Source: Natronomonas moolapensis 8.8.11 (lineage in GTDB: Archaea; Halobacteriota; Halobacteria; Halobacteriales; Haloarculaceae). From it: a stretch of 64,000 nucleotides of DNA. The notes beneath the pieces are model-generated. The model worked only from the letters and a program-made list of their open reading frames with translations. It searched no databases and was not told the DNA's origin. Below, in pieces: positions 1 to 64,000 of the stretch. The stretch spans positions 558,001 through 622,000 of the forward strand of contig NC_020388.1 of assembly GCF_000591055.1 (NCBI RefSeq), in the 5' to 3' direction. The stretch's first letter is position 1. Every line of letters starts with the position of its first letter. The translations under genes and the position numbers were made by a program.

Positions 1-1
1 G

Positions 2-595
2 GCCGCGCTCGGGTTGATCGAGGAGCGCCCACACCGGACCGACCTCGCGCCCCTGGGCGAGGAAGTCGTCCGCTTTTCGCTGTCGCGGTACGGGTCGACC
101 GGCGCGGCGCTTGAGGCGCTCGGTGAGTTCCGTCGATCCCGGAGCTGCTTTTATGAACTCGCGCCCGAGTGGGGGCTTTTAGCCCGTCGCGTCGTCTGGA
201 CGTACCCTGCGACCCGGCTGCTCGTCGCGGAGCTCCAGGCGATGTTCGACGAGGGAATCGAATCGCCCTCGCTCGTCGAACTCGTCGAGTGGCTCTTCGT
301 CCAGCACTCGACGTTCGCGATCGAGTTGTTCGTGCGGGGGACGGGCGACGCACGCGGGCGTGTACTCGGGGGATCCGGCGAACTACGGACCGACGCGCTC
401 GAAGACGGCGACGTCTACCACGCCCCGACCGTCTTCCAGTTGAAGGCGATGTTGTATCACGCGGGGGTCGTGACTGAACGCGGCGCCGAGCCGACCCGAC
501 TCGATCCGACGACGGACCGGTGGGCGCTTCGCGAGCCGGTGGTAGTGAGCAAAAACGGGGGCTGCGGGGCGGGCGGGGCGACAGACCGGGGCTGA
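2..595 (+). CDS. hypothetical protein, 5' end outside window
   Basis: The frame is open from base 2 with no stop, so the gene very probably begins before the window. About 197 residues are visible. The protein is a soluble helical sequence with no membrane segment; W/Y/F-rich stretches such as SFYELAPEWGLL-like and EWLFVQHSTFAIELF resemble haloarchaeal proteins of unknown function. The first possible in-window start is the TTG at 14, which has no promoter signal. Codon use and G+C match the core genes that follow. I do not recognise the family and propose no function. Confidence 0.6.
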   Translation, partial: AALGLIEERPHRTDLAPLGEEVVRFSLSRYGSTGAALEALGEFRRSRSCFYELAPEWGLLARRVVWTYPATRLLVAELQAMFDEGIESPSLVELVEWLFVQHSTFAIELFVRGTGDARGRVLGGSGELRTDALEDGDVYHAPTVFQLKAMLYHAGVVTERGAEPTRLDPTTDRWALREPVVVSKNGGCGAGGATDRG

Positions 596-697
596 CCGAG
601 GCGGGGGTCCACTCAAGACTGTTGACGGAAACGATGTGGAGACGAACGCGGCGAGCCGACCGCCCCGCTTTTTGTCGCCCTCGACGTGGGACCGGGC

Positions 698-1144
698 ATG
701 GACGAGGAACTGCCGGAACCGGGGATCACCGCCGAGCGGACGTTCCGGGTCGAGCCGCGACACGCGACGGTTCTGTTCGGCGAGCAGACGGAGCCGCCGG
801 GGCTGCCCGCAGCCGCCGACGCCGATCCGGACGAATCCATCGGGGTGTTGGGAACGCCACAGCTACTCGCCGAGGTTGAGTTCCTCGGCCGGGAGTCGCT
901 GCGCGGGCACCTCCCCGAGAGCACTGGCGTGGTCGGCGTCGACGCCGAGGTGACACACAGCCGGGCCGTCCCGGTCGGCGAATCGGTCTCGGTGCGGACC
1001 GAGGTCACCGACGTAACTGACCGGACGATCACCGTCGCGGGCGACCTCTCGCTCGCCGATTCGGGGGCGTCCGTCGGCGACGTCCGCAACCGCCTCCGGG
1101 TCGTGCGCCGGGCGGCGTTCGCGAATCGGATTCCCTCGCGGTGA
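698..1144 (+). CDS. hotdog-fold thioesterase-like protein (FlK type)
   Basis: 148-residue protein starting at the ATG at 698; the in-frame GTG at 686 adds only four residues. The segment GVLGTPQLLAEVEF followed by VVGVDAEVTHSRAVPVGESV matches the layout of fluoroacetyl-CoA thioesterase (FlK)-like single hotdog domains. There, the first helix lies against a strand carrying an H-x(4-5)-PVG motif. Such proteins hydrolyse or bind acyl-CoA thioesters in the cytoplasm; the substrate cannot be read from sequence. The stop codon lies inside the GTGA that also offers a start for the next gene, so the two may be co-transcribed. Family assignment is by eye. Confidence 0.6.
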   Translation: MDEELPEPGITAERTFRVEPRHATVLFGEQTEPPGLPAAADADPDESIGVLGTPQLLAEVEFLGRESLRGHLPESTGVVGVDAEVTHSRAVPVGESVSVRTEVTDVTDRTITVAGDLSLADSGASVGDVRNRLRVVRRAAFANRIPSR

Positions 1145-1209
1145 GAGACGAGCCCACGCACCGTCCCGGAAGCCGAAAGGATTGTACCGCGTCGCCGAGA
1201 CGTCTCCCC

Positions 1210-1644
1210 GTGGTCCCCAGGCCCGTTCGCGCTGTCTTGCTCCCCTCGCCGATCCGTCGGTCCGTCGAGAGCCACGTCGCCGCCGCTCATCCCCACGAGG
1301 CCGGTGGCTTTCTGCGGTGCGTTCGTCGCGGCGACAGACTCCGCGCCACTGGGCACGTGCCGGTCCGCAACGACTCTCCGATCCCGAAGCGCCGCTTCGA
1401 GACGACCGTCGACGACCGCGCGCCGCCGCCGCCGCGCGTCTTCTATCACTCCCATACGAGCCCCGCATCCATCTCCGGGCTGACGCCAGTCGACAAGCGC
1501 TCCATCCCCGAACCGTTCGCCCTCGTCGTCTTCGCGCCGCAGGAAGCCGCATTGAGCTACCGGGGGTTCAAGCGCGGCCTGCTCACGTGGCGCGAACTCC
1601 GCGTGGAGGCGGGATCGTCGCGGTCGCGACTCCCCCGCCTCTAG
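1210..1644 (+). CDS. JAMM/MPN+ metalloprotease-like protein (desampylase type)
   Basis: 144 residues from the GTG at 1210. An upstream GTG at 1141 overlaps the previous stop, but the extra 23 codons look non-coding (AT-rich, not conserved-looking). Zinc-ligand elements of a JAMM domain are visible: the Glu in HPHEAGGFL, the HSH pair in YHSHTSP, and the Asp in TPVDKRS. The gap from HSH to Asp is two residues longer than the usual spacing, and Ser is replaced by Thr in the S-x-x-D part. In haloarchaea, short JAMM proteins such as HvJAMM1 remove SAMP ubiquitin-like modifiers and recycle sulfur-carrier proteins. That role is inferred from family only. Confidence 0.65.
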   Translation: MVPRPVRAVLLPSPIRRSVESHVAAAHPHEAGGFLRCVRRGDRLRATGHVPVRNDSPIPKRRFETTVDDRAPPPPRVFYHSHTSPASISGLTPVDKRSIPEPFALVVFAPQEAALSYRGFKRGLLTWRELRVEAGSSRSRLPRL

Positions 1645-1682
1645 TCGGGTCGTCGTCCGTTCGGCCCCCGCAGTGTATGAAC

Positions 1683-1726
1683 TGTATGTACACACCCATA
1701 CGGACACAGATATTTTGTACGTACAC
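1683..1726. promoter_or_regulatory. paired 11-bp repeats upstream of the symporter
   Basis: TGTATGTACAC (1683-1693) and TGTACGTACAC (1716-1726) are near-identical and self-complementary around GTAC. They are spaced 33 bp centre to centre, about three DNA turns. They sit in an AT-rich 240-bp gap before the solute symporter at 1887, with a possible TATA element at 1767-1773. They look like operator half-sites for a dimeric regulator; no experiment supports this. Confidence 0.4.
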
Positions 1727-1886
1727 CCCTGCTACACAAGTAAATATACAAATACAGGCCAGAACTTTTTATTGGTGAATGTATTTCCATCTCTGTTGGG
1801 AATATGTACGCGAAAAAACGGATTAATTTCGATAGAGTAGACGAACACGTAATAAATTGGGTCGGATCGGCGGGGGGACGACCGCG

Positions 1887-3443
1887 ATGAGCGTCATCCT
1901 CTACGGGATCGTCGGCATCATCGTCGCGATGTTGGGCATCGGGTTCTACGTCGCCCGGAAGGTCAAAGGCGACAGCGTCAATTACATTGTCGCCGGCCGG
2001 GGGCTTGTCCTCCCGCTGGCGGCGGCGACGCTCATGGCCCAGTCGCTGGACTCGAACGCGACGCTCGGCAACACCGATCTGGTCGCCTCCTTCGGCTTCT
2101 GGGCCGGGGCCGCGCTGCCGGTCGGATTGGCGCTGTGTCTGTTCCTCACCGGCCTGTTCTTCGCCAAGCCGATGAACCGGATGAACCTCACGACGCTGCC
2201 GGACTTCTACCGTCGAAAGTACGGCCGGACCGCCGAGGTCCTCGCCAGCGTCATCATGTCGGTCGCCTACGCGTTCCTCCTGGCCGGGAACCTCGTCGCC
2301 GGCGGGTTCCTCTTCGAGATCTTCGTCGGGACGAGCTTCCAGGTCGGCGTGTTCCTCATCGCCGCGCTCGTCCTCACCTACACGGTCGCCGGGGGGCTGT
2401 TCTCGGTCGCCTACACCGACTTCCTGCAGGCCGGCGTGGCGTTCGTCGGGTCGGTCGCGCTCATCGTCTTCGTCGCGACACAGTACGGGATCACCATCCC
2501 AGACGGAATGGGGCCGACGAACGTCGGCCAGTTGACCGACCCGAGCCAGGGCGCCTACATCAACCTCGCGACGATCGTCGCCCTCGGGCTGGGCGACATC
2601 GTCGCCATCGACTTCATGGAGCGGGTCTTCGCGGCCGACAGCCCAGAGACCGCCCGGAAGGCGTGTTTCATCGGCGCCGCCGGCACGCTCGTCATCGGCG
2701 TTCCCTTCTCCGTCGTGGCGCTGTCGGCGAACCCCATTCTCTCCTCGCTCGGCGTCGAGGCCGGCAACCAGGCCGTCCTCTACGCGCTGTTGCAGAACGC
2801 GGTACCGCCGTGGCTCGGCGCGCTCGTCATCGCCGGCATCCTCGCCGCGTCGTTCTCGACGAGCGACGGCGCGATCTTGGGCACCTCCGCGGTCATCGCC
2901 CGCAACATCGGCAATATCCGCGTCGACGAGAGCACGGCCGTCGCGACCGACGGTGGCTCCGACGAGGAGTTGCTCGACACCGACAGCGACCGACTGCTCA
3001 CAGTCACCCGCCTGATGTCGATCCCGATTACGCTGCTCGGGATTTTCTTTGCGATCCGGGTCTCGGCGACCGGGATGTTGCTCGTGTTGGCCTTCGATAT
3101 CATGCTGGCCGGGGCGTTCGTCCCGCTCGTGTTGGGGCTCTACTGGTCGGAAATGGCCAACACCCCCGCCGCGCTCGCGTCGATGGTCGGCGGCTCCGCG
3201 ACGCGGCTGGCCCTGTTCGTGCTCGTCCCGACGACGTACGCCTACGAGAACACCCTGCTGTACATCGAGAACGACATCTTCACCGCCTCGTTCGACGGGT
3301 TGCCGACGTTCATCGCGGCGGCCGTCAGCCTCGTCGCTTTCGTCGTCGTCGCTTACGCCACGAAGGACAGCTACGGCGCGCGCGAACTCGACCGGGGCGG
3401 ACGGCGCACCGTCGTCGCCAGCGGCGAGAACGACGACGAGTGA
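1887..3443 (+). CDS. sodium:solute symporter family permease
   Basis: 518-residue polytopic membrane protein beginning MSVILYGIVG at the ATG 1887. Features typical of the SSS (LeuT-fold) family are visible: an N-terminal helix followed by the YIVAGRGL segment, the DSNATLGNTDL unwound-helix region, and LPDFYRRKYGR after the third helix. Also present are DFLQAGVAF, DIVAIDFMERVFAADSPETARKA, and ASFSTSDGAILGTSAVIARN in the eighth/ninth helix region, where SSS proteins bind Na+. About 12-13 hydrophobic segments are present. It imports a solute (amino acid, organic acid or similar) driven by Na+; the substrate is not deducible. The acidic C-terminal tail (SGENDDE) is typical of haloarchaea. The gene stands alone and is followed by a PhoU-like regulator. 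Confidence 0.88.
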   Translation: MSVILYGIVGIIVAMLGIGFYVARKVKGDSVNYIVAGRGLVLPLAAATLMAQSLDSNATLGNTDLVASFGFWAGAALPVGLALCLFLTGLFFAKPMNRMNLTTLPDFYRRKYGRTAEVLASVIMSVAYAFLLAGNLVAGGFLFEIFVGTSFQVGVFLIAALVLTYTVAGGLFSVAYTDFLQAGVAFVGSVALIVFVATQYGITIPDGMGPTNVGQLTDPSQGAYINLATIVALGLGDIVAIDFMERVFAADSPETARKACFIGAAGTLVIGVPFSVVALSANPILSSLGVEAGNQAVLYALLQNAVPPWLGALVIAGILAASFSTSDGAILGTSAVIARNIGNIRVDESTAVATDGGSDEELLDTDSDRLLTVTRLMSIPITLLGIFFAIRVSATGMLLVLAFDIMLAGAFVPLVLGLYWSEMANTPAALASMVGGSATRLALFVLVPTTYAYENTLLYIENDIFTASFDGLPTFIAAAVSLVAFVVVAYATKDSYGARELDRGGRRTVVASGENDDE

Positions 3444-3472
3444 CTGCCTGCCCGGGCATAGTACGTTTATAC

Positions 3473-3510
3473 CGAACATAGTTGTTCGAACATTCACCAA
3501 GAGATTTATA
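3473..3510 (+). promoter_or_regulatory. dyad operator and TATA box of the PhoU-like gene
   Basis: A perfect dyad CGAACA-TAGT-TGTTCG occupies 3473-3488 and is followed by GTTCGAAC. A TATA-like TTTATA lies at 3505-3510, 53-65 nt before the candidate starts at 3563/3575. A second TTTATA precedes the dyad at 3465-3470. The dyad between two TATA-like elements suggests autoregulation or phosphate-responsive control; this is inference. Confidence 0.4.
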
Positions 3511-3574
3511 CACGCAAGGCTCGTGGATTTCGGTGTCGAATGGTTTTGTTTATTCCAGTTCGATGGTGTCGTCG

Positions 3575-4624
3575 ATGAAAGGTGACGACCTGCGTATCCG
3601 CCGGAAAGCCCAGCAGTTGGGCTCCTCGACGCTCGCCGTGACTGTGCCCGCCGAGTGGGCACACCACCACGACCTCGAGAAGGGCGACGAACTCATCGTC
3701 CAACGCGACGAGAACGGCAACTCGTTGCTTGTCACCCCGGAGCACCCCGCGCTCACCGAAACAGAGACCACCATCGCCGCCGGGGAGATGAGCGCCGACG
3801 CGCTCTCGCGGGCGGTCGTCACACAGTACGTACTCGGCCGAGGGTTCATACGGATCGAGGCCGAGAACGGCCTCGATCCGGGGCAGTACGACGCCGTCCT
3901 CGACGCCGAACGCCGCCTGATGGGACTCGGCGTCGTCGAGGAGTCGGCTACCCACATCACGATCCGCTGTTCGGTCGACCCCGGGGACTTCGATCTGCCG
4001 ACGCTGTTCGGCCGACTGGGGCGGACCGAGGCGACGATTCGATCGAGCGCCGTCGACGCCCTCCTCGAAGGCGATCCGGCGGCCGCCCGTCGCGCGCGAA
4101 ACCGGAGCCCACAGCTGAAAAAGCTGTTTTCGCTGTTTCTCAGGCTCGTGTTCACCACGTATCGGAACCCCCGACTCAACCAGGCCGTCGGCGTCGGAAC
4201 CGGCTTTCCGCTCATCGGCTACCGATCCGCCGCACAGGACGTCGCCCTGATGGCCGGGATCGCAGACGAGATCGCCTCCATCGCCGCCGATCGGATCGAG
4301 GACCCCCTGCCCGGCGAGGTGGCCGAGGGCGTCGAGTCGGTCCACGCGGGCCTCGGCGGGGCCGCCGAAGCCGTTCGGGAAGCGGTCGTCGACCCGGAGT
4401 ACGCCCGGGTGACGGCGGCCCGCGAGCGGATTGACCGGTTTCACGACCGGTCCGCGGCCGCGATCGATCACCTCGAAACCGAACGGCCGGAGCCGCTGCT
4501 CGCGCTCCACCGGATTCACCTCCTCTTCGAACGCAGCGCGCGCCACGCTGAGGACACCCTCGACGTGGCGACCCACCTCGCTTTCAGGGAGAGCCCGGAC
4601 GTCGTGACGCGGAACGACCGGTGA
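3575..4624 (+). CDS. PhoU-like regulator with N-terminal AbrB/SpoVT domain
   Basis: 349 residues from MKGDDLRIRR; an ATG four codons upstream (3563) is an alternative start. Residues 5-50 (RRKAQQLGSSTLAVTVPAEWA...GDELIV) form a swapped-hairpin AbrB/MazE-type DNA-binding fold. The rest is helical and ends in a PhoU-type bundle (AAIDHLETERPEPLLALHRIHLLFERSARHAEDTLDVA). In haloarchaea this architecture is annotated as a phosphate-uptake regulator, which both binds DNA and senses the Pst transport state. No pst genes are adjacent, so the target may be elsewhere or may be the upstream symporter. Confidence 0.8.
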   Translation: MKGDDLRIRRKAQQLGSSTLAVTVPAEWAHHHDLEKGDELIVQRDENGNSLLVTPEHPALTETETTIAAGEMSADALSRAVVTQYVLGRGFIRIEAENGLDPGQYDAVLDAERRLMGLGVVEESATHITIRCSVDPGDFDLPTLFGRLGRTEATIRSSAVDALLEGDPAAARRARNRSPQLKKLFSLFLRLVFTTYRNPRLNQAVGVGTGFPLIGYRSAAQDVALMAGIADEIASIAADRIEDPLPGEVAEGVESVHAGLGGAAEAVREAVVDPEYARVTAARERIDRFHDRSAAAIDHLETERPEPLLALHRIHLLFERSARHAEDTLDVATHLAFRESPDVVTRNDR

Positions 4625-4885
4625 ACGGGCCCGGGCGCGTCCGACTCTCTCGGACGCCTGCAGAGTGTTCGGGTATTGTTACCAATCGGCTCCAACCGGG
4701 AAGCGTCGGGGGAAGCTGCATCCGTCCGTGGTGCCGTCCCTCGACCGGCGCACCCACGAACGGACCACCGGGCTCCGTCAGCAAGGCAGCGATACGGGCC
4801 TGTCCTGGCTCGTGAGATGCAGCCCCCGCGATAGGTATACGCTACGATGGATGATCCGCCCCCAAAAACGTGCGCAGATTCGGTG
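4625..4885. other. intergenic stretch, no gene seen
   Basis: Between the PhoU-like gene and the secY-end repeat there are only short overlapping frames on both strands without a convincing start, composition or promoter. G+C stays high. I see no RNA gene or terminator stem of note. Confidence 0.5.
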
Positions 4886-4907
4886 TTAGTCGCCGAACAT
4901 CTGCCGC
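4886..4907 (-). repeat. displaced copy of the secY 3' end (left copy)
   Basis: 22 bp that match the last codons and stop of secY (6246-6267) at 20 of 22 positions, with the 14-bp core TCGCCGAACATCTG identical. Read on the minus strand it still encodes R-Q-M-F-G-D-stop. Together the two copies bracket a 1.34-kb lower-G+C module, which suggests an insertion or a duplication next to the end of the ribosomal operon. Confidence 0.75.
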
Positions 4908-4944
4908 GACAGCAAAAGAACGGCTACCCCCGTGGGGTGGCCAT

Positions 4945-5145
4945 TCAAATCGATTCAGAGCTTTCGAACGTCTCGTCGCGCTCGTGCTCGATGGCTTCCA
5001 ATAGAGCGTTCGAGAACTCTGTTTCGTTGTGATCATTTGCATTTTGAATCACATCGCGTACATGTTCTCGTGTCTCATCACCCCGGAGTACACTCAGTCC
5101 GTGTATAGGGGGACCGGAGTGCTCCTCGAACCACTTCCTCTCCAC
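4945..5145 (-). CDS. small hypothetical protein, possibly a remnant
   Basis: 66-residue acidic frame from a GTG, ending FESSESI. A stop lies four codons upstream, so it is not simply the tail of a longer open frame. The composition (many E/D/N/H, few hydrophobics) looks coding and haloarchaeal, but I recognise no family. It sits inside the module bracketed by secY-end repeats, opposite in strand to the HTH gene, so it may be a passenger or a decayed fragment. Confidence 0.35.
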   Translation of the reverse strand: MERKWFEEHSGPPIHGLSVLRGDETREHVRDVIQNANDHNETEFSNALLEAIEHERDETFESSESI

Positions 5146-5205
5146 GCCAACTGGTCAACTTCGGTTTGATGGTTCTGTGGCGCGGTGTCGTCCGTGATCA
5201 CCAGT

Positions 5206-5247
5206 ATGGTTATGCGCTACAAATGCGTACAAACGCGTACACTCAAA
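5206..5247 (+). promoter_or_regulatory. triplicated operator-like repeat before the HTH gene
   Basis: Three imperfect repeats ATGCGCTAC, ATGCGTAC and ACGCGTAC follow each other at about 11-nt spacing immediately upstream of the ATG at 5248. Phased repeats on one DNA face next to a small HTH gene are typical of autoregulated toxin-antitoxin operators. Inference from arrangement. Confidence 0.4.
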
Positions 5248-5697
5248 ATGCCGATCGATCTTCGCAAACGCGACCCTGACGACCCAATCACGGTCCGACC
5301 AGAGACGAACAAAGCCAAAATCATCAAACTACTGTACCAGGACACGAATCTCGGCTTCACACCCGCGGAAATCCGAGACGAACTCGACCTGCCGCGTGGA
5401 ACCGTGTCCGGGACACTCTCCCGACTCCATGACGAGGGACTCGTCGAGAAAACGAGCGACGGGCTCTACCACGGCCTCGACCACCGCGAGGACCTCCGCC
5501 GGTTCGCACAAAGCCTCGTCTCACTCGACACGATGCTGTCTCGGTACCCTGAAGCTGGGATCGATCCGGACGACGTCGAGCAAACCGGTACGAGCGCGAA
5601 AACGGAACTCCCGAACGACCGCCTGCAGGAACGAGATACACCGCGCGAGGAACCCACGCCGGAAGAATGGATCGCAGCTGAAGACGACGAGGCGTAA
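5248..5697 (+). CDS. winged-HTH (MarR-like) regulator, probable antitoxin
   Basis: 149 residues from MPIDLRKRDP; upstream in-frame starts at 5185-5206 would overlap the operator-like repeats. Residues 20-75 contain a winged helix-turn-helix (AKIIKLLYQD...TPAEIRDELDLPRGTVSGTLSRLHDEGLVEK...GLYHGL). The C-terminal third is acidic and disordered (ERDTPREEPTPEEWIAAEDDEA), a common form for antitoxins that neutralise through a flexible tail. In haloarchaea such genes precede PemK/MazF-type toxins, and a truncated one follows here at 5728. Inferred role: DNA-binding antitoxin that has lost an active partner. Confidence 0.65.
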   Translation: MPIDLRKRDPDDPITVRPETNKAKIIKLLYQDTNLGFTPAEIRDELDLPRGTVSGTLSRLHDEGLVEKTSDGLYHGLDHREDLRRFAQSLVSLDTMLSRYPEAGIDPDDVEQTGTSAKTELPNDRLQERDTPREEPTPEEWIAAEDDEA

Positions 5698-5727
5698 CAC
5701 TCGACCAATCGTTCACACCCTCTACTC

Positions 5728-5931
5728 ATGCCGTATTACTCGCACGATGTGAGGCGGCTCCCGCACGAGTACGTTGACGGCGTCGAGTTACGAAAGACGA
5801 GTTACGTGATGCCGTGGGCGATCTACACGATTCCACTCTCGTCGATTCGGGACACTCTCCCGTCTGGCGAGTTGACACGCGACGGGCTGGGACTCATTGC
5901 GGATACGATCGACGGGATGATTCGCTCATAG
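5728..5931 (+). pseudogene. MazF/PemK-like toxin, N-terminal part missing
   Basis: 67 codons that read like the C-terminal half of a haloarchaeal PemK/MazF-type growth inhibitor: KTSYVMPWAIYTIPLSSI, then GELTRDGLGLIADTIDGMIRS. Full-length relatives have an extra 60-70 residues with the GDVV-type start and substrate-binding loop, and usually overlap the antitoxin stop. Here only 30 nt separate the antitoxin stop from the remaining ATG, so the front is gone. The toxin is expected to be inactive. Family call is by eye. Confidence 0.55.
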
Positions 5932-6245
5932 CGTTGGTCTTCGACTCCGGTATCGCTCCGCAATGCACTCGACTGGTGGGGTCGGGGTTGGAGACTCGGT
6001 TCCATCTTGACGCGGATGAAACCTGGAACATTCTTTTGACCGAGGTTGTTGCTGCAACACGTTCGGCTTCAGAGTGAGTACTGAACCCAGATGGGATCAG
6101 TTCACACAGCGGTTCCAGAGTGACAGTAAGTCAGTCGAATCAAGAGACGGCGTCTCATCAACAGCCTTCCGCGAGTGAGCGAACGATTTTGATAAAACAG
6201 GGAAAGAACGTCCAGAACGCCCGTTTACGTTCTCTAATTGTTCTT
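5932..6245. other. degenerate stretch between toxin remnant and secY
   Basis: 314 bp without a convincing gene. A frame ending at 6077 (LETRFHLDADETWNILLTEVV...) has coding-like composition but no start of its own and partly overlaps the toxin remnant, so it may be the tail of a lost gene. The last 120 bp are AT-rich and include the tail-side region of the ribosomal operon. Confidence 0.4.
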
Positions 6246-6267
6246 TTAATCGCCGAACATCTGGCGC
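6246..6267 (-). repeat. secY 3' end (right copy of the 22-bp direct repeat)
   Basis: Genuine end of secY, partner of the displaced copy at 4886-4907; differences are at the fourth and nineteenth bases only. The pair could be attachment-site-like or the scar of a duplication. Confidence 0.75.
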
Positions 6268-7724
6268 ATCATCGGGTGCATCTCCATCATCTGCTCCTCG
6301 GCGATCTCCTCGTAGAGCTTGTAGGTGATGGAGACGGTGAGCAGGAGTCCGGTCCCGGACACCTGTCCGATCGTGCCGAGCATGTTCGCCATGACGGCGA
6401 GCAGCCCGACCAGGGCACCGCCGATGACGGTGACCTGTGGGATGTACCGTTCGAGCACTTTTTCCGTGACGCCCGGCGACTGTCGGAACCCGGGGATCTG
6501 CATCCCGGAGTTTTGGATCTGTCGTGCGGTCGCGCGCGGCCCCATGTCGGTCGTCTCGACCCAGAAGACGGCGAAGATCGCGCCGCCGACGATCATGAAG
6601 GTCAGGTCCACGCCGACCCGGAGCATGATCTTCCAGGGCGCGGCGGCGGTCTCGCCGAGCCACCACATCCAGTCTCCCGGGGAGTAGATGGGGGCGAGAT
6701 AGTAGAACAGCCCACCGGTCGGTTCGGCGAAGCCGCCCTCGGTACCGGCGTAATCGCCCAACAAAGCCGGCATCCCCGCCCACTGGGCGTTGAGAATGCG
6801 GCCGAGGAACTGGATGTTCGCCTGCAGGGCACGAACGAGAATCATCGGCAGGACGCTCGCGTAGATCAGCTTCACCGGGAACCGGCCCCGGGCGCCCTTC
6901 ACGCGGGCGTGGCTGAGCGGGATCTCGACTCTGACGGACTCCGCGTAGACGACGACCCCGAAGATGAGAAGCGTCGTGATCAACGCGAGCAACTCGCCGG
7001 GCCCCAAGAACAGATCGAACAGGCCAGTCCGCGTCAACGCCGGACCCATCTCGACGTCGCCGGTGAGGATGCCGAACCACCGCGGGAAGAAGCCGACGTA
7101 TCCAGCCCCGAGGCCACTCCAGGCGAAGAACCCGCCGATGAGCCGCTGGCTCACGCCGGCGATAATGAACAGCCCGATCCCGCTGCCGACGCCCCACTTG
7201 GAGATGATCTCGTCCATGTAGAGGATCAACATACCGCCCATGAAGATCTGGGCGAACATGATCCACCCGAGCACGGACGTCGAGACGCCAAGGGAGTTGG
7301 CGATCTGGGTGCTGGGTTGGAGGAAGCCGGCGAACACCATCGGCAGGGCGGTCAGCGTCGTCATCACGATGACGAGTAGCTTCTGGAGACCCTGATACAG
7401 CGCCTGATCGCGGGGGTTCTGCTCCGTGTCCAGCCCCAGCAGGTCCGCCCCGCCGAGCAGCTGTAGCACGATCGACGCCGTGACGATCGGGCCGATCCCC
7501 ACCTGCAGTATCGATCCCTGTGCGCCCGCGAGGATCGTCCGGAACTGCCCGAAGATATCGGAGTTCTGCCCGAGCCCATAGATCCCGACGTTCGTCAGGA
7601 AAAAGTACAACACGAGCACGCCCGCAGTCCAGCCGAGCTTCCGCTTGAACGGAACGTGCTTGGCCGGCCGTCTGACGGCAGGCAGCCGCGTGAGCACCGG
7701 TTCGGCGGCCTCCTTCCAACTCAT
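6246..7724 (-). CDS. secY: preprotein translocase subunit SecY
   Basis: 492 residues, ten predicted transmembrane helices, the central pore of the SecYE-beta translocon in the plasma membrane. It starts MSWKEAAEPVLTRLPAVRRP and has the plug-region segment GIYGLGQNSDIFGQFRTILAGAQGSILQVGIGP-type sequence after helix 1 and the helix 2 segment GPIVTASIVLQLLGGADLL. It also has the cytosolic ribosome-binding loops VRVEIPLSHARVKGARGRFPVKL and RQIQNSGMQIPGFR, and a C-terminus EEQMMEMHPMMRQMFGD. It is the promoter-distal gene of the ribosomal operon and starts 1 bp before the uL15 stop. Adenylate kinase, often next in archaea, is absent; a disturbed module follows instead. Confidence 0.97.
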   Translation of the reverse strand: MSWKEAAEPVLTRLPAVRRPAKHVPFKRKLGWTAGVLVLYFFLTNVGIYGLGQNSDIFGQFRTILAGAQGSILQVGIGPIVTASIVLQLLGGADLLGLDTEQNPRDQALYQGLQKLLVIVMTTLTALPMVFAGFLQPSTQIANSLGVSTSVLGWIMFAQIFMGGMLILYMDEIISKWGVGSGIGLFIIAGVSQRLIGGFFAWSGLGAGYVGFFPRWFGILTGDVEMGPALTRTGLFDLFLGPGELLALITTLLIFGVVVYAESVRVEIPLSHARVKGARGRFPVKLIYASVLPMILVRALQANIQFLGRILNAQWAGMPALLGDYAGTEGGFAEPTGGLFYYLAPIYSPGDWMWWLGETAAAPWKIMLRVGVDLTFMIVGGAIFAVFWVETTDMGPRATARQIQNSGMQIPGFRQSPGVTEKVLERYIPQVTVIGGALVGLLAVMANMLGTIGQVSGTGLLLTVSITYKLYEEIAEEQMMEMHPMMRQMFGD

Positions 7725-8225
7725 TTACGCTTCCTCGTTGTCCTCGTCGGTTGTGTCTTTTTCGGCTTCGGTCGCGAGTTCCTCGCCCCGCTCTGAGAGG
7801 ACGGCCTCGCCGCCGGCCGCCGCTATCGCCTCGGTCGCGCTCTCGGAGAACGCGTCCGCGACGACCTCGAGTTCGTTGTACACCTGGCCCGCGCCGAGGA
7901 CCTTCACCACGTCGGCCTCGTGGCCGTCGTCGACGAGGTCGCGAGCGTCGATCGCGTAGCCGTCGTCCGACGTCTCGGCGACGCCGTCGTCGACCAAGAT
8001 CGCGACGTCTTCGTCGAGCTCGCGCAGGTTGACCGTCTCGACGTCCCGACGGGTCTTCTGTGGGCGCTTGAAGCCGGATTTGCCAAGCGGTTCGTGGTTG
8101 TGGAACTCGTGTTTGTCGCGACCTGCGTTTCCGCGGCCGCCGCGATGGCCGGCTCCGCGTCGGTTCTTGTGCGTGCCGCCGCCGTGCGTCCGGGAGCCGC
8201 GCTGTCGTCGTTTCTTGGAAGTCAT
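7725..8225 (-). CDS. rpl15: 50S ribosomal protein uL15
   Basis: 166 residues. The basic N-terminus (SKKRRQRGSRTHGGGTHKNRRGAGHRGGRG) is the classic uL15 extended loop that threads into 23S rRNA. The C-terminal half is the globular domain, strongly acidic as expected for a halophile (EKDTTDEDNEEA). Its start overlaps the uL30 stop by one base and its stop abuts secY, so translation is likely coupled across the three genes. Confidence 0.96.
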   Translation of the reverse strand: MTSKKRRQRGSRTHGGGTHKNRRGAGHRGGRGNAGRDKHEFHNHEPLGKSGFKRPQKTRRDVETVNLRELDEDVAILVDDGVAETSDDGYAIDARDLVDDGHEADVVKVLGAGQVYNELEVVADAFSESATEAIAAAGGEAVLSERGEELATEAEKDTTDEDNEEA

Positions 8226-8689
8226 TATCGCATCGCCTCCAGCAGGTCGTCGATCTCCTCGGTCGCGTGCGGACCGAGTTGCCCGCCCTCCGTCGTCGGG
8301 TGTTTGATTCCGTCGTGGCCGCCGCGGGGTGGGTGCAGCCGCAGCGTCGGGGCGAGCCCCTCGGCCTGCAGCGTCGTCTCCTCGCCGGCGAGCGCGTCGG
8401 CCAACGCTCCGAGGTCGGCGTAGTCGGTGTGCTCTGTCACCCAGGCGTCGTCGATGTCCGCGTCGCCCTCCGCGGGCTCGCCGCGGGTTTCGAGGAGCAA
8501 CTCGACGGTCTCGACGGAGGGTTCGCCGTGAGCGACCCAGTCGTTGACCTTCGTCACCATCCCCTCGTAGGTGTCCGTCTCCGGGACGAGCGTCGCGTGG
8601 TTGACGCGGTGGAGGTTGAGCATACCGAGCGTGTCGCGAACGGCTTCGCTCTGGTTGACCTCCCCGCGCAGTTGGACGATCGCTTTCAT
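8225..8689 (-). CDS. rpl30: 50S ribosomal protein uL30
   Basis: 154 residues from [14 protein letters not shown]; the open frame extends further upstream but that part overlaps uS5 and is a shadow. Archaeal-length uL30 with the ferredoxin-like core ([34 protein letters not shown]) and the eukaryote-like C-terminal extension ([12 protein letters not shown]). Overlaps uS5 by 4 bases (ATGA), consistent with coupled translation. Confidence 0.96.
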
Positions 8690-9321
8690 TCGTTCGCCTC
8701 CTGTTGGATCTTCCGGGCGTGTTGGGGCGTCCGGGACTCCGAAGCGTTCTGCAGGGCGTTGTACGTCGCCTTCGCCAGGTTGAGCGTCGTCCGGGTGTTG
8801 CCGTGGGAGTTCGTCCAGGCGTCCTCGACGCCGGCGAGTTCGAGCACGTGCCGAACCGTCGGTGCCGCGGCGAGCCCGAGTCCGCGCGGTGCGGGTTCGA
8901 GTTCGACCTCGACGGAGCCGGCCTTGCCGGTCGTCCGCCGCATCAGCGAGTTCCGCCCGCCGGGGCGGTCCTCCCACGACCCCGAACCGAGCGGTACGTC
9001 GATGATATTCATTTTCGCGACCTCGATGGCCTTCTGGATCGCGCCGCCGACCTGATCGTCGCGGCCCTGCGCGTAGCCGACGTAGCCGTCGCGGTTGCCC
9101 ACGACGACGACACACCGGAACTTCACGCGCCGGCCCGAGTCGGTCATCCGCTGGACCATGTTGATGTCCAGCACTTCGTCTTCCAGCCCCGGCAGGAGCT
9201 GGTCGACTATCTGCGGTTCCTTCAGCGGGAGCCCCGACTGCAAGGCGTCGCGCATCGAGGTGATCTCGCCGTCCGCTACCTTCCGTCCGAGCCGCGTTCG
9301 CGGCTCCCATCCGTTGCTCAT
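8686..9321 (-). CDS. rps5: 30S ribosomal protein uS5
   Basis: 211 residues. Contains the dsRNA-binding-like N-domain ([23 protein letters not shown]...[22 protein letters not shown]) and the C-domain with the conserved [27 protein letters not shown] segment, which lines the mRNA entry channel. Archaeal-type length. Overlaps uL18 upstream and uL30 downstream by 4 bases each. Confidence 0.97.
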
Positions 9322-9872
9322 AATTCATCCTCCAGGCGCTCTCGCACCTCGTCAAAGTGGCCGGGAAGCTCCGTCGCGTCGAACTCGCCGGAGTAGAGAC
9401 CCCCGTCGAGCGTCTCCGCGTACTCGGCGATGTGACTCCCGCGAGTCCGCTGCCAGTCGGCGAAGACGTCGTCGTTATGCGGAACCTCCAGCCCCGCGTC
9501 GATTGCACCTTCCTGTACTGCGAACACCTTGTTACCGGGCGTCGCGGTGTTGAGTCCGATGTCGAGGACCGCCTCCTCGAGTCCCGCCTCGACCGCGCGC
9601 AGGCCGGCCAGATAGCCGGTCAAATACGCGGCGGGCAGGTTCCCTGTCGGGGCCTCCCAGCCGAACGCCGGGAGGTCAGCCGAGGTCGCCTCGACCACCG
9701 TCTCGTCGCCGTCGACGCCCGTCACGGTCAGCTGCGCCCTGGTGTGGTTGTTGCTCTTGCGAGCGACCAGGCGTGGTTTGCCGGATTTCAGCAGGCGCAA
9801 CCTCTGATGGTAGTCCGTTCGGGCCTCGCGGCGACGCCGCATCGGCACCGTGTATCGTGGTCCTGTCGCCAT
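9318..9872 (-). CDS. rpl18: 50S ribosomal protein uL18
   Basis: 184 residues; binds 5S rRNA with uL5. N-terminal basic arm [42 protein letters not shown] and the archaeal/eukaryotic signature [27 protein letters not shown] followed by the [19 protein letters not shown] segment. Starts one base inside the eL19 stop. Confidence 0.96.
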
Positions 9873-10321
9873 TATTGTTCTCCGTAGGTTTCGGTTATGT
9901 ATCGGTTCAGATCCGCGACGCTGTCGAACTCGCCGCCGCTGGCTTGGTCGTACAGCTCGCGGTACTGTGATCTGTCGATCTCGCCGTCGTCGCGCAGCTC
10001 GCGCAGCTCGCGGCGCTGGGCGCGGATTCGGCTCTGCCAGTCCTCTTTGTCGTTCTGTCGCCCGCCGGAGCGACCCTTCCGGGAGCCGTGTCCCGTCTGG
10101 TGTCCGTAGGCGCGTTTCTCCTGTCGCTTCCGGGCCCGACCGCGGGAGTTCCCCGTCGCGGTTTCGGCCTCGATGATCCCCGAATCGATCAACTCGCGAA
10201 CGTCGTCACGCGTGATCGCGTCGGCGATTTCGGCCTGCTCGTCCGGATCGAACCGGACGCGGTTTTCCCCGACGTCGAGGATGTCCGCGGCGAGCCGCTT
10301 TTGTGCTTTCAGATCCGTCAT
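9872..10321 (-). CDS. rpl19e: 50S ribosomal protein eL19
   Basis: 149 residues starting [18 protein letters not shown]. Matches archaeal eL19: N-terminal helical domain ([30 protein letters not shown]), a glycine/arginine-rich linker ([27 protein letters not shown]) and a C-terminal long helix. Only archaea and eukaryotes have this protein. Overlaps eL32 by 4 bases. Confidence 0.96.
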
Positions 10322-11037
10322 TCTTCGACCTCCCGCTCGACGTAGGTCGGGTTGAGGACGCGGATGCCCGCGGCCTCGGCCTGCTCTTCGATGCGCTCGC
10401 GCTTGCGAGCCCCGACCGTCGAGCCGATTCGGACGGCCTCCCGGTCGCCGTCGACGCCCTCGAGGTCGTCCGTGTTCTCGACGCGGACCTCCTCGAAGCC
10501 GCTCGGGTGGCGGCCGCGGACCGCCTTCGGCGTCCGGAAGCCGGCCTCGACCGTCGGACCCTTGCCCTTGACGCCGCGGCGCTGTTTCGAGAGCCCGCCG
10601 CGGGGGCGACGCCACGACTCCGGCGTTCGCTTTTTCATATGGTAGTCCTGCCGGTTGAACTGCGGTTTCCCGACGCGGTCGCGCTGGGTGAGCAGCCGTT
10701 CTTCGTCCTCGGAAAGCTCCGGGGTCTTGTCGGCCAGCCCGCGGGGCCGCAGTTCGGTCTCGACGTCTTCGTCGGCCGTCTCGGCCGCCTCTGGCGTCTC
10801 GTCTTCGACCTCGGCGTCCGTTTCGGCAGCGACCTCGAGGTCGCCGACGTCGGCCTTGATCCGGGCGGCGAGCGCGTTGCCGATCCCGTCGATGTCCGAG
10901 AGTTCCTCCTGGCTGAGCTGGCGGATGTCGTCGACCGTCTCGACGCCCGCCTCGCGGAGGTTCTCGGCTTTCGCCTCGCCGACGCCGCTGATGTCGGTCA
11001 GTGCCTCGTACTCGTCGTCTGGTTCTTCGTCACTCAT
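10318..11037 (-). CDS. rpl32e: 50S ribosomal protein eL32 with N-terminal HhH extension
   Basis: 239 residues, about 100 longer than non-halophilic archaeal eL32. The N-terminus carries a helix-hairpin-helix pair ([20 protein letters not shown] and [20 protein letters not shown]), then an acidic linker. The eL32 core begins at [19 protein letters not shown] and includes [19 protein letters not shown] and [17 protein letters not shown]. The HhH extension is a known haloarchaeal trait, possibly for extra rRNA contact at high salt. Confidence 0.96.
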
Positions 11038-11570
11038 TAGACATCACCTCGGTCCGGCATTCCCGTGATGTAGACGCCGTCCTGGAAGACGCGGGTGTCC
11101 TTGTCCGGGACGCGCGTCAGTTGCTCGATGTCGGCCGCCGTCTGGCCGACGTCCTCGATGTTCGGGCCGCGGATCGTCAGCTCCTCCCCGTCGACCGAGA
11201 CCTCGGTGTTGCCGCGGACGGGCGTCCGTCGCGGCGCCTTCTCGCCGAGGAAGTTCTCGATGACGACCTCCCCGTCCTGTACGGAGACCTGCATCGGGAA
11301 GTGAGAGTAAAACACCTCCATGTCGTACTCCCAGCCCTCGGTCACGCCGTGAATCATGTTCGTCACGTGGCTCTCGAAGGTGCCGACCGTCGAGTTGGTC
11401 TTTGCGTCCTCCGCCCCGGAGACGATGGCGATCGAGTCGCCCTCGACCGTCACCGAAATGTCGGGATACCAGAGGCGTCGCGTGACGCTCCCTTCGGGCC
11501 CCTCGACGGTCAACTCGAGGTGGTCCATCGTCGCCGTGATTTCGTCCGGAATGTGGATTTCTCGTCGCAT
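11037..11570 (-). CDS. rpl6: 50S ribosomal protein uL6
   Basis: 177 residues, two-repeat uL6 fold located near the factor-binding site. Starts [31 protein letters not shown]; the second repeat carries [21 protein letters not shown], the conserved strand-helix that touches the sarcin-ricin loop region, and [12 protein letters not shown]. The stop overlaps the eL32 start by one base. Confidence 0.97.
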
Positions 11571-11573
11571 TGG

Positions 11574-11966
11574 TCAGAACACGTACGCGATTACCTGTCC
11601 ACCGACGCCCTCTTCGCGGGCCTCGTAGTGGCTCATGACGCCGTGGCTGGTCGTGACGATGAGCGTCCCGTAATCCCGGGCGGGGAGGAACCGTTTCTCC
11701 CACTTCTCGAAGTCGTCCGCGCCCGCCGCGTAGCGGGGCTTGACCGTGCCACACTCGTTGATAGCGCCGTTCAGTTCGACCTCGAATCGCCCGGCCTTGC
11801 CGTCGTCGACGAACTGGAAGCCGCCGACGTACCCGCGGTCGTAAAAGACCTCGAGCACGGAGCCGATTTCGTTCGAGGCGGGCTGTATCGTCTGTTCGAG
11901 ATGGCCGACGCTCTCGGCGTTGTCGAGTCCCGACAGCGCGCTGGCCAGTGGATCGTTGTCCGCCAT
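11574..11966 (-). CDS. rps8: 30S ribosomal protein uS8
   Basis: 130 residues from MADNDPLASALSGLDNAE; the longer frame upstream overlaps uS14 and is rejected. Central 16S rRNA binder; the signature TSHGVMSHYEAREEGVGGQVIAYVF at the C-terminus is diagnostic. It is 3 bp from uL6 downstream and 2 bp from uS14 upstream. Confidence 0.97.
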   Translation of the reverse strand: MADNDPLASALSGLDNAESVGHLEQTIQPASNEIGSVLEVFYDRGYVGGFQFVDDGKAGRFEVELNGAINECGTVKPRYAAGADDFEKWEKRFLPARDYGTLIVTTSHGVMSHYEAREEGVGGQVIAYVF

Positions 11967-11968
11967 GG

Positions 11969-12148
11969 TTAGCTGTACTTCCTGAAGCCCATACCGCGTG
12001 CGATCTCGCGGAAGCACTGTCGGCACAACCAGATGTCGTACTTGCCGACGAGTCCCTGCTCGCGTTCGCAGCGCTGGCACGCTTCGAGCTGGCCGGTTCG
12101 CTTTGCGGCCTGCTCGCCCGTTCGTTGTTCGGATTCTGATTCGCTCAT
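11969..12148 (-). CDS. rps14: 30S ribosomal protein uS14 (zinc-binding, 59 aa)
   Basis: Short gene found by filling the gap between uL5 and uS8. The 59-residue product starts [18 protein letters not shown] and contains two C-x2-C pairs (CQRC and CRQC), then [14 protein letters not shown], the archaeal zinc-knuckle uS14. It sits on 16S rRNA helix 34 in the head of the small subunit. Overlaps uL5 by 4 bases. Length and cysteine spacing are standard for archaea. Confidence 0.96.
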
Positions 12149-12687
12149 GCTGTCTCCTCCGCAGCGACGTCCACGTCGAAGTTCGATTCGAGGAACGCGA
12201 TCGCGTCCTCGGCTGTCAACCGGTGTCTCGCCGGGATCGGCCGGGCCATCTTGTCGCGCTTGCTGACCCGATAGCCGGGCCGAACCAGGTTGACCGTCAC
12301 GTCGAGGCCGTAGATCCCGATATCGGGGTCGTACTCCTGGCTCGGGAAGTCGGTGTGCTCCTCGACGCCGAAACTGAAGTTACCGGTCTCGTCGAACTGC
12401 GCCTCGCGCAGCGCCGCCAACGGCAGCGCCGTCTCGAGGAACGCGGCCGCGTCCTCGCCACGCAGCGTGACCTTCGCGCCGATCGGATCGCCCTCGCGGA
12501 CGTTGAAGTCCTGAATCGTCCGTTTCGCGGTCGTGCGAACCGGCTGTTGGCCCGCGACCTCGCCGAGGATCTCCTCGGCCTGCGCGAGCGGTTCGCCGCC
12601 CCGGCCGACGCCCATGTGGACGACGACCTTCTCGACGGTCGGCTCTCGCATCTCGTGGAACTCGCCCGCCTCGGACTCGGAGCTCAT
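12145..12687 (-). CDS. rpl5: 50S ribosomal protein uL5
   Basis: 180 residues; binds 5S rRNA and contacts the P-site tRNA. Contains [56 protein letters not shown], and [43 protein letters not shown], all diagnostic. Overlaps eS4 and uS14 by 4 bases each. Confidence 0.97.
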
Positions 12688-13493
12688 TCGTCGTCACCTC
12701 CGTCGTCGGCCTCAACGTCGTCGGCCTCAACGTCGTCGGCCTCAACGTCGTCGGCCTCGGCGTCGTCGGCCTCGGCGTCAGCGTCGTCCGCGCCGCCGTC
12801 GGTGAAGTTCTCGTCGATGACGACGACGTACTCCTCGATCGTCTCGAAGCGGCCCTCGCCACCGGCGGCTTCGATCAGGACGTTGTTCGGCGAGGATCCG
12901 GGGGTGACCTGGATCTCGTCGATCGTCCCGATTCGGCCCGCGTGGGCCCCGCTGACGGCTGTCACGAGCGCGCCCTTCTCGTACGTGAAGTGGGCTACGA
13001 TCTCCTCGGCGTCGTTGGAAACGACGATCGAGTCGTTGCCGTCGTAGGTCGTCGCGTCCTCGACGAGCAGCGTCTGTCCGTCGTGAAGCGTCAACTGGGT
13101 GTCGCCGCCCGGCACCTGCGCCTTGCCGACGATCTTTCCGAGTTTCGATCCTGCCGACTCGGCATCGATCGGGGTCAACGAGAGCCGGCCGCCCTCGTCG
13201 GGAAACACGCGGTAGTACTCCTCGCGCTCCCGGAACGCCAGGATGTCGAACATCCCGATCGGCTGGCGCTCGTCGGAGACGGCTTTCCCGTTGACCAGGA
13301 CGCTGTCCTGTTCGAGCGCGTAGCGCGTCTCCTTCTTCGAGTCGGCGTAGCCGAGCACGTCGCGCAGGACGATGAGCAGGGGGACCCCCGCCTCGCCGTG
13401 CGGACCCGCCGCGGCCTTCGTCGTGTACGTCTCTTCTTTCCGTTCGACCGGCCACGATTTCGGCACGGCCAGCCGTTTTTGATGTTTCGTCAT
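12684..13493 (-). CDS. rps4e: 30S ribosomal protein eS4 with repeat-encoded acidic tail
   Basis: 269 residues. Basic N-terminus [18 protein letters not shown], an S4-type RNA-binding region ([31 protein letters not shown]), then a KOW-like stretch ([22 protein letters not shown]). The C-terminus is a run of EADD units coded by five 15-bp tandem repeats at 12701-12775. Tail length is therefore expected to vary by slippage between strains. eS4 is found only in archaea and eukaryotes. Confidence 0.96.
12701..12775 (-). repeat. five tandem 15-bp repeats coding an acidic tail
   Basis: Unit CGTCGTCGGCCTCAA (three copies) followed by two copies ending CGG, in frame within eS4. Each unit adds five residues of the type V/A-E-A-D-D. 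No frame change results from gain or loss of a unit. Confidence 0.9.
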
Positions 13494-13852
13494 TCGTCGT
13501 CCTCCTCGGCTTCGAGGCGCGCCTCGCGAACCTCGTCGTCGAGGTCGAGATCCGTCACCTGGACGTTGCTCGCTTCGAGCGGACGGGGAACCTCCTCGCC
13601 GTCCGCCGTCTCGTGGGTCACGTCCTCGACGTGGATCTCCGCGTGGCGGAGATTCACCTCGACGACCTCGCCGGACTCGCCGGCGAAGTCGCCGCGCTGG
13701 ACCTCGACCGTATCGCCCGCGTTGACGCGGACGCTCCGCTGGCCGTACTCCTCGCGGAGCTCCGGCGATAGCGGCGCACGAACCTGCTTTTGTTTTTCGT
13801 GCAGCGGGGCGCGCTCCTGTCGGTTGCGCTGTTTGGTTGGTTGTCGTGTCAT
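13490..13852 (-). CDS. rpl24: 50S ribosomal protein uL24
   Basis: 120 residues, an early assembly protein. The KOW motif [36 protein letters not shown] is clear. The N-terminal basic segment ([38 protein letters not shown]) is the archaeal extension. Acidic C-terminus [11 protein letters not shown]. Overlaps eS4 by 4 bases; 2 bp from uL14. Confidence 0.96.
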
Positions 13853-13854
13853 AG

Positions 13855-14253
13855 CTATACGATCATGGTTGCCGTCGAAGCGATCGAGCCGAAGCGCTCG
13901 GCGACCTCCCGGGCGATCGGTCCTTTGAGTTCCGTCCCGCGGGGATCCTCGTTCTCGTCGACGATGACGGCCGCGTTGTCCTCGAACTTCACGCGCGTAC
14001 CGTCGGGGCGTCGGATCGGCTTGCGCTGGCGGATGACGACCGCCTCGAGGACCTGCCGTCGCATCTCCGGTGTCCCCTTGGTGACCGAGACGGTCACCTT
14101 GTCACCGAGTCCCGCCTTCGGGTGGCGGTTCTTGGTGCCGGAGTAGCCGGCCGTGGAGACGACTCGCAACTCGCGCGCGCCGGTGTTGTCGGCACACGTG
14201 ATGAGCGAGCCTTTCTCTAGTCCTTGAGTCACGTCGGCGTTGAGTGCCTCCAT
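13855..14253 (-). CDS. rpl14: 50S ribosomal protein uL14
   Basis: 132 residues, beta-barrel protein at the subunit interface. Diagnostic segments: [106 protein letters not shown]. The start codon overlaps the uS17 stop by one base. Confidence 0.97.
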
Positions 14254-14597
14254 CAGGCATCAGCCTCCGTGACTTCGACTACGACGTGGCTCTTCGTCTT
14301 CGAGAGCGGTCGTGTCTCCGCGATCTTCACGTCGTCGCCAACGGCGAGCGGTTCCAGTACCCCCGGCACGTGTGCCGGAATCTTCGATCGTCGCTTCATC
14401 TGACGATCGTATTTGGGTACGTTCACCTCGTACTCCCGCTCGACGACGACGGTACGGTCCATGTCGGTCGAGACGACCGTCCCCTCGATGACCTGCCCGC
14501 GGACGGGCAACTCACCGTAGAAGGGACACGTCTCGTAGTCGTACTCCTCCGGGTTGTCGGGCTCCGGAGGCTGTGTTACGTCGAGTCCTATTGCCAT
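14253..14597 (-). CDS. rps17: 30S ribosomal protein uS17
   Basis: 114 residues from [17 protein letters not shown]-fold rRNA-binding protein; [35 protein letters not shown] and [43 protein letters not shown] match the archaeal form with its N-terminal extension. Overlaps the RNase P gene by 10 bases. Confidence 0.96.
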
Positions 14598-14911
14598 AGT
14601 GAACCTCTGTGTGTTTCGCTGCGTCGGGCGGGTCGGGCGAGCAGTCGGTCGCCCTCGACGATCACGGCTCGCGGGCGCTTCCCGCTCCCGTCGTCCGAGT
14701 CGCGTCTCGCCTCGCACTCATCGAGCGCGAAGCGGAACGTCGTCCCCGCCTTCGGCACTTGTTTGACCCCGTCGCTCGCCGCCACGAGCAGCGTCCGCAT
14801 CGTCTCGTCTCGAACGCGGCCGCCGATCCCGACCAAGTCGGGGTTCGACGCGTCCGTAACGGTCACGTCGAGTCCGGCGAGTTCGTGGCGAGCGAGCGTT
14901 TCGGGGGTCAT
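14588..14911 (-). CDS. rnp1: ribonuclease P protein component 1 (Rpp29/Pop4)
   Basis: 107 residues starting [33 protein letters not shown]. This is the Sm-like beta-barrel protein that works with the RNase P RNA in 5' tRNA maturation; archaea carry its gene inside the S17-L29 interval, as here. Diagnostic stretch: [31 protein letters not shown]. It overlaps uL29 by 4 bases and uS17 by 10, and the serine/arginine-rich tail [12 protein letters not shown] lies over the uS17 start. Confidence 0.93.
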
Positions 14912-15117
14912 TCTTCGAAGTCGCCCTCCTCCCGCTGTACCGTCTTCATGCGGGCGATCGTGCGCTTCAACTCGCCGATCCGGCCCGGGTTCTCCGGAGC
15001 GCCACCGGCGGCCAGCACGGCCTTCTCGTTGAGCAACTCGGTCTCGAGCTGTTCGAGTTCCGCCTCGCGCTCGGCGGGCGTCATGTCGCGGATTTCCTCG
15101 ACGTGGAGAACAGCCAT
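14908..15117 (-). CDS. rpl29: 50S ribosomal protein uL29
   Basis: 69 residues, two-helix protein near the tunnel exit. [47 protein letters not shown] matches archaeal uL29 including the [10 protein letters not shown] segment. Two bases separate it from uS3. Confidence 0.95.
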
Positions 15118-15119
15118 CG

Positions 15120-16025
15120 TTACTCGGCCTCCTCGTCTGCCCCGCCTTCCATCTCGTCGAGGAGCTCCTCGGCCTCGGCCTCGACGTCCTCGTCGAGGAC
15201 CTCGGGCTCGTCAGCGCCTGCCTCGTCGGCCGCCGGCGAGTCGCCGGTTTCGCCGTCGAGGTCCTCGTCAAGAACCTCCTCTTCGGGGACTTCCTCGACC
15301 GCCTCGGCGGTCTCTTCCTCGAGAACGTCCTCGGGGTCGGCACCGACCGATTCGGCGTCGGCCTCGTCGGGTTCCTCGAGTAGCTCTTCGACGTCGCCTT
15401 CGGGTTCCTCGATGAACTCGGAGACCTCGACGTCCTCGTAGACCTCGAAGTCGTCGGGGAGTTCCGCGTTCGGCGGGATGATTTTCACGCGCACGCCGAT
15501 CGTGCCGAGCTTCATCACCGCGGTGCCGACGCCGCTGTCGACGATGGTTTCGGCGGGTTCGCCGTTGTGTTTGATGTAGCCGCGGTTGAATTTCTCGACG
15601 CGGGAGCGTGCGCCCGTGACCTTCCCGCTCAGGATGATCTCGGCGCCCAGCGCGCCCGAGTCCATGATGCGATCGATGGTCGTGTGGCCGGCCTTCCGGA
15701 AGTACCAACCACGTTCGAGGGCGTTCGCCAGCCGATCCGCGACGATCTGTGCGTTCAGATCCGGCTCGTCGACCTCCTGGACGTCGATCTGGGGGTCGTC
15801 GAGGTCGAAGTCCTCTTCGAGCGTCGTCGTGATCTTGCGGATGTTCTTGCCGCCCTTGCCGATGACCATCCCGGGCTTTTCGGCCTTCAGGACGATCTGG
15901 GTCCCCATCGGCGTCTTGGCGACGTCCATGCCGCCGTAGCCGGCGCGGGAGAGCTCTTCGGCAAAGAACTCGTCGATCTGGGTCCGCTGAAGCCCGTCCT
16001 CGATGAACTGGTGTTCGTCGGCCAT
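15120..16025 (-). CDS. rps3: 30S ribosomal protein uS3 with long acidic tail
   Basis: 301 residues from [16 protein letters not shown]. Residues 40-70 form the KH domain with [20 protein letters not shown]; the second domain includes [22 protein letters not shown] and [12 protein letters not shown]. uS3 shapes the mRNA entry channel and has helicase activity. After about residue 195 comes a roughly 100-residue almost purely acidic tail (E/D/A/L), far longer than in non-halophiles. The upstream part of the open frame overlaps uL22 and is not used. Confidence 0.97.
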
Positions 16026-16489
16026 TATTCGTCGCCCTCCCGTGCGAGCACGAGTTCGACGTCGACCTGCGGGGTGTTCCACTGCGAGGCGCGACCGAAC
16101 GCCCGCGGCTTCTGGCCGGGGGACCCCCCGACCTTGTGGGCCGCGACGTGGTCGATCGTCATCTCCTCCCCGTCGAATCCCTGATGGTCGGCGTTGTTGA
16201 CGGCGTTCTCGAGGAGATCGAGGAAGGCCTTCGAGGCCTTCTCGGGATACCGCCCCGCGTCCCAGCCGTCGATGTCGTTTCGGTGACCGACACCGCTGTT
16301 GTGGGATTTGAACGGGACGGAAACATCACCCTCGATGACCGACTCGAGATAGGCGACGGCCTCGCCGGCCGATTTGCCTTTGATCTCCCGTGCGATCTCC
16401 TTGCTGTGCTTGTGGCTCATGTGACGCTCCCGGAGCATGGCTTTCGCCGTCTCGTCCGGGTCGGCGTCGACACTGTAGCTGATTCCCAT
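16025..16489 (-). CDS. rpl22: 50S ribosomal protein uL22
   Basis: 154 residues from [25 protein letters not shown]. Its beta-hairpin lines the peptide exit tunnel. [58 protein letters not shown] and [21 protein letters not shown] are diagnostic of the archaeal family. One base overlaps uS3. Confidence 0.97.
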
Positions 16490-16491
16490 GG

Positions 16492-16914
16492 TTATTTGAG
16501 CGGTACGAACTTCGAGGAGCGGGTCGCACCGATACCGGCCTGTCCGTGCTCGACGGAGTTTCGCGTCAGCTGGAACTCCCCGAGATAGTGGCCGATCATC
16601 TCCGGCTCTACCTCGACGCGTTCGAACGACTGGCCGTTGTGGACCGCGAACGTGAGCCCGACGAACGCCGGGACGATCGGCATGCCGCGCAGATGCGTCC
16701 GGATCGGATCGTTCGCGGTCTCCTCGTCGCCCGCCTCGCGGGCTTTTTCGAGGAGCTTCTCCTGTTCGACGGAGAGGCCCCGCTTGATGGTTCGCCGCTG
16801 GCGTGCGGGCAGCAGTTCCGCGACCTCGTCGAGCTCCATCGACTGCAACTCGTCGAGCGTGTGACCACGGTAGCGAAACTCGCCCTCGTGGCCGATCTGG
16901 TATTCCGAACTCAT
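16492..16914 (-). CDS. rps19: 30S ribosomal protein uS19
   Basis: 140 residues from [24 protein letters not shown]. Archaeal/eukaryotic form with an N-terminal extension, then [46 protein letters not shown] and [20 protein letters not shown]. It sits in the head of the small subunit near the A site. Overlaps uL2 by 4 bases. Confidence 0.97.
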
Positions 16915-17642
16915 TCTCGTCCTCCTTTCCCGCCGCGGCCGGTCCGTTTGGAGGCGATGTCGCCGACCTTCCGGCCCGGCGGCGCGTCGCGGGAGATACT
17001 CTTGGGTTTGCCGGGGTGCTGTCGGCCGCCGCCACCGAAGGGGTGGTCGACGGCGTTCATCGCGACACCGCGGACGCGCGGGTACTTCGTCCCGCGGGAT
17101 TTCATTTTGTGGTGCTTGTTGCCGGCCTTGACGAACGGCTTCTCCGTTCGGCCGCCGCCGGCGACCACGCCGACCGTGGCGCGACACTCCGGCGACAGCC
17201 GGCGCATCTCGCCGCTCGGCAACTGAACGACAGCGGCGTTGCGGTCGTGGGTGAGAAGCGTCGCTGACACGCCCGAGGCGCGCGCGAACTTCCCGCCGTC
17301 GCCGGGCTGTCGCTCGACGTTACAGACGGGGACGCCCTCGGGGATCTCCGCGAGCGGCATCGTGTTGCCGGGGGCGATCTCCGCGGAGACGCCGATTTGG
17401 ATCTCGTCGCCGACCGCCACGCCTTCGGGGGCGAGGACGAGGCGACGGTCGCCGTCGTCGAACTGTACGTCGGCCAGCGGCGCCGACCGCGCGGGGTCGT
17501 GTTCGATCCCGACGATCTCGCCGGTGACCATGTCGGCGTCCTCGACGTTTCGATACGAGAGGTCCGCTTTGTACCGATGGGAGGGTGCGCGGAACGTCGA
17601 CGTCCCGCGACCACGTCGTTGCCCTTGGATTCGTCGTCCCAT
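16911..17642 (-). CDS. rpl2: 50S ribosomal protein uL2
   Basis: 243 residues. [31 protein letters not shown], then the SH3-like domains ([48 protein letters not shown]) and the conserved peptidyl-transferase-proximal loop [23 protein letters not shown] carrying the universally conserved histidine. Required for subunit association and peptide-bond formation. Abuts uL23 with 1 bp spacing. Confidence 0.98.
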
Positions 17643-17643
17643 T

Positions 17644-17892
17644 TCAGAACACCCCGATCCGTGAGGCGACTTCCTGGGCGTCGTCGTCCGCCGAGAGGGT
17701 GACGGTCGCCTTCTTGTCGCCCTGCGTTCGAACCTGCGTGTTGACCGAGTCGACCGACACGTCGAACTGTGATTCGACGGCTTCGGCGATCTCGGGCTTG
17801 CTCGCCTCGGCGTGACAGACGAACTGTAGTTTGTTCTCGAAGTCCATGTCGTTCATCGCCTTCTCGGTGACGAGCGGGTGTTTGATCGTCAT
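17644..17892 (-). CDS. rpl23: 50S ribosomal protein uL23
   Basis: 82 residues from MTIKHPLVTEKAMNDMDFENKLQF. Short archaeal uL23 at the tunnel exit, the docking site for SRP54. PEIAEAVESQFDVSVDSVNTQVRTQGDKKATVTL is diagnostic. Overlaps uL4 by 4 bases. Confidence 0.96.
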   Translation of the reverse strand: MTIKHPLVTEKAMNDMDFENKLQFVCHAEASKPEIAEAVESQFDVSVDSVNTQVRTQGDKKATVTLSADDDAQEVASRIGVF

Positions 17893-18635
17893 CGCTCGGC
17901 CACCTCCTCGAGCGCGCTCTCGGTCCACAGCGTGAGCCGGCCGGCGTCGGTGCCGGGGGCGAGGTCCTCGGTGCTGACCTCGGCGGCGGTCGCCACGTCG
18001 GCGCCCGCGAGGTTGCGGGCCGCGAGCGAGGGCTCCCCGCTCGTGACGACGAGGACCGACTTCGGCTGCGTGTACTTCCGCCCGCGGGTCGTCCCGCGGC
18101 CGGCGCGGACCGTCTTGCCGTCCTCGGCGCGCTCGACGTCCGCGTAGACGCCCAGCGTCTCGAGGACCGCGACGGCCTCTTTCGTCTTGACGAGCTCCTC
18201 GAACTCGTCGCTCACGACGAGCGGGAGTTCGAGCTCGCCGTCGAAGTCGTGGCCGCGCTCGGCGACCAACTCGGCGTCGGCGGTCGCGGCGATCGCGCTC
18301 CGCGTGGCGAGTTTGCGCTCCTTCGTGTTGATATCGAGTCCGCGGTCCTTCTCGGCCTTCGGCGGGTGTGCGGGGCGGCCGGAGACGGCCTGCGGCACCT
18401 CGCGTGCGCGCCCGTTCTGTCTCGGAACGTGCGCCATCCCACGGCCGCTGCCTTGGGACTCCGCCGGGGTCCGAAGCCCTGCGTACTCGTCGGTACCTGC
18501 GTCCTGCTGTCGGTTGGCCTGGGCGGCGAGGACCGCGCGCTTGATGAGGTCGGGCCGGAACGTCGTCTCGAAGACGTCCGGCAACTCGACCTCGCCCGCG
18601 TCGTCGCCCTCCAGGTCGCGTACTGTTGCCTGCAT
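17889..18635 (-). CDS. rpl4: 50S ribosomal protein uL4
   Basis: 248 residues. MQATVRDLEGDDAGEVELPDVFETTFRPDLIKRAVLAAQANRQQDAGTD opens the protein. The long extended loop that reaches the tunnel wall follows (GSGRGMAHVPRQNGRAREVPQAVSGRPAHPPKAEKDR), then the Rossmann-like C-domain. Three bases from uL3. Confidence 0.97.
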   Translation of the reverse strand: MQATVRDLEGDDAGEVELPDVFETTFRPDLIKRAVLAAQANRQQDAGTDEYAGLRTPAESQGSGRGMAHVPRQNGRAREVPQAVSGRPAHPPKAEKDRGLDINTKERKLATRSAIAATADAELVAERGHDFDGELELPLVVSDEFEELVKTKEAVAVLETLGVYADVERAEDGKTVRAGRGTTRGRKYTQPKSVLVVTSGEPSLAARNLAGADVATAAEVSTEDLAPGTDAGRLTLWTESALEEVAER

Positions 18636-18638
18636 GAG

Positions 18639-19649
18639 TTATCCCTGATTGGAAGCGGTGGAGACGTACCGGACCTCGGGGTCGAGGCGCGGTTGGTCGG
18701 CCGGTCGCACCGCCGGGCGGAACCGAACGAGGCGCTTGTCGGGACCCGGAACGGAGCCCTTCACGAGAGCGTAGGAACCGTCCACCTCGCCGTAGTTGAC
18801 GAAGCCGCCGTCGGGGGTGACGTCGTCGTCACCCAGATCGACGAGCCGCTTGTTCAATTCGGTTCGCTGGTGGTAGCCGGTCTGGCCCTGCTGAGGGACC
18901 GTCGAGCGGACCCGCGAGGGGTTCCACGGGCCGAGGTTGCCGATGCGTCGGCGCCAGCCCTGGCGGGCGTGTTTGCCCTTCCGCTTTTGGACGCCCCATC
19001 GCTTGACGGGGCCTTGGGTGCCCTTGCCCTTCGTGATGCCCGCGACGTCGGCGTACTGGCCGGCGCGGAACACGTCGGTCGCGGCGTGCTCGCCCCCGTC
19101 GTCGACGAGGTCGAACGCGAACTCGAGGCGGTCCCCGAGGGCGCCGCCGCCGACGCGTGTCTCCATCACGTCGGGTTCTTTCTTCGGGACGCTCGAAAGC
19201 CCGCTCGGCAGCGTGTGGGTGATGACCCGCACGTCCGCAAGGGCACCCGAATCGAGTGCCTCCCGTATTTGGCTTTCGGCGCCGCCGGACTGTTCGTCTG
19301 GGACGGAAAGGGCGCGACCGAGGTCCTCGTGGACCTCGTCGGTCCAGAGTTCGGTCAGCGGCCGCGTTCCGTACGGCGTGTCTTCGTAAGCTCGAACGGC
19401 GACAGCCCGCATGGGTGGCGTCTCGACGACGGTCACCGGAACGGTCTCCTCTTGGCCCTCTCGGGGGGAGTTGGGTTCGTCGTTGATCGTCACGACGTGG
19501 CTCATGCCGGCTTTATATCCGGCGAAGCCCTGTAACCCGGGCTGTCCCTCGTCGTCCGGCCAGGAGTTGAACCGCGGCACCTCGCTGGCCGCACGGCTGC
19601 GGGGGCTGAAGCCCATCGAGCCTTTTCGTGGTCTGCTTGGTTGTGGCAT
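18639..19649 (-). CDS. rpl3: 50S ribosomal protein uL3
   Basis: 336 residues, archaeal/eukaryotic-length uL3. N-terminus MPQPSRPRKGSMGFSPRSRA; GFAGYKAGMSHVVTINDEPNSP; ITKGKGTQGPVKRWGVQKRKGKHARQGWRRRIGNLGPWNPSRV forms the W-finger loop that approaches the peptidyl-transferase centre. It initiates 50S assembly. It follows the SPOUT methyltransferase gene with a 5-bp gap, so both probably share a transcript. Confidence 0.98.
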   Translation of the reverse strand: MPQPSRPRKGSMGFSPRSRAASEVPRFNSWPDDEGQPGLQGFAGYKAGMSHVVTINDEPNSPREGQEETVPVTVVETPPMRAVAVRAYEDTPYGTRPLTELWTDEVHEDLGRALSVPDEQSGGAESQIREALDSGALADVRVITHTLPSGLSSVPKKEPDVMETRVGGGALGDRLEFAFDLVDDGGEHAATDVFRAGQYADVAGITKGKGTQGPVKRWGVQKRKGKHARQGWRRRIGNLGPWNPSRVRSTVPQQGQTGYHQRTELNKRLVDLGDDDVTPDGGFVNYGEVDGSYALVKGSVPGPDKRLVRFRPAVRPADQPRLDPEVRYVSTASNQG

Positions 19650-19654
19650 TTATC

Positions 19655-20488
19655 TCACTCCAGTGTGAGGGGCGCAAGCGTCGCGAACAGAGCTTCCTCC
19701 GTCCGGACGACCTCGCTACCCTGGTTCGGAACCGTATTGAGCCAAAGGTCGAACCGCGCGTTCGGTTCGTCGCCGATGGCCTCCGCGCGTGGCTCACAGT
19801 CGAGTATCTCCGGCAACCCCCGTTCGGGGGCGCCGAAGGCGACCGTGAGTCCGTCGGCCGTCCGCCCGGAGAGTTCCCCGAGCCGATCGACCGTCAGTAC
19901 CTCCCCGTGTCTGGACGCGGCGATTCGGACGCCGGCGTCCGGACGGGCGAGGCAGTCGTCGATGGTCGCACGCTCGACGGCGAACCCCGGTGAGGGGTCC
20001 GCCACGAGTTTCGCGCGAACCGGCTCTCGCGAAGAGACCCTGATGGTGACGCGTTCCCCGGCCGAGACCGCCATCGACGGCGGCACCGGCAGGGAGATCG
20101 GGTGTTGCAGTCCGCAATTGACCCGGACGCGCCCGTCAGATCCGACCTCGGTCACGATTCCCTGTCTTAACGACCCCGAACCGTCTGATCCGGAGCCGGT
20201 CTGTGTACGGACACGAAGCGGCGGCAGGACACCGGCGTACTCCAGTTCGTCCCGCTTGCCCCAGGCCTCCTTTCGGAGGTATGGGGGCGTGGCGGCGTAC
20301 TCGAGCACCGTGCCGACGAACCCGTCGCCGAACCGCCCGTCATCGCCACCCTGGTCGGGGTAAACGATGAGGCGGTCGACCCGAAAGACCGTCGCCGCGC
20401 GGGCGACGTAACCGAGTTTGCGAGTCGCCTCGCGTTTGTCCTCGGCTTCCCGGGTCAGAGACGACGGCACGAGCACGCTGTGTGTCAT
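19655..20488 (-). CDS. SPOUT-type RNA methyltransferase (COG2106-like)
   Basis: 277 residues from MTHSVLVPSSLTREAEDKREATRK; the open frame upstream of this ATG crosses the promoter and is not used. N-terminal segment KLGYVARAATVFRVDRLIVYPDQGG...VLEYAATPPYLRKEAW and C-terminal FGAPERGLPEILDCEPRAEAIGD...NTVPNQGSEVVRTEEALFATLAPL match the SPOUT superfamily relatives of human SPOUT1/C9orf114. The GAPERGLPEI and NTVPNQGSEVVRTEEA stretches fit the knotted SAM-binding core. It leads the ribosomal operon, 5 bp before uL3, which suggests a role in rRNA or ribosome maturation. The exact RNA target is unknown. Confidence 0.85.
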   Translation of the reverse strand: MTHSVLVPSSLTREAEDKREATRKLGYVARAATVFRVDRLIVYPDQGGDDGRFGDGFVGTVLEYAATPPYLRKEAWGKRDELEYAGVLPPLRVRTQTGSGSDGSGSLRQGIVTEVGSDGRVRVNCGLQHPISLPVPPSMAVSAGERVTIRVSSREPVRAKLVADPSPGFAVERATIDDCLARPDAGVRIAASRHGEVLTVDRLGELSGRTADGLTVAFGAPERGLPEILDCEPRAEAIGDEPNARFDLWLNTVPNQGSEVVRTEEALFATLAPLTLE

Positions 20489-20543
20489 ACCGTGTCGCTT
20501 CCGTGTCCGTTCACGAGACTGTAGCGATGATACCGAACCCACG

Positions 20544-20551
20544 CTTAAAAG
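20544..20551 (-). promoter_or_regulatory. probable TATA box of the ribosomal operon
   Basis: CTTTTAAG on the minus strand, 56 nt upstream of the methyltransferase ATG at 20488, in an otherwise G+C-rich gap. No other promoter is evident before secY, since all 25 genes are spaced by a few bases or overlap. Confidence 0.45.
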
Positions 20552-20639
20552 TACCGCGGTCCGTGGCGGTTGTGCGCCCCGTTGACAGGGGATTCGCGTC
20601 GGGCGTTCGCACGCCGCGATCGCGCGCCCTTCCGCAAGC

Positions 20640-20648
20640 CTTTTATTT
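20640..20648 (+). promoter_or_regulatory. TATA box of tRNA-Gly
   Basis: CTTTTATTT centred about 33 nt upstream of the first base of the tRNA, the usual distance for an archaeal box A. Confidence 0.55.
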
Positions 20649-20677
20649 GTCTCCCCGGTACAGAAAGTTGCGAAGGC

Positions 20678-20748
20678 GCGCTGGTAGTGTAGTGGTATCA
20701 CGTGACCTTGCCATGGTCACAACCGGGGTTCAAATCCCCGCCAGCGCA
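20678..20748 (+). tRNA. tRNA-Gly (GCC)
   Basis: 71-nt cloverleaf. Acceptor stem GCGCTGG (20678-20684) pairs with CCAGCGC (20741-20747), discriminator A at 20748. Anticodon stem TGACC/GGTCA encloses loop TTGCCAT with anticodon GCC at 20710-20712. T-stem CGGGG/CCCCG (20724-20740) encloses TTCAAAT. No intron and no encoded CCA. A copy of the 3' end lies 142 bp downstream. Confidence 0.97.
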
Positions 20749-20889
20749 TCTCTCTAAATTCAAATCCACGAGCGACCGCGACAGCGTGTCGCGAGTGTCG
20801 CTTGAATTCAGGAATTCGATCCGGATTTGAACCCTATCAGTCACAGCCCGGAAGCGCAGCGAAGCGAGCATCCCGGAATGTCTGATTTT

Positions 20890-20911
20890 GGTTCAAAATC
20901 CCCGCCAGCGC
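20890..20911 (+). repeat. second copy of the tRNA-Gly 3' end
   Basis: GGTTCAAAATCCCCGCCAGC-type sequence repeats the T-arm and acceptor 3' half of the tRNA with one extra A. Such partial tRNA copies are the usual scar of integration at a tRNA 3' end. The 140 bp between the copies hold no gene. Confidence 0.75.
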
Positions 20912-21270
20912 GTGACATCCTCCCCGCTGTGAACGGAGCGGGATCGAAGATCCCGCAGGCAGTCGGGCTTCGTCGTTCGAACGGCGCGAGCGCCGTTCGG
21001 GATGACGAGAGAGCTCCGCTCTCTCGAACCACCCGACGACGTCGGGGCTTCCCGTACCGCAGGTGGGATATATACGATTTCAGCACGCCCGCGTTTGGGA
21101 TTTCGCCTATCTCCCCCCAGACGCGGTCGGCTGTCCATCGTGCGACGTTCCAGATTTTCGAGGCGGAGTCTCCGAGCGAATTGAGGCCATCACAGACCTG
21201 TCGGTGGTTCTGAATAGAACCAACGTAGGTGCGCGTGACCTCAATCGTTATACATAGCCTATGTAGAGAA
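20905..21270 (-). mobile_element. IS1341-type (IS200/IS605, tnpB-only) deletion remnant
   Basis: Read on the minus strand, it contains a left-end palindrome TACATAG-C-CTATGTA (21251-21265), then a 5' fragment of a tnpB gene. After that comes a G+C-rich, hairpin-rich right end (several self-complementary stretches between 20930 and 21060) ending in GGGGAGGATGTCAC-type sequence near 20913. That right-end sequence is typical of haloarchaeal IS1341 elements, where it doubles as guide (omega) RNA. All of the catalytic part of tnpB is deleted, giving a MITE-like relic. The boundary next to the tRNA-end copy is by eye. Confidence 0.6.
21050..21245 (-). pseudogene. tnpB N-terminal fragment
   Basis: About 63 codons (IEVTRTYVGSIQNHRQVCDG... 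then ASKIWNVARWTADRVWGEIGEIP) match the start of haloarchaeal TnpB proteins. They then run directly into the right-end sequence after SHLRYG. The RuvC-like catalytic residues and zinc ribbon are missing. The codon at the expected start is ATT, so even initiation is doubtful. Confidence 0.6.
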
Positions 21271-21344
21271 ATATACTTAATGATTCGCATTAGCGTGGAA
21301 TATCCGGCCTTGCTATCAACGGTGGTCGGTGCAGGAGTTGTCGG

Positions 21345-21440
21345 ATTCACTCCCCGTCCCCAGAACGCGAAGCGTTCTGGTGTGCGAACGAGAGCTTCGC
21401 TCTCGTCAACGCCGTAAACGGCGGGATTCTCTCCTCGCAA
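21345..21440 (-). mobile_element. second IS1341-like right-end fragment
   Basis: Two perfect hairpins (CCAGAACG-CGAAG-CGTTCTGG type at about 21359-21380, and ACGAGAGC-TTC-GCTCTCGT at about 21390-21410) are followed by a short one (GCCGTAAACGGC) and GGGATTCTCTCCTCGC. The layout resembles the structured right end of IS1341 elements. No transposase is attached. Confidence 0.45.
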
Positions 21441-21495
21441 AAAGATAGTGAGCGTGTGCTCGCGAGTATGTGCGTCGGAAACTCGCCTGCAAACC

Positions 21496-21699
21496 TTACT
21501 CTAGATACCCGAGCGTTTCGAGGCGCTCTTTGAGCTCTCCGTCGCTCTCGGCGGCGGCCCGGAGGCGTTCGATCTGGCTCTGCTGGAAGTCGAGCAGTTG
21601 CAGCGCCGTCCGGAGTTTGTAGTTCGCCTCCTCGTCGTCGACGCGTTCGAGCGCCGACTGCAACAGCATACGGATGGTGTCGTTCGTCTCGTCGGCCAT
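21496..21699 (-). CDS. small conserved haloarchaeal protein
   Basis: 67 residues from MADETNDTIRMLLQSALERVDDEEANYKLRTALQLLDFQQSQIERL; an ATG three codons upstream is possible. All-helical and acidic, probably a small helical bundle or dimerising hairpin. I have a sense of it as a conserved haloarchaeal hypothetical but no function is known. It is transcribed divergently from the thiamine-binding-family gene. Confidence 0.7.
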   Translation of the reverse strand: MADETNDTIRMLLQSALERVDDEEANYKLRTALQLLDFQQSQIERLRAAAESDGELKERLETLGYLE

Positions 21700-21787
21700 A
21701 CGTGCCACGTAGCGAGATTCCGAATATAAACTTTCGTTTCGTGGGAGCCACCGAGACGACTATTTCCGTCGGGGCCGGAGTGACGGT

Positions 21788-22099
21788 ATGACCGTCGTGG
21801 CACTCCTGAGCGTGGCGCCGGTGATCGAAGACAGTATGGCGAGCGAGGTCGCGGCCGCCGTCGAGGCGCTCGAGGACTTCGACGTCGCCTACGAGACGAA
21901 CCCGATGGGGACCGTGATCGAAGCCGACGACGTCGGGACGATTATGGCCGCGGCGGGGGCGGCACACGAGGCCGTCGACGCCGACCGCGTGAGCACGGTG
22001 TTGAAGATCGACGACAAGCGCGCCCGCGGAGAGCCCGCCGAAGCGAAGGTCGAGGCGGTCGAGCGCGAACTGGGTCGAGACGCAAAAACGGAGCGATAG
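21788..22099 (+). CDS. MTH1187/YkoF-type thiamine-binding-fold protein (UPF0045)
   Basis: 103 residues. MTVVALLSVAPVIEDSMASEVAAAVEALEDFDVAYETNPMGTVIEADDVGTIMAAAGAAHEAV matches the MTH1187 family: a ferredoxin-like fold that binds thiamine or related ligands and forms tetramers. The ETNPMGTVIE strand is characteristic. Cytoplasmic; a role as thiamine-precursor buffer is known for relatives, not shown here. Confidence 0.85.
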   Translation: MTVVALLSVAPVIEDSMASEVAAAVEALEDFDVAYETNPMGTVIEADDVGTIMAAAGAAHEAVDADRVSTVLKIDDKRARGEPAEAKVEAVERELGRDAKTER

Positions 22100-22151
22100 C
22101 GCGATCAACGCCAAGGAAAAGGCATATCCCCGGCCCCCCGTATCTTCGGGC

Positions 22152-22733
22152 ATGAGCAGCCCCCCCGACGAGTACTACACGGACGAGCGCTGGAACAACT
22201 GGGTGGACCGGCTCCGCGAGGAGGAGATCGATCCCGAGAGCGACGACTCCGCGCGCCTCTTTTTCAATCTCCTGGACGACGCGACGATCGCCATCGCGAA
22301 GGTTGTCACCGACTACGAGGACGGCGAGATCGACGCCGACGCCGCCGCCGAGGAACTCGGTCGCATCAGGGAGATCGTCCTCTCGGAGGTCGAGATCGAC
22401 GAGGAGGAGAAACTGACGCTCGTCGACGGGATCCAGACTTCGCTCGTCTGTGCGTTCTACACCGCCGAGGAGTACATCGTCGGCGGTCCCGCCGACGAGG
22501 GAACCGTCGAGGAGCACCTCCGCGCCGCCGCCGCCGCCGAGACCGACGAGGAGGACCTCGACACCGCGCTGGCCCACTGCGTCCAGGCCGGGACGCTCAT
22601 CGTCGAGGGGGCGGAACTCGGGATGGACGTCGCCGAGGAGATCGAGTACGGTTTAGTCGCCGACTGGGTCAACGGTCTCGACTCGCTGGGGCGGGCGCTC
22701 GCGGACCCCGAAGTGGTCGAAGAAGACGAATAA
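22152..22733 (+). CDS. DUF2150 family protein
   Basis: 193 residues, acidic and helical, starting MSSPPDEYYTDERWNNWVDRLREEEIDPESDDSARLFFNLLDD. Matches the haloarchaeal/methanogen DUF2150 family of unknown function. No membrane segment or catalytic motif is evident. It sits 53 bp after the thiamine-binding-fold gene on the same strand. Confidence 0.85.
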   Translation: MSSPPDEYYTDERWNNWVDRLREEEIDPESDDSARLFFNLLDDATIAIAKVVTDYEDGEIDADAAAEELGRIREIVLSEVEIDEEEKLTLVDGIQTSLVCAFYTAEEYIVGGPADEGTVEEHLRAAAAAETDEEDLDTALAHCVQAGTLIVEGAELGMDVAEEIEYGLVADWVNGLDSLGRALADPEVVEEDE

Positions 22734-22740
22734 GGCGTAC

Positions 22741-22750
22741 GTTTTTATCC
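22741..22750 (+). promoter_or_regulatory. TATA box of the pilin-like gene
   Basis: GTTTTTATCC ends 20 nt before the ATG at 22771, the spacing of a leaderless haloarchaeal transcript. Confidence 0.5.
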
Positions 22751-22770
22751 GCGAGCCGCGTTGTTCGGCC

Positions 22771-24015
22771 ATGATATTCCGACCCGACGAGCGCGCCCAA
22801 TCGACGCTGGTCGGATTTATCGTCTTGTTCGGCATTCTCGTCATCGCCTTCTCGTCGTATCAAGCGGTCGTCGTGCCGAACCAGAACGCCGAGGTGGAGT
22901 TCAACCACTTTCAGGACATTCAGAGTGATTTTACCGAGTTCCGGAGCACACTCGTAAATTCGGTCGGAAGTAACGAGGAACGTGCCGTCACGTTCAGGCT
23001 CGGGACGCAGTATCCCGCTCGCTTGCTTGCATTGAATCCGCCGCCGGTTTCGGGGCAGTTGGAGACGATAGAGGAAGGAGATAGAACAGTAGAAGTCAAT
23101 TTAGCCGACGGCGAAAACATAGCCACAGACGTGTGTGAAACTGATGCTCCGACAACCAACTCACTACGGTACACACCGAACTACAACGAGTATGGGAGTC
23201 CCAGAGCCGTTTCGTACGAAAATAGGTTCGTTGCGCAGGAGTTCAGAGACGGGAACGTGTATGATCGACAACGGCTGATTCAGGAGTCATCAGGTGAGAT
23301 CAGCCTTTTATTACTGAATGGGTCGGTGTCTCGCGCCAGTCAGGAATCGTATTCCTTCGATATTAACGCTAGTCGACGGAACAGGACAGCGGACAGCCGA
23401 ACAGTTTCCAATATCACGATTCCAAGCCAGTATAGCGCAGAGGAATGGGAAAGCACGATTCTCGAAGGTATGGATATTACTGCGACTGACCGAGACGACG
23501 GGCGGGTACGAATCGAAGCAGAGGATGGCGGGGCTCTAGGGAATTACAACGTCTCATGTGCGGCCGCGGGGCTTGATCGCGACCCAGCATTTAGTCCGAA
23601 CCCTCCGAGCCAAGATTCTTCTGATGATGGAACAGATATTCTCAACCCAACAGATGTTGTTCTTGATAATATAGAACGAGAAAACGACGGGAATGACAAA
23701 TATTTAGACTTAACATTCAGAAGTGTAAACTCAAATGCAACAGTCACAGATGCCAGAATTAACTTCTACAACGCGAAGAACGAGGGCCAGACCCCGTCGA
23801 ACGCTGACTTATCCGATGACACTGGAAGCGAATTGGCCACTCTAACAGTTGGTGGTGAGTTTGAGGAACTCAACTCACCTGTAGAGATTGTTTCTGATTA
23901 TACATTTCAGCTTGACTTTGATAAAAATCCGGGTAGTGGTAACAGGGAATGGTTTATATTGACGCTAATGTTTGAGGATGGATCATCCAGACAGTATTTC
24001 GTGGATGTTCCTTAA
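22771..24015 (+). CDS. pilin-like secreted protein with class III-type N-terminus
   Basis: 414 residues. The N-terminus MIFRPDERAQSTLVGFIVLFGILVIAFSSYQ resembles archaeal type IV prepilins: a short charged leader, then a continuous hydrophobic helix after RAQSTLVG, cut by a PibD-like peptidase. The rest is a large Ser/Thr/Asn-rich extracellular domain, far longer than major pilins. G+C drops sharply after about 23,040, within the gene, so the C-terminal two thirds may have been replaced by recombination. A role in surface structures is inferred from the N-terminus only. Confidence 0.65.
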   Translation: MIFRPDERAQSTLVGFIVLFGILVIAFSSYQAVVVPNQNAEVEFNHFQDIQSDFTEFRSTLVNSVGSNEERAVTFRLGTQYPARLLALNPPPVSGQLETIEEGDRTVEVNLADGENIATDVCETDAPTTNSLRYTPNYNEYGSPRAVSYENRFVAQEFRDGNVYDRQRLIQESSGEISLLLLNGSVSRASQESYSFDINASRRNRTADSRTVSNITIPSQYSAEEWESTILEGMDITATDRDDGRVRIEAEDGGALGNYNVSCAAAGLDRDPAFSPNPPSQDSSDDGTDILNPTDVVLDNIERENDGNDKYLDLTFRSVNSNATVTDARINFYNAKNEGQTPSNADLSDDTGSELATLTVGGEFEELNSPVEIVSDYTFQLDFDKNPGSGNREWFILTLMFEDGSSRQYFVDVP

Positions 24016-24248
24016 TTAGTAGAGTAACAGATAGATACGCTAGACGTCTTGTCAGAAGATATCTTAACAGTTTCTTGGATTTTCCGTCCCGCGTCCCAGC
24101 TGGCTATTTTTCTGGGAGTATTCGCAGAACCGGGCTAAATAATCATCCCGTAGTATAAAAATACTTATAGTCTAATTATCGATATAAATTCTTGTAAACC
24201 CGCGAGTTAGCAAGTCAAGTGGACTCGAAAGTCAACGAACCTCCCACT
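24016..24248. other. AT-rich intergenic stretch
   Basis: About 230 bp after the pilin-like gene with low G+C and several TATA-like runs (for example around 24,155-24,170). No open frame or RNA gene is evident. Confidence 0.5.
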
Positions 24249-24374
24249 GACAATAAATTAAATCACGCGACCGATCACTCAAAAATGACAGGTGTAGACA
24301 TCGACGCCGTCGATATCCGCATGAGCAAACGCAAGCTCAATCTCGCGAAGACGCTACACGCCGAAATAGTGTAG
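24249..24374 (+). pseudogene. displaced 5' end of hmgB with its promoter
   Basis: About 125 bp that align, at roughly 80% identity and without gaps, to the promoter and first codons of hmgB (26,120-26,245). The frame from 24285 reads MTGVDIDAVDIRMSKRKLNL and stops after 29 codons at 24374. Even the TATA region (AATAAATTAAATC versus AATAACTTATATC) is kept. With the intact hmgB it brackets two toxin-antitoxin pairs. Confidence 0.8.
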
Positions 24375-24476
24375 CGAAGTACGCCATGTAGAACGGCAGA
24401 GAGATATTCGAACGAACCTCGACACGGCAGCACGGAGCGAGATTGATTCCAAACCCGAAATCACTCTATTGTTCGA

Positions 24477-24995
24477 CTACGATGACCCGTCGAACGAATC
24501 AAGTTTCCGCAACACCCCTGCGTACACGTCCGGCGCACAGTACCACCCGGCGTTCAACATCGCATCGATGGTCTCCCGCGCGGCTTCCGGATCGAGTGCG
24601 CCTCGCTTCATCAACAGTAGGACGAGATACGCCGTGCCCCGCGTGTCGATCCCTTCGGTCGATGCCACGTCTCGACTGTACGTTTCGTCCATGACAGCAG
24701 TCCCATTTCGCCGTTTCGCACACGAAAGAACCGACGCGTCCGCCCGACTGAGACGATCGTTCGTCCGCAGTCGTTTATAAATATCCGTCTCCGAAACGGA
24801 TACGGTGTCAAAAACTTCGTCATCGACGAGCCGTTCGATCCGACGGGCGTCGGGATATCCTTCCTCGATACCGGTGCTGACGACTTCCTTATAAACTAGT
24901 TCGGGAATCAGACGTCGCTCCTCCAGATCGTTTAAGAGTGCCAATCGCTCCGCCTTGGCGAGGTATATGAGCGGCGTCGCGTCGAAGACCCACAT
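24477..24995 (-). CDS. PIN-like ribonuclease toxin (DUF3368 type)
   Basis: 172 residues. MWVFDATPLIYLAKAERLALL carries the first PIN aspartate; RLSRADASVLSCAKRRNGTAVMDE and DETYSRDVASTEGI supply the further acidic metal ligands. The GTAYLVLLLMKRGALDPEAARETIDAMLNAGWYCAPDVYAGVLRKL tail is typical of DUF3368 proteins. Such proteins are predicted VapC-like RNases paired with UPF0175 antitoxins, which is the upstream neighbour here; the two genes abut exactly. Expected cytoplasmic endoribonuclease, held inactive by its partner. Confidence 0.82.
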   Translation of the reverse strand: MWVFDATPLIYLAKAERLALLNDLEERRLIPELVYKEVVSTGIEEGYPDARRIERLVDDEVFDTVSVSETDIYKRLRTNDRLSRADASVLSCAKRRNGTAVMDETYSRDVASTEGIDTRGTAYLVLLLMKRGALDPEAARETIDAMLNAGWYCAPDVYAGVLRKLDSFDGSS

Positions 24996-25286
24996 TCACA
25001 GCGCCTCGAGGTCGTCCTCGACATGATCCCCGTCGACCCACGTCGAGTCGCGTTCCTTTGCTAATTGGGCGAAATCCCACACCGACATGTCGGCGCGTTC
25101 AGCCGCTTTGTGAAAGGTGATCTCCCCGTTCGCCACTGCTTCGAGTGCCTGCTCGCGACGCCAGTCTTCGAGTCCCTCCGAGAGGAGCTTCCGGACAGCC
25201 GTACTCCGGTCGAGTTTCTCGTCTTCGAGGTACGCCTCGAGTTCGGCTTCGAGTTCCTCGGGGACGCGAGTGGAGATCGTTCCCAC
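24996..25286 (-). CDS. UPF0175-type antitoxin with RHH start
   Basis: 96 residues from a GTG. Residues 1-35 (GTISTRVPEELEAELEAYLEDEKLDRSTAVRKLLSEGL) form a ribbon-helix-helix DNA-binding domain. The second part (RREQALEAVANGEITFHKAAERADMSVWDFAQLAKE) is the UPF0175 helix-turn-helix-like unit, ending in an acidic toxin-binding tail. Likely represses its own promoter, which contains three phased TGTAT repeats. Confidence 0.82.
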   Translation of the reverse strand: MGTISTRVPEELEAELEAYLEDEKLDRSTAVRKLLSEGLEDWRREQALEAVANGEITFHKAAERADMSVWDFAQLAKERDSTWVDGDHVEDDLEAL

Positions 25287-25288
25287 AG

Positions 25289-25311
25289 TGTATGCATTGT
25301 ATTATATGTAT
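25289..25311 (-). promoter_or_regulatory. promoter/operator of the UPF0175-DUF3368 pair
   Basis: Three TGTAT repeats at 25289, 25298 and 25307, each 9 bp apart, overlap a TATA-like run (TATAATAC on the minus strand). The start codon lies directly downstream, implying a leaderless transcript and an autorepressor site over the TATA box. Confidence 0.45.
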
Positions 25312-25466
25312 ACAAGCGCTTCGGTGGATCAATTCGGTCGAAAACGTGGTTTTGACGCAGCATGCGTGGCTATAAAAAGCCGTCCTCGTCGTAGACTCCC
25401 GAGTATCTGAACAGGGTCATAACGCCGGGCCGAATACTTATTCGAGTTGCCGACAAACGTAGTTGT

Positions 25467-25742
25467 ATGCCAGTCGTCACAACCGAGGGTGTCCTAGGTG
25501 GAAAGCCACGGCTGGACGGACGGCGGGTGAGCGTACTCCAGGTTGCAGAGCTCGTTCTCGAGTGTAACGATGACCCGGCCGACGTCGCCGACCAACTCGA
25601 CCTCTCGTTGGCCGAGATCCACGAGGCGCTTGCGTACTATTATAATAACGTCGACGAGATGGAGACGTATCGCCACCAGCGCGAAGAGCTCCTCGAAACC
25701 CTTCGAAAGGAGTCACACGCGCCGGATACGATCAAGCGCTGA
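25467..25742 (+). CDS. DUF433 family antitoxin
   Basis: 91 residues. VVTTEGVLGGKPRLDGRRVSVLQVAELVLECNDDPADVADQLDLSLAEIHEALAYYYNN is a full DUF433 domain (winged HTH). The C-terminal tail (RHQREELLETLRKESHAPDTIKR) probably binds the toxin. The next gene starts 2 bp after its stop. A TATA-like TACTTATTC lies about 28 nt before the ATG. Confidence 0.85.
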   Translation: MPVVTTEGVLGGKPRLDGRRVSVLQVAELVLECNDDPADVADQLDLSLAEIHEALAYYYNNVDEMETYRHQREELLETLRKESHAPDTIKR

Positions 25743-25744
25743 CG

Positions 25745-26086
25745 ATGGCGCAACTGTCGTTTCTGGCCGACGAACACGTCAAGCGGTCGTATATACACGC
25801 ACTTCGCGGGAACGGGGTCGACGTCGTTGCTGTGATAGAAGGGGACAGAACCGGTCAGAAAGACGACGTTCATCTCCAGAGGAGTTCCCAACGGAACCTC
25901 GTGGTGGTGACCAACGACGATGATTTTGTCAGACTCGCACAGAAGCAGTCCCACACCGGTATTGTCTTCTACAGCGAGCAGAACCACGATCCGAGCGATT
26001 TTGTCACAGCAATCCGGCGAATCGACCGGTTCTTTTCCCCCGACGACATGCGGAATCACGTCGAGTGGCTCGAAAACTGGTTGTAG
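25745..26086 (+). CDS. DUF5615 PIN-like toxin
   Basis: 113 residues. LSFLADEHVKRSYIHALRGNGVDVVAV contains the first acidic pair; VVTNDDDFVRLA the second; HTGIVFYSEQNHDPSDFVTAIRRI follows. This is the DUF5615/Mut7-C-like branch of PIN nucleases, the usual partner of DUF433 antitoxins. Expected ribonuclease activity on RNA; target unknown. It ends 72 bp before hmgB and points the same way. Confidence 0.84.
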   Translation: MAQLSFLADEHVKRSYIHALRGNGVDVVAVIEGDRTGQKDDVHLQRSSQRNLVVVTNDDDFVRLAQKQSHTGIVFYSEQNHDPSDFVTAIRRIDRFFSPDDMRNHVEWLENWL

Positions 26087-26130
26087 CGCCACGCTGTTCG
26101 ACAATCGACGAACTAGCCACCGACAATAAC

Positions 26131-26137
26131 TTATATC
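26131..26137 (+). promoter_or_regulatory. TATA box of hmgB
   Basis: TTATATC element 21-27 nt before the hmgB ATG at 26158, consistent with a leaderless mRNA. The same element is present in degenerate form upstream of the displaced copy at 24285. Confidence 0.55.
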
Positions 26138-26157
26138 ACGCCGCCGATCACTGGGGT

Positions 26158-27495
26158 ATGACAGGTGTAGGCATCGACGCCATCGAGATCCGCACGGGCA
26201 AACTCAAACTCGACCTCGCGGAGACGTTCGCCGCGGAGATGGGCGACGCGCCCGAGAAGTACACGAAGGGACTCGGTCTCCATGCCAGTTCCTTCCCGGA
26301 CACTTACGAGGACATCGTCACGATGGGCGCCAACGCCGCCCATCGGCTGATGGAGCGAAAGGGTCTCGGGTTGGACGACATCGGTCGGATCGACGTCGCC
26401 ACGGAGTCGGCGTTCGACCACTCCAAGCCCGTCTCGACGTACATCGGCGGCTGTCTCGAGCAGGTCTTCGAGGGCGACCTCCACCACGCCAACAAGGGCG
26501 AGCGGAAGTTCGCCTGCGTCTCCGGCACCCAGAGCGTCGACGACGCGTACAACTGGATCGAGGCGGGGCGGAATCGCGGCCGGGCCGCCCTCGTGATCGC
26601 GACCGACACGGCGCTGTACGCTCGCGACGACCCGGGCGAGGCGACCCAGGGCGCGGGCGCGGTGGCGATGTTGATCGACGAGGACCCGGATCTCGTCGAA
26701 CTCTCGAAGGCCCAGGGGTACGGCTCCGCCGACGAGACTGACTTCCTGAAGCCCCAACAGCAGTTCCCGAGCGTCGACGGCAAGCGCTCTGTGAAGGTGT
26801 ATCTGGCCCGGATGCGCGAGGCGCTCGTCGACTACGAGCGCGCCGGCGGGGAGATCCACCCCGACGACTTCCGACTCGGACCGTTCCACACCCCCTTCCC
26901 CGGGATGGTCCGGAAGGCCGCCGTGTTAGCGTACCGACACATCACCCGCGACACCGAGATCGAGGACGAACTCGCCGCCGAGATCGGCCGCCAACCGCGG
27001 CCGGAGGGGTTCGACGACGACGAGGCGTACATGGACGCGCTCTCGGAGTACACCGACGCGCTCAAGGAGACCGATCGATACAAGTCGTGGTACGACCGGA
27101 CGATCGACCCGACGCTCGACATCTCCCGGCACGTCGGCAACTGGTACACCGGGTCGGTCCACGTCGCCCGGATCGCCGGCATCAAGGCCCTCGCCGAGGC
27201 CGACGAGGACGCCGTCGGCGAGCAACTGCTCGTCGGATCGTACGGCTCCGGTGCCCAGGCGGAGATCCACGTCGAGACACTACAGGAGGGGTGGCGCGGG
27301 GAGATCGAGGCACTGGATATCGACGAGCAACTCGAGGCCCGCTACGATCTGACTTTCGGGGAGTACGAGGAGGTCCACGACGCGCACAACTTCGACGAGG
27401 AGTCGAGCGTCGAGGAGTTCACTGTCCCGGACGGCGAGTTCGCCTTCGACGGCTGGGGCCGGATGGGCGAGCGGAAGTACCGCTACGTCGAGTGA
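26158..27495 (+). CDS. hmgB: hydroxymethylglutaryl-CoA synthase
   Basis: 445 residues from MTGVGIDAIEIRTGKLKLDLAETFAAEMG. Condenses acetyl-CoA with acetoacetyl-CoA to HMG-CoA, the second step of the mevalonate route to archaeal isoprenoid lipids. Diagnostic parts: the catalytic-cysteine region KFACVSGTQSVDDAYNWIEAGRNRGRAALVIATDTALYA, GEATQGAGAVAMLIDEDP, HTPFPGMVRKAAVLAYRH with the catalytic histidine, and GSYGSGAQAEI near the C-terminus. The longer upstream open frame overlaps the toxin gene tail and the promoter and is not used. Confidence 0.96.
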   Translation: MTGVGIDAIEIRTGKLKLDLAETFAAEMGDAPEKYTKGLGLHASSFPDTYEDIVTMGANAAHRLMERKGLGLDDIGRIDVATESAFDHSKPVSTYIGGCLEQVFEGDLHHANKGERKFACVSGTQSVDDAYNWIEAGRNRGRAALVIATDTALYARDDPGEATQGAGAVAMLIDEDPDLVELSKAQGYGSADETDFLKPQQQFPSVDGKRSVKVYLARMREALVDYERAGGEIHPDDFRLGPFHTPFPGMVRKAAVLAYRHITRDTEIEDELAAEIGRQPRPEGFDDDEAYMDALSEYTDALKETDRYKSWYDRTIDPTLDISRHVGNWYTGSVHVARIAGIKALAEADEDAVGEQLLVGSYGSGAQAEIHVETLQEGWRGEIEALDIDEQLEARYDLTFGEYEEVHDAHNFDEESSVEEFTVPDGEFAFDGWGRMGERKYRYVE

Positions 27496-27725
27496 TCCGT
27501 TAGTCGCCCGCCAGAGGTTCGGCCTCGCCACCGACGGACGTACCCCGGCTCCCGGTCGGGCGGACGCGTCCGGGACGCGAGGTGGGCGCGGATCGCCCGG
27601 CAAACGCCCGACTGTGTGTGTTCTCTCCGACTTCGAGTTAAAATACATACGGACCGCTTCAGCACTCATAACCATCCACGGAACCGGTCGCATTATTACG
27701 GTGTAACCGTCCGTTGAGGCGGTGT

Positions 27726-28709
27726 ATGCTGAGTCGGATACGGGAATCATACGGGATAAAACTCCTCATCGGGTACGCGATCACCGGCAGCATCGTCACC
27801 GTCGTCGGGGTAACGACCGGGAGCGTGGCCGCCACGATCACGATGGCCTGGGCCGGGTTGCTTGCGCTCGGGTCGATTACCGGAACGAGCACCATCGCAT
27901 CGGTGACCGAACTCCGAAAGCGAACCGGCGCGATCGCGGACGGGGAACTCGGAACGCACCTCCCGTCGAATCGCGACGACGAGCTCGGCGATCTGTTCCG
28001 GGCGGTCGATACGATGCGGTGGTCGCTCTCCGACGAGATCGACAACGCAACCGAGCTGCGCGAGGAGGCCGAACAAGCCCGATCCGAGGCCGACGAGCTC
28101 GTCGAGGAGTACCGGGAGATCGCGGACCAATACGCCGCGACGATGCAAGCCGCCTCGGACGGCGACCTCACACAGCGAGTGGACGTCGACGACCGACACG
28201 AACCGATGGCGCTGATCGGGGACGCATTCAATCGGATGTTGGACGACCTCGAAGCGACACTCCGGTCCGTGGAGGCGTTCGCCGGACGGATCGAGAGCGA
28301 CACGAGGACGCTCGAATCGCTGAGCGACGATGCCGAGTCCGAGGTCGAAGCCGCGGTCGCGGCCGCCACGGAGATCACGGAGGCGACGAGCACACAACGC
28401 CGCCAGCTCGACGCCACCGCGGACGAAATCGAGGACGCATCCGCGACCGCCGAGGAGATCGCCGCAACGACGGAGACGCTCGCCTCGACCAGTTCCGATG
28501 CCGCCACCGCGACCGGGGAGGCCCAACAGGCCGCGGAGGAGGCGATCGCCCAGATGGAGGCTATAGAGAACGAGACTGTCGCAACAGTAGAACAGATCGA
28601 ATCCCTGACCGAAACCACAGAAGAAATAACCGAAATCGCCGGCGTAATAAACGAAATCGCCAACCAAACGAACATCCTCGCGTTGAACGCCAACGTTGTA
28701 GGGGCGTAG
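27726..28709 (+). pseudogene. methyl-accepting transducer (Htr-type), truncated in the signalling tip
   Basis: 327 codons from MLSRIRESYGIKLLIGYA. Two N-terminal membrane helices with no extracellular sensor domain, then two HAMP-like units (about residues 58-110 and 135-185) and the start of the kinase-control coiled coil. The reading frame follows the universally conserved hairpin tip up to [16 protein letters not shown] and then departs (VVGA, stop). The second half of the coiled coil, with its methylation region, is missing, so the protein cannot signal normally. The break marks the left edge of the accessory region. Confidence 0.8.
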
Positions 28710-29237
28710 TGGGCACTTGATGACCACTCCATGTATTCACCTTCGTTTATGAAGACACCTATCATGTATCAAAAAGAAAATACTTTTGAGTTCCAGGCAT
28801 TGATAGAGCAACGTGAATGGGGTTCTTCGATAGAGTTGGAAAATTTATTACAGGGACTCCACGCAGGGATAACAGATTCTTCCGAGGTTGTGGTTTGATT
28901 ACTGACTGGATTAGGGCTTCACGCACGTCTTCCGCGGCATAGTGGCTGTGATTCTGCTGAACAACCTCCTGCCGAACTAGAAGAGATACCCCGTGTCGGA
29001 GACGAGAAGTTCCTCATTGACGCTCTGGGGTATCTCACTCTTCCTCACGAAGTGGTCTAATGACGCCTTGATTTCAGTAACCGCAACATCGTTGAGGGAC
29101 TCTTACAGACCGATACCGTGCAAATCAAACGATTCCACGAAACCGGGGAAGGCAATTAAACCTGCGCCAAGCGCCGGCTAACTGTTTACTACAATAACCA
29201 CCACTGTCGTTAATACAAGAGGGCTCGATTTAGTTAC
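28710..29237. other. degenerate junction region
   Basis: 528 bp between the broken transducer and the integrase. Short coding-like pieces occur (for example RVGDEKFLIDALGYLTLPHEVV ending at 29,060) but none has a start or length to be a gene. Probably decayed mobile DNA or the remnant of an integration junction. Confidence 0.45.
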
Positions 29238-30440
29238 CTATATATTTGATATATCAACGCCATTAAATTTGTTTCTTATTTCTCTTATATGAGCTTCTGT
29301 AACTTTCCCGTATCCATCTGTCTCGTCCCTTGCATGGTCTAAGGCATAACTCCGTGCAGATTTGGAGACGTCATTCTTTTTTAGCAGTCTTGAGAACGTA
29401 TGACGAAGGGTATGAATATCTACACGTTGTTTACTCCTATAATCCTTGTCAATACCCATAGCTTTCTGTTGTCTCTCTGGCATTGGTATTTTGGCGATCT
29501 CTTCTTGAATTCCCGCGTCTTCAGCAGCTTTTCTGACAGTATCTCTATAAGTACTGCCTGACAATCCCCCACCGTCTCTGGAAGGAAAGAGATACTCATG
29601 ATCCCCGTTTTGAACATAGCTCGATCTAACGTCACTGATCCAATGTTCTAACAGACTGACTAATTTCTCTGTTAATGGCATTACATACGTTCCACCGATC
29701 TTTGTGTTTCGGAGTTCTATTGTCTCCTCTTTTAGATTAATATCGGACGTTTTGATCAGGCAAAGTGCCTCCTCTCGGGGTCCTAGTTCTACTGAACAGA
29801 GTAGCATCAATTGGTCTCTGAAATCGTCCAATTCCGTTAACAACTTCTCAATCTCCTCAGTTTCTAACCACTCTCGGTCAAATCCGGAATCAACTGCATA
29901 CCTATTTGGATCTATATTTTGTCTTATTTTCCATGTCAGTTTTAGGAACTCATCCTCTTCTTCTTCTAATCTCCCGATTGCTCCGACGACCGCATTCTTA
30001 TCATTCTGCAAACAGGATTTCGATCGTTCCATCCCAGCTCGATACTCAAAGTACCGGCGGATCTCCGCGAACCCTGCATCTTCGACACACATGCCCTCGT
30101 CATGAAGGTAATCAACAAGGAACCGGAGCGAGCTGTTGTAGTTCTTCACTGATCCTTCAGCTAGAAGATTATTGATACATGACTCGCACAGATACTCAAT
30201 ACAGTGACCACACTTGGGCGGTGTAATCCCTAACTCCTCAAGTGTTTCTTGATATTTTTCGTATATTTCATCGTAGCATTCACAAATTTCAGAATCAGTA
30301 GTCTCTTTCTCTGAACTATTATTATCTTCGACGCTTTCACTATTCGTGTCTTGATCGCTCGTCGGGACCTCTGTAGATTGCCGGCTACTCTCCGTGGTGA
30401 ATTCAGTTAGTTTTGTGTTTTTAGACATGATTGTTGTCAC
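29238..30440 (-). CDS. tyrosine recombinase (integrase)
   Basis: 400 residues from a GTG that overlaps the RHH stop (GTGA); ATG at 30428 is an alternative. The first 60 residues are acidic and low-complexity, followed by a C-x2-C...C-x2-C set (CGHC, CESC), then a SAM-like core-binding domain (AEGSVKNYNSSLRFLVDYLHDEG). The catalytic domain shows Arg in VELGPREEALCL, HTLRHTF for the His/Arg pair, and a final DHARDETDGY with His and the nucleophilic Tyr near residue 377. Low G+C and location at the island edge support a role in integration or excision of this region. Confidence 0.85.
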   Translation of the reverse strand: MTTIMSKNTKLTEFTTESSRQSTEVPTSDQDTNSESVEDNNSSEKETTDSEICECYDEIYEKYQETLEELGITPPKCGHCIEYLCESCINNLLAEGSVKNYNSSLRFLVDYLHDEGMCVEDAGFAEIRRYFEYRAGMERSKSCLQNDKNAVVGAIGRLEEEEDEFLKLTWKIRQNIDPNRYAVDSGFDREWLETEEIEKLLTELDDFRDQLMLLCSVELGPREEALCLIKTSDINLKEETIELRNTKIGGTYVMPLTEKLVSLLEHWISDVRSSYVQNGDHEYLFPSRDGGGLSGSTYRDTVRKAAEDAGIQEEIAKIPMPERQQKAMGIDKDYRSKQRVDIHTLRHTFSRLLKKNDVSKSARSYALDHARDETDGYGKVTEAHIREIRNKFNGVDISNI

Positions 30441-30937
30441 TTGTTAAGTTTATATGCGGATGAGTCCTCATCAGCAGAGCGAATTATGCCCTCTTGTTGT
30501 AAGGAGTCTACTTCGACGATCACCGATGGCATCGCTTCATCGGTCTTCTCAGCTAGTTCATCCACAGTCAGCGGGCTCTCTTCATTCAACTCTTGAACGA
30601 TTGCTTCTTCAGTATCAGTACGCGTCACCGGCTGTTCTTCAGGTTCCGCCACACCGGTTACCTGCTCAGGAATATGAACGACTCCTGAGTTTTTCTCATC
30701 GAGCTTCTCATGGAGAGCTTGGATATTATCCGCGATCCGCTTGAGATCAGCATCTAGTGATTCGATCTCTGTCTCTCCATTTTTATCGATATACCGTGCG
30801 TGGTGTTGAATCGCAGCTCGGACAGCCTCACTTCGAGAAGCGTATCGCTGCTCAACGACCTTTTCTAGCAATTCGTCATGGTAGTCAGTTAGACTGAATT
30901 TTTTTGGAACAGTGTCCCTTGTGCTGCTTTTCGTCAC
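30437..30937 (-). CDS. ribbon-helix-helix regulator with C-terminal winged helix
   Basis: 166 residues. Residues 8-45 (PKKFSLTDYHDELLEKVVEQRYASRSEAVRAAIQHHARYI) form an RHH (CopG/MetJ-like) DNA-binding unit. A coiled-coil stretch (DADLKRIADNIQALHEKL) follows, then a winged-helix-like part (AIVQELNEESPLTVDELAEKTDEAMPSVIVEVDSLQQEGII). It overlaps the integrase start by 4 bases, so the two are translated together; such pairs often act as element-encoded regulators of the integrase. Confidence 0.75.
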   Translation of the reverse strand: MTKSSTRDTVPKKFSLTDYHDELLEKVVEQRYASRSEAVRAAIQHHARYIDKNGETEIESLDADLKRIADNIQALHEKLDEKNSGVVHIPEQVTGVAEPEEQPVTRTDTEEAIVQELNEESPLTVDELAEKTDEAMPSVIVEVDSLQQEGIIRSADEDSSAYKLNK

Positions 30938-31020
30938 CAGGAATCACCTAGATTCGTTATTCTCCTCGCTACCGTTCTCCATAGGTACCCGAACGGAGTG
31001 TTGGATGGGGTAGGTGGTGA

Positions 31021-31108
31021 TTTCATGCCAGTTCGACCTGCGAGAACATTAGGGCGGAGGTGATCCGGTTTTTCCGATAAATTGAAATTAAAGACGAGTT
31101 TAAATACC
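31021..31108 (+). repeat. 88-bp upstream direct repeat, copy A
   Basis: Starts TTTCATGCCAGTTCGACC, continues with CTGCGAGAACATTAGGGCG and GAGGTGATCC, and ends in a TATA-like TTTAAATACC. It aligns along its whole length with copy B (31137-31163 plus 31398-31459) once a MITE is removed from B. Two such tandem copies upstream of an element gene suggest a repressor-bound control region or an origin-like array. Confidence 0.7.
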
Positions 31109-31136
31109 AAATACGGACGACAAGAGGTGGAACGGA

Positions 31137-31459
31137 TTTCGTACCGGTTTGACCTGCGAGAACCATTCGTCTTTAGCTAATACTCACAGTAATACTGAAT
31201 AACCGCGTATCGAAGGCGAATTGCGTCGCAACACGCTCGCTACAACCCGAAAACACGGGTTCCGATCGTCGTGTATCGCCTGTTCCCGATAGTAAGAACA
31301 TCTCAGTCGCTAGTTCCGTCGTTCTAATACCGCAGAAAATAATTCTTTCTCTAAATATTACTAACGGTCTTAGCTAAAGACGAATGCCTGCGAGAACATT
31401 GGGGCGAAGGTGATCCAATCTTTTGATAAACTTGAAATTAGAGAGAATATTCAATAGCC
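31137..31459 (+). repeat. 88-bp upstream direct repeat, copy B (split by a MITE)
   Basis: Starts TTTCGTACCGGTTTGACC and resumes after the MITE with ATTGGGGCGAAGGTGATCC, ending in GAATATTCAATAGCC just before the ATG at 31463. Same order of blocks as copy A with scattered substitutions. Confidence 0.7.
31164..31386. mobile_element. 223-bp MITE with 17-bp perfect inverted repeats
   Basis: Ends CATTCGTCTTTAGCTAA / TTAGCTAAAGACGAATG. It is flanked on both sides by CCTGCGAGAAC, an 11-bp target duplication (31153-31163 and 31387-31397). No coding capacity. Its ends match the end of the truncated IS4-type element at 52702 (CATTCATCTTTAGCTAA), so that family is the probable source of transposase. Confidence 0.9.
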
Positions 31460-32443
31460 AGTATGAGTGAGAAAGAAATTGAACGCGATGAACTTCAGCA
31501 ACTGACTGCGAATGAGCTGTTTTATGTCCTGAATGGAAAACCTCCAAAAAACGCATCAAACTCAAACTCTCAACTCAGAGAAAACATCGAAAATAAAAAG
31601 ATAGGACAGATTACTGACCGATTTTTTAATCTGATTGAAGATCTTGCTGCATTGCAGTATGCTGGTTTTTGCGATGACGAGTATTGGTCAGATATTAAAA
31701 GTGACATAAGTAACCCTGGATCAGATAATCTGATCTATTCAGAAGGGAATAAATTTTTTAATAAAGAACTAATTGATGAAAGTACATATATAATCGGGAT
31801 GCAGCTAGGTCATTTAGCTGATTTGTTAACTTACTCAGCTCAGTTAGATGAGCTAGCTGAAGAAAAAAATATTCAGGAAGCCTTAATTAATGGATTCAGT
31901 CTCGGTGTTAATGGATATGGTACAAGTAGGCCAGTAGAAAGTCCTGCGGATCACGATGACCGGGTGAGAGAGAGACTTATTAATAGATCGCCAATAAATA
32001 AAAGTCAAACAAACACACTTGATGAAAATATAGCTTTAGATGGAAAAGAACTAGCAGAAAACAAGAAAGCGACAGAGCTCGTTGACGAACTGGTTGGGGA
32101 AGCCGTGGTGGAGGATGATGATCCGATCCTTGCAAGAATGGAAGCCGAGTTTGATGACGCAGGTATCCGAATTGAGCCGTATCCGCCAGTCATAAATAAA
32201 GTATTCAACCTTGGGGATGGTCACCCTCCAGATTTGGGAAGTGAGACAGAGAGGACAAAATACGCTGTAGAGTGTTTAAAACAAAACTACACTCAGAATA
32301 TCCAGAATGTGTTTGCATTTAGGGACCGTATCCTAAATGATATAGGTACGTGTTTACCCCCAGATGGATATCGTCACTCTCTCGTGAGTGCCACCCAACT
32401 GGTGTCGTAGACTGATGCAACAGGCGGGCAAACACGCTTTCGA

Positions 32444-32472
32444 GGGATGGTCTCCAGACCGGAGACCATCCC
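32444..32472 (+). promoter_or_regulatory. 12-bp perfect hairpin in front of the IS66 transposase
   Basis: GGGATGGTCTCC-AGACC-GGAGACCATCCC ends 13 nt before the ATG at 32486. Transcripts entering from outside would carry this stem next to the start codon, a known way for insertion sequences to damp translation of read-through mRNA. Function inferred. Confidence 0.6.
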
Positions 32473-32485
32473 GTCTCGCCTGTTC

Positions 32486-33883
32486 ATGACCTCTTCGGAA
32501 CCTACCAAGGAAGAGATCCTTGAGCGTCTGGTCGCACTTGAGAAAGAGAACGAGGAACTTCGAGAGGAGAACAAGCGGCTCAGAGCCAAGCTTCGGTGGT
32601 ACGAGGGACCCCATACACCACCGAGCAAAGACCAATCGGACCAGGAGGAGTCGTCCTCGTCCGATGGGGACGAGGACGACGAACAACCACGTACTGACGG
32701 TGGCACGCCTGGCCGAAAGTCCGGACATGACCCGGAATGGCGCGACGCTCCTGACCCGGATCAAGAGATCGAGGTTACCTGTGACTGCTGTCCAGACTGT
32801 GGTGAAGCGTTCGACGAGTCGGCGGGCGTCAGCCCCCGACTCGTCGAGGAACTCCCGGATCCACAGCCACCAGAGGTCACACAGTACAACCGCCATCACT
32901 ACGAGTGCCACTCCTGTGGTGCCGAGACTGTCGCCTCACACCCCGACTGCCCCGATGAGGGGCAGTTCGGGGTGAATGTCATCGCACAGGCGGCGCTCTC
33001 TCGGTACGATCACCGCCTTCCCTACCGGAAGATCGCCGATCGCTTCGAACAACTCCACGGACTGGAGTTCACGGGTGCGTCCGCGTGGCACGCGACCGAG
33101 CGCGTTGCACGCGCCGGTCGCTGTGAATACGAGCAGATTCGCCGTCAGATCCAGCAAGCCGACGTTGTCCACGTTGACGAGACTGGAATTAAACGCGACG
33201 GCGAACAGGCATGGATCTGGACGTTCACCACCGAGGAGCACACGCTGTACGTGGCTAGGGAGAGTCGAGGAAGTGATGTTCCCGCGGAAGTCCTCGGCGA
33301 GGACTTCGCGGGAACAGTCGTCTGTGACGGGTGGACGGCGTATCCGGCTTTCAGCAGCAACCTCCAGCGGTGTTGGGCGCATATTCTACGGGAGGCTGAA
33401 GACGCCGCCGAGAAACAGACGGAAGGCGAACCGATCTACCGTGCCCTCAAACAGCTGTACGTCGCTCTCCAGACCCGGCTGGAGAGCGACTTGACAGTCC
33501 GCGAGCGAGCAGAACTCCAACGTGTGGCGCGGAGAGAGCTTGAATCGCTGATAGAACGGTCAGTTCCTGACGGACCAGTGGCAACACTACTCGGCAAGAT
33601 CGAAGGAGGCCTCGACCACTGGCTCACCTTTATCGGTGAGCCAGCGGTCTCCCCAACGAACAACGCCGCTGAAAATGCGCTCCGTGAGCCAGTGGTTCTC
33701 CGGAAAATCATCGGAACACTCCGGAACGACCGCGGTATGTTCGTGCATGAGACGCTGCTGTCCCTGCTGGCGACGTGCCGCCAGCAGGGACGCAATCCCT
33801 ACGACGAGTTCAAGCGAATCGCTCGAAACAACGAGATGATTTCACGAGCTCAGACCGTACCCGCTGTTGCATCCTCGGGGTAA
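32486..33883 (+). CDS. tnpC: IS66 family transposase
   Basis: 465 residues from MTSSEPTKEEILERLVALEK. An N-terminal leucine-zipper-like coiled coil comes first, then a Pro/Asp/Glu-rich linker and a zinc-binding part (CDCCPDCGEAFDES, HHYECHSCGAETVASHPDC). The DDE catalytic domain follows: VVHVDETGIK, TVVCDGWTAYPAF and SPTNNAAENALR hold the three acidic residues. Looks intact and so possibly active. Its gene contains several long perfect inverted repeats. Confidence 0.92.
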   Translation: MTSSEPTKEEILERLVALEKENEELREENKRLRAKLRWYEGPHTPPSKDQSDQEESSSSDGDEDDEQPRTDGGTPGRKSGHDPEWRDAPDPDQEIEVTCDCCPDCGEAFDESAGVSPRLVEELPDPQPPEVTQYNRHHYECHSCGAETVASHPDCPDEGQFGVNVIAQAALSRYDHRLPYRKIADRFEQLHGLEFTGASAWHATERVARAGRCEYEQIRRQIQQADVVHVDETGIKRDGEQAWIWTFTTEEHTLYVARESRGSDVPAEVLGEDFAGTVVCDGWTAYPAFSSNLQRCWAHILREAEDAAEKQTEGEPIYRALKQLYVALQTRLESDLTVRERAELQRVARRELESLIERSVPDGPVATLLGKIEGGLDHWLTFIGEPAVSPTNNAAENALREPVVLRKIIGTLRNDRGMFVHETLLSLLATCRQQGRNPYDEFKRIARNNEMISRAQTVPAVASSG

Positions 33884-34409
33884 ACACATACTGATATAGA
33901 ACAGGTATTTAAACAGGTTGCAAATATGGGTCCAGACCTACGGGATTACGAGGTTCTACAGGGGGCAATTTTATTCTCTAATAGCAAAAATAGAGATATT
34001 AACGAGTGTGTTAGAGAATGTAGCCTTGGCGATCAAGATGAAATAAGCGACGATATCATCACTAGTGGTCTCAAAAAACTTAGAGGTGTGCATCGGATTA
34101 AGTCCGCTTGGCAGGACTATCCGCTTATAGATCAAAACTACGAATTGACTGCGTACGGTACATTACTTAGTAAGATCATATTCCCTATGGAGGAGATTCG
34201 AGAGACAGACAGATACCTGCCAACGCCAACTGAGGAAGCGGACTACGTTAGGCCCTCATTCATATATGTGACTAATGCATGCTATGCGTTTGCGCTTGAT
34301 TGTCCTTCTGAAGAGCATATCGAGGGCTCATGGGAATCGTTGTATGAGGAGGCGTGTAAGGAACGAATTAATGAACTGTCGTGATTATTTGGTAGCGAAA
34401 TAAGCCATT

Positions 34410-34575
34410 CGCTCTTAGGAAGTACATTGTTGGTGGAGAGTTGTCTTGCGATTTCTCCATACGAAAGAAGCCGCCGTGGCCGGAGCAGTTCGTAGCTGTG
34501 GGCGGCTACGTGAGTACTTCGACCATCCCGAAATGAGCTTCCGCATCGCTACCAACAATCTGCTTCACAAGAGCG
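34410..34575. mobile_element. 166-bp MITE with 9-bp target duplication
   Basis: Ends CGCTCTT / AAGAGCG, with inner complementary blocks ATTGTTGGT / ACCAACAAT. Flanked by TAAGCCATT on both sides (34401-34409 and 34576-34584). Non-coding. Related sequences lie at 34763-34803, 57897-58062 and 63198-63224. Confidence 0.85.
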
Positions 34576-34584
34576 TAAGCCATT

Positions 34585-34970
34585 TATTCATTTACTTTGT
34601 CGTCGGCTTCCCACTTCCAGTCTGAAAAAAGTGCCACCCTCACTCTGCCATCGGCTGCTTATCATCATGGTTAGTAATTAATACCCATCTTAAGACTGTC
34701 ACATACATGATTTAATTTTCACTCAGCAACAGAGACTCTTAATTAAGCGCCCGCATTAATTATGCTGTTGGTAAAGAGTCTTCTTGCGGTTCTCCGGTAC
34801 TGAGGGACAGATCTAATAGGTCAAATTGCAGTTTTCACCGGCTGAACAAGAGGTTCTACAGACTCAGGGGAAGCATCGATTTTGCGACTAACGGTATGTT
34901 TCTCAAGCGAGAAAGAACAAGTAAATCGGATTCCATTTAAACTATAGTCGAATTCGCAGTACAGCGGCGG
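34585..34970. other. AT-rich gap with a decayed MITE half
   Basis: No gene seen. At 34763-34803 a sequence (CTGTTGGTAAAGAGTC...CTTGCGGTTCTCC) repeats the left interior of the MITE at 34410, without the ends. The remainder is low-G+C and unremarkable. Confidence 0.5.
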
Positions 34971-34978
34971 TGTGGGGG

Positions 34979-34987
34979 TATATAAAA
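34979..34987 (+). promoter_or_regulatory. TATA box of the first recombinase gene
   Basis: TATATAAAA, the strongest TATA match in this part of the window, 60 nt upstream of the ATG at 35047. Confidence 0.55.
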
Positions 34988-35240
34988 AACCAATTAAATC
35001 AGATCTTATCGAATCATCTGGCAAGGATGGACTACTAATTATACATATGGTAGTGAACCTACCCAAAGGAGCTGTTGAGTTCCTTGATGAGCTTGAGGAG
35101 CATAGCACAGAGGCAACGGTTCAGTCCTACAGATGGGCTATCCGATCCGTTACCGAGTTTCAGCAACGACAGGATGAGACTCCAACCGAAATAACGGTAG
35201 ACAATGTTGCAGAGTTTATTTTGTTCGAGGGGTCAAAATA

Positions 35241-36307
35241 TACTGACGGCTAAACTTATTTGTGTATAGAGCTTGTTTTTACGGTATGGACTACTTGGAG
35301 AAGATCACTGTTGACGAACTCCAAGAGATTTTAGCCGAAGTTGATGAAAAGAAACCAGTTCAGAGAATTCTTGCCGGTATCGCCTACAAGGACGGTGTCG
35401 AGCAGCAGACAATTGCGGAGCGGCATGATGTCCATCCAAACACGGTTCGTAACTGGCTGATCCGACTCGAACGGCTCGACTCAGAGCCGTTCGAGTCGGT
35501 CGTCTACGATGATCCTCGCCCCGGCCAATCACGCGAACTTGACGAAGCTGACCACGACCAATTCATCGAAGCTCTCCACGATTCTCCCAAAGAAGTTGGA
35601 CTTGATGCGCGTGCGTGGACGGTTCCGCTAGCCCAGCAGTATCTTGAAGATGAGTTCGATATTGAGTACTGCCGCCGTCATATCCGGCGATTGATGTCCG
35701 AGGCCGGGCTGTCCTGGAAGACAGCCCGGCCAGAGTACGTCAAAGCTGATGAACGAGCTCAGGATGCGTTCCGCAAAGGCTTCAAAAAAAGACGGACGAT
35801 CTGGACGACGACTACACAATCATAGCAATCGACCAGACACGCCAAGAGATCACGACGGATCTTGTCCACGCGTGGTTTCCAGAAAAAACGCGCCCGACAC
35901 TCCCGGTGTCGGGCGCGTGGGAGAGTCTCAAACTGCTGGGCGGTGTCACCGCCAGCGGTGACACCTTCTTTCTGAAGTGTGAAGACAACTTTACCGCTGA
36001 CATCACGACGCGGTTACTGGACGCACTCCAGACCGAGTTCGGCGAGAAAATCTGTGTTGTCCTGGACAATGCCCCGTATTTCGCGGCGAACGATGTCCAC
36101 GACTACGTTGAAGACACACCGATCGAACTGTGCCACCTTCCGCGGGGTTCACCGGAGCTGAACCCCGCGGAAGGGTGCTGGCAGAAACTCAATCAGCGGC
36201 TTGGTAACCAACTTTTCGAAGAACTTGATGAACTGAGAGAAGCCGTCTTCGATGCGCTTGCGTCTATAGACCCACCAAACATCTATAATTATCTCTGTCC
36301 GTGAGTA
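35241..36307 (+). mobile_element. IS630 family element, copy 1
   Basis: 1067 bp from TACTGACGG to CCGTGAGTA, flanked by TA on both sides (35239-35240, 36308-36309), the hallmark of IS630/mariner insertion. Its encoded proteins are identical to those of copy 2 at 40216-41282, and no nucleotide difference was noticed, so transposition was recent. Confidence 0.92.
35286..36304 (+). CDS. IS630 transposase (two frames joined by -1 frameshift), copy 1
   Basis: Frame 1 from MDYLEKITVDELQEILAEVDEK holds the helix-turn-helix DNA-binding part (QQTIAERHDVHPNTVRNWLIRLERL) and stops at 35825. A run of seven A followed by G at 35784-35790 lets the ribosome slip -1 into the second frame. That frame contains the DDE domain: AIDQT, VVLDNAPYF and LPRGSPELNPAEGCWQKLNQ. 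The joined product is 339 residues, normal for IS630. Four long inverted repeats lie within the gene. Confidence 0.88.
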
Positions 36308-36997
36308 TATGCTACTACAACACTACACGGAGTTATCCGATCAATATCAAATTATATCGCGCACACGCGTGACGAGACGCCCCCTTACCTCGTCAAACAA
36401 CAGATCAATGAGGCGGTTCGAACGCTTCGAAAAGAGATCGTACTAGAAACAGGGATTCGTTCTTCAGAGTTGGATAACCCCCGTAGTGGTTCAACTGAGG
36501 AAGCAGAACACTACGAAGTAGATTTCATTGAATCACTGGTTGAGTACTTGCGCCACTGTAACTACGGAAGTCGAGCACATACGATAGTTGAGGTTCTCGT
36601 TGAAACAGGGTGTTTCGCAAACTCTCTCCAGCAACTTGATCTGGATCACGTAGATTTCCAGCAAGGAACGATCTCGATTCAAAGCTCAAAAACAAGGGCG
36701 ATTCAGCCGCAGACCTACGATGTGTCTCTCTCAGGCACGTGTATCGACGTTCTTGAAACGTACGTTGCCCGTGAGCGTATTGAAAACAAGGGAGATGACG
36801 CTATGGCGTTGTTCACTACGGGTCATGGTCGAATAAGTACTGCAACGATTCGTCGATCACTCAAGCAAGCCGCAGAGAAGGCATTCCAGTATCATACCAC
36901 TCAGAACGGAACGGAGTGCCCTGACAAGCTTCGTGAACAGGCTGCCTCGCTGTCGCTTCATGATCTTCGAGTATACGCTCTCACCCAACTTCACGAG

Positions 36998-37002
36998 TAA
37001 TG
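36998..37002 (+). promoter_or_regulatory. stop/start overlap TAATG between recombinases 1 and 2
   Basis: The TAA of recombinase 1 shares its last A with the ATG of recombinase 2, indicating coupled translation of the original pair. Confidence 0.7.
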
Positions 37003-37375
37003 GCACAGTCGTTGGCTGACGCACTGGCGGAGATCAACGATCCCGAGACGATTGAGCAACTGCTCTCAGGAATCAATGAGAGCGATAACACTCAATCGTC
37101 ATCTCCGTCTTCAGCTTCCAATCAGTCAACGCTATCCAAGCTCTACGAACGGTTTCTAGGCCGACGGCAGAATCGAAGTCCGGCAACAATCAGTAATTAC
37201 AAGCGAACGCTCCCCGGGTTTGTGCGGTTTGCAGCGAGCCGACATGCGTTGTATCCGGGAGAAATAACAACGGAACTCGTTGACGCGTACGTCGATTCAC
37301 TTCTACAAGAGTACGATAACGATGCCACCATTTTACTTCACACCTCGAACGTTCGCCCTTGGCTCAAATGGCTTA

Positions 37376-38445
37376 TACTGAGGGCTAAAAATTCATGTAA
37401 CTCCAGCCACGAGAAACGGTATGGCGAGGCTGGAGAAGGTCTCTGTCGAAGACCTCCGCCAGATCCTGGCGGAGGTCGATGAAGCCGACGCAGCAAAGCG
37501 GATTATGGCTGCGATTACCTACAAGGAGATCGACGATCTGACGCAGACAGACGCTGCCGAACTCTACGGATTTTCCAGTAGTTGGGCCTCAAAGTGGTTC
37601 ACCCGACTCGAACGGCTCGCCGACGAGCCGTTCGAGGAGGTTGTCTATGATAAACCACGAGAAGGCAGGCCGTCCGAGCTTTCTGACAAAGAACACGACC
37701 AGTTCGTCGAGGCTCTTCACGACTCACCCGGAGAAGTCAGATACGACGCACCCGCGTGGTCTGTTCCATTGGCGCGTCACTATCTCTCCGAGGAGTTCGG
37801 TGTTGAGTACTGCGAACGTCACGTCCGACGACTGATCTCCGAGGCCGGGCTGTCCTGGAAGACAGCCCGGCCGGAGTTCTACAAATCCGACGAGAGAGCC
37901 CAAGAAGCCTGGCAGGAAGGGTTCAAAAAAAGCGCGACAACTTGGACGATGAATACACGATCCTGACCATCGATCAGACGCGTCAGGTACTCTCGACGCT
38001 GATCTATGCGTGGTTTCCGGAAGGGGAGCGCCCGTCACTTCCGGTGACGGGCGCGTGGGATAGCATCAAGTTGCTCGGTGCAGTCAGCGATTCTAGGGAG
38101 ACGTTCTTTCTGCCGTGTGCAGAGAACTTCAACAGCGACACGACGATTCGCTTGCTAGACGCACTCCAGACAGAGTTCGGCAAGAAAATCTGCGTCATCT
38201 TGGACAACGCGTCGTATTTCACGGCTAACGCAGTCCAGGAGTTCGTCGAAGACACGCCGATCGAACTATGCTACCTTCCGCGGGGTTCACCGGAGCTGAA
38301 CCCCGCGGAAGAGTGCTGGCGACAACTCGATCAAGAACTTGGCAACCGTCTGTTCGACACACTCGACGAACTTCGTGATGCTGCGCTCTGTGCACTCAAC
38401 CGGATTACCGTTCCAGATGTCTTTACGTACTTATGTCCGTGAGTA
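37376..38445 (+). mobile_element. IS630 family element, diverged lineage
   Basis: About 1.07 kb with ends TACTGAGGG... and ...CCGTGAG-TA. The exact right end is uncertain because TATT follows instead of a clean TA duplication. Same layout as copies 1 and 2, including the A7-G slippery site and the positions of three hairpins, but clearly different in sequence. Confidence 0.8.
37421..38442 (+). CDS. IS630 transposase (two frames, -1 frameshift), diverged lineage
   Basis: Frame 1 MARLEKVSVEDLRQILAEVDEADAAK... with HTH (QTDAAELYGFSSSWASKWFTRLERL), stopping at 37966. A7-G at 37925-37931 allows a -1 slip into the frame that ends at 38442 with TIDQT, VILDNASYF and LPRGSPELNPAEECWRQLDQ. The joined product is 340 residues. 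Roughly two thirds identical to copy 1 by eye. Confidence 0.87.
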
Positions 38446-39205
38446 TTAATAAGCGGGAACTGTGCAGAGAAGCGGTCTACCATATCCTTGATAAAGACGA
38501 GCTCGGTCTGTCACCGAATGCACGCGAGGAGGCACTTCCGGAGAAGGAAGCCACCGCCATACTGAAGACACTCCGAGAACAACAGTACGGATCTAACCTC
38601 CACGCTCTGTTGGAGCTTCTGTGGAACACAGGCATACGCATCGGAGAAATCCGAGCGCTTGATCTTAGAGATGTCAATCAAGCCGATAACGACCTTGCTG
38701 TCCGGCATCGACCGGACGAAGCAACTCGGATCAAGAATGGAAGAGCGGGTGACGCAACAAATGGTGATGGAGAGCGAGATCTCAATCTTCACCCACGTGT
38801 TGTGGACGCTCTCTCGGCTTACATCAATCTCAATCGGCCTGAAACGACTGATGGGTTTGGACGTGACCCATTGTTCACGACAGCCCACGGACGGCCCGCC
38901 CGTTCGACACTCCGTCGCTGGGTATACGAAGCGACCAGCTGTCGATGGGTTGATCCCGAGCTCACAGAACGGAGCTGCGATGGCTCCTGCAATCCTGACT
39001 CGAATGTCTGCGCGCACAGCTACTACCCGCACGCAGTTCGCCGTGGAGCGATCGTTACCCATCTCAGTAACGGCCTCCGCCCGGACAAAGCTGCTGAACG
39101 ATTCGACGTCTCAACCGATGTGATTCGCAAACACTACGACCCGCGAAGCAAAGCCCGCCGAAAGAACGACCGTGCCGATGCGGTCAAAGACGCCTGGAGT
39201 GATTC

Positions 39206-39313
39206 ATGAACTCCACCCGAAATCAAGGACAAACACACGCGGCCACGCAATCAGCGATTGACTATCACAACGCACAGCCAATCAACTTCCAATCAACACC
39301 TCGAAATCAATGA
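39206..39313 (+). CDS. 35-residue linker frame between recombinases
   Basis: ATG overlaps the stop of recombinase 2 (ATGA) and its own stop overlaps the next ATG (ATGA). Product MNSTRNQGQTHAATQSAIDY... is polar and Gln/Asn-rich, without a domain. The double overlap suggests a translated unit rather than chance, but it could be a coupling device only. Confidence 0.4.
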   Translation: MNSTRNQGQTHAATQSAIDYHNAQPINFQSTPRNQ

Positions 39314-39468
39314 CAGAATCAACCGATCCGTTCAATCAAGGAGAGTGCGCGGAACTGCTTGAATCGGTACACAACCAATCAGCGCAGAAAGCGCTACGAT
39401 TCAGACTCATGTATCAAGCCGGAACCCACGTTTCAGAGCTCTCAAACCTCGGTTCTGAAGACGTATAG
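39310..39468 (+). pseudogene. recombinase catalytic-domain fragment with Arg replaced by His
   Basis: 52 codons: MTESTDPFNQGECAELLESV..., then LRFRLMYQAGTHVSELSNLGSEDV, stop. This is the first catalytic box of a tyrosine recombinase, where G-L-R-V-S-E-L is expected; here His stands for the catalytic Arg. After the TAG the same frame continues LDAGTIHNNNQIY into the start of the next gene, as if a nonsense change had cut a longer protein. Confidence 0.5.
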
Positions 39469-39505
39469 TTAGACGCAGGCACGATACACAATAATAACCA
39501 AATCT

Positions 39506-40078
39506 ATGACCGATAACGAAAGAGAGCTCACAAACGAGGAATACGCGACGTTAGTTAAATCAGCACACGACCACTCACCCCGCAACGGGTTCACTGTCTA
39601 CCTCCTGGGTCAAACAGGCCTGAAACGAGACGAGGCTGCCAACTTCACGCCAGAGTGGTTTGACCAGGAGGAACAGGTAGTGACAGTTCCAGATGAACAA
39701 GAGGGGTGGAAACCGGCCAGACCACATGCTGCCCGTCAAATCCCGTTGTCAACACCAACAGCAAACAACATAGCGAAATATATTGAGGAACTAGATTCCT
39801 CGGTATTTCGTGTATCTGGGTCGGCAATTTACGATCGAGTCGTCACCGCCGGAGAACATGCCGGTATTAGCGGTGTATCCCCCAAAACACTCCGGCGTAC
39901 GTACGTAAGGCGGTTGTACAACTCCGGTCTATGTGGAGGACTGATTTCGGAGATCATTGGCGTCCAGTCGGAAGCTGAAGGAATGTCTAGGTCCCTTTAT
40001 TACAATCGTCTTGATCACTCAGACATAGACGAGTATTGGAGAGATGACAGCAGGTTAGTCAATCTCAATATGAATTGA
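39506..40078 (+). CDS. tyrosine recombinase-like protein 3 of the trio
   Basis: 190 residues: only a catalytic domain, without the N-terminal core-binding part. GQTGLKRDEAANFTPEWF holds the first Arg region, SPKTLRRTYVRRLYNSG the second box (Lys for the usual His), and IGVQSEAEGMSRSLYYNRLDHSDID the final Tyr region. It ends 137 bp before IS630 copy 2. Probably works with, or regulates, recombinase 2, or is a decaying paralogue. Confidence 0.6.
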   Translation: MTDNERELTNEEYATLVKSAHDHSPRNGFTVYLLGQTGLKRDEAANFTPEWFDQEEQVVTVPDEQEGWKPARPHAARQIPLSTPTANNIAKYIEELDSSVFRVSGSAIYDRVVTAGEHAGISGVSPKTLRRTYVRRLYNSGLCGGLISEIIGVQSEAEGMSRSLYYNRLDHSDIDEYWRDDSRLVNLNMN

Positions 40079-40215
40079 TCTCGTTCTGTGCCAAGTGGCG
40101 GGGTTGACTCGTCAATGGCGCAAAACAATATATCAACCGCTCAGGTTGAGCCATAATCAAATCAGGCCAGGAGACACCGTTACGTCACACAGAGAGGATC
40201 GGGCTTTGGGTAATA

Positions 40216-41282
40216 TACTGACGGCTAAACTTATTTGTGTATAGAGCTTGTTTTTACGGTATGGACTACTTGGAGAAGATCACTGTTGACGAACTCCAAG
40301 AGATTTTAGCCGAAGTTGATGAAAAGAAACCAGTTCAGAGAATTCTTGCCGGTATCGCCTACAAGGACGGTGTCGAGCAGCAGACAATTGCGGAGCGGCA
40401 TGATGTCCATCCAAACACGGTTCGTAACTGGCTGATCCGACTCGAACGGCTCGACTCAGAGCCGTTCGAGTCGGTCGTCTACGATGATCCTCGCCCCGGC
40501 CAATCACGCGAACTTGACGAAGCTGACCACGACCAATTCATCGAAGCTCTCCACGATTCTCCCAAAGAAGTTGGACTTGATGCGCGTGCGTGGACGGTTC
40601 CGCTAGCCCAGCAGTATCTTGAAGATGAGTTCGATATTGAGTACTGCCGCCGTCATATCCGGCGATTGATGTCCGAGGCCGGGCTGTCCTGGAAGACAGC
40701 CCGGCCAGAGTACGTCAAAGCTGATGAACGAGCTCAGGATGCGTTCCGCAAAGGCTTCAAAAAAAGACGGACGATCTGGACGACGACTACACAATCATAG
40801 CAATCGACCAGACACGCCAAGAGATCACGACGGATCTTGTCCACGCGTGGTTTCCAGAAAAAACGCGCCCGACACTCCCGGTGTCGGGCGCGTGGGAGAG
40901 TCTCAAACTGCTGGGCGGTGTCACCGCCAGCGGTGACACCTTCTTTCTGAAGTGTGAAGACAACTTTACCGCTGACATCACGACGCGGTTACTGGACGCA
41001 CTCCAGACCGAGTTCGGCGAGAAAATCTGTGTTGTCCTGGACAATGCCCCGTATTTCGCGGCGAACGATGTCCACGACTACGTTGAAGACACACCGATCG
41101 AACTGTGCCACCTTCCGCGGGGTTCACCGGAGCTGAACCCCGCGGAAGGGTGCTGGCAGAAACTCAATCAGCGGCTTGGTAACCAACTTTTCGAAGAACT
41201 TGATGAACTGAGAGAAGCCGTCTTCGATGCGCTTGCGTCTATAGACCCACCAAACATCTATAATTATCTCTGTCCGTGAGTA
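40216..41282 (+). mobile_element. IS630 family element, copy 2
   Basis: Same 1067-bp element as copy 1 (constant offset 4975 bp), flanked by TA (40214-40215 and 41283-41284). It separates the recombinase trio from a histidine-kinase 3' stub. Confidence 0.92.
40261..41279 (+). CDS. IS630 transposase (two frames, -1 frameshift), copy 2
   Basis: Encodes the same two overlapping frames as copy 1, with frame 1 ending at 40800 and frame 2 at 41279, the A7-G slippery run at 40759-40765 and identical protein sequences. The two copies lie in the same orientation 5 kb apart, so recombination between them could delete the whole trio. Confidence 0.88.
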
Positions 41283-41389
41283 TATACTGGTCGATCAGCA
41301 CACTCGGCGGGACGATTGAACTCGAACCAAACGAGCCCCAAGGGAACAGAATAACGGTGGAAGTCACGTTGGTTGAGTCCCCCGTCTGA
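41283..41389 (+). pseudogene. histidine kinase C-terminal stub
   Basis: The 35 codons after IS630 copy 2 read YWSISTLGGTIELEPNEPQG... to SPV-stop, the last strand of a HATPase domain. They match the C-terminus of the LOV kinase at 49140 (YWSVSTLGGTIELKSNEPRG). The rest of this kinase gene is absent upstream of the IS, so insertion or a following deletion removed it. Confidence 0.75.
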
Positions 41390-41481
41390 TCGTTACCGAT
41401 TACTTTGCCAGTAACGCTCATCGGGTATCACTACTCTGCTCGTGTGAGCGGACATGATTGTCCGATTGTCCAACTATTGTA

Positions 41482-43314
41482 TTATCCCGTCATGTTCTCA
41501 ACACCGATGATCTCGACTCGTGTACCGCCAGCATCGCTCTCTGTGAGATGCATCTCCCATCCGTGAGCATCCGCGACTTGGCGGACGATACTCAACCCGA
41601 AGCCAGTTCCCGATTCGTCCGTTGAATACCCAGTCTCGAGTACGTCCTCGCGTTCGTCCGGCGGAATTCCCTCGCCATCATCGGCAATATAGAACCCTTG
41701 GCTCAGACGGCCAACGGTTACGTTTACGCCTGACCCACCGTGTTCGACCGCATTTCTGAAGAGATTCTCAAGCAACTGTCGAAGCCGACACCAATCCGCC
41801 TGAACACTCATATCGACATCAACCTCCAGTGTTGCCTCCTCACGCACAGCGCCCTGCCAGCATTCGTTACAGATCGCCGCAATATCTATGTTTTCGAAAT
41901 CACAGCTCGACTCTCCACTCCGTGCATACGTCAATAGATCCTCTATCAATGTCTCCATCTGATCGTGGGCTGCAATGACCGCATCGAGGTGGTCGCTCTC
42001 GCAGTCGTTTTGAGCCAGTTCCACTCGACCTCTTGCCTTACTCAGTGGGTTCCGGAGGTCATGAGACACGATACTCGTGAATTCCTCTAATCGCTCGTTT
42101 TTTTGTCGAAGCTCCTCCTGCTCACTGATGTCGATGTAGAACGCGAGCGTTCCAAGCCTTTCTTTGTTCCCATCCGTTCTGGGAACCGAACGGAGCAGCG
42201 TTTGGATAGGCTCGCCCTCGGCAGTCACCAACGTCCGTTTTTCGCGCACGAAGTCACCGCTTAACGCCCGCTCATATCCGCCTTCCTCCAGTAATGCGTT
42301 TCGCGATTCCGAGGTATAGAACGTCTCAAGTGCCTCGCCGACGAGCTCGTCTTTTTTATATCCTAATGTCTCAGCGAATAGGTGATTGCAATCATCGATG
42401 AGCGGCGCTCCGTCGTCTAAACGCGTGATTACTCCCATCACCGGGGCCTGTTCAAACAGATATCGGTACTGCTCGACGAGGTCTGTCGTCGCCTCTTTGA
42501 GCTTCTCCGTTCGGTCGGTAAGCTGCTGTTCACGCTCTTTTTGAGCTGTAATATCAAAAATTGCGCCCCGGACGGTGGTAATTTCGCCATCGGTTTTGAT
42601 TCCTTCACCAGTCGTTTGCACCCACCGGACCCGGTCATCGTCGGTTACCAACCTGCATTCGGCGTCATAGTTTTCGCCAGTGTTCATACATCGTTCAACA
42701 AGGCCTTCGAGTTCGGCTCGGTCGTCGGGATGGTAAAATTCGAGTGCCGTCTCGACAGTTGGCTCGAACTCCGAGTGAGGGTCGAGATCGTGAATCGCGT
42801 ACGTTCCATCTGTCCAGCGGACCTCACCGGTTTCGACGTCAATCTCCCAGCCACCGACGCCGGCCAGTCGTTCCGTGCGGGCGAGTAGGTCCCGGTTTCG
42901 GGTGAGTTCTTGACGAGTATGGGACTGTTCGACGATGTTTTCGATCCGATTAGCTAACACTTCGTACTGGCTAGTCCCGCTTTCTTTTTGTAGATAGTCT
43001 GTTACGTCGGCGGAGATAGCGTCGCTGGCGACCTCCTCGGATCCCTTGCCAGTGTACAAAATGAACGGGAGATCTTTGTAATCGTTGCGAATGCGTCGTA
43101 AGAACTCGATTCCGTTTGTTTGTGGCATTTCATAATCAGACACGATACAATCGACCGTATGGTCGGATAGGATTGCGACGCCTTCCTCAGGGCTTGTTGC
43201 GGTTCGAACAGCAATCCGGTCGGATTCACGCTCGAGGAAGGCCTTGGCTGTCTCAACAAAGGCTGGGTCGTCATCGACATGGAGCACGAAGAGGTCTGTC
43301 TGGGGAAGAGCCAT
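41482..43314 (-). CDS. hybrid REC-PAS-PAS histidine kinase
   Basis: 610 residues, no membrane segment. Receiver domain at 8-120 (VLHVDDDPAF, phospho-acceptor Asp in CIVSDYEMPQTNG, Lys in ILYTGKGSEE), PAS about 145-265 and 280-405. The dimerisation domain has the phospho-acceptor His in FTSIVSHDLRNPLSKARG, and the HATPase has N-box LLENLFRNAVEHGG and G-boxes DDGEGIPPDE, GTGFGLSIV. Receiver first, kinase last is a common haloarchaeal design in which the receiver takes part in phosphorelay. Ligand unknown. It points toward the kinase stub and away from the next kinase. Confidence 0.92.
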   Translation of the reverse strand: MALPQTDLFVLHVDDDPAFVETAKAFLERESDRIAVRTATSPEEGVAILSDHTVDCIVSDYEMPQTNGIEFLRRIRNDYKDLPFILYTGKGSEEVASDAISADVTDYLQKESGTSQYEVLANRIENIVEQSHTRQELTRNRDLLARTERLAGVGGWEIDVETGEVRWTDGTYAIHDLDPHSEFEPTVETALEFYHPDDRAELEGLVERCMNTGENYDAECRLVTDDDRVRWVQTTGEGIKTDGEITTVRGAIFDITAQKEREQQLTDRTEKLKEATTDLVEQYRYLFEQAPVMGVITRLDDGAPLIDDCNHLFAETLGYKKDELVGEALETFYTSESRNALLEEGGYERALSGDFVREKRTLVTAEGEPIQTLLRSVPRTDGNKERLGTLAFYIDISEQEELRQKNERLEEFTSIVSHDLRNPLSKARGRVELAQNDCESDHLDAVIAAHDQMETLIEDLLTYARSGESSCDFENIDIAAICNECWQGAVREEATLEVDVDMSVQADWCRLRQLLENLFRNAVEHGGSGVNVTVGRLSQGFYIADDGEGIPPDEREDVLETGYSTDESGTGFGLSIVRQVADAHGWEMHLTESDAGGTRVEIIGVENMTG

Positions 43315-43561
43315 ACGATCACTCGATACTAGTTTGAATCACAACAAAGGACGGTAAGTGTACTCACGCAGGCGGCCTTGATGTCTTGAGATCATTATCG
43401 TGTTGGATGGCTCCCAATTAACAACTCAGCCTACTCACAGGTGATTTACAAAATTGGTAACTTTTGAATATTACTGTGCCTTCACCGTCTATTATGAACG
43501 ATTCCCAACTAGTATCGATACTATTTAAATATTGGCGATGGGGAATACGTATGCACCTATC

Positions 43562-45817
43562 ATGGAAGACATCTCGACGGATCAGGCGGCTCTCGTGGCC
43601 GATCTACAGACGACGACCCAAGAGTATGAGACGATTTTTAACGCCGTTGCCGAAGCTATTTTTTTATTGGATGTAGACGAGGAGGGGACGATCCGATACC
43701 AGCGGTTCAACGAACGTGAGGAGGAATTCACCGGCAAATCCACCGAAGATGTTCGTGGCAAAACTCCTGTTGAAGTGTTCGGTGACGAGCTCGGAGGCAA
43801 ATTACAGGCCAACTACCGAACGTGCGTCACGCGACAGGAGACAATCACATACGAGGAAACATTACACGCAAGCGGAGACGAAACCGTCTGGCGGACCACA
43901 TTAACCCCAATCGTTGAAGACGGCACGGTTCAACGCATCGTCGGAACTGGTCAGGAAATCACAGAACTGCAAACCTCCAAGCAGAAACTAAAACAGCGTC
44001 TCTCGTTTCTGGAAAACACCTCAGATGTGATTATTCTACTTGATGAAACGGGACTCGTCCAGTATCAGAACCACTGTCGTGACCATCTCCCTGGCCCAAA
44101 CGTGTTCGATTTGACTGGGGCGGACCCCGCCGTTCGCATTCATCCTGATGACCGACAAAAAGCCAGAGAGACATTTACATCTGTAGTTGAGGAGCCAGGC
44201 GCTACCGACCGTAACGAACTCCGGATTGAACAGACGAACGGCGAGTATGGGTGGTATGAACAACGTGTCCTGAACCTCTCCGAGAATCCAGTGGCCAATG
44301 GCATCCTCATCAGTAGTCGAAACATCTCCGACCGGAAACAAAAACAAGCCAAGCTTGAGGGGATCTTCCAAGCGGCCCGTGACGTCTCGTTTATCATCGC
44401 CGAACCGACGGAAGACGGGAGTGACGCAATCATCAAAGAGTACAGTCCCGGAGCCGAGCGCCTCTTCGGATACACCCGTCCGGAGGTAGTCGGTGAATCG
44501 GTTGGGCTGCTCCACCGACAAGCTGCGACCGAACGGATTCCGGATATTCACGAATTAATTAGATCCGGTGAATCGTGGTACGGCGAGGTTGAGCACGTCC
44601 GAAAGGATGGCTCAACGCTCGATGCAATATTATCAGTTCATCCGCTAGAACTTGAGGGCCAGCTGTGCTTCCTTGGAGTCTCGATCGATATTTCTGAGCG
44701 CAAACGTCGCGAACGCGCGCTTGAGCAATTACACAGTTCGACCCGTGAGTTAATGAGTGCGACCACCATCAAAGAGGTAGCTACGATCGGCTCTGAGACG
44801 GCTGCCAAAGTACTTGATCAGCCAATGAATGGCATCCATCTTTATGACGCGGAGACAAATGCGCTTGTACCCGCCGCGTGGACGGAGGAGACCGCGGAAC
44901 TGCTTGCTGGACCGCCACCCACACTCCTGGTTGAGGATAGCTTGGCCGGGCATGTCTACCGGACGGGCGACGCGGAGTATTATACTGATTTGACCGAACG
45001 GGAGGGTCGCTTCGTTACCGACACCCCATTCCGTAGCGAACTTGTGCTTCCGCTCAGCGATCATGGGGTCTTTATTTTGAGTTCGACGACAGCCGATGCG
45101 TTTGATCAGGTTGATACGACACTGGCCCGGGTACTAGCAACAAATATCGAAACAGCATTAACCCGCGCTACCCAGCGTCAGCAGCTCGAACGTCAAAACG
45201 ACCGACTCGACAAATTTGCGAGTGTGCTCTCACACGATATCCGGAACCCGCTCAGCGTGGCCAGGGGCCATCTCGAAATGGCTCGGACGGCGTGTGAACA
45301 CGATCATCAACATCTTGAGGCCGTCGGGCGGGCACACGACCGGATAGAAACGCTGGTTGACAGCCTCTTGACCCTCGCCCGTAACGTCGACGAGGTCGAC
45401 AAGTTGGAGCCAGTCGAGTTACACAAGATCGGCAATATCTGTTGGCAAAACATCGAGACCGAGCAAGCCACTCTCGAGATAGAGTGTGCCCGAACGATCC
45501 GCGCCGACCGAAACCGCCTCAAACAGCTGTTTGAGAACCTTTACCGGAACGCTGTCGAACACGGAGGCGAGAGCGTGGCCGTAACTGTCGAAGAACTAGA
45601 TAGTGGGTTCTACGTAGCTGATACTGGGCCAGGGATTCCCGAGAGCGATCGCCAAGACGTCTTCGAGGCAGGGTACTCAACGAATGACGGCGGGACCGGC
45701 TTCGGTTTGGGGATCGTCAAACGGATTGTCGAGGCACACGGCTGGGAGATTCGCGTGACTGAGAGCGAACAGGGCGGGGCCCGGTTCGAAATCACCGGTG
45801 TCGAGAACGGTGCGTGA
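43562..45817 (+). CDS. PAS-PAS-PAS-GAF histidine kinase
   Basis: 751 residues from MEDISTDQAALVADL; TTG/ATG at 43532/43538 are upstream alternatives. A TATA element CTATTTAAATA at 43521-43531 is about 30 nt before the chosen ATG. Three PAS units (about 20-140, 145-270, 275-395), a GAF-like unit (about 400-545), HisKA with LSHDIRNPLSVARG, HATPase with LFENLYRNAVEHGG and GTGFGLGIVKRIVEAHGWEI. The catalytic half is closely similar to the divergent kinase at 41482, so the two are probably duplicates with different sensors. Soluble sensor; signals unknown. Confidence 0.91.
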   Translation: MEDISTDQAALVADLQTTTQEYETIFNAVAEAIFLLDVDEEGTIRYQRFNEREEEFTGKSTEDVRGKTPVEVFGDELGGKLQANYRTCVTRQETITYEETLHASGDETVWRTTLTPIVEDGTVQRIVGTGQEITELQTSKQKLKQRLSFLENTSDVIILLDETGLVQYQNHCRDHLPGPNVFDLTGADPAVRIHPDDRQKARETFTSVVEEPGATDRNELRIEQTNGEYGWYEQRVLNLSENPVANGILISSRNISDRKQKQAKLEGIFQAARDVSFIIAEPTEDGSDAIIKEYSPGAERLFGYTRPEVVGESVGLLHRQAATERIPDIHELIRSGESWYGEVEHVRKDGSTLDAILSVHPLELEGQLCFLGVSIDISERKRRERALEQLHSSTRELMSATTIKEVATIGSETAAKVLDQPMNGIHLYDAETNALVPAAWTEETAELLAGPPPTLLVEDSLAGHVYRTGDAEYYTDLTEREGRFVTDTPFRSELVLPLSDHGVFILSSTTADAFDQVDTTLARVLATNIETALTRATQRQQLERQNDRLDKFASVLSHDIRNPLSVARGHLEMARTACEHDHQHLEAVGRAHDRIETLVDSLLTLARNVDEVDKLEPVELHKIGNICWQNIETEQATLEIECARTIRADRNRLKQLFENLYRNAVEHGGESVAVTVEELDSGFYVADTGPGIPESDRQDVFEAGYSTNDGGTGFGLGIVKRIVEAHGWEIRVTESEQGGARFEITGVENGA

Positions 45818-45888
45818 CCGATACGCGCGTTCCATCTTGCACGCCACTCAGACTATTACTTGGAATTGGTAGGACTCTCGTCACTAGA

Positions 45889-45967
45889 TAAGCACGTTCA
45901 CCGAACGGCTGATTCGGCTTGTACTAGTCGGAAGCAACAGCTTGTGAAGGGTTATATAATACCCTCT
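45889..45967 (+). repeat. dispersed 75-80-bp repeat, copy 1
   Basis: TAAGCACGTTCACCGAACGG, then CTGATTCGGC and GTCGGAAGCAACA, matches 58063-58140 at about 80%. It contains the dyad CCGAA-N7-TTCGG. Non-coding; it lies just after the kinase gene. Confidence 0.6.
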
Positions 45968-47264
45968 GAGTGTGAGTGAAGCAGATACGCCGAGGTCACG
46001 ATCCCTCCCCGTCTGAACGGGTCAAGCGGCATATCGAAGAGCGATATCCGTCCAGAGATTAAATATGTATGACGTCGCTGTTGGTACGATGGCGTCGGAA
46101 CACGAGCGCATCGACAGTCATGCCGTTCTTGATAGCCTCCCAGATGCGCTTTTTGTTGTCGACCGACAGCGGACGATCTCATATGCAAACCAGCGGCTGT
46201 GTAATGTATTGAATATCTCCCGCATCGATCTGCTGGACGAGCCACTTGCGTTTCTTGATCAGTTTGTATACGAGGGGTTTGAGAATCTCGTGTCGGCTAT
46301 CGATGAAGTTCTCTCCGGCAGGCAAGATGATCTTCGGACCGAAATCGAGACAACACTGCCTGAAGCCGCCCCTGTCCAACAACACATCACGGTCGATGCC
46401 CGTGTCACCGCTGCCGATGGGAACGGCATCTCGGGTGCGCTCGTGGTGCTGCGAAATGTTGAGGAATATCACGAACGGCAAGCTCAACCCCGACACGAGG
46501 CACAGCGCTTCCGGACTATGTTTGAACGACACAGCGCACCGATGTTGCTGATCGATCCGGACTCTGGGCGGATCGAGAACGCAAACCGCTCGGCAGTCGA
46601 TTTCTATGGATATGACGCCGACCGGCTTTACGGAATGCCGATCGAACGAATTAATTGTCACTCCCCCGAGGAAGTCAGCCGCAAGCACAAGTGTGCTCAC
46701 CGCGGGGATCAGAACTGCTTCGAGTTCGAACACCGCCTCGCGTCCGGCGAGACCCGGGCTGTGGAAGTCCACTCCTCGCCGATCGAGATCGAGGGACGGA
46801 CGTTGTTGTTCTCGATCGTCCATGATGTGACTGATCGCAAGGAGTCCAGACGTGAGCTCCGAGTGTTCCGGGAAGCCGTTGCACAAGCCGGCCATTCAGT
46901 CATCATTACCGATGTCGACGGGGCCATCGAGTACGTCAATCCGGCGTTCGAGGAGGTTACCGGATACGACGGGGACGAAATCGCCGGAGAAACACCGGAA
47001 GTACTCAACTCCGGCAGGCGGGACCCCCAGTTTTATGAACAGCTGTGGGAGACAATTCGCTCCGGAAACGTCTGGGAGGCAGAACTTGTCAACCAAACCA
47101 AATCCGGTGAACTGTACTACGCTGAACACACGATCGCCCCTATCGTCGGAGACGACGGGGAAATCACGAATTTTGTCGCCGTCCAGAAGGATATCACGGA
47201 GCGAAAGCTCAAGCAAAAGAGACTCTCCGAGCTCCATCGTATCTTGCGGCATAATGTGCGTAAT

Positions 47265-48201
47265 GGCTCTATTGAATCCACGGACGGCGTCGGGGTAAGT
47301 CGTCAGAACGATTGAAATGAAGCGGAAGAAGTGCTTCTGTGCAAAAGACTCTCTTCCGCTTCGTCAAACAAGCCGTCTCGGTCGCACGAAAACTTACTGA
47401 TGCTGCGCTGATGCAGATCAGCCATCCTGCCGGCAACGGAGTTGCCGGCTGGAAGCACGCCGTCCTGCATTTTCTCCGGCTTCATATGGATGCGACACTG
47501 CAAGAGGTCCTTGATTGGGCTGAAGAGATGGAGCGGGTACGAGCCGCGCTCGACTTAGAGCGCGGCGCGTTCCCCGGCCCTTCGGCACTCTGTAAGTCGT
47601 TTGACCGCGCACCGATGCGAATCTGGCGCGAGCTGCTCCGACTCTTGTCGGAGCTGCTCGAGCAGTCTGGTCACGCCGCTATCGACGCCACCTATTTCGA
47701 CCGCCATCAGGCGTCAACTCACTATCTCAACCGCTGTGATCGTAAGGTACAGACCGTCCAAGCGACGTTCCTCGTCGATACCGCCCACGGCGCGGTGATC
47801 GACGTACACTGTAGCACGAAGTGGCCAAACGGGACGAACGTCGGCCCGCAGGTCGCCCTGCGGAACGCAGGCGACCTGCGGAGCCTCGCCGCCGACAAAG
47901 GCTACGACGATATGAGCTTCCGAGACCAACTCCGTTCAGAAGGCGTAAGACCGCTGATTAAACACCGCGTCTTCGCACCCTACGACCACGCGCACAACGC
48001 GCGGATCGAAGACGATCTCTACAATCAGCGGTCGGTCTGTGAGACTGTGAACTCGGTGATTAAGCGCTCGTACGGCTCCGCCGTCCGAGCGCGTGCCTGG
48101 TACCGTCAGTTCCGAGAAATCACTCTCGCCGCGGCAGTCTACAACATCGAACGAACCCTCAAACAATGAACCCCATCGCTGTATGCGGATTCAATAGAGC
48201 C
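47265..48201 (+). mobile_element. IS5 family insertion sequence
   Basis: 937 bp with 15-bp perfect inverted repeats GGCTCTATTGAATCC / GGATTCAATAGAGCC and a 9-bp target duplication GTGCGTAAT (47256-47264, 48202-48210). It carries one complete transposase gene. Confidence 0.94.
47339..48169 (+). CDS. IS5 family transposase
   Basis: 276 residues from a GTG (QKTLFRFVKQAVSVARKL). DDE residues lie in HAAIDATYFDRHQAS, RSLAADKGYDDMSFRDQLR and CETVNSVIKRSYGSAVRARAWYRQFREI, the last being the typical IS5 C1 signature. Length is normal for haloarchaeal IS5 (ISH1-like) transposases. The gene contains a 12-bp perfect inverted repeat (47846-47857/47870-47881). Confidence 0.92.
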   Translation: MQKTLFRFVKQAVSVARKLTDAALMQISHPAGNGVAGWKHAVLHFLRLHMDATLQEVLDWAEEMERVRAALDLERGAFPGPSALCKSFDRAPMRIWRELLRLLSELLEQSGHAAIDATYFDRHQASTHYLNRCDRKVQTVQATFLVDTAHGAVIDVHCSTKWPNGTNVGPQVALRNAGDLRSLAADKGYDDMSFRDQLRSEGVRPLIKHRVFAPYDHAHNARIEDDLYNQRSVCETVNSVIKRSYGSAVRARAWYRQFREITLAAAVYNIERTLKQ

Positions 48202-48841
48202 GTGCGTAATGAACTGGCAGCAATCAAAGGCAACGCGGAACTTCTCGCGGGCAAGCTTGATGGGGAAAACCGCAGACAGTTGTCGTGGATACTCGATCGA
48301 GCCGATGCGCTTGACACGACGAGCGAAAAGATAACCTGGCTCCAACAGCGGATCGACAGTGACCACGATGCCAAGGCGGCTTGCTGTCTTCAGACAGTAC
48401 TGACTGAGCTGGCCACGGAAATACGGGAGATGTACCCGGACGCGAAAGTCGATATCGACACTGAACCAGTTTCGATCCGGATGGAGGTTGAGACCTGCCA
48501 GCAGCTTTTCTTCGAACTCGTCGAGAACGCGATTGTCCACAACGACCGGGACGATCCGGTGGTCCATGTTACAGTTACCTCCCCCGATCAGAAATCGGAC
48601 CAGGTCCAACTTGTGGTGTCCGACAACGGGCCCGGAATCCCACCGCAGGAACGAACCGCGGTTGAGCTTGGCGTTGAGGATCCACTAAAACACGGCAGCG
48701 GGATTGGGTTGTCGTACATTCACTGGATTGTCACCGAATATGGAGGTGATGTTATGATTTCGGACAACGATCCCCGCGGGAGCGTTGTCACGTTATCTCT
48801 TCCGTGTGCTGAAGATTCATCAGAAAATTAATGTTCTACGA

Positions 48842-48961
48842 TCATCTGTCTTTAGTGTCTCTCGTAAGTGCTATTTTCCCGTGCAGCTGGCGTGAAAGCG
48901 TCGAATCTGGATGAAAACGGAGCGACTTCGTATTACTGAGAGTATTAACTAAAGACCAATG
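48842..48961. mobile_element. degenerate MITE related to the 223-bp element
   Basis: The right end, read on the minus strand, is CATTGGTCTTTAGTTAATACTCTCAG-like and follows the left end of the MITE at 31164 for about 35 bp. The left end (ATCTGTCTTTAGTGTCTCTC) is the weaker mirror. No clear target duplication. The remaining bases to 49139 hold no gene. Confidence 0.6.
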
Positions 48962-49139
48962 CCCTGAACATCGTTGGTACGAGAAAAAACACCTTCCTCC
49001 TCGGCGACAACTGACGGCGAGTCTCACATCAAAGCTACTGAAAGGCGGTCTTTCAATTCCTTGGCAGAGCGTGCTCTGCCAGTGGCCCCACCCTCCACCA
49101 GCGGACCTCTCAGGGTGAACAAAGTAGGGTGGGGGTAGT

Positions 49140-50891
49140 TCACTCTAGTGTCTCGGTTAACGGAACTTCCAGCGTTATTTTATTGCCTCGAGGCTCGTTC
49201 GATTTGAGCTCAATCGTCCCGCCAAGTGTACTAACCGACCAGTATATTACCCAGAGCCCGATCCCTTCCGCATGTCGCATCGGCGTTTCCTGCCCCGATT
49301 TGATAATCTCCCAAGTCGCCTGCGGAATTCGAGGGCCGTTATCAGCGACCGTGACAACTGCCATATTCCGCTCCTCAATAGCCGTGATTGTGATTTCGAT
49401 TCGCGGCGTCGGCTGATCGTTATGCTCAATCGCGTTCTCTATAAGCTCTTTTAATGCCACCTCAAAGACAGCCCCATACACGATGGTCGCCGAATTTTGA
49501 TCTTCAATCGCTAACTTAATTTCCACGTCAGCGTACTCTGATCGGTACTGCTCAACCGTCGACACCGTCCTACTGAGAGGCATCTGAATGGGGTCTTCGT
49601 CTGAGTCGATTAATCCAATCAGCCGTCGAATCGCCGCTGTTCGCTCACTGATCGATTCTAGGCTGCCTGCTTGCTCACGAATGCTATCGGCAACCGCCTG
49701 TACGTCTACATCACCACTACTGGTAGCGAGTAACTCGGCATACCCATCGATTACGGTTACTGAATTCCGAACGTTGTGCCGAAGAACCCGATTAAGTACG
49801 TCCAACACCTGCCTTCGGAGTTGTTTTTGCGTGATCTCTTTTTCAAAAGCAACATAATATTGGATTGTGCCTCGGTCGTCCTCAATCGGCGTGACCCGCT
49901 GGGTAGTTTCGTATCGTTCGCCTGCCTTCGTTTGGTTGGCGATCTCAGCCTCCCACGTTTCTCCCGCGGTGATTGTCTCCCAGAACTCTTCATAGAACGC
50001 TTCATCCTGATCGCCGGAGTTGAGAATGCGAGGGGTTTGCCCGATTGCTTCTGCCGCTGAATACCCCGTTATGCGCTCAAACGCTGGGTTAACATACTGG
50101 ATGACACCCTCCGCGTCGGTGATGAACAGCACCGAATCAGCTTGTTCTGCATATGTTTCGAACAGAAGCAGTTCCCTCTGGTGTGTTTTCATTTCGGAGA
50201 TATTCTGCTGAAACCCGAGATAATGTGTTACGGTCCCATCGCTGTTTTCAACCGGCGAGAGCGTTATGCGATTCCAAAACTCCGTGCCGTCTTTGCGGTA
50301 GTTTCGGAGCTCAACGGTGACGGACTGTTCGGCGTCGATAGCGGCTCGCATCTTTGCAACCGGCTCATCGCGTGTCCCATCACCCTGTAAAAACCGACAG
50401 TTCTGGCCCAGAACCTCGTCTCGGGGATAACCAGTAATATCCCCAAAACCATCGTTTACATAAATAAGTGGCTCATCATCAAGCGTCACGTCTGCAACTG
50501 TAACGCCGACCGGGGCTTGATCAATTGCGTTCCCTCCGAGAGTGGTTGACGTGTTGAGATTGGGCTGTGAAAGGCTGATAAAGACCGTCCGAATCTGGGA
50601 CTGGCCGTCCCATGTCGTAGCTGCGCTCACAGCAATTGTCTCGCACGCAGTCTCATTGGCACAATCAAGTGTGAGTTGATGCCGACACGTTGCTGTATCA
50701 CCATTAAGCAACTCTTCAAAAGAATCAGATAGAACAGCCCACTCCGGTTCAGTTATGAATGGGTCAAGTGGCTCTCCGATTAGCTCTGCCGGTGTATCAG
50801 CCCCAATAAGCGTACAAAACTCCTGATTAGCATACGCAACCCCCTCCCCCGAGTGAATTATGGCTGGTCGAATCAAGTCTTCAAGATACAT
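49140..50891 (-). CDS. LOV-domain blue-light histidine kinase
   Basis: 583 residues, soluble. An N-terminal PAS-like unit (1-110), then a LOV domain at about 120-230 with the flavin-adduct motif GQNCRFLQG (Cys165) and NYRKDGTEFWNRITLSPV as in photoactive LOV proteins. A second PAS follows (VLFITDAEGVIQYVNPAFERITGY), then an H-box RVLRHNVRNSVTVIDGYAELL and HATPase (LKELIENAIEHND, DNGPRIPQ, EGIGLWVIYW). All residues needed for FMN-cysteinyl photochemistry appear present. Divergently transcribed from the HemAT-type gene, with 108 bp between starts. Predicted output: a response regulator not encoded in this window. Confidence 0.88.
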   Translation of the reverse strand: MYLEDLIRPAIIHSGEGVAYANQEFCTLIGADTPAELIGEPLDPFITEPEWAVLSDSFEELLNGDTATCRHQLTLDCANETACETIAVSAATTWDGQSQIRTVFISLSQPNLNTSTTLGGNAIDQAPVGVTVADVTLDDEPLIYVNDGFGDITGYPRDEVLGQNCRFLQGDGTRDEPVAKMRAAIDAEQSVTVELRNYRKDGTEFWNRITLSPVENSDGTVTHYLGFQQNISEMKTHQRELLLFETYAEQADSVLFITDAEGVIQYVNPAFERITGYSAAEAIGQTPRILNSGDQDEAFYEEFWETITAGETWEAEIANQTKAGERYETTQRVTPIEDDRGTIQYYVAFEKEITQKQLRRQVLDVLNRVLRHNVRNSVTVIDGYAELLATSSGDVDVQAVADSIREQAGSLESISERTAAIRRLIGLIDSDEDPIQMPLSRTVSTVEQYRSEYADVEIKLAIEDQNSATIVYGAVFEVALKELIENAIEHNDQPTPRIEITITAIEERNMAVVTVADNGPRIPQATWEIIKSGQETPMRHAEGIGLWVIYWSVSTLGGTIELKSNEPRGNKITLEVPLTETLE

Positions 50892-50999
50892 CTTAGTAGC
50901 TCATACTTCCGAGCATAAATAAGCAATAGTGTAAATCAGTACTCGTTACCAGATATATTTTCCTATAGATTTTACATAGTTTCATGTCCTTCAGTGGTC

Positions 51000-52478
51000 A
51001 TGAGCATTGAACGAGGGGCAATGAAAATAACTGAAACGGAACGAACAGGTGTTGTCGGGGCAGACCTAACCAGTCGGATAGGCATTGACGCCGATGAAAT
51101 CGCCTGGCGCAAGGAGTATACACAGTTTACTGACGAAGACGCCCAACACCTCGTTGATGTAGGCGATGTGTTCGAAGAAATTGCAGATGAACTGGTCGAA
51201 GAGTTCTATCAGCATCTCCAGACATATGATGAAACAATCGCCATCCTGGATTCATCGTCAAAGCCAATCCAGGCGCTCAAACGCGATCAACAGCAGTACT
51301 TGATTGAACTCGGACAGGGCGAGTACGATCAGCGGTACTTCGATAGGCGTGCCCGGATCGGTAAAATTCACGACATGCTCGATTTAGGGCCGAAAATCTA
51401 CTTCGGCGCATATAGCATCTATTATGACGGTATTGTGGATACACTGGCCAAGCGTGCCACTGAGAATCTGGATGCTGAGGCGACTGCGGCTGTTGAGAGG
51501 CTTACTGATCAGATACTTGCTGTCCAGAAACTCATCAACCTTGACCAGCAGGTAGCGATGGATACCTATATCGATTCATATAGCCAGGAAATCGAAGAGA
51601 CCGTCGCTGAACAGGAGGCGTTGATGAATCAAGTCGAAAGCGAACTTGAAGCGCCGATCCAAGAAGTGTCCGAGGCGGCAGAAGACATCACTGAGAGTGC
51701 AACAGTCGTCAGTGACTCGGTAACCGAACAGACCGACCGGATGCAGGAGGCATCCAGCGAGCTCGGCAATCTGAGTGCAACGATCGAAGAGATTGCTTCG
51801 ACGGCGACCGAGGTGGCTAAGACAAGCGAGCGGGCTGAAACACTCACTGAGTCAGGAACCGAGTCGGCAAGCGATGCCCGAACGGCTATGGAAGACATTC
51901 AATCAGCAGTCGAAGGGGCATCGGACAATATGGAGATGGTACAAGAACAGATGAAGGAAGTAGATGAATTCACGACAATTATCAACGAAATTGCCGACCA
52001 GACGAACATTTTGGCGTTAAACGCCTCAATAGAGGCGGCACGAGCAAATGAAGGCGGCGAAGGGTTCGCCGTCGTCGCAGATGAAGTCAAATCGCTGGCC
52101 ACTGAGACCAAACAGAACGCCGGAGAAATAGAAGAAACCATCAAGCAGATGGAGACGGACATCAAGGAGACCGCGGATAGCCTTGGCATAGTCGCCAAGC
52201 AAGTTGAAGATGGGAGAAGTGAGGTTAGCGAGACGATGCAGAATCTTGAAGATACGCTCGATGCCGTTCAGGAGTCCGCACAAGGGATCCAAGAGGTATC
52301 TGATGCAACGGACGATCAGGCGGCGACAACAGAGGAAGTTGCAAGCATAGTCGATGCGCTAGTTGCCGATCTCAATGAGGTGGCCGAAGAAGTCGAGACG
52401 ATCGCCGCAGCGAACGAAGAGCAAACCGCCCAGATACACGAGATTGCAGAGACAGCTAGACAACTCGGCTCGGAATGA
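51000..52478 (+). CDS. globin-coupled transducer (HemAT-type oxygen sensor)
   Basis: 492 residues from [23 protein letters not shown] at 51021 is also possible. Residues 30-190 form a sensor globin with proximal His124 in [20 protein letters not shown]. The remainder is a complete methyl-accepting coiled coil with the signalling tip [22 protein letters not shown] and flanking methylation helices. No membrane segment, so it is a soluble aerotaxis transducer that binds O2 at haem and controls CheA. Haloarchaeal HemAT proteins mediate aerophobic responses. Confidence 0.92.
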
Positions 52479-52701
52479 CACCCCTCTTACCGTAGTTGGA
52501 ACGCAGATTCCCTCGCTACACGATATCGACGTTGGAATCCTCAAATCGTGCACCGCGGTCTTCGCTGGCGGAGACGCTGATTTCATAGACGTGGGGCTTA
52601 ATTACTTATTGAACGACATTCAAAAACCAGGCTAACGCCGCATCTCAGAGCCTTTCAGCTCCGACGCGAACTCTTCAGAAAACCAAGTAATAAAAACACT
52701 C
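52479..52701. other. gap after the globin transducer
   Basis: A short frame ending at 52635 (VGTQIPSLHDIDVGILKSCTAVFAG...) has coding-like composition and may be the tail of a lost gene, but it has no start outside the transducer gene. Nothing else seen. Confidence 0.4.
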
Positions 52702-53353
52702 CATTCATCTTTAGCTAAGACTCACACCTCGGTTGTGTAGCGGTAGCGAGCGTCTCTTGTAAGATCGGTCGTTGTTGGTGGATCTTCTGAGCATCCTTGA
52801 TCAGCCGCTCCAGCAACGGCGGTGGCGAGCAGCCAAGGTACTCTCCGAGTTCGTGGAGGATGAGCTGGGCGTGCGACCAGAAGGTCGCCGCCCAGCGTTC
52901 CGGCGGAAACACGATCTCGTCGTCGGCCTGCTCGGTGACCAGATCCAACAACTCACGACTCAGCAACAGTGACAGCAACGCCGCGTACAGCAGAATCTTC
53001 ACCACATCCGGGTCGCTCGTGTCGAACCTGTCCAACTCGTACTGCGTCTTCAGTTTGCGAAACAGCGTTTCTACCTCCCACCGACACCGATACAACGTTG
53101 CTAGATCCGCCGGGAAGAACTCATCTCGCGGCAGATTCGTGATGTAGAAATGGTAGTCGTCGGCGTCCTCGTCGCGGACGCCGCCGACGCGGAATCGCTT
53201 CGCATCCAGCGAGCGCGTCCCTTCGTACTGCCCTCGCTTGAATTCTGCTTCGACTTCGACGTCGATGTACCTCCGCGAGAGGTCATCGACCATATCGTGG
53301 ATCTGCTTGCCCTCCAAGGGAATGGCGCAGGAAAGTAGCCCCAGTCGGATCAA
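52702..53353 (-). mobile_element. truncated IS4-type (ISH8-like) element
   Basis: One end is kept (CATTCATCTTTAGCTAA at 52702-52718, matching the 17-bp MITE ends at 31164). The other end and the first half of the transposase gene are missing: homology stops near 53353 and no matching terminal repeat is found up to 53,611. Confidence 0.7.
52715..53353 (-). pseudogene. IS4-type transposase, C-terminal half
   Basis: 212 codons ending ATQPRCES. Includes RVGGVRDEDADDYHFYITNLPRDEFFPADLATLYRCRWEVETLFRKLK, where Y-x2-R-x3-E-x6-K is the IS4 YREK signature with the catalytic Glu. The part with the first two catalytic Asp residues is absent, so the protein is inactive. Confidence 0.8.
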
Positions 53354-53611
53354 ATCAATCGCCGCAGTTCTGATTCTGTTTAGGATTGGTTGTCTCCGGC
53401 ATCGCCTTCAACGTTTCAAGGCTGAATTCGAGAATGGCATTAGATAGTCCCTCTGACGCTTCGGCCCTCCAACGAAGCGCCATAATAACATATAGCATGC
53501 TCGGTATTAATTCTGATGGAATTCTAATACTACGAGTGGCCTAAATGAATAACGGTCAGCAAATGTCGTTGGCCTCCATAATTTAACGGGATTGCTACTC
53601 AATCTGCAGAT
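53354..53611. other. gap with a possible gene remnant
   Basis: On the minus strand NAILEFSLETLKAMPETTNPKQ-like codons occur near 53,370-53,450 without start; the remaining AT-rich part probably contains the promoter of the next gene. Confidence 0.35.
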
Positions 53612-54577
53612 ATGGCCTTCGATGTCAGCTGGCACACGCTACTTGAGGAGCTCGATGATCTCCCCGAAGGGGCCACGTTGCTTACGCCGCTGTCCCACGA
53701 TCAATTTTGCGTTACTGAGGTGCAAGAACAGCGGGTCATCATTGAGTTCCTCAATCGTGAGATCGATGAGACACGATCACTCCAACGCGACCAGTTCGAA
53801 ACACTTTATCGACGAATCACCGACGAATCAGGAGGATTCGAACTTGATCGGCTCCCACCAGACGCAGATCCGTATCCAGCCGTACTAAGCCTTCATCCCC
53901 GGTTTGAGGTCGATGAAGATCAGGGTCTGATTATTGAGCGAGACACCCCGACTGAGACGCAACTCTTGGAGGAGCCTTCAGAGAAGTCGTCTCAGCGGAC
54001 TGAGCCAGACATAGGCATCTACGCTGATGTTTTGCTGTTGGCGGATATTCTTGAACGCCATGATGTGACCAATCTAGAAGAGATCGAGACTGATGCGCTG
54101 GTGAATGTCTACACGCTGCTATCGGACGTCCAGCGGAATGCCAACGATCTACGGCAGGATGTTGGAGATGTTCTGCTACATCGACTGCACCATGATCGGC
54201 CCGTTAGTGGTTCATATGGCTCCGTGCAGCGAACCTCTCGACGCAACCGTGAGCTCAAAGACGAAGACGACGTGATAGAGACACTAGAAGCAGTTGGGAT
54301 CGGTAGAGATCGAATCACCAGTGTTGATCACGCGAAAGTCGACAAAGCACTAGAGGTCACCGGACTGGCCGAATCCGATGTTTACGAGATCGAAGAAAGC
54401 GAATACGTCAGAAAAGCCGATGTCGACGAAGCAGTGAAAGAGAGCCGACTGCAAGGCTTGAAGAATCAGCTCGCAGCGACGGAAGGAGACGAAGCACAAG
54501 AACTGCGCGAGGAGATCGAGGAACTCGAAGAGAGAATCGAGGAGCTGACCAGTTTCCGAACAGGATCAGAGGTGTGA
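53612..54577 (+). CDS. hypothetical protein with C-terminal coiled coil
   Basis: 321 residues, strongly acidic, starting MAFDVSWHTLLEELDDLPEGATLLTPLSHDQFCVTEVQEQRVIIEF. N-terminal half resembles a small beta-rich unit; residues 205-260 read like a HhH/SAP-style helical part (VIETLEAVGIGRDRITSVDHAKVDKALEVTGLAESDVYEI). The last 50 residues are a heptad coiled coil (EAQELREEIEELEERIEELTSF). Not recognised. It precedes two tiny zinc-ribbon genes on the same strand and faces the Bax1/XPB pair. Confidence 0.7.
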   Translation: MAFDVSWHTLLEELDDLPEGATLLTPLSHDQFCVTEVQEQRVIIEFLNREIDETRSLQRDQFETLYRRITDESGGFELDRLPPDADPYPAVLSLHPRFEVDEDQGLIIERDTPTETQLLEEPSEKSSQRTEPDIGIYADVLLLADILERHDVTNLEEIETDALVNVYTLLSDVQRNANDLRQDVGDVLLHRLHHDRPVSGSYGSVQRTSRRNRELKDEDDVIETLEAVGIGRDRITSVDHAKVDKALEVTGLAESDVYEIEESEYVRKADVDEAVKESRLQGLKNQLAATEGDEAQELREEIEELEERIEELTSFRTGSEV

Positions 54578-54713
54578 ACAGACTCATTGTTATACTTTCA
54601 CTCCGGTTTGAGGAATTATTTATTTACTTGGGGTAATTCCGTACATAGAGGGCGCTAGGCCCTCAGTGTCACGCGCTCCTTTCCACTTTCAACGAGATAC
54701 GAGGTGAGAACCA

Positions 54714-54866
54714 ATGACTACAACCAATCCCCCGATACTCGGCGATTGTCCCTCCTGTAGTGCAACTGTTACAACTAGTGATGTGCTTATCCAGTACGAA
54801 GTTGATGGACAGCCAGCCGTCTACGCCGAATGTCCTCATTGCCGAGAGGTGGTGAACCCAGCGTGA
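54714..54866 (+). CDS. 50-residue zinc-ribbon microprotein A
   Basis: MTTTNPPILGDCPSCSATVT... with a second pair in AECPHCREVVNPA: two C-x2-C knuckles 25 residues apart, the minimal zinc-ribbon. Too short for most gene finders. Its TGA overlaps the GTG of the next small gene (GTGA), so both are likely translated from one message. Confidence 0.65.
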   Translation: MTTTNPPILGDCPSCSATVTTSDVLIQYEVDGQPAVYAECPHCREVVNPA

Positions 54867-55015
54867 ATAGGATTCATCAACTGAAGCAGATATTGGTGCC
54901 GGAGACGCAGACCACTCGCTTAGCCGAGTGTCGGCACTGCGGAGAGTCAGTAGACGCTGAAACAGAGGCGTGCCCGGAATGTGGTTCGAACGAGATTGCA
55001 CGGTATGAATTCTGA
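54863..55015 (+). CDS. 50-residue zinc-ribbon microprotein B
   Basis: GTG start inside the stop of microprotein A. VNRIHQLKQILVPETQTTRLAECRHCGESVDAETEACPECGSNEIARYEF: two C-x2-C pairs (CRHC, CPEC) in the order of a rubredoxin-like zinc ribbon. Possible nucleic-acid or protein adaptor; role unknown. Confidence 0.65.
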   Translation: MNRIHQLKQILVPETQTTRLAECRHCGESVDAETEACPECGSNEIARYEF

Positions 55016-55074
55016 CTGTTGACCAGTCGGAGTCGTCACTAAAACGGCTTCAATACGTGATAGGTGATTGAGAG

Positions 55075-56427
55075 CTACTGGATTGGTGACCGATCAAGGG
55101 CATATTCCTCAGCCAGTTCCACAACATCGTAGACGTGAATCCCTGATTTGAACCACAGCACACGGTCATCCATCCCTTTGAAATCCTCTGATGAGCAATC
55201 CAGTCGTTCGGAGACGGACATAATAAGGTTGTCATGGTTGGCTTCACGTATCTTTGTCAGCTTCTCATCAAGGTACTCAGGCGTCCAGAAGCCGATAACC
55301 TCGAAGATTGCTCGCCGTCCATCGGGGTGTTCGATAGCAAAATCAGGGAGCATCACCTCCGCACCTAAATCAAGCACATCGTCTTCTCTAATCAGGTGCC
55401 AGTCTGTGTTCGCTCGCTCCCACTTCTGGGCAAGCGTCCGCTCGACATCGGAGTCGAACTCGCCTTGGGCTGCGTAGTGTGATGACAGATCCTCGGTATG
55501 GTCAAGCTCAAACGAGAGTGTTCGACCTGCCGACCCACCCTCATCGTTAAGAATGTCGGCCTCCATCTCCCAGCGGTCGCATAACGGGAGGGCAGGCAGG
55601 AAGTTCGCCATCCGTATCCCATACTTCCGCGATTTCGAGAACAGAGATGCTGCGCCGTCCAGTATGGCTTCGTATCCGTCCGCAAGGTTAGTACTCGCCA
55701 CGCGAGCTCCGGTGCTGTCGATTGGATAGATGCGGTGCATTAGTCCGAAGAGCTTCACGTAGCTGAACACTGTCGCAAAGGAGTCCCAGACACGTACCCG
55801 CATCTCTGTGGCATCGTACAGTACCGCCTGTGCCAAAGCGAGATTATACCGAGTAAGCAGCCACTCGGTCGTGATCGTGTCTTCGGCGTAGGATTCATCG
55901 CTATTGCCCGTTAGCCGTGTTGTCGTTGACGAGTCGTCTGTCTCGTCGTATTCATCGGAAACCCGGTGTCCGAACCGAACGAGGCGTTTGTTCTCCTCCA
56001 AGTCAGCATACATGCCCCGGTAGCATTCTTCGAGTGTGATTCCCAACTGGTCAGCGACAGAGCTGTACACCTCTAACTGCTGTGTATCGTCACCGAGCGT
56101 CGGCTGGCGGACAATCGGATACGAATCGTTTGCCTTCTCGAAAAGCGCTTGACGAATCGCTTGGGGCTCTACTGGCGCGACCGTCTCGAACTCACACTCG
56201 TCTCGCAGCAGCTTCGCCAGTCCCTGGACGATTTTGTAGTCCGTATCTGCAACAGTGAGTTGGTCAATCGTGTCTTCCAACTCGCCTTTCGGGTCACCAA
56301 GATGCTCGTTGAAAATCTCGATGAGCTCAGCAGCCGTTTGTTGATACCGGTGCTCGTCGACGTCGATGAACAACGGGCTAATGTTATCATCATGTGTGCG
56401 CGAGCGTGCGAGGTCAGCTGTTAGCAT
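55075..56427 (-). CDS. bax1: Bax1-type nuclease (DUF790), XPB partner
   Basis: 450 residues from MLTADLARSRTHDDNISPLFID. DUF790 family; in archaea Bax1 binds the XPB helicase and cleaves DNA near bubble junctions. The C-terminal PD-(D/E)xK-like core is visible: VMLPDFAIEHPDGRRAIFEVIGFWTPEYLDEKLTKIREA, with the acidic residues and Lys in order. It overlaps the end of the XPB gene by 14 bases, so the two are translated together and should form the XPB-Bax1 repair complex. Confidence 0.88.
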   Translation of the reverse strand: MLTADLARSRTHDDNISPLFIDVDEHRYQQTAAELIEIFNEHLGDPKGELEDTIDQLTVADTDYKIVQGLAKLLRDECEFETVAPVEPQAIRQALFEKANDSYPIVRQPTLGDDTQQLEVYSSVADQLGITLEECYRGMYADLEENKRLVRFGHRVSDEYDETDDSSTTTRLTGNSDESYAEDTITTEWLLTRYNLALAQAVLYDATEMRVRVWDSFATVFSYVKLFGLMHRIYPIDSTGARVASTNLADGYEAILDGAASLFSKSRKYGIRMANFLPALPLCDRWEMEADILNDEGGSAGRTLSFELDHTEDLSSHYAAQGEFDSDVERTLAQKWERANTDWHLIREDDVLDLGAEVMLPDFAIEHPDGRRAIFEVIGFWTPEYLDEKLTKIREANHDNLIMSVSERLDCSSEDFKGMDDRVLWFKSGIHVYDVVELAEEYALDRSPIQ

Positions 56428-57823
56428 TCGTACTCACTCCCTGCCGACGCTGTTCAGAGACGTAGGTCTCGATTGTGTCGTCGGCAATGATTTCGTAGAG
56501 ACGAGCGGGTTGACGGTCGTCTGTCGGTCGGAGAATCCGTCCCAAGCGCTGTGCGTACTGTCGTTTCGAGGCGCTTCCAGAGAGAATGATACCTACGTTT
56601 GCAGACGGAACGTCAATCCCTTCATCTAGGACCTGCGACGTAGCCAGCATCGAATACTCACCTGTCCGGAATCGCTCTAGGATCTCGGTGCGTTCGTCAG
56701 TCTCGGTCTGGTGGGTGATACAGGGCACGATGAACTCTTGGGAGAGCTCGTAAGCGAACTCGTTATTCGCAGTGAAAATGATGGTACGGTCGTCGTAGTG
56801 TCGTTTTAGCAGATTATCGAGTGTATCCAGTTTCTTGTGTGCAGTCCGAGCGATTGTCTCGGCTCGCTGCTTGGCGATGAGGGCTCGTCGCCCCTGTGAG
56901 TCATACGAGGTGCGTTTGAGAAACTCCGCATAGCCCTGTTCTTTCCAGAGATCAAAGTCGTGACTGTCGACGTAGTCACGGTAGATCTGGTACTCTTCGT
57001 TGTATCGCTCTCGTTCATCAGAGGTGAGTTCGACTTGGAGATGGATGGTCTCGTACTCGCTGAGAAACTCGCCTGCCAGTTCGTCAACGTCTTCGCGATA
57101 GACGACCGTGCCGAGTAACTCTTCTAGGTCTTCGTGGGCTCCATCAGAACGTTCATACGTTGCAGTGAGACCCAGCCGGTATGGAGCGATGGTCATCTCG
57201 GGGATTTGTTGATACGTCGGGGCCGGCAGATGATGTACTTCATCAACGACGAGCAGCCCGAACTGATCGCCATACTCGTTGATATAGCGGTACGCAGAGT
57301 CGTAGGTCGTCACCGTGATGTCCGTCACATCATGGCTGCCACCGCCAAGGACACCAACGCCCTCCGGGAGCTGGTCGTCGAATGCATTCGTGAGCGTAGC
57401 GTGCCATTGGTTCATGAGGTCAATCGTCGGCACGACGACGAGCGTACTCACAGCTGCATCCGCAATAGCTTGAACAGCGAGGAACGTCTTTCCACTCCCA
57501 GTTGGCAGAATCACACTCCCCTGTCGGTCATTCTGTTTCCACGCTGTGAGAGCCTTCTGCTGGTAATCGCGCGGTTCAATAGCGACGGAGGGGGTGAAAT
57601 AGAACGTGGAGTAGGCACGGGCGTCGTCGGTCAGGTCAGTTACAGTCGCTGTGGATTCTTCGAGCGTTGCCTGCCCATCAGGTTCGGTTGCCCAGTCTCG
57701 AATGTCACGGTAACGTTGGGCCTGTGCTCGATACTCGTTGATACGGTCATCCCATTCAGCATATGGCACGGACTCGGGAGCGTTCTCAAGAAGGAGTGTT
57801 CCGTCATCGAACGAGAGTCGCAT
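56414..57823 (-). CDS. xpb: XPB-type DNA repair helicase (SF2)
   Basis: 469 residues from MRLSFDDGTLLLENAPESVPYAEWDDR; an upstream ATG at 57874 would add 17 residues. Helicase motifs: Walker A VILPTGSGKTFLA, DEVH in LLVVDEVHHLPAP, TAT in LGLTATYERSDGAHED, motif V-VI ATSQVLDEGIDVPSANVGI and YAQRLGRILRP. An N-terminal damage-recognition-like domain precedes the ATPase and a thumb-like insertion (ERYNEEYQIYRDYVDSHDFDLWKEQGYAEFL) lies between the two RecA domains. ATP-driven DNA opening in repair or transcription-related processes. Confidence 0.92.
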   Translation of the reverse strand: MRLSFDDGTLLLENAPESVPYAEWDDRINEYRAQAQRYRDIRDWATEPDGQATLEESTATVTDLTDDARAYSTFYFTPSVAIEPRDYQQKALTAWKQNDRQGSVILPTGSGKTFLAVQAIADAAVSTLVVVPTIDLMNQWHATLTNAFDDQLPEGVGVLGGGSHDVTDITVTTYDSAYRYINEYGDQFGLLVVDEVHHLPAPTYQQIPEMTIAPYRLGLTATYERSDGAHEDLEELLGTVVYREDVDELAGEFLSEYETIHLQVELTSDERERYNEEYQIYRDYVDSHDFDLWKEQGYAEFLKRTSYDSQGRRALIAKQRAETIARTAHKKLDTLDNLLKRHYDDRTIIFTANNEFAYELSQEFIVPCITHQTETDERTEILERFRTGEYSMLATSQVLDEGIDVPSANVGIILSGSASKRQYAQRLGRILRPTDDRQPARLYEIIADDTIETYVSEQRRQGVSTNANS

Positions 57824-57896
57824 ACAGACTTCTCTATACGGGTCGGACACTTGTTGTTGCTGGAGCAGACACATCTATAGATAGACTATATTAGAA

Positions 57897-58062
57897 CGCT
57901 CTTGTGGCGTAGATTGTTGGTGACGGTCTCGTAGATTGGCTGAGTTTCTAGAGATCTCTCGTTCAACCAATCTCGCCCCAGTTCTGGATCGGCTGATCGC
58001 GTGGTCCAGTTCTTGCAAAATGACCAGACGGCTCTCCACCAACAATCTCCTATGGAAGAGCG
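57897..58062. mobile_element. MITE of the CGCTCTT family, diverged
   Basis: 166 bp, exactly the length of the MITE at 34410. Ends CGCTCTT / AAGAGCG with inner AGATTGTTGGTG / CACCAACAATCT. No clean target duplication remains. Lies upstream of the XPB start. Confidence 0.7.
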
Positions 58063-58140
58063 TAAGTACATTCACCGAACGGCTGATTCGGCATCTACTG
58101 GTCGGAAGCAACACCTCGTGAAGAGTTGTATGACCCCTCG
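58063..58140 (+). repeat. dispersed 75-80-bp repeat, copy 2
   Basis: TAAGTACATTCACCGAACGG... aligned with 45889-45967 (about 80%). It begins at the very base where the MITE ends. Confidence 0.6.
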
Positions 58141-58257
58141 ATACAGAGGCTGAGGTCAGCATAGACAGAGAAAGTCCGATCAGTTAGAGTGACCCCGGTT
58201 GCTTTCGATGTGAATGTCCGAGAAACAACAGTTACGTATTTGATATCGCGTATACGA

Positions 58258-58656
58258 ATGAACTGTATGCTCCGTGGGGATATCTTGGTGGGGATACTGC
58301 TCGTTCTGTGGACGATTACAGCGCCTGTACCTGTCAGTGACGCCACCGCTACCTCGGTTCACTCAGAGCCTCCTCTCGGCTCAGTCGATAAGGTGCAACA
58401 GGCGACGGAGACACCAACTCAGTCTGAAGGGAATGAAACCATCTTCAGGGAGGTTGAGACGGACAACAGTTCGTTCGTCATTGAGGCTAATCTGTCACTC
58501 TTTACGACGCTGTTTGAGCCGGGGTCTGTCCTCCGGATCGTGACGGGCGGAACAGCGTACGGCGAGCGTGTCGTCTGGTTCGATATCGGTATCGCTCGCA
58601 GCCAGGATGGGTTTGAAACCCGAGCCGATATGATGATCAACCTACCATATCTGTAG
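58258..58656 (+). CDS. secreted hypothetical protein
   Basis: 132 residues from MNCMLRGDILVGILLVLWTITAPVPVSDATATS: a hydrophobic helix followed by a small-residue stretch, a Sec signal peptide or a membrane anchor. The exported part is Ser/Thr/Glu-rich. No family recognised. An upstream ATG at 58189 would bury the signal sequence and is less likely. Confidence 0.5.
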   Translation: MNCMLRGDILVGILLVLWTITAPVPVSDATATSVHSEPPLGSVDKVQQATETPTQSEGNETIFREVETDNSSFVIEANLSLFTTLFEPGSVLRIVTGGTAYGERVVWFDIGIARSQDGFETRADMMINLPYL

Positions 58657-58763
58657 GGCGTCGAATCAAATAGCACGGCTCCAATCCGGTTCAGCAAGGT
58701 GCAACAGAGGGCCAACTAATACATTCCTGCTGTTGTCCACAACGGTGGATATGTTCCCGACGA

Positions 58764-58946
58764 GTGCACCAAATTAACCAATTAGAGTGTCTCTGGGCGC
58801 TTCTCAAGCCGCAGTGGGCAGAATCCTATGGCTTCTCAGGGCTTAGAGCATCCCCCCGAACCCACTATCTCCTTCGCTCACCGAATCTTACGGGCACGCC
58901 GATTCACAGGCTAATTGATTGTATCGCCCTCAATGTGTTCCACTAA
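58764..58946 (+). pseudogene. IS1595-like transposase C-terminal fragment
   Basis: Codons read QLECLWALLKPQWAESYGFS... to IDCIALNVFH-stop, the end of haloarchaeal IS1595-type transposases (ECLWALLQPW... and ...DCxAxNVFR). Just upstream, in another frame, HNGGYVPDE matches the preceding motif, so a frameshift is also present. No terminal repeats found. Confidence 0.6.
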
Positions 58947-58947
58947 A

Positions 58948-60105
58948 TTAGCGAAGAGTGTATTGTTTCGTTATTCTAACCGCGAGATAGCTGAACACGA
59001 GCGCAAGGACGCCACTAGTAATCGTTAGACCAGCCTGATCTTCTAAGAACGACTCGTCTTCGCCTAAACTCTCAGTACTGTTCGGTGACTGCTCATCTCC
59101 TGCATTACTCGTACCAGTTTCACCAGATGAGCCCTGCTCAACGGCTTCAGCGACCGCAAACGTCGAGTATCCAGGCGTTTCACCGGTCACCTGATACACC
59201 CCATCACCAACCGCAACTGTTGTTTCTAACGGGTGCCAGCCACTATCTTCAGTTGCTTTCCGATACATTTGCAGGTCGTCTATATCATCGGAGACATCAC
59301 CCACATCGATATTCATCGTGACAGTTCCGCTGACCTGAGACGTATCAATATCGCCAGTATCGATGTCGACAGCAGCGTATGTATTCGCCGCCGGTTCAAC
59401 CGTTGCGGGGCTTTCTGTGACTGTTACTTCTGACAGTCGTCCAGTATCGCTCCCCTCCAAGTTATCGCCGGTGAAAAAACTGAGCTGTGAGACACTTGTT
59501 CGCTCAACCGTTACCTGTTGGATCCCATTCTCGTCCGGGGCTGGAAGTTCAACACGCTCACTTTCAATTTCGGTATCGGACGGATTCTGTCCCCCATCGT
59601 CTCCGTCTCCATCCTCAGCTAACGATGACCCCCCACCGCTCCCACTACTGCCACCGTTGGAAGATGATGCAACAAGCGTTGTGGTCAGGTTGAGCTCGGT
59701 GATCGTTCCCTGCTCCCACGTGCTCGTTTGGTTTGCTTCACCAGTCTCGAACCCCTCTGCGTCAATATAAAACGCAATCTCTTTTCCCGTATCGCTGACA
59801 TCGCCACCGACAGTGAGCTTCTGATCGCCGACAGCTGGACCGCCATACGTACCTTCTGGATCCACCGTGATCGTACCACGGGTGTCGTTTTCAATACGTG
59901 CTTCAATCGTAGTCCCAGACGGAGCTGGCTCTCCATTGATCAGTACTTCACCGTAGAAGCTTGCAGGGACTGTCGGCTGATCGGTCTGCTGTATCGGTTG
60001 GGCTGTCCCCGTTGATATAGCTCCTACCCCTCCGGCGAGCCCCAGCATAGCAACAACCCCAATGATCCCAAGCGACGTCACGCTGATAGGACGCCAATCA
60101 GTCAT
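58948..60105 (-). CDS. PGF-pre-PGF domain surface protein with C-terminal anchor
   Basis: 385 residues. Signal peptide (SVTSLGIIGVVAMLGLAGGVGAIS), an N-terminal carbohydrate-binding-like or transthyretin-like unit (ASFYGEVLINGEPAPSGTTIEARI...YGGPAVGDQKLTVGG), and a Ser/Gly/Asp-rich linker. A PGF-pre-PGF domain follows (VSQLSFFTGDN..., VTMNIDVGDVSDDIDDLQMYRKATEDSGWHPLETT..., TPGYSTFAVAE), then a C-terminal membrane helix (LTITSGVLALVFSYLAVRI). Exposed on the cell surface. Start chosen at ATG 60105, which overlaps the stop of the 90-residue gene upstream (ATGA). Confidence 0.82.
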   Translation of the reverse strand: MTDWRPISVTSLGIIGVVAMLGLAGGVGAISTGTAQPIQQTDQPTVPASFYGEVLINGEPAPSGTTIEARIENDTRGTITVDPEGTYGGPAVGDQKLTVGGDVSDTGKEIAFYIDAEGFETGEANQTSTWEQGTITELNLTTTLVASSSNGGSSGSGGGSSLAEDGDGDDGGQNPSDTEIESERVELPAPDENGIQQVTVERTSVSQLSFFTGDNLEGSDTGRLSEVTVTESPATVEPAANTYAAVDIDTGDIDTSQVSGTVTMNIDVGDVSDDIDDLQMYRKATEDSGWHPLETTVAVGDGVYQVTGETPGYSTFAVAEAVEQGSSGETGTSNAGDEQSPNSTESLGEDESFLEDQAGLTITSGVLALVFSYLAVRITKQYTLR

Positions 60106-60374
60106 TCGTCCGCCCCACACAGTCTCCGTCTGGATTGAGGCCGCCGATTTCCCCCCTCAACCTCCACGCATTCCTGATGTTCGAGTACCGAGACGCGCGT
60201 TCCCAAACCGTTCCCGACCGGCACGGGCTGGAGAACCACCCGGAGAGCGACTGCCAATCTCGCGTCCAAGGCGTGCAAGAACGCCGCCTTCTTCGCCTCT
60301 TGATCGGTTTCAAAGACGGCTGCCAGCAGTTCCTTGCAGGGATCTTCAGGGCGCTTGGTACCCCCTGGGGACAT
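60102..60374 (-). CDS. 90-residue hypothetical protein between surface genes
   Basis: ATG at 60374, 17 bp after the stop of the large surface gene; its TGA overlaps the ATG of the PGF-pre-PGF gene. MSPGGTKRPEDPCKELLAAVFETDQEAKKAAFLHALDARLAVALRV... is soluble and not like either neighbour. The overlap pattern supports translation, but composition is unlike typical acidic haloarchaeal proteins, so a shadow of non-coding DNA is possible. Confidence 0.45.
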   Translation of the reverse strand: MSPGGTKRPEDPCKELLAAVFETDQEAKKAAFLHALDARLAVALRVVLQPVPVGNGLGTRVSVLEHQECVEVEGGNRRPQSRRRLCGADE

Positions 60375-60391
60375 GTCGGATTAGGTTTCAC

Positions 60392-62998
60392 TCACGACCC
60401 CTCCGCTCGACACTGTTGGAGTTCAGCTTCGAGATCGTCGATCTCGCTTTCGAGATCCGCGTTTTCGCTTTCGAGTGCCGAGACATCGCTCTCCAACCCG
60501 CTGACCTCGTCCTCGAGTTTGGCGTTTTGATCCTCCAACTCGTTGATTCGTGCCTGTGCCTCGGCCAGTTCGTCTTGAGCATTCTGAGGGTTCGAGAACG
60601 TATCCAGATTCAGTTGCTCATCAACGTCAGTTCTGGTTTCGACGCCAGTCAGCACTCCCGGAAGCGTTGTGTCGTCTTCAGCGTACACGTAGTACCCTTT
60701 GAACGGAGAGACGGTCTGTGAATCGGAGCCGATATAATGCGTGTTGAACTTACCAACCCCTCGCAGATACTCTGACGATGGCTGATTGAACCGATCAAGA
60801 ACCAAGAACGAATGTTGCACTGCAAGCACCGTGTCGGCATCACCGCGTTGGGGAGCTGCAACAAAATTCCATCCTTCGGTTAGCGATGCTTGTGGCGGGA
60901 CTGTGGTAGCTGATTGCGTAGCCAATTCAACGTCCAACGAGAAGGTGTCTGGTTGGCCACTGGCCCCCTCTGTTGCGATAGCAATCGCATCAAGTGCGTT
61001 GAGTGTGGTGCTCTCAAAATCGGTGACTGGTGTCCACTCCCCATCAACGAACCGAAATACGGTATATCCTTCCGCTGTCGGATCGACGATATCTGCAAGT
61101 GTTCCTTGCGTTTCGCCGGGAATACCAAGCGAGTACATCTCCCCATCGTTGGGGATTTCGAATGTGTACGTCAGATTCGATTGATCAATGTTTTCAAATA
61201 CAGTGACAGTACTGCTTGCTTGCGCCTCAGTATCGGTCACGTCAAAATTGAAGTTGTAGTCCTCCGACGGAATATCAGTAAAGTCAACGTCGTTCTCAGT
61301 ATCCTGGACGTTTATCAGAGCGATTCTGTCATCGCTTCTGCTATTCTCTGTGGTGTATATTGCTGCATTGAATGGACCAAACCCAGCACTTGAATCGTCC
61401 ACCCCCTCATCGACCCGATTATTTAGTGCTGTTTGAAGATCCGTCTCCGGGGCAAATATATTGAATAGTTCCTCTGAAGAGAGGTCACCGTTGGCGGTGA
61501 CGTTGAGGGTGTAGGAGCCACGCGAGGACTCGATGTCGAGTTCCGTGTTCGAGTCCGTGAGGTCGTCGTTCAGGACCGGCATGTCCTCTTCGTCGAAGAC
61601 AGTTTCGAGGTCTTGGACGCCGACCTCGAAGGTGCCCGATCGGATGAGCTGGCCGTCAGTCGGGAGGTTGCCGTTCTGATCGACGACGAAGTAGTTGCCT
61701 GCATCGAGGTCGTCGGTTTCGATCTCGATGACGGCTGCGGTACTAGTCGTGAAGCCGAACTCGCTCGCTGCGCTCGTGAAGTCACTTCCGGACTCAACAT
61801 CGAGGGCCTTCTGGAACTGGCTGTCGTCGACACTGCCGGCGTCGAAAGCTTCGACGCTACGGAGTTCGTAACTATTCCCACTCGGGTCGATGTCGTCACC
61901 GTAGACGTAGACATCCTGTCCTTGGAAGATGAGCGTGCCGGGCGCATCGTAGTTGACGCTGCCGTCAGCTGTGGGATCTTGTCTACCGGAACTGGTGACA
62001 TCAAAGGATCCAATAGTACTCGCAGTACCACTATTGATATCAACACTGTATGTCAGGCCGAAGGCGGTTCCAGCGGTAGTAGTGTCGATGTTTGTCAGCT
62101 GCAGCGAGTCAATTGTGAACGAATTGACTCCTGAGTCAGGAGAGACATCCACCGAAATTGTGTTCGTGCTGAAGCTCGGACTTCCGGAGACACTACCACC
62201 GGTGATGTCGCCAGATCCGATTGCGACGCCAGCGCCGGGACTGCCAGATAGTGTGGCACCCGCTGAGCTGCTCAGCGAGGACACGTCAACGTTGACGGTG
62301 ACCGGGGATCCCGTACCGCCCTCCTGTTGCAGGTCTACTTCAATCGGATCAATGCTCTGCGTGGTGCTGCTCTGTCCAGTCTGAAGCTCTCCTGGCTGGA
62401 TATTACCCGCATTAGCGAAGGCGGGGTTGTTTGTGTTGGTAATCTCAAAAGATGAGGTCTGTGTATCACCACTGCCAGCAGAACCACCATCACTCTCGAA
62501 AGTGTACTGGGTGGACTGGACAGTAGCACTAGATGCGTCAACAGTGATGTCGAAATTCACTGTGATACTAGTGGATGCGGAAGTAGCACTCTCGTCAATA
62601 GTGACGGTTACGACCTCACCATTTGATCCAACGCTAGATGTCACAGCACCGGAAACACTCGACGAAGACGAGTCTATCGCTGTGCCAGCGCTACCATCGA
62701 TATTCTCTACTGAGCTGACCGAGAGGCTAGAATCGGCTTCTGTCATATTAAATGTGACTTGTGCGGATCCGCTAGCTGTTGAGTCATAGTCGGTACCAGC
62801 TTCTGCTGTGAATTCTATTGTCTGCGCCTGCGAGCTGCTACTAATGTCCAGATTTGATGTCGTAGTCGTGGACGTTAGCGCAGCGGCTCCGCCAGCAAAC
62901 GCTACTGTCCCTGCGAAGACCCACAGGAACATGAGCGCTGCCAGGAAGACGGTACGAATTTTTTTTTCAGAGCTAACTATTGAATCCCCAATTCCCAT
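60392..62998 (-). CDS. large surface glycoprotein-like protein with C-terminal coiled coil
   Basis: 868 residues. Signal peptide KKIRTVFLAALMFLWVFAGTVAFAGGAAA; a Ser/Thr/Asp-rich beta region (about 45-350) with many N-x-S/T sites; an S-layer-like module (APGTLIFQGQDVYVYGDDIDPSGNSYELRSVEAFD, ELDIESSRGSYTLNVTANGDLSSEELFNIF). Then comes a domain with LTEGWNFVAAPQRG...FKGYYVYAEDD. Instead of the usual C-terminal anchor it ends in a 65-residue heptad coiled coil (LEDEVSGLESDVSALESENADLESEIDDLEAELQQC). Likely an S-layer-associated or filament-forming exported protein. Confidence 0.8.
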   Translation of the reverse strand: MGIGDSIVSSEKKIRTVFLAALMFLWVFAGTVAFAGGAAALTSTTTTSNLDISSSSQAQTIEFTAEAGTDYDSTASGSAQVTFNMTEADSSLSVSSVENIDGSAGTAIDSSSSSVSGAVTSSVGSNGEVVTVTIDESATSASTSITVNFDITVDASSATVQSTQYTFESDGGSAGSGDTQTSSFEITNTNNPAFANAGNIQPGELQTGQSSTTQSIDPIEVDLQQEGGTGSPVTVNVDVSSLSSSAGATLSGSPGAGVAIGSGDITGGSVSGSPSFSTNTISVDVSPDSGVNSFTIDSLQLTNIDTTTAGTAFGLTYSVDINSGTASTIGSFDVTSSGRQDPTADGSVNYDAPGTLIFQGQDVYVYGDDIDPSGNSYELRSVEAFDAGSVDDSQFQKALDVESGSDFTSAASEFGFTTSTAAVIEIETDDLDAGNYFVVDQNGNLPTDGQLIRSGTFEVGVQDLETVFDEEDMPVLNDDLTDSNTELDIESSRGSYTLNVTANGDLSSEELFNIFAPETDLQTALNNRVDEGVDDSSAGFGPFNAAIYTTENSRSDDRIALINVQDTENDVDFTDIPSEDYNFNFDVTDTEAQASSTVTVFENIDQSNLTYTFEIPNDGEMYSLGIPGETQGTLADIVDPTAEGYTVFRFVDGEWTPVTDFESTTLNALDAIAIATEGASGQPDTFSLDVELATQSATTVPPQASLTEGWNFVAAPQRGDADTVLAVQHSFLVLDRFNQPSSEYLRGVGKFNTHYIGSDSQTVSPFKGYYVYAEDDTTLPGVLTGVETRTDVDEQLNLDTFSNPQNAQDELAEAQARINELEDQNAKLEDEVSGLESDVSALESENADLESEIDDLEAELQQCRAEGS

Positions 62999-63057
62999 AG
63001 GGAGGAACTCTTGTGCTGTAAAATAAGTTTGATGACTAGAAGCAGGACATCGTTGAA

Positions 63058-63073
63058 CGTTATTATAAAAAGA
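63058..63073 (-). promoter_or_regulatory. promoter of the surface operon
   Basis: CTTTTTATAATAACG on the minus strand contains a TATA box about 65 nt upstream of the ATG at 62998. Confidence 0.5.
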
Positions 63074-63197
63074 TTGTGGATATTGGTGCTCTAGTTTAGC
63101 CGCGGCGGTGCGGAATCAACACTTCAGCCGGTGATAGTTGCCGTTCCGTATCTATAATAAGGGTTCAATTCAGATTGCAGAATCGCCCGACAGCGTT

Positions 63198-63224
63198 CCA
63201 TCAACAATGTACTTCACAAGAGCG
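63198..63224. repeat. half MITE end (CGCTCTT family)
   Basis: CCATCAACAATGTACTTCACAAGAGCG-type sequence matches the right end of the 34410 MITE; no left end is found nearby. The rest of 63,074-63,278 holds no gene. Confidence 0.5.
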
Positions 63225-63278
63225 TAGCAGCAAAGAACCTGCTTAACAATACCGTGCAAACGTTATCAAACGTGATCC

Positions 63279-63578
63279 CTATTCTGTTTCAAGCACGATA
63301 TTATGATCGCTAAGCTTCTCGTGATTATCAATTGTGTTTTGTTTATAAAATACTGCTCTACAATCCTCACAGCGGTATACCGGAACAGATTGGTCGTTTC
63401 TAAACAACACATAAATAAACCCAACAGGTAAGCCAAAGATCATCGTTCCCACTCCCCAAAGTCGCGAATTACCATGTCTTGCAGCATCTTCCCACACGGC
63501 AACTGCAATAATCACTGAACTAATTGCCCCGACAGCGATCACACCAAGTATCAAAGTCGATACCACAAACGTATACAT
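63279..63578 (-). CDS. small membrane protein with C-terminal C2H2-like finger
   Basis: 99 residues. Two hydrophobic helices (VSTLILGVIAVGAISSVIIAVAVW and WGVGTMIFGLPVGFIYVLF), linked by a short charged loop. A cytosolic tail YRCEDCRAVFYKQNTIDNHEKLSDH then fits C-x2-C-x12-H-x5-H, a zinc-finger spacing. The helix pair resembles the PLD-nuclease N-terminal type. Possibly a membrane-bound adaptor; unknown. Confidence 0.65.
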   Translation of the reverse strand: MYTFVVSTLILGVIAVGAISSVIIAVAVWEDAARHGNSRLWGVGTMIFGLPVGFIYVLFRNDQSVPVYRCEDCRAVFYKQNTIDNHEKLSDHNIVLETE

Positions 63579-63667
63579 ATAATCGACATATTTATAACTT
63601 TAGTTAAATCCTCAAGCGGTGGTGGGTTTGGGGCTTTTGAACGTGTCACTCAGGTTTGAATATTGAA

Positions 63668-63684
63668 GTGGAAACACGTTCCAC
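63668..63684. promoter_or_regulatory. dyad near the right-edge integrase
   Basis: GTGGAA-ACACG-TTCCAC, inside a wider pair GAACGTGT...ACACGTTC (63639-63680). It sits 56 bp after the integrase stop and could be a terminator, an attachment-core element or a protein site. Confidence 0.3.
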
Positions 63685-63739
63685 ATACAGTACGATTATC
63701 AACACCGGTCCTGTATAAGTTTAGCAAGGTGGCTACGGC

Positions 63740-64000
63740 CTATTCATCGGGAAGATACTGCCGTCGTTGTTTGAGTTTCTCTTCGGGGCTCCGTTGATCG
63801 TAGTGTCGGTCAAGCACATCTAATCCCAGATCCATTCGTGACCCGACGATCTCTTTCGGCGTATCCTCCCGGAGGTGGTGTGTGATCGAGCCGCGGCGAA
63901 TCGGATGGGGACTCAATACTGATGGGCACTTGTGTACTTGAGCAGTTTGAAGCGCCTCACAGGTCTCGAGATCGCGATCGTGAGGACACTGGTCAGTGTA
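63740..64000 (-). CDS. tyrosine recombinase, C-terminal part (runs off window)
   Basis: 87 codons to the stop at 63740, open to the window edge. CPSVLSPHPIRRGSITHHL is the His/Arg catalytic box and GLDVLDRHYDQRSPEEKLKQRRQYL carries the final His and nucleophilic Tyr. Similar in design to recombinase 2 at 38446-39209 (HAVRRGAIVTHL, IRKHYDPRSKARR), so both belong to the same haloarchaeal integrase group. Confidence 0.8.
   Translation of the reverse strand, partial: YTDQCPHDRDLETCEALQTAQVHKCPSVLSPHPIRRGSITHHLREDTPKEIVGSRMDLGLDVLDRHYDQRSPEEKLKQRRQYLPDE

What the first reader, a model, noticed from the sequence alone, without database searches (positions are those of the whole stretch)
35462..36174. 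Long perfect inverted repeats inside IS630 transposase frames, one with a compensatory base-pair swap between lineages
Copy 1 contains stems inside coding sequence: 16 bp at 35462-35477/35484-35499, 12 bp at 35702-35713/35720-35731, 12 bp at 35889-35900/35906-35917, and about 16 bp at 36136-36151/36159-36174. The diverged element at 37376 has stems at matching places (37607-37636, about 37842-37872, 38028-38054 and one near 38278). In the third stem the left arm reads CCGACAC versus CCGTCAC and the right arm GTGTCGG versus GTGACGG: an A-T pair became T-A on both sides. The encoded RPTLPVSGAW became RPSLPVTGAW, so Thr/Ser were exchanged at both positions together. That is covariation acting on RNA or DNA structure through codon choice. 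Similar stems occur in the IS66 and IS5 genes. They might damp transposase translation, tune the frameshift, or protect or regulate the mRNA.
Basis: seen in the sequence. Interest (0 to 1): 0.72.

Follow-up and report, generated by a model that had tools for sequence, protein, structure and literature searches.

The report
Self-copying hairpins inside transposase genes
Jumping-gene enzymes of salt-loving archaea carry perfect DNA hairpins inside their coding sequence, and the two arms appear to be copied onto each other at the DNA level, changing the protein in passing, rather than being kept as an RNA structure.

Summary
The stems are real and wider in scope than reported. In the window 20 of 21 hairpins (arm >=10, loop 3-10) lie in or at 5.4 kb of transposase ORFs. 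Protein-preserving codon shuffles give about 1% of the number seen. The stems recur at the same positions in haloarchaeal IS630 homologues. Unrelated haloarchaeal IS4/IS5, IS66, IS1595 and IS110 transposases show the same excess; IS6-like, TnpB, integrase and thermosome genes have one stem of arm >=11 between them. Most Deinococcus transposases tested share it; most from other bacteria and other archaeal classes do not. The reported swap is one of 37 paired Watson-Crick changes: transversions are as common as at unpaired sites, and G-U is not clearly better tolerated than A-C. 33 of 37 change an amino acid. Spacers are inverted repeatedly, four times independently at the fourth IS630 stem. I conclude that these are DNA palindromes kept perfect by arm-to-arm template switching. 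A link to transposition-associated repair is inference; a selected function is not excluded.

The parts
35289..36304 (+). IS630 transposase, copy 1 (A type): HTH part 35289-35825 and DDE_3 part about 35795-36304 in another frame
   Evidence: Pfam HTH_33/HTH_32 and DDE_3; A-run 35784-35790 in the frame overlap; 6 copies in the genome
35462..35499 (+). stem S1, 16 bp arms, loop 6
   Evidence: found with arms >=8 in 69 of 75 A/B-group loci, repeated copies included; DNA fold -21.7 kcal/mol, z -7.9
35702..35731 (+). stem S2, 12 bp arms, loop 6
   Evidence: 66 of 75 A/B-group loci
35888..35918 (+). stem S3, 13 bp arms, loop 5; carries the A-T/T-A swap
   Evidence: 69 of 75 A/B-group loci
36136..36174 (+). 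stem S4, 16 bp arms, loop 7; spacer inverted in four relatives
   Evidence: 72 of 75 A/B-group loci
37421..38442 (+). IS630 transposase of the diverged element (B type), two frames
   Evidence: Pfam; 3 copies in the genome
37451..37477 (+). stem S0 of the B element, 12 bp arms, loop 3
   Evidence: 52 of 75 A/B-group loci; not in copy 1
37607..37636 (+). stem S1 of the B element, 13 bp arms, loop 4
37843..37872 (+). stem S2 of the B element, 12 bp arms, loop 6
38028..38054 (+). stem S3 of the B element, 11 bp arms, loop 5
38275..38311 (+). stem S4 of the B element, 15 bp arms, loop 7
40237..41279 (+). third IS630 element, identical to 35262-36304, with stems at 40437-40474, 40677-40706, 40863-40893, 40917-40940, 41111-41149
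32447..33883 (+). IS66-family transposase with stems 32444-32472 (spans the ATG), 32650-32680, 33461-33490, 33619-33644, 33760-33791
   Evidence: similar stems in relatives
47339..48169 (+). DDE_Tnp_1 (IS4/IS5-type) transposase with a 12 bp stem, 12-base loop, at 47846-47881

Best explanation
The stems are coding palindromes kept perfect at the DNA level. When the gene is copied through a single-stranded stage, a hairpin forms and synthesis switches from one arm to the other, so that a mutation in one arm is either erased or written into the other; sometimes the spacer is flipped instead. This explains the double changes, including those that alter the protein, the near-perfect arms, the lack of a clear wobble preference, and the inverted spacers. 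Shown: the excess, the conservation, the double-change spectrum and the spacer inversions. Inferred: that template switching is the agent, and that it acts on certain insertion sequences because transposition repeatedly exposes and recopies them (for example gap filling after excision, from sister copies, in polyploid hosts that repair by strand annealing). I put about 0.7 on the DNA-level copying and about 0.35 on its being tied to transposition.
For: Perfect stems about 100-fold or more over codon-shuffle expectation. Codon identity at unchanged amino acids 0.90 and 0.93 in arms versus 0.64 and 0.67 elsewhere (A/B group, N and C part), 0.85 versus 0.64 in the L001-group C part. 37 paired changes, 19 transversions and 18 transitions, against 351 and 297 at unpaired fourfold sites (P = 0.74). 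One-sided mismatches G-U 36, A-C 27, P = 0.31. 33 of 37 paired changes alter an amino acid in at least one arm, 10 in both. Spacer-inversion pairs 12 versus shuffled mean 0.98, maximum 4 in 300 shuffles; four independent S4 inversions, all on end branches. Arm homogenisation plus spacer inversion is the published signature of template switching (PMC8604942, abstract and one results section read). Restricted to certain mobile elements: at arm >=11 none in 30 thermosome, 29 integrase and 30 TnpB genes, one in 26 IS6-like genes. Deinococcus, recalled as polyploid and repairing by strand annealing: 7 stems of arm >=11 in 7 genes versus 0.06 expected.
Against: Some stems persist at the same place in very diverged relatives: S1 and S3b of copy 1 have counterparts in L001, whose protein parts are 38% identical to those of the B element; this also fits selection for a function. 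IS110 carries stems although it is not a classical cut-and-paste element (recalled), which weakens the excision-gap part. Other hosts that I recall as polyploid lack them: Thermus ISTth6 and cyanobacterial elements. D. peraridilitoris has none. Arms of the L001-group N part are only slightly more conserved than the rest (0.72 versus 0.67). G-U is numerically ahead of A-C, so a weak wobble preference is not excluded. No copying step was observed directly.
Confidence: 0.55

Rival explanations
1. Selection on mRNA hairpins: stable stems in the transposase message slow ribosomes, recruit RNases or hide sites, keeping transposase low.
For: Post-transcriptional repression of transposases in Halobacterium salinarum is reported (PMC10134880, passages), and strong stem-loops mark processing sites in some other genes there (PMC8303175, passages). 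A stem spans the IS66 start codon. Arms are strongly conserved.
Against: No clear wobble preference (G-U 36, A-C 27) and no transition excess in double changes; spacer inversions; TnpB has no stem of arm >=11 and IS6-like genes one in 26.
Confidence: 0.2
2. Selection on a DNA hairpin or cruciform as such, for example to regulate transposition or recruit a host factor; copying between arms merely supplies it.
For: G-U and A-C similarly disfavoured; stems of different sequence kept at one place; found across unrelated IS families.
Against: Positions differ between subfamilies. Four S4 inversions that change the protein have reached genomes. A common arm motif was not tested for.
Confidence: 0.17
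3. Stem-loops that stimulate the programmed frameshift.
For: The IS630 copies are split into two frames at an A-run.
Against: No stem lies within 50 nt of the A-runs in the frame overlap; the A-run that abuts S3 in copy 1 is beyond the stop of the first frame; single-frame IS families have such stems too.
Confidence: 0.03
4. Chance, base composition or codon bias.
For: High G+C favours stems in general.
Against: Codon shuffles keep composition, protein and codon usage and give about 1% of the observed number or less. Control genes are near expectation: at arm >=10 thermosome 7 versus 4.3, integrases 0 versus 0.33, TnpB 2 versus 0.13, IS6-like 2 versus 0.37.
Confidence: 0.01

Closest known systems
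Template switching between inverted repeats in yeast coding genes (PMC8604942)
   Same: Arm homogenisation, spacer inversion and clustered non-synonymous changes in coding inverted repeats; spacer inversions there on arms longer than 9 bp (abstract and one results section read).
   Different: There, scattered recent events in yeast genes; here, several dense, long-conserved hairpins per gene, concentrated in certain mobile elements.
Coding palindromes in nematomorph mitochondrial genes (PMC6649704)
   Same: Perfect inverted repeats inside functional protein genes; its authors suggest a repeat-conversion mechanism (abstract and Discussion read).
   Different: Mitochondrial respiratory genes, arms up to 284 bp, gained and lost between species; here about 10-17 bp, in transposases of archaea and Deinococcus, many at fixed positions.
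Template-switch maintenance of RNA hairpins (PMC8794818)
   Same: Compensatory changes arise in one copying event rather than step by step (abstract and introduction excerpt read).
   Different: RNA genes there; here protein-coding genes without evidence of an RNA function.
Secondary structures regulating transposase mRNA (IS10, ISPpu9; PMC5006887 and PMC8450116 seen as listings with the start of the abstract only)
   Same: Structure in transposase messages.
   Different: Those concern the ribosome-binding site and the 5' untranslated region (titles); here most stems are deep in the reading frame and behave as DNA palindromes.

Membership tests
Coding palindromes maintained by template switching | perfect arms far above protein-preserving expectation | tested here: met
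Coding palindromes maintained by template switching | double changes with the ordinary mutation spectrum, protein-altering | tested here: met
   37 changes
Coding palindromes maintained by template switching | spacer inversions with unchanged arms | tested here: met
   12 pairs versus 0.98 by shuffling; four independent events at S4
Coding palindromes maintained by template switching | copying seen directly in a lineage or by experiment | not testable with these tools
   needs mutation accumulation or reporter constructs
Structured (cis-regulatory) RNA element | covariation in the stem | tested here: met
   one IS1595 stem: score 0.204 versus 0.083, 0 of 500 shuffles; two of five measures not above the shuffles
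Structured (cis-regulatory) RNA element | G-U tolerated clearly better than A-C | tested here: not met
   36 versus 27, P = 0.31, G-U share 44-70%; weak preference not excluded
Structured (cis-regulatory) RNA element | match to a known RNA family | tested here: not met
   no Rfam match in the elements at gathering score
IS630 family transposase | HTH plus DDE_3 domains | tested here: met
Frameshift-stimulating stem-loop | stem a few nt downstream of the slippery site | tested here: not met
   nearest stems 53 nt before and about 98 nt after the A-run in the frame overlap of copy 1

The most novel reading that the evidence does not exclude
In haloarchaea, and independently in Deinococcus, certain insertion sequences are rewritten by a transposition-coupled hairpin copying process: each round of excision and repair synthesis copies one arm of any near-palindrome onto the other, ratcheting up perfect hairpins and forcing paired amino-acid changes on the transposase.
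Probability: 0.33. Interest if true: 0.85.

Novelty: new variant of a known kind. Interest (0 to 1): 0.72.

Why it matters
Covariation is often taken as proof of a functional RNA. Here it appears strongly in protein genes, lacks the marks of RNA selection, and changes the protein. If the process is tied to transposition, the hairpins are a sequence record of how an element has been copied and repaired. It gives a simple, testable contrast between IS families (present in IS630, IS4/IS5, IS66, IS1595 and IS110; nearly absent in IS6-like and TnpB genes) and between hosts. Screens for structured RNAs in archaea could misread these stems.

Tried and rejected
Chance and composition: rejected by codon shuffles. 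Rfam: two matches in the window, neither in the elements. Viral contigs: 16 stretches matched a pattern, none encoded a relative of the IS630 DDE domain. IS256: no match in 136 haloarchaeal genomes, so a copy-out comparison could not be made. Frameshift stimulation: wrong spacing. Prior description: in nine searches no title or abstract start in the lists shown points to coding hairpins in haloarchaeal or Deinococcus transposases; the lists are capped, most of these papers were not opened, and only open-licence PMC papers are held. Whole-genome scan of the host was replaced by 20 stretches of 20 kb: 27 hairpins of arm >=10 and 14 of arm >=11 in 400 kb. Six of the 14 lie in or at transposase genes: four at two identical DDE_Tnp_1 ORFs, one in an IS1595-type gene, and one, L131:13138, whose sequence equals an IS4-type stem.

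Rows dropped or capped: one search kept the best 80 of 217 relatives. One search used only parts in an open frame (A/B group: 37 distinct N- and 35 C-parts; L001 group: 1 and 34, raised to 18 N-parts by trimming). In one search each family began with 30 loci, the best-scoring ones; 24, 29, 29, 26, 30, 30 and 29 distinct ORFs were scored (order: PF01609, PF03050, PF12762, PF13610, PF07282, PF00118, PF00589), some of them fragments. IS110: 24 of 30 loci. One search left out terminal pairs and sequences with more than 3 unpaired positions in a stem, a looser count without IS110, gave G-U 92, A-C 80, other 115; 67 elements reduced to 50 at 2% difference, 3 of them without a spacer call; 22 loci from other classes, 6 without a usable ORF. 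One search leaves out the E. coli IS4 fragment, a second ISDra3 copy, and the elements.

Full report
WHAT IS THERE. The four stems listed for copy 1 and the four matching stems of the diverged element are all present; the third stem of copy 1 is 13 bp. Two more stems were missed, and a third element at 40237-41279 is identical to copy 1. The genome holds six A-type and three B-type copies and one more diverged relative, L001. Counting perfect hairpins with arm >=10 and loop 3-10, 20 of 21 in the 64 kb window fall in or at (within 10 bases of) 5.4 kb of transposase ORFs. A binomial test gives 6e-21, but the hairpins are not independent, since two elements are identical. The exception is at 3851-3880. 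Five stems of the window fold as single-stranded DNA with z-scores of -7.0 to -7.9.

NOT CHANCE. Shuffling synonymous codons within a gene keeps protein, codon usage and composition. For IS630 it leaves 0.95, 0.18 and 0.50 hairpins of arm >=10 where 95, 65 and 52 are observed (37, 35 and 34 distinct parts). These rows are related, so the ratio rather than a P value is meaningful. In 400 kb of the same genome there are 27 hairpins of arm >=10 and 14 of arm >=11; six of the 14 lie in or at transposase genes.

CONSERVED ACROSS HALOARCHAEA. Homologues (the best 80 of 217, and 30 loci) carry stems at the same positions. In the A/B group S1 is found in 69, S2 in 66, S3 in 69, S4 in 72 and S0 in 52 of 75 loci with arms >=8 (repeated copies and the host's own are included). 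The L001 group (45 loci) has its own set: S1 in 17 (an 18th match is a different hairpin), S3 in 37 and S3b in 25 of 45. Its S1 and S3b stems sit where copy 1 has S1 and S3b, with different arm sequences; L001's protein parts are 38% identical to those of the B element. Arms are more conserved than the rest even in codon choice: 0.90 versus 0.64 (N part) and 0.93 versus 0.67 (C part) in the A/B group, 0.85 versus 0.64 in the L001-group C part. The L001-group N part shows little (0.72 versus 0.67).

OTHER FAMILIES AND CONTROLS. In Halobacteria, arm >=11, observed versus shuffled: IS4/IS5 69 versus 0.6 (24 genes), IS66 77 versus 0.57 (29), IS1595 52 versus 0.57 (29), IS110 26 versus 0.13 (24); IS6-like 1 versus 0.07 (26), TnpB 0 versus 0.03 (30), integrases 0 versus 0.07 (29), thermosome 0 versus 0.87 (30 genes, 55 kb). 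At arm >=10 the controls have 2, 2, 0 and 7, against 0.37, 0.13, 0.33 and 4.3 expected. Distinct arm sequences (arm >=11) number 17, 25, 21 and 16 in the four positive families. Not every gene has a stem: 24 of 24, 23 of 29, 26 of 29 and 15 of 24 do. Stem positions differ between IS subfamilies, from which I infer repeated origins.

OTHER HOSTS. Seven bacterial IS66 genes have none even at arm >=9. Of ten bacterial IS630 genes, stems of arm >=10 occur in the three from Deinococcus and in one from Azotobacter. Seven Deinococcus transposases hold 7 stems of arm >=11 versus 0.06 expected; 17 genes from other bacteria hold 1 versus 0.1. In 47 kb of a D. radiodurans plasmid 10 of 13 hairpins (arm >=10) are inside transposase CDSs; the other three lie at or just upstream of ISDra1 copies. 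D. wulumuqiensis has two and D. peraridilitoris none; a Leptolyngbya and a Bacteroides IS4-type gene have none. Eight CDSs of insertion sequences from Synechocystis, Sinorhizobium fredii and Thermus plasmid stretches have none at arm >=9. Those genes are mostly lower in G+C, so host and composition are not fully separated.

DNA OR RNA? Over nine alignments, 37 paired Watson-Crick changes were found among 391 interior pairs. They are 19 transversions and 18 transitions, like unpaired fourfold sites (351 and 297; Fisher P = 0.74). RNA stems are commonly believed to change through G-U intermediates (introduction excerpt of PMC8794818), that is, by transitions. One-sided departures give 36 G-U, 27 A-C and 34 transversions; the G-U share is 57% (95% interval 44-70%, P = 0.31). 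A strong wobble preference is thus excluded, a weak one is not. Counts are of distinct types per column, not tree-based events. Thirty-three of the 37 changes alter an amino acid in at least one arm and 10 in both; for example REWRGRAIP and RAWRGRARP in IS4-type genes. For one IS1595 stem a formal count gives covariation 0.204 versus 0.083 shuffled, 0 of 500 shuffles as high, and far less when the partner is slid; two of its five measures (pairs with changes on both sides, further pair types) do not exceed the shuffles.

SPACER INVERSION. Some relatives carry the same arms with the reverse complement of the usual spacer: CCGGAGC/GCTCCGG and CCAGAGC/GCTCTGG at S4, GAAACT/TGTTTC (one mismatch) at S1, CAACC/GGTTG and CGAGA/TCTCG in IS1595, CGGC/GCCG in IS110. 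Twelve inversion-like pairs were found against a shuffled mean of 0.98 and a maximum of 4 in 300; eight of the twelve belong to S4. On a tree built without S4, the inverted state needs four changes, which starred branches also force, each on an end branch. It turns SPEL into SAPV (read from the codons) beside a conserved motif, which may be why it does not last. Spacer inversion with arm homogenisation is the signature of template switching described in yeast (PMC8604942, abstract and one results section); conversion was also proposed for the coding palindromes of nematomorph mitochondria (PMC6649704, Discussion).

MECHANISM. Best reading: hairpin-mediated arm-to-arm copying during DNA synthesis keeps the palindromes perfect. 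Why only some IS? I infer exposure during transposition-associated repair synthesis, in hosts that are polyploid and repair by strand annealing (haloarchaea, Deinococcus: recalled, not tested). IS6-like elements are replicative and TnpB is not the transposase (recalled), which fits; IS110, and hosts recalled as polyploid but negative, do not fit neatly. A selected role, at RNA or DNA level, could coexist: transposase translation appears post-transcriptionally repressed in H. salinarum (PMC10134880, passages), and the IS66 stem spans the start codon.

VERDICT. The interpretation as RNA covariation is only partly supported; the evidence favours DNA-level copying.

Noticed in passing
window 32444-32472: A 12 bp hairpin spans the ATG of the IS66-family transposase; relatives L180, L190 and L191 have a start-codon hairpin with other spacers, so initiation could be blocked in the RNA.
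   Followed up: partly
window 34972-40078: The IS630 elements lie next to or between integrase-like ORFs (Pfam Phage_integrase at 36470-37000 and 38433-39209; 39506-40078), suggesting insertion into a cluster of integrase genes.
   Followed up: no
window 3851-3880: The only hairpin of arm >=10, loop <=10 outside transposase ORFs in the window: 13 bp arms, loop 4, inside ORF 3655-4434, which has no Pfam match.
   Followed up: no
window 20040-20139: Rfam match to the L4-Archaeoglobi ribosomal protein leader (RF03135) on the minus strand, 68 bits.
   Followed up: no
L369:7352-7389 and L369:25683-25720: A 17 bp perfect hairpin about 173 bases upstream of two ISDra1 transposase genes of D. radiodurans.
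   Followed up: no
L127:5144-5172 and L139:11807-11835: In two identical DDE_Tnp_1 genes a second 12 bp hairpin lies across the end of the ORF.
   Followed up: no
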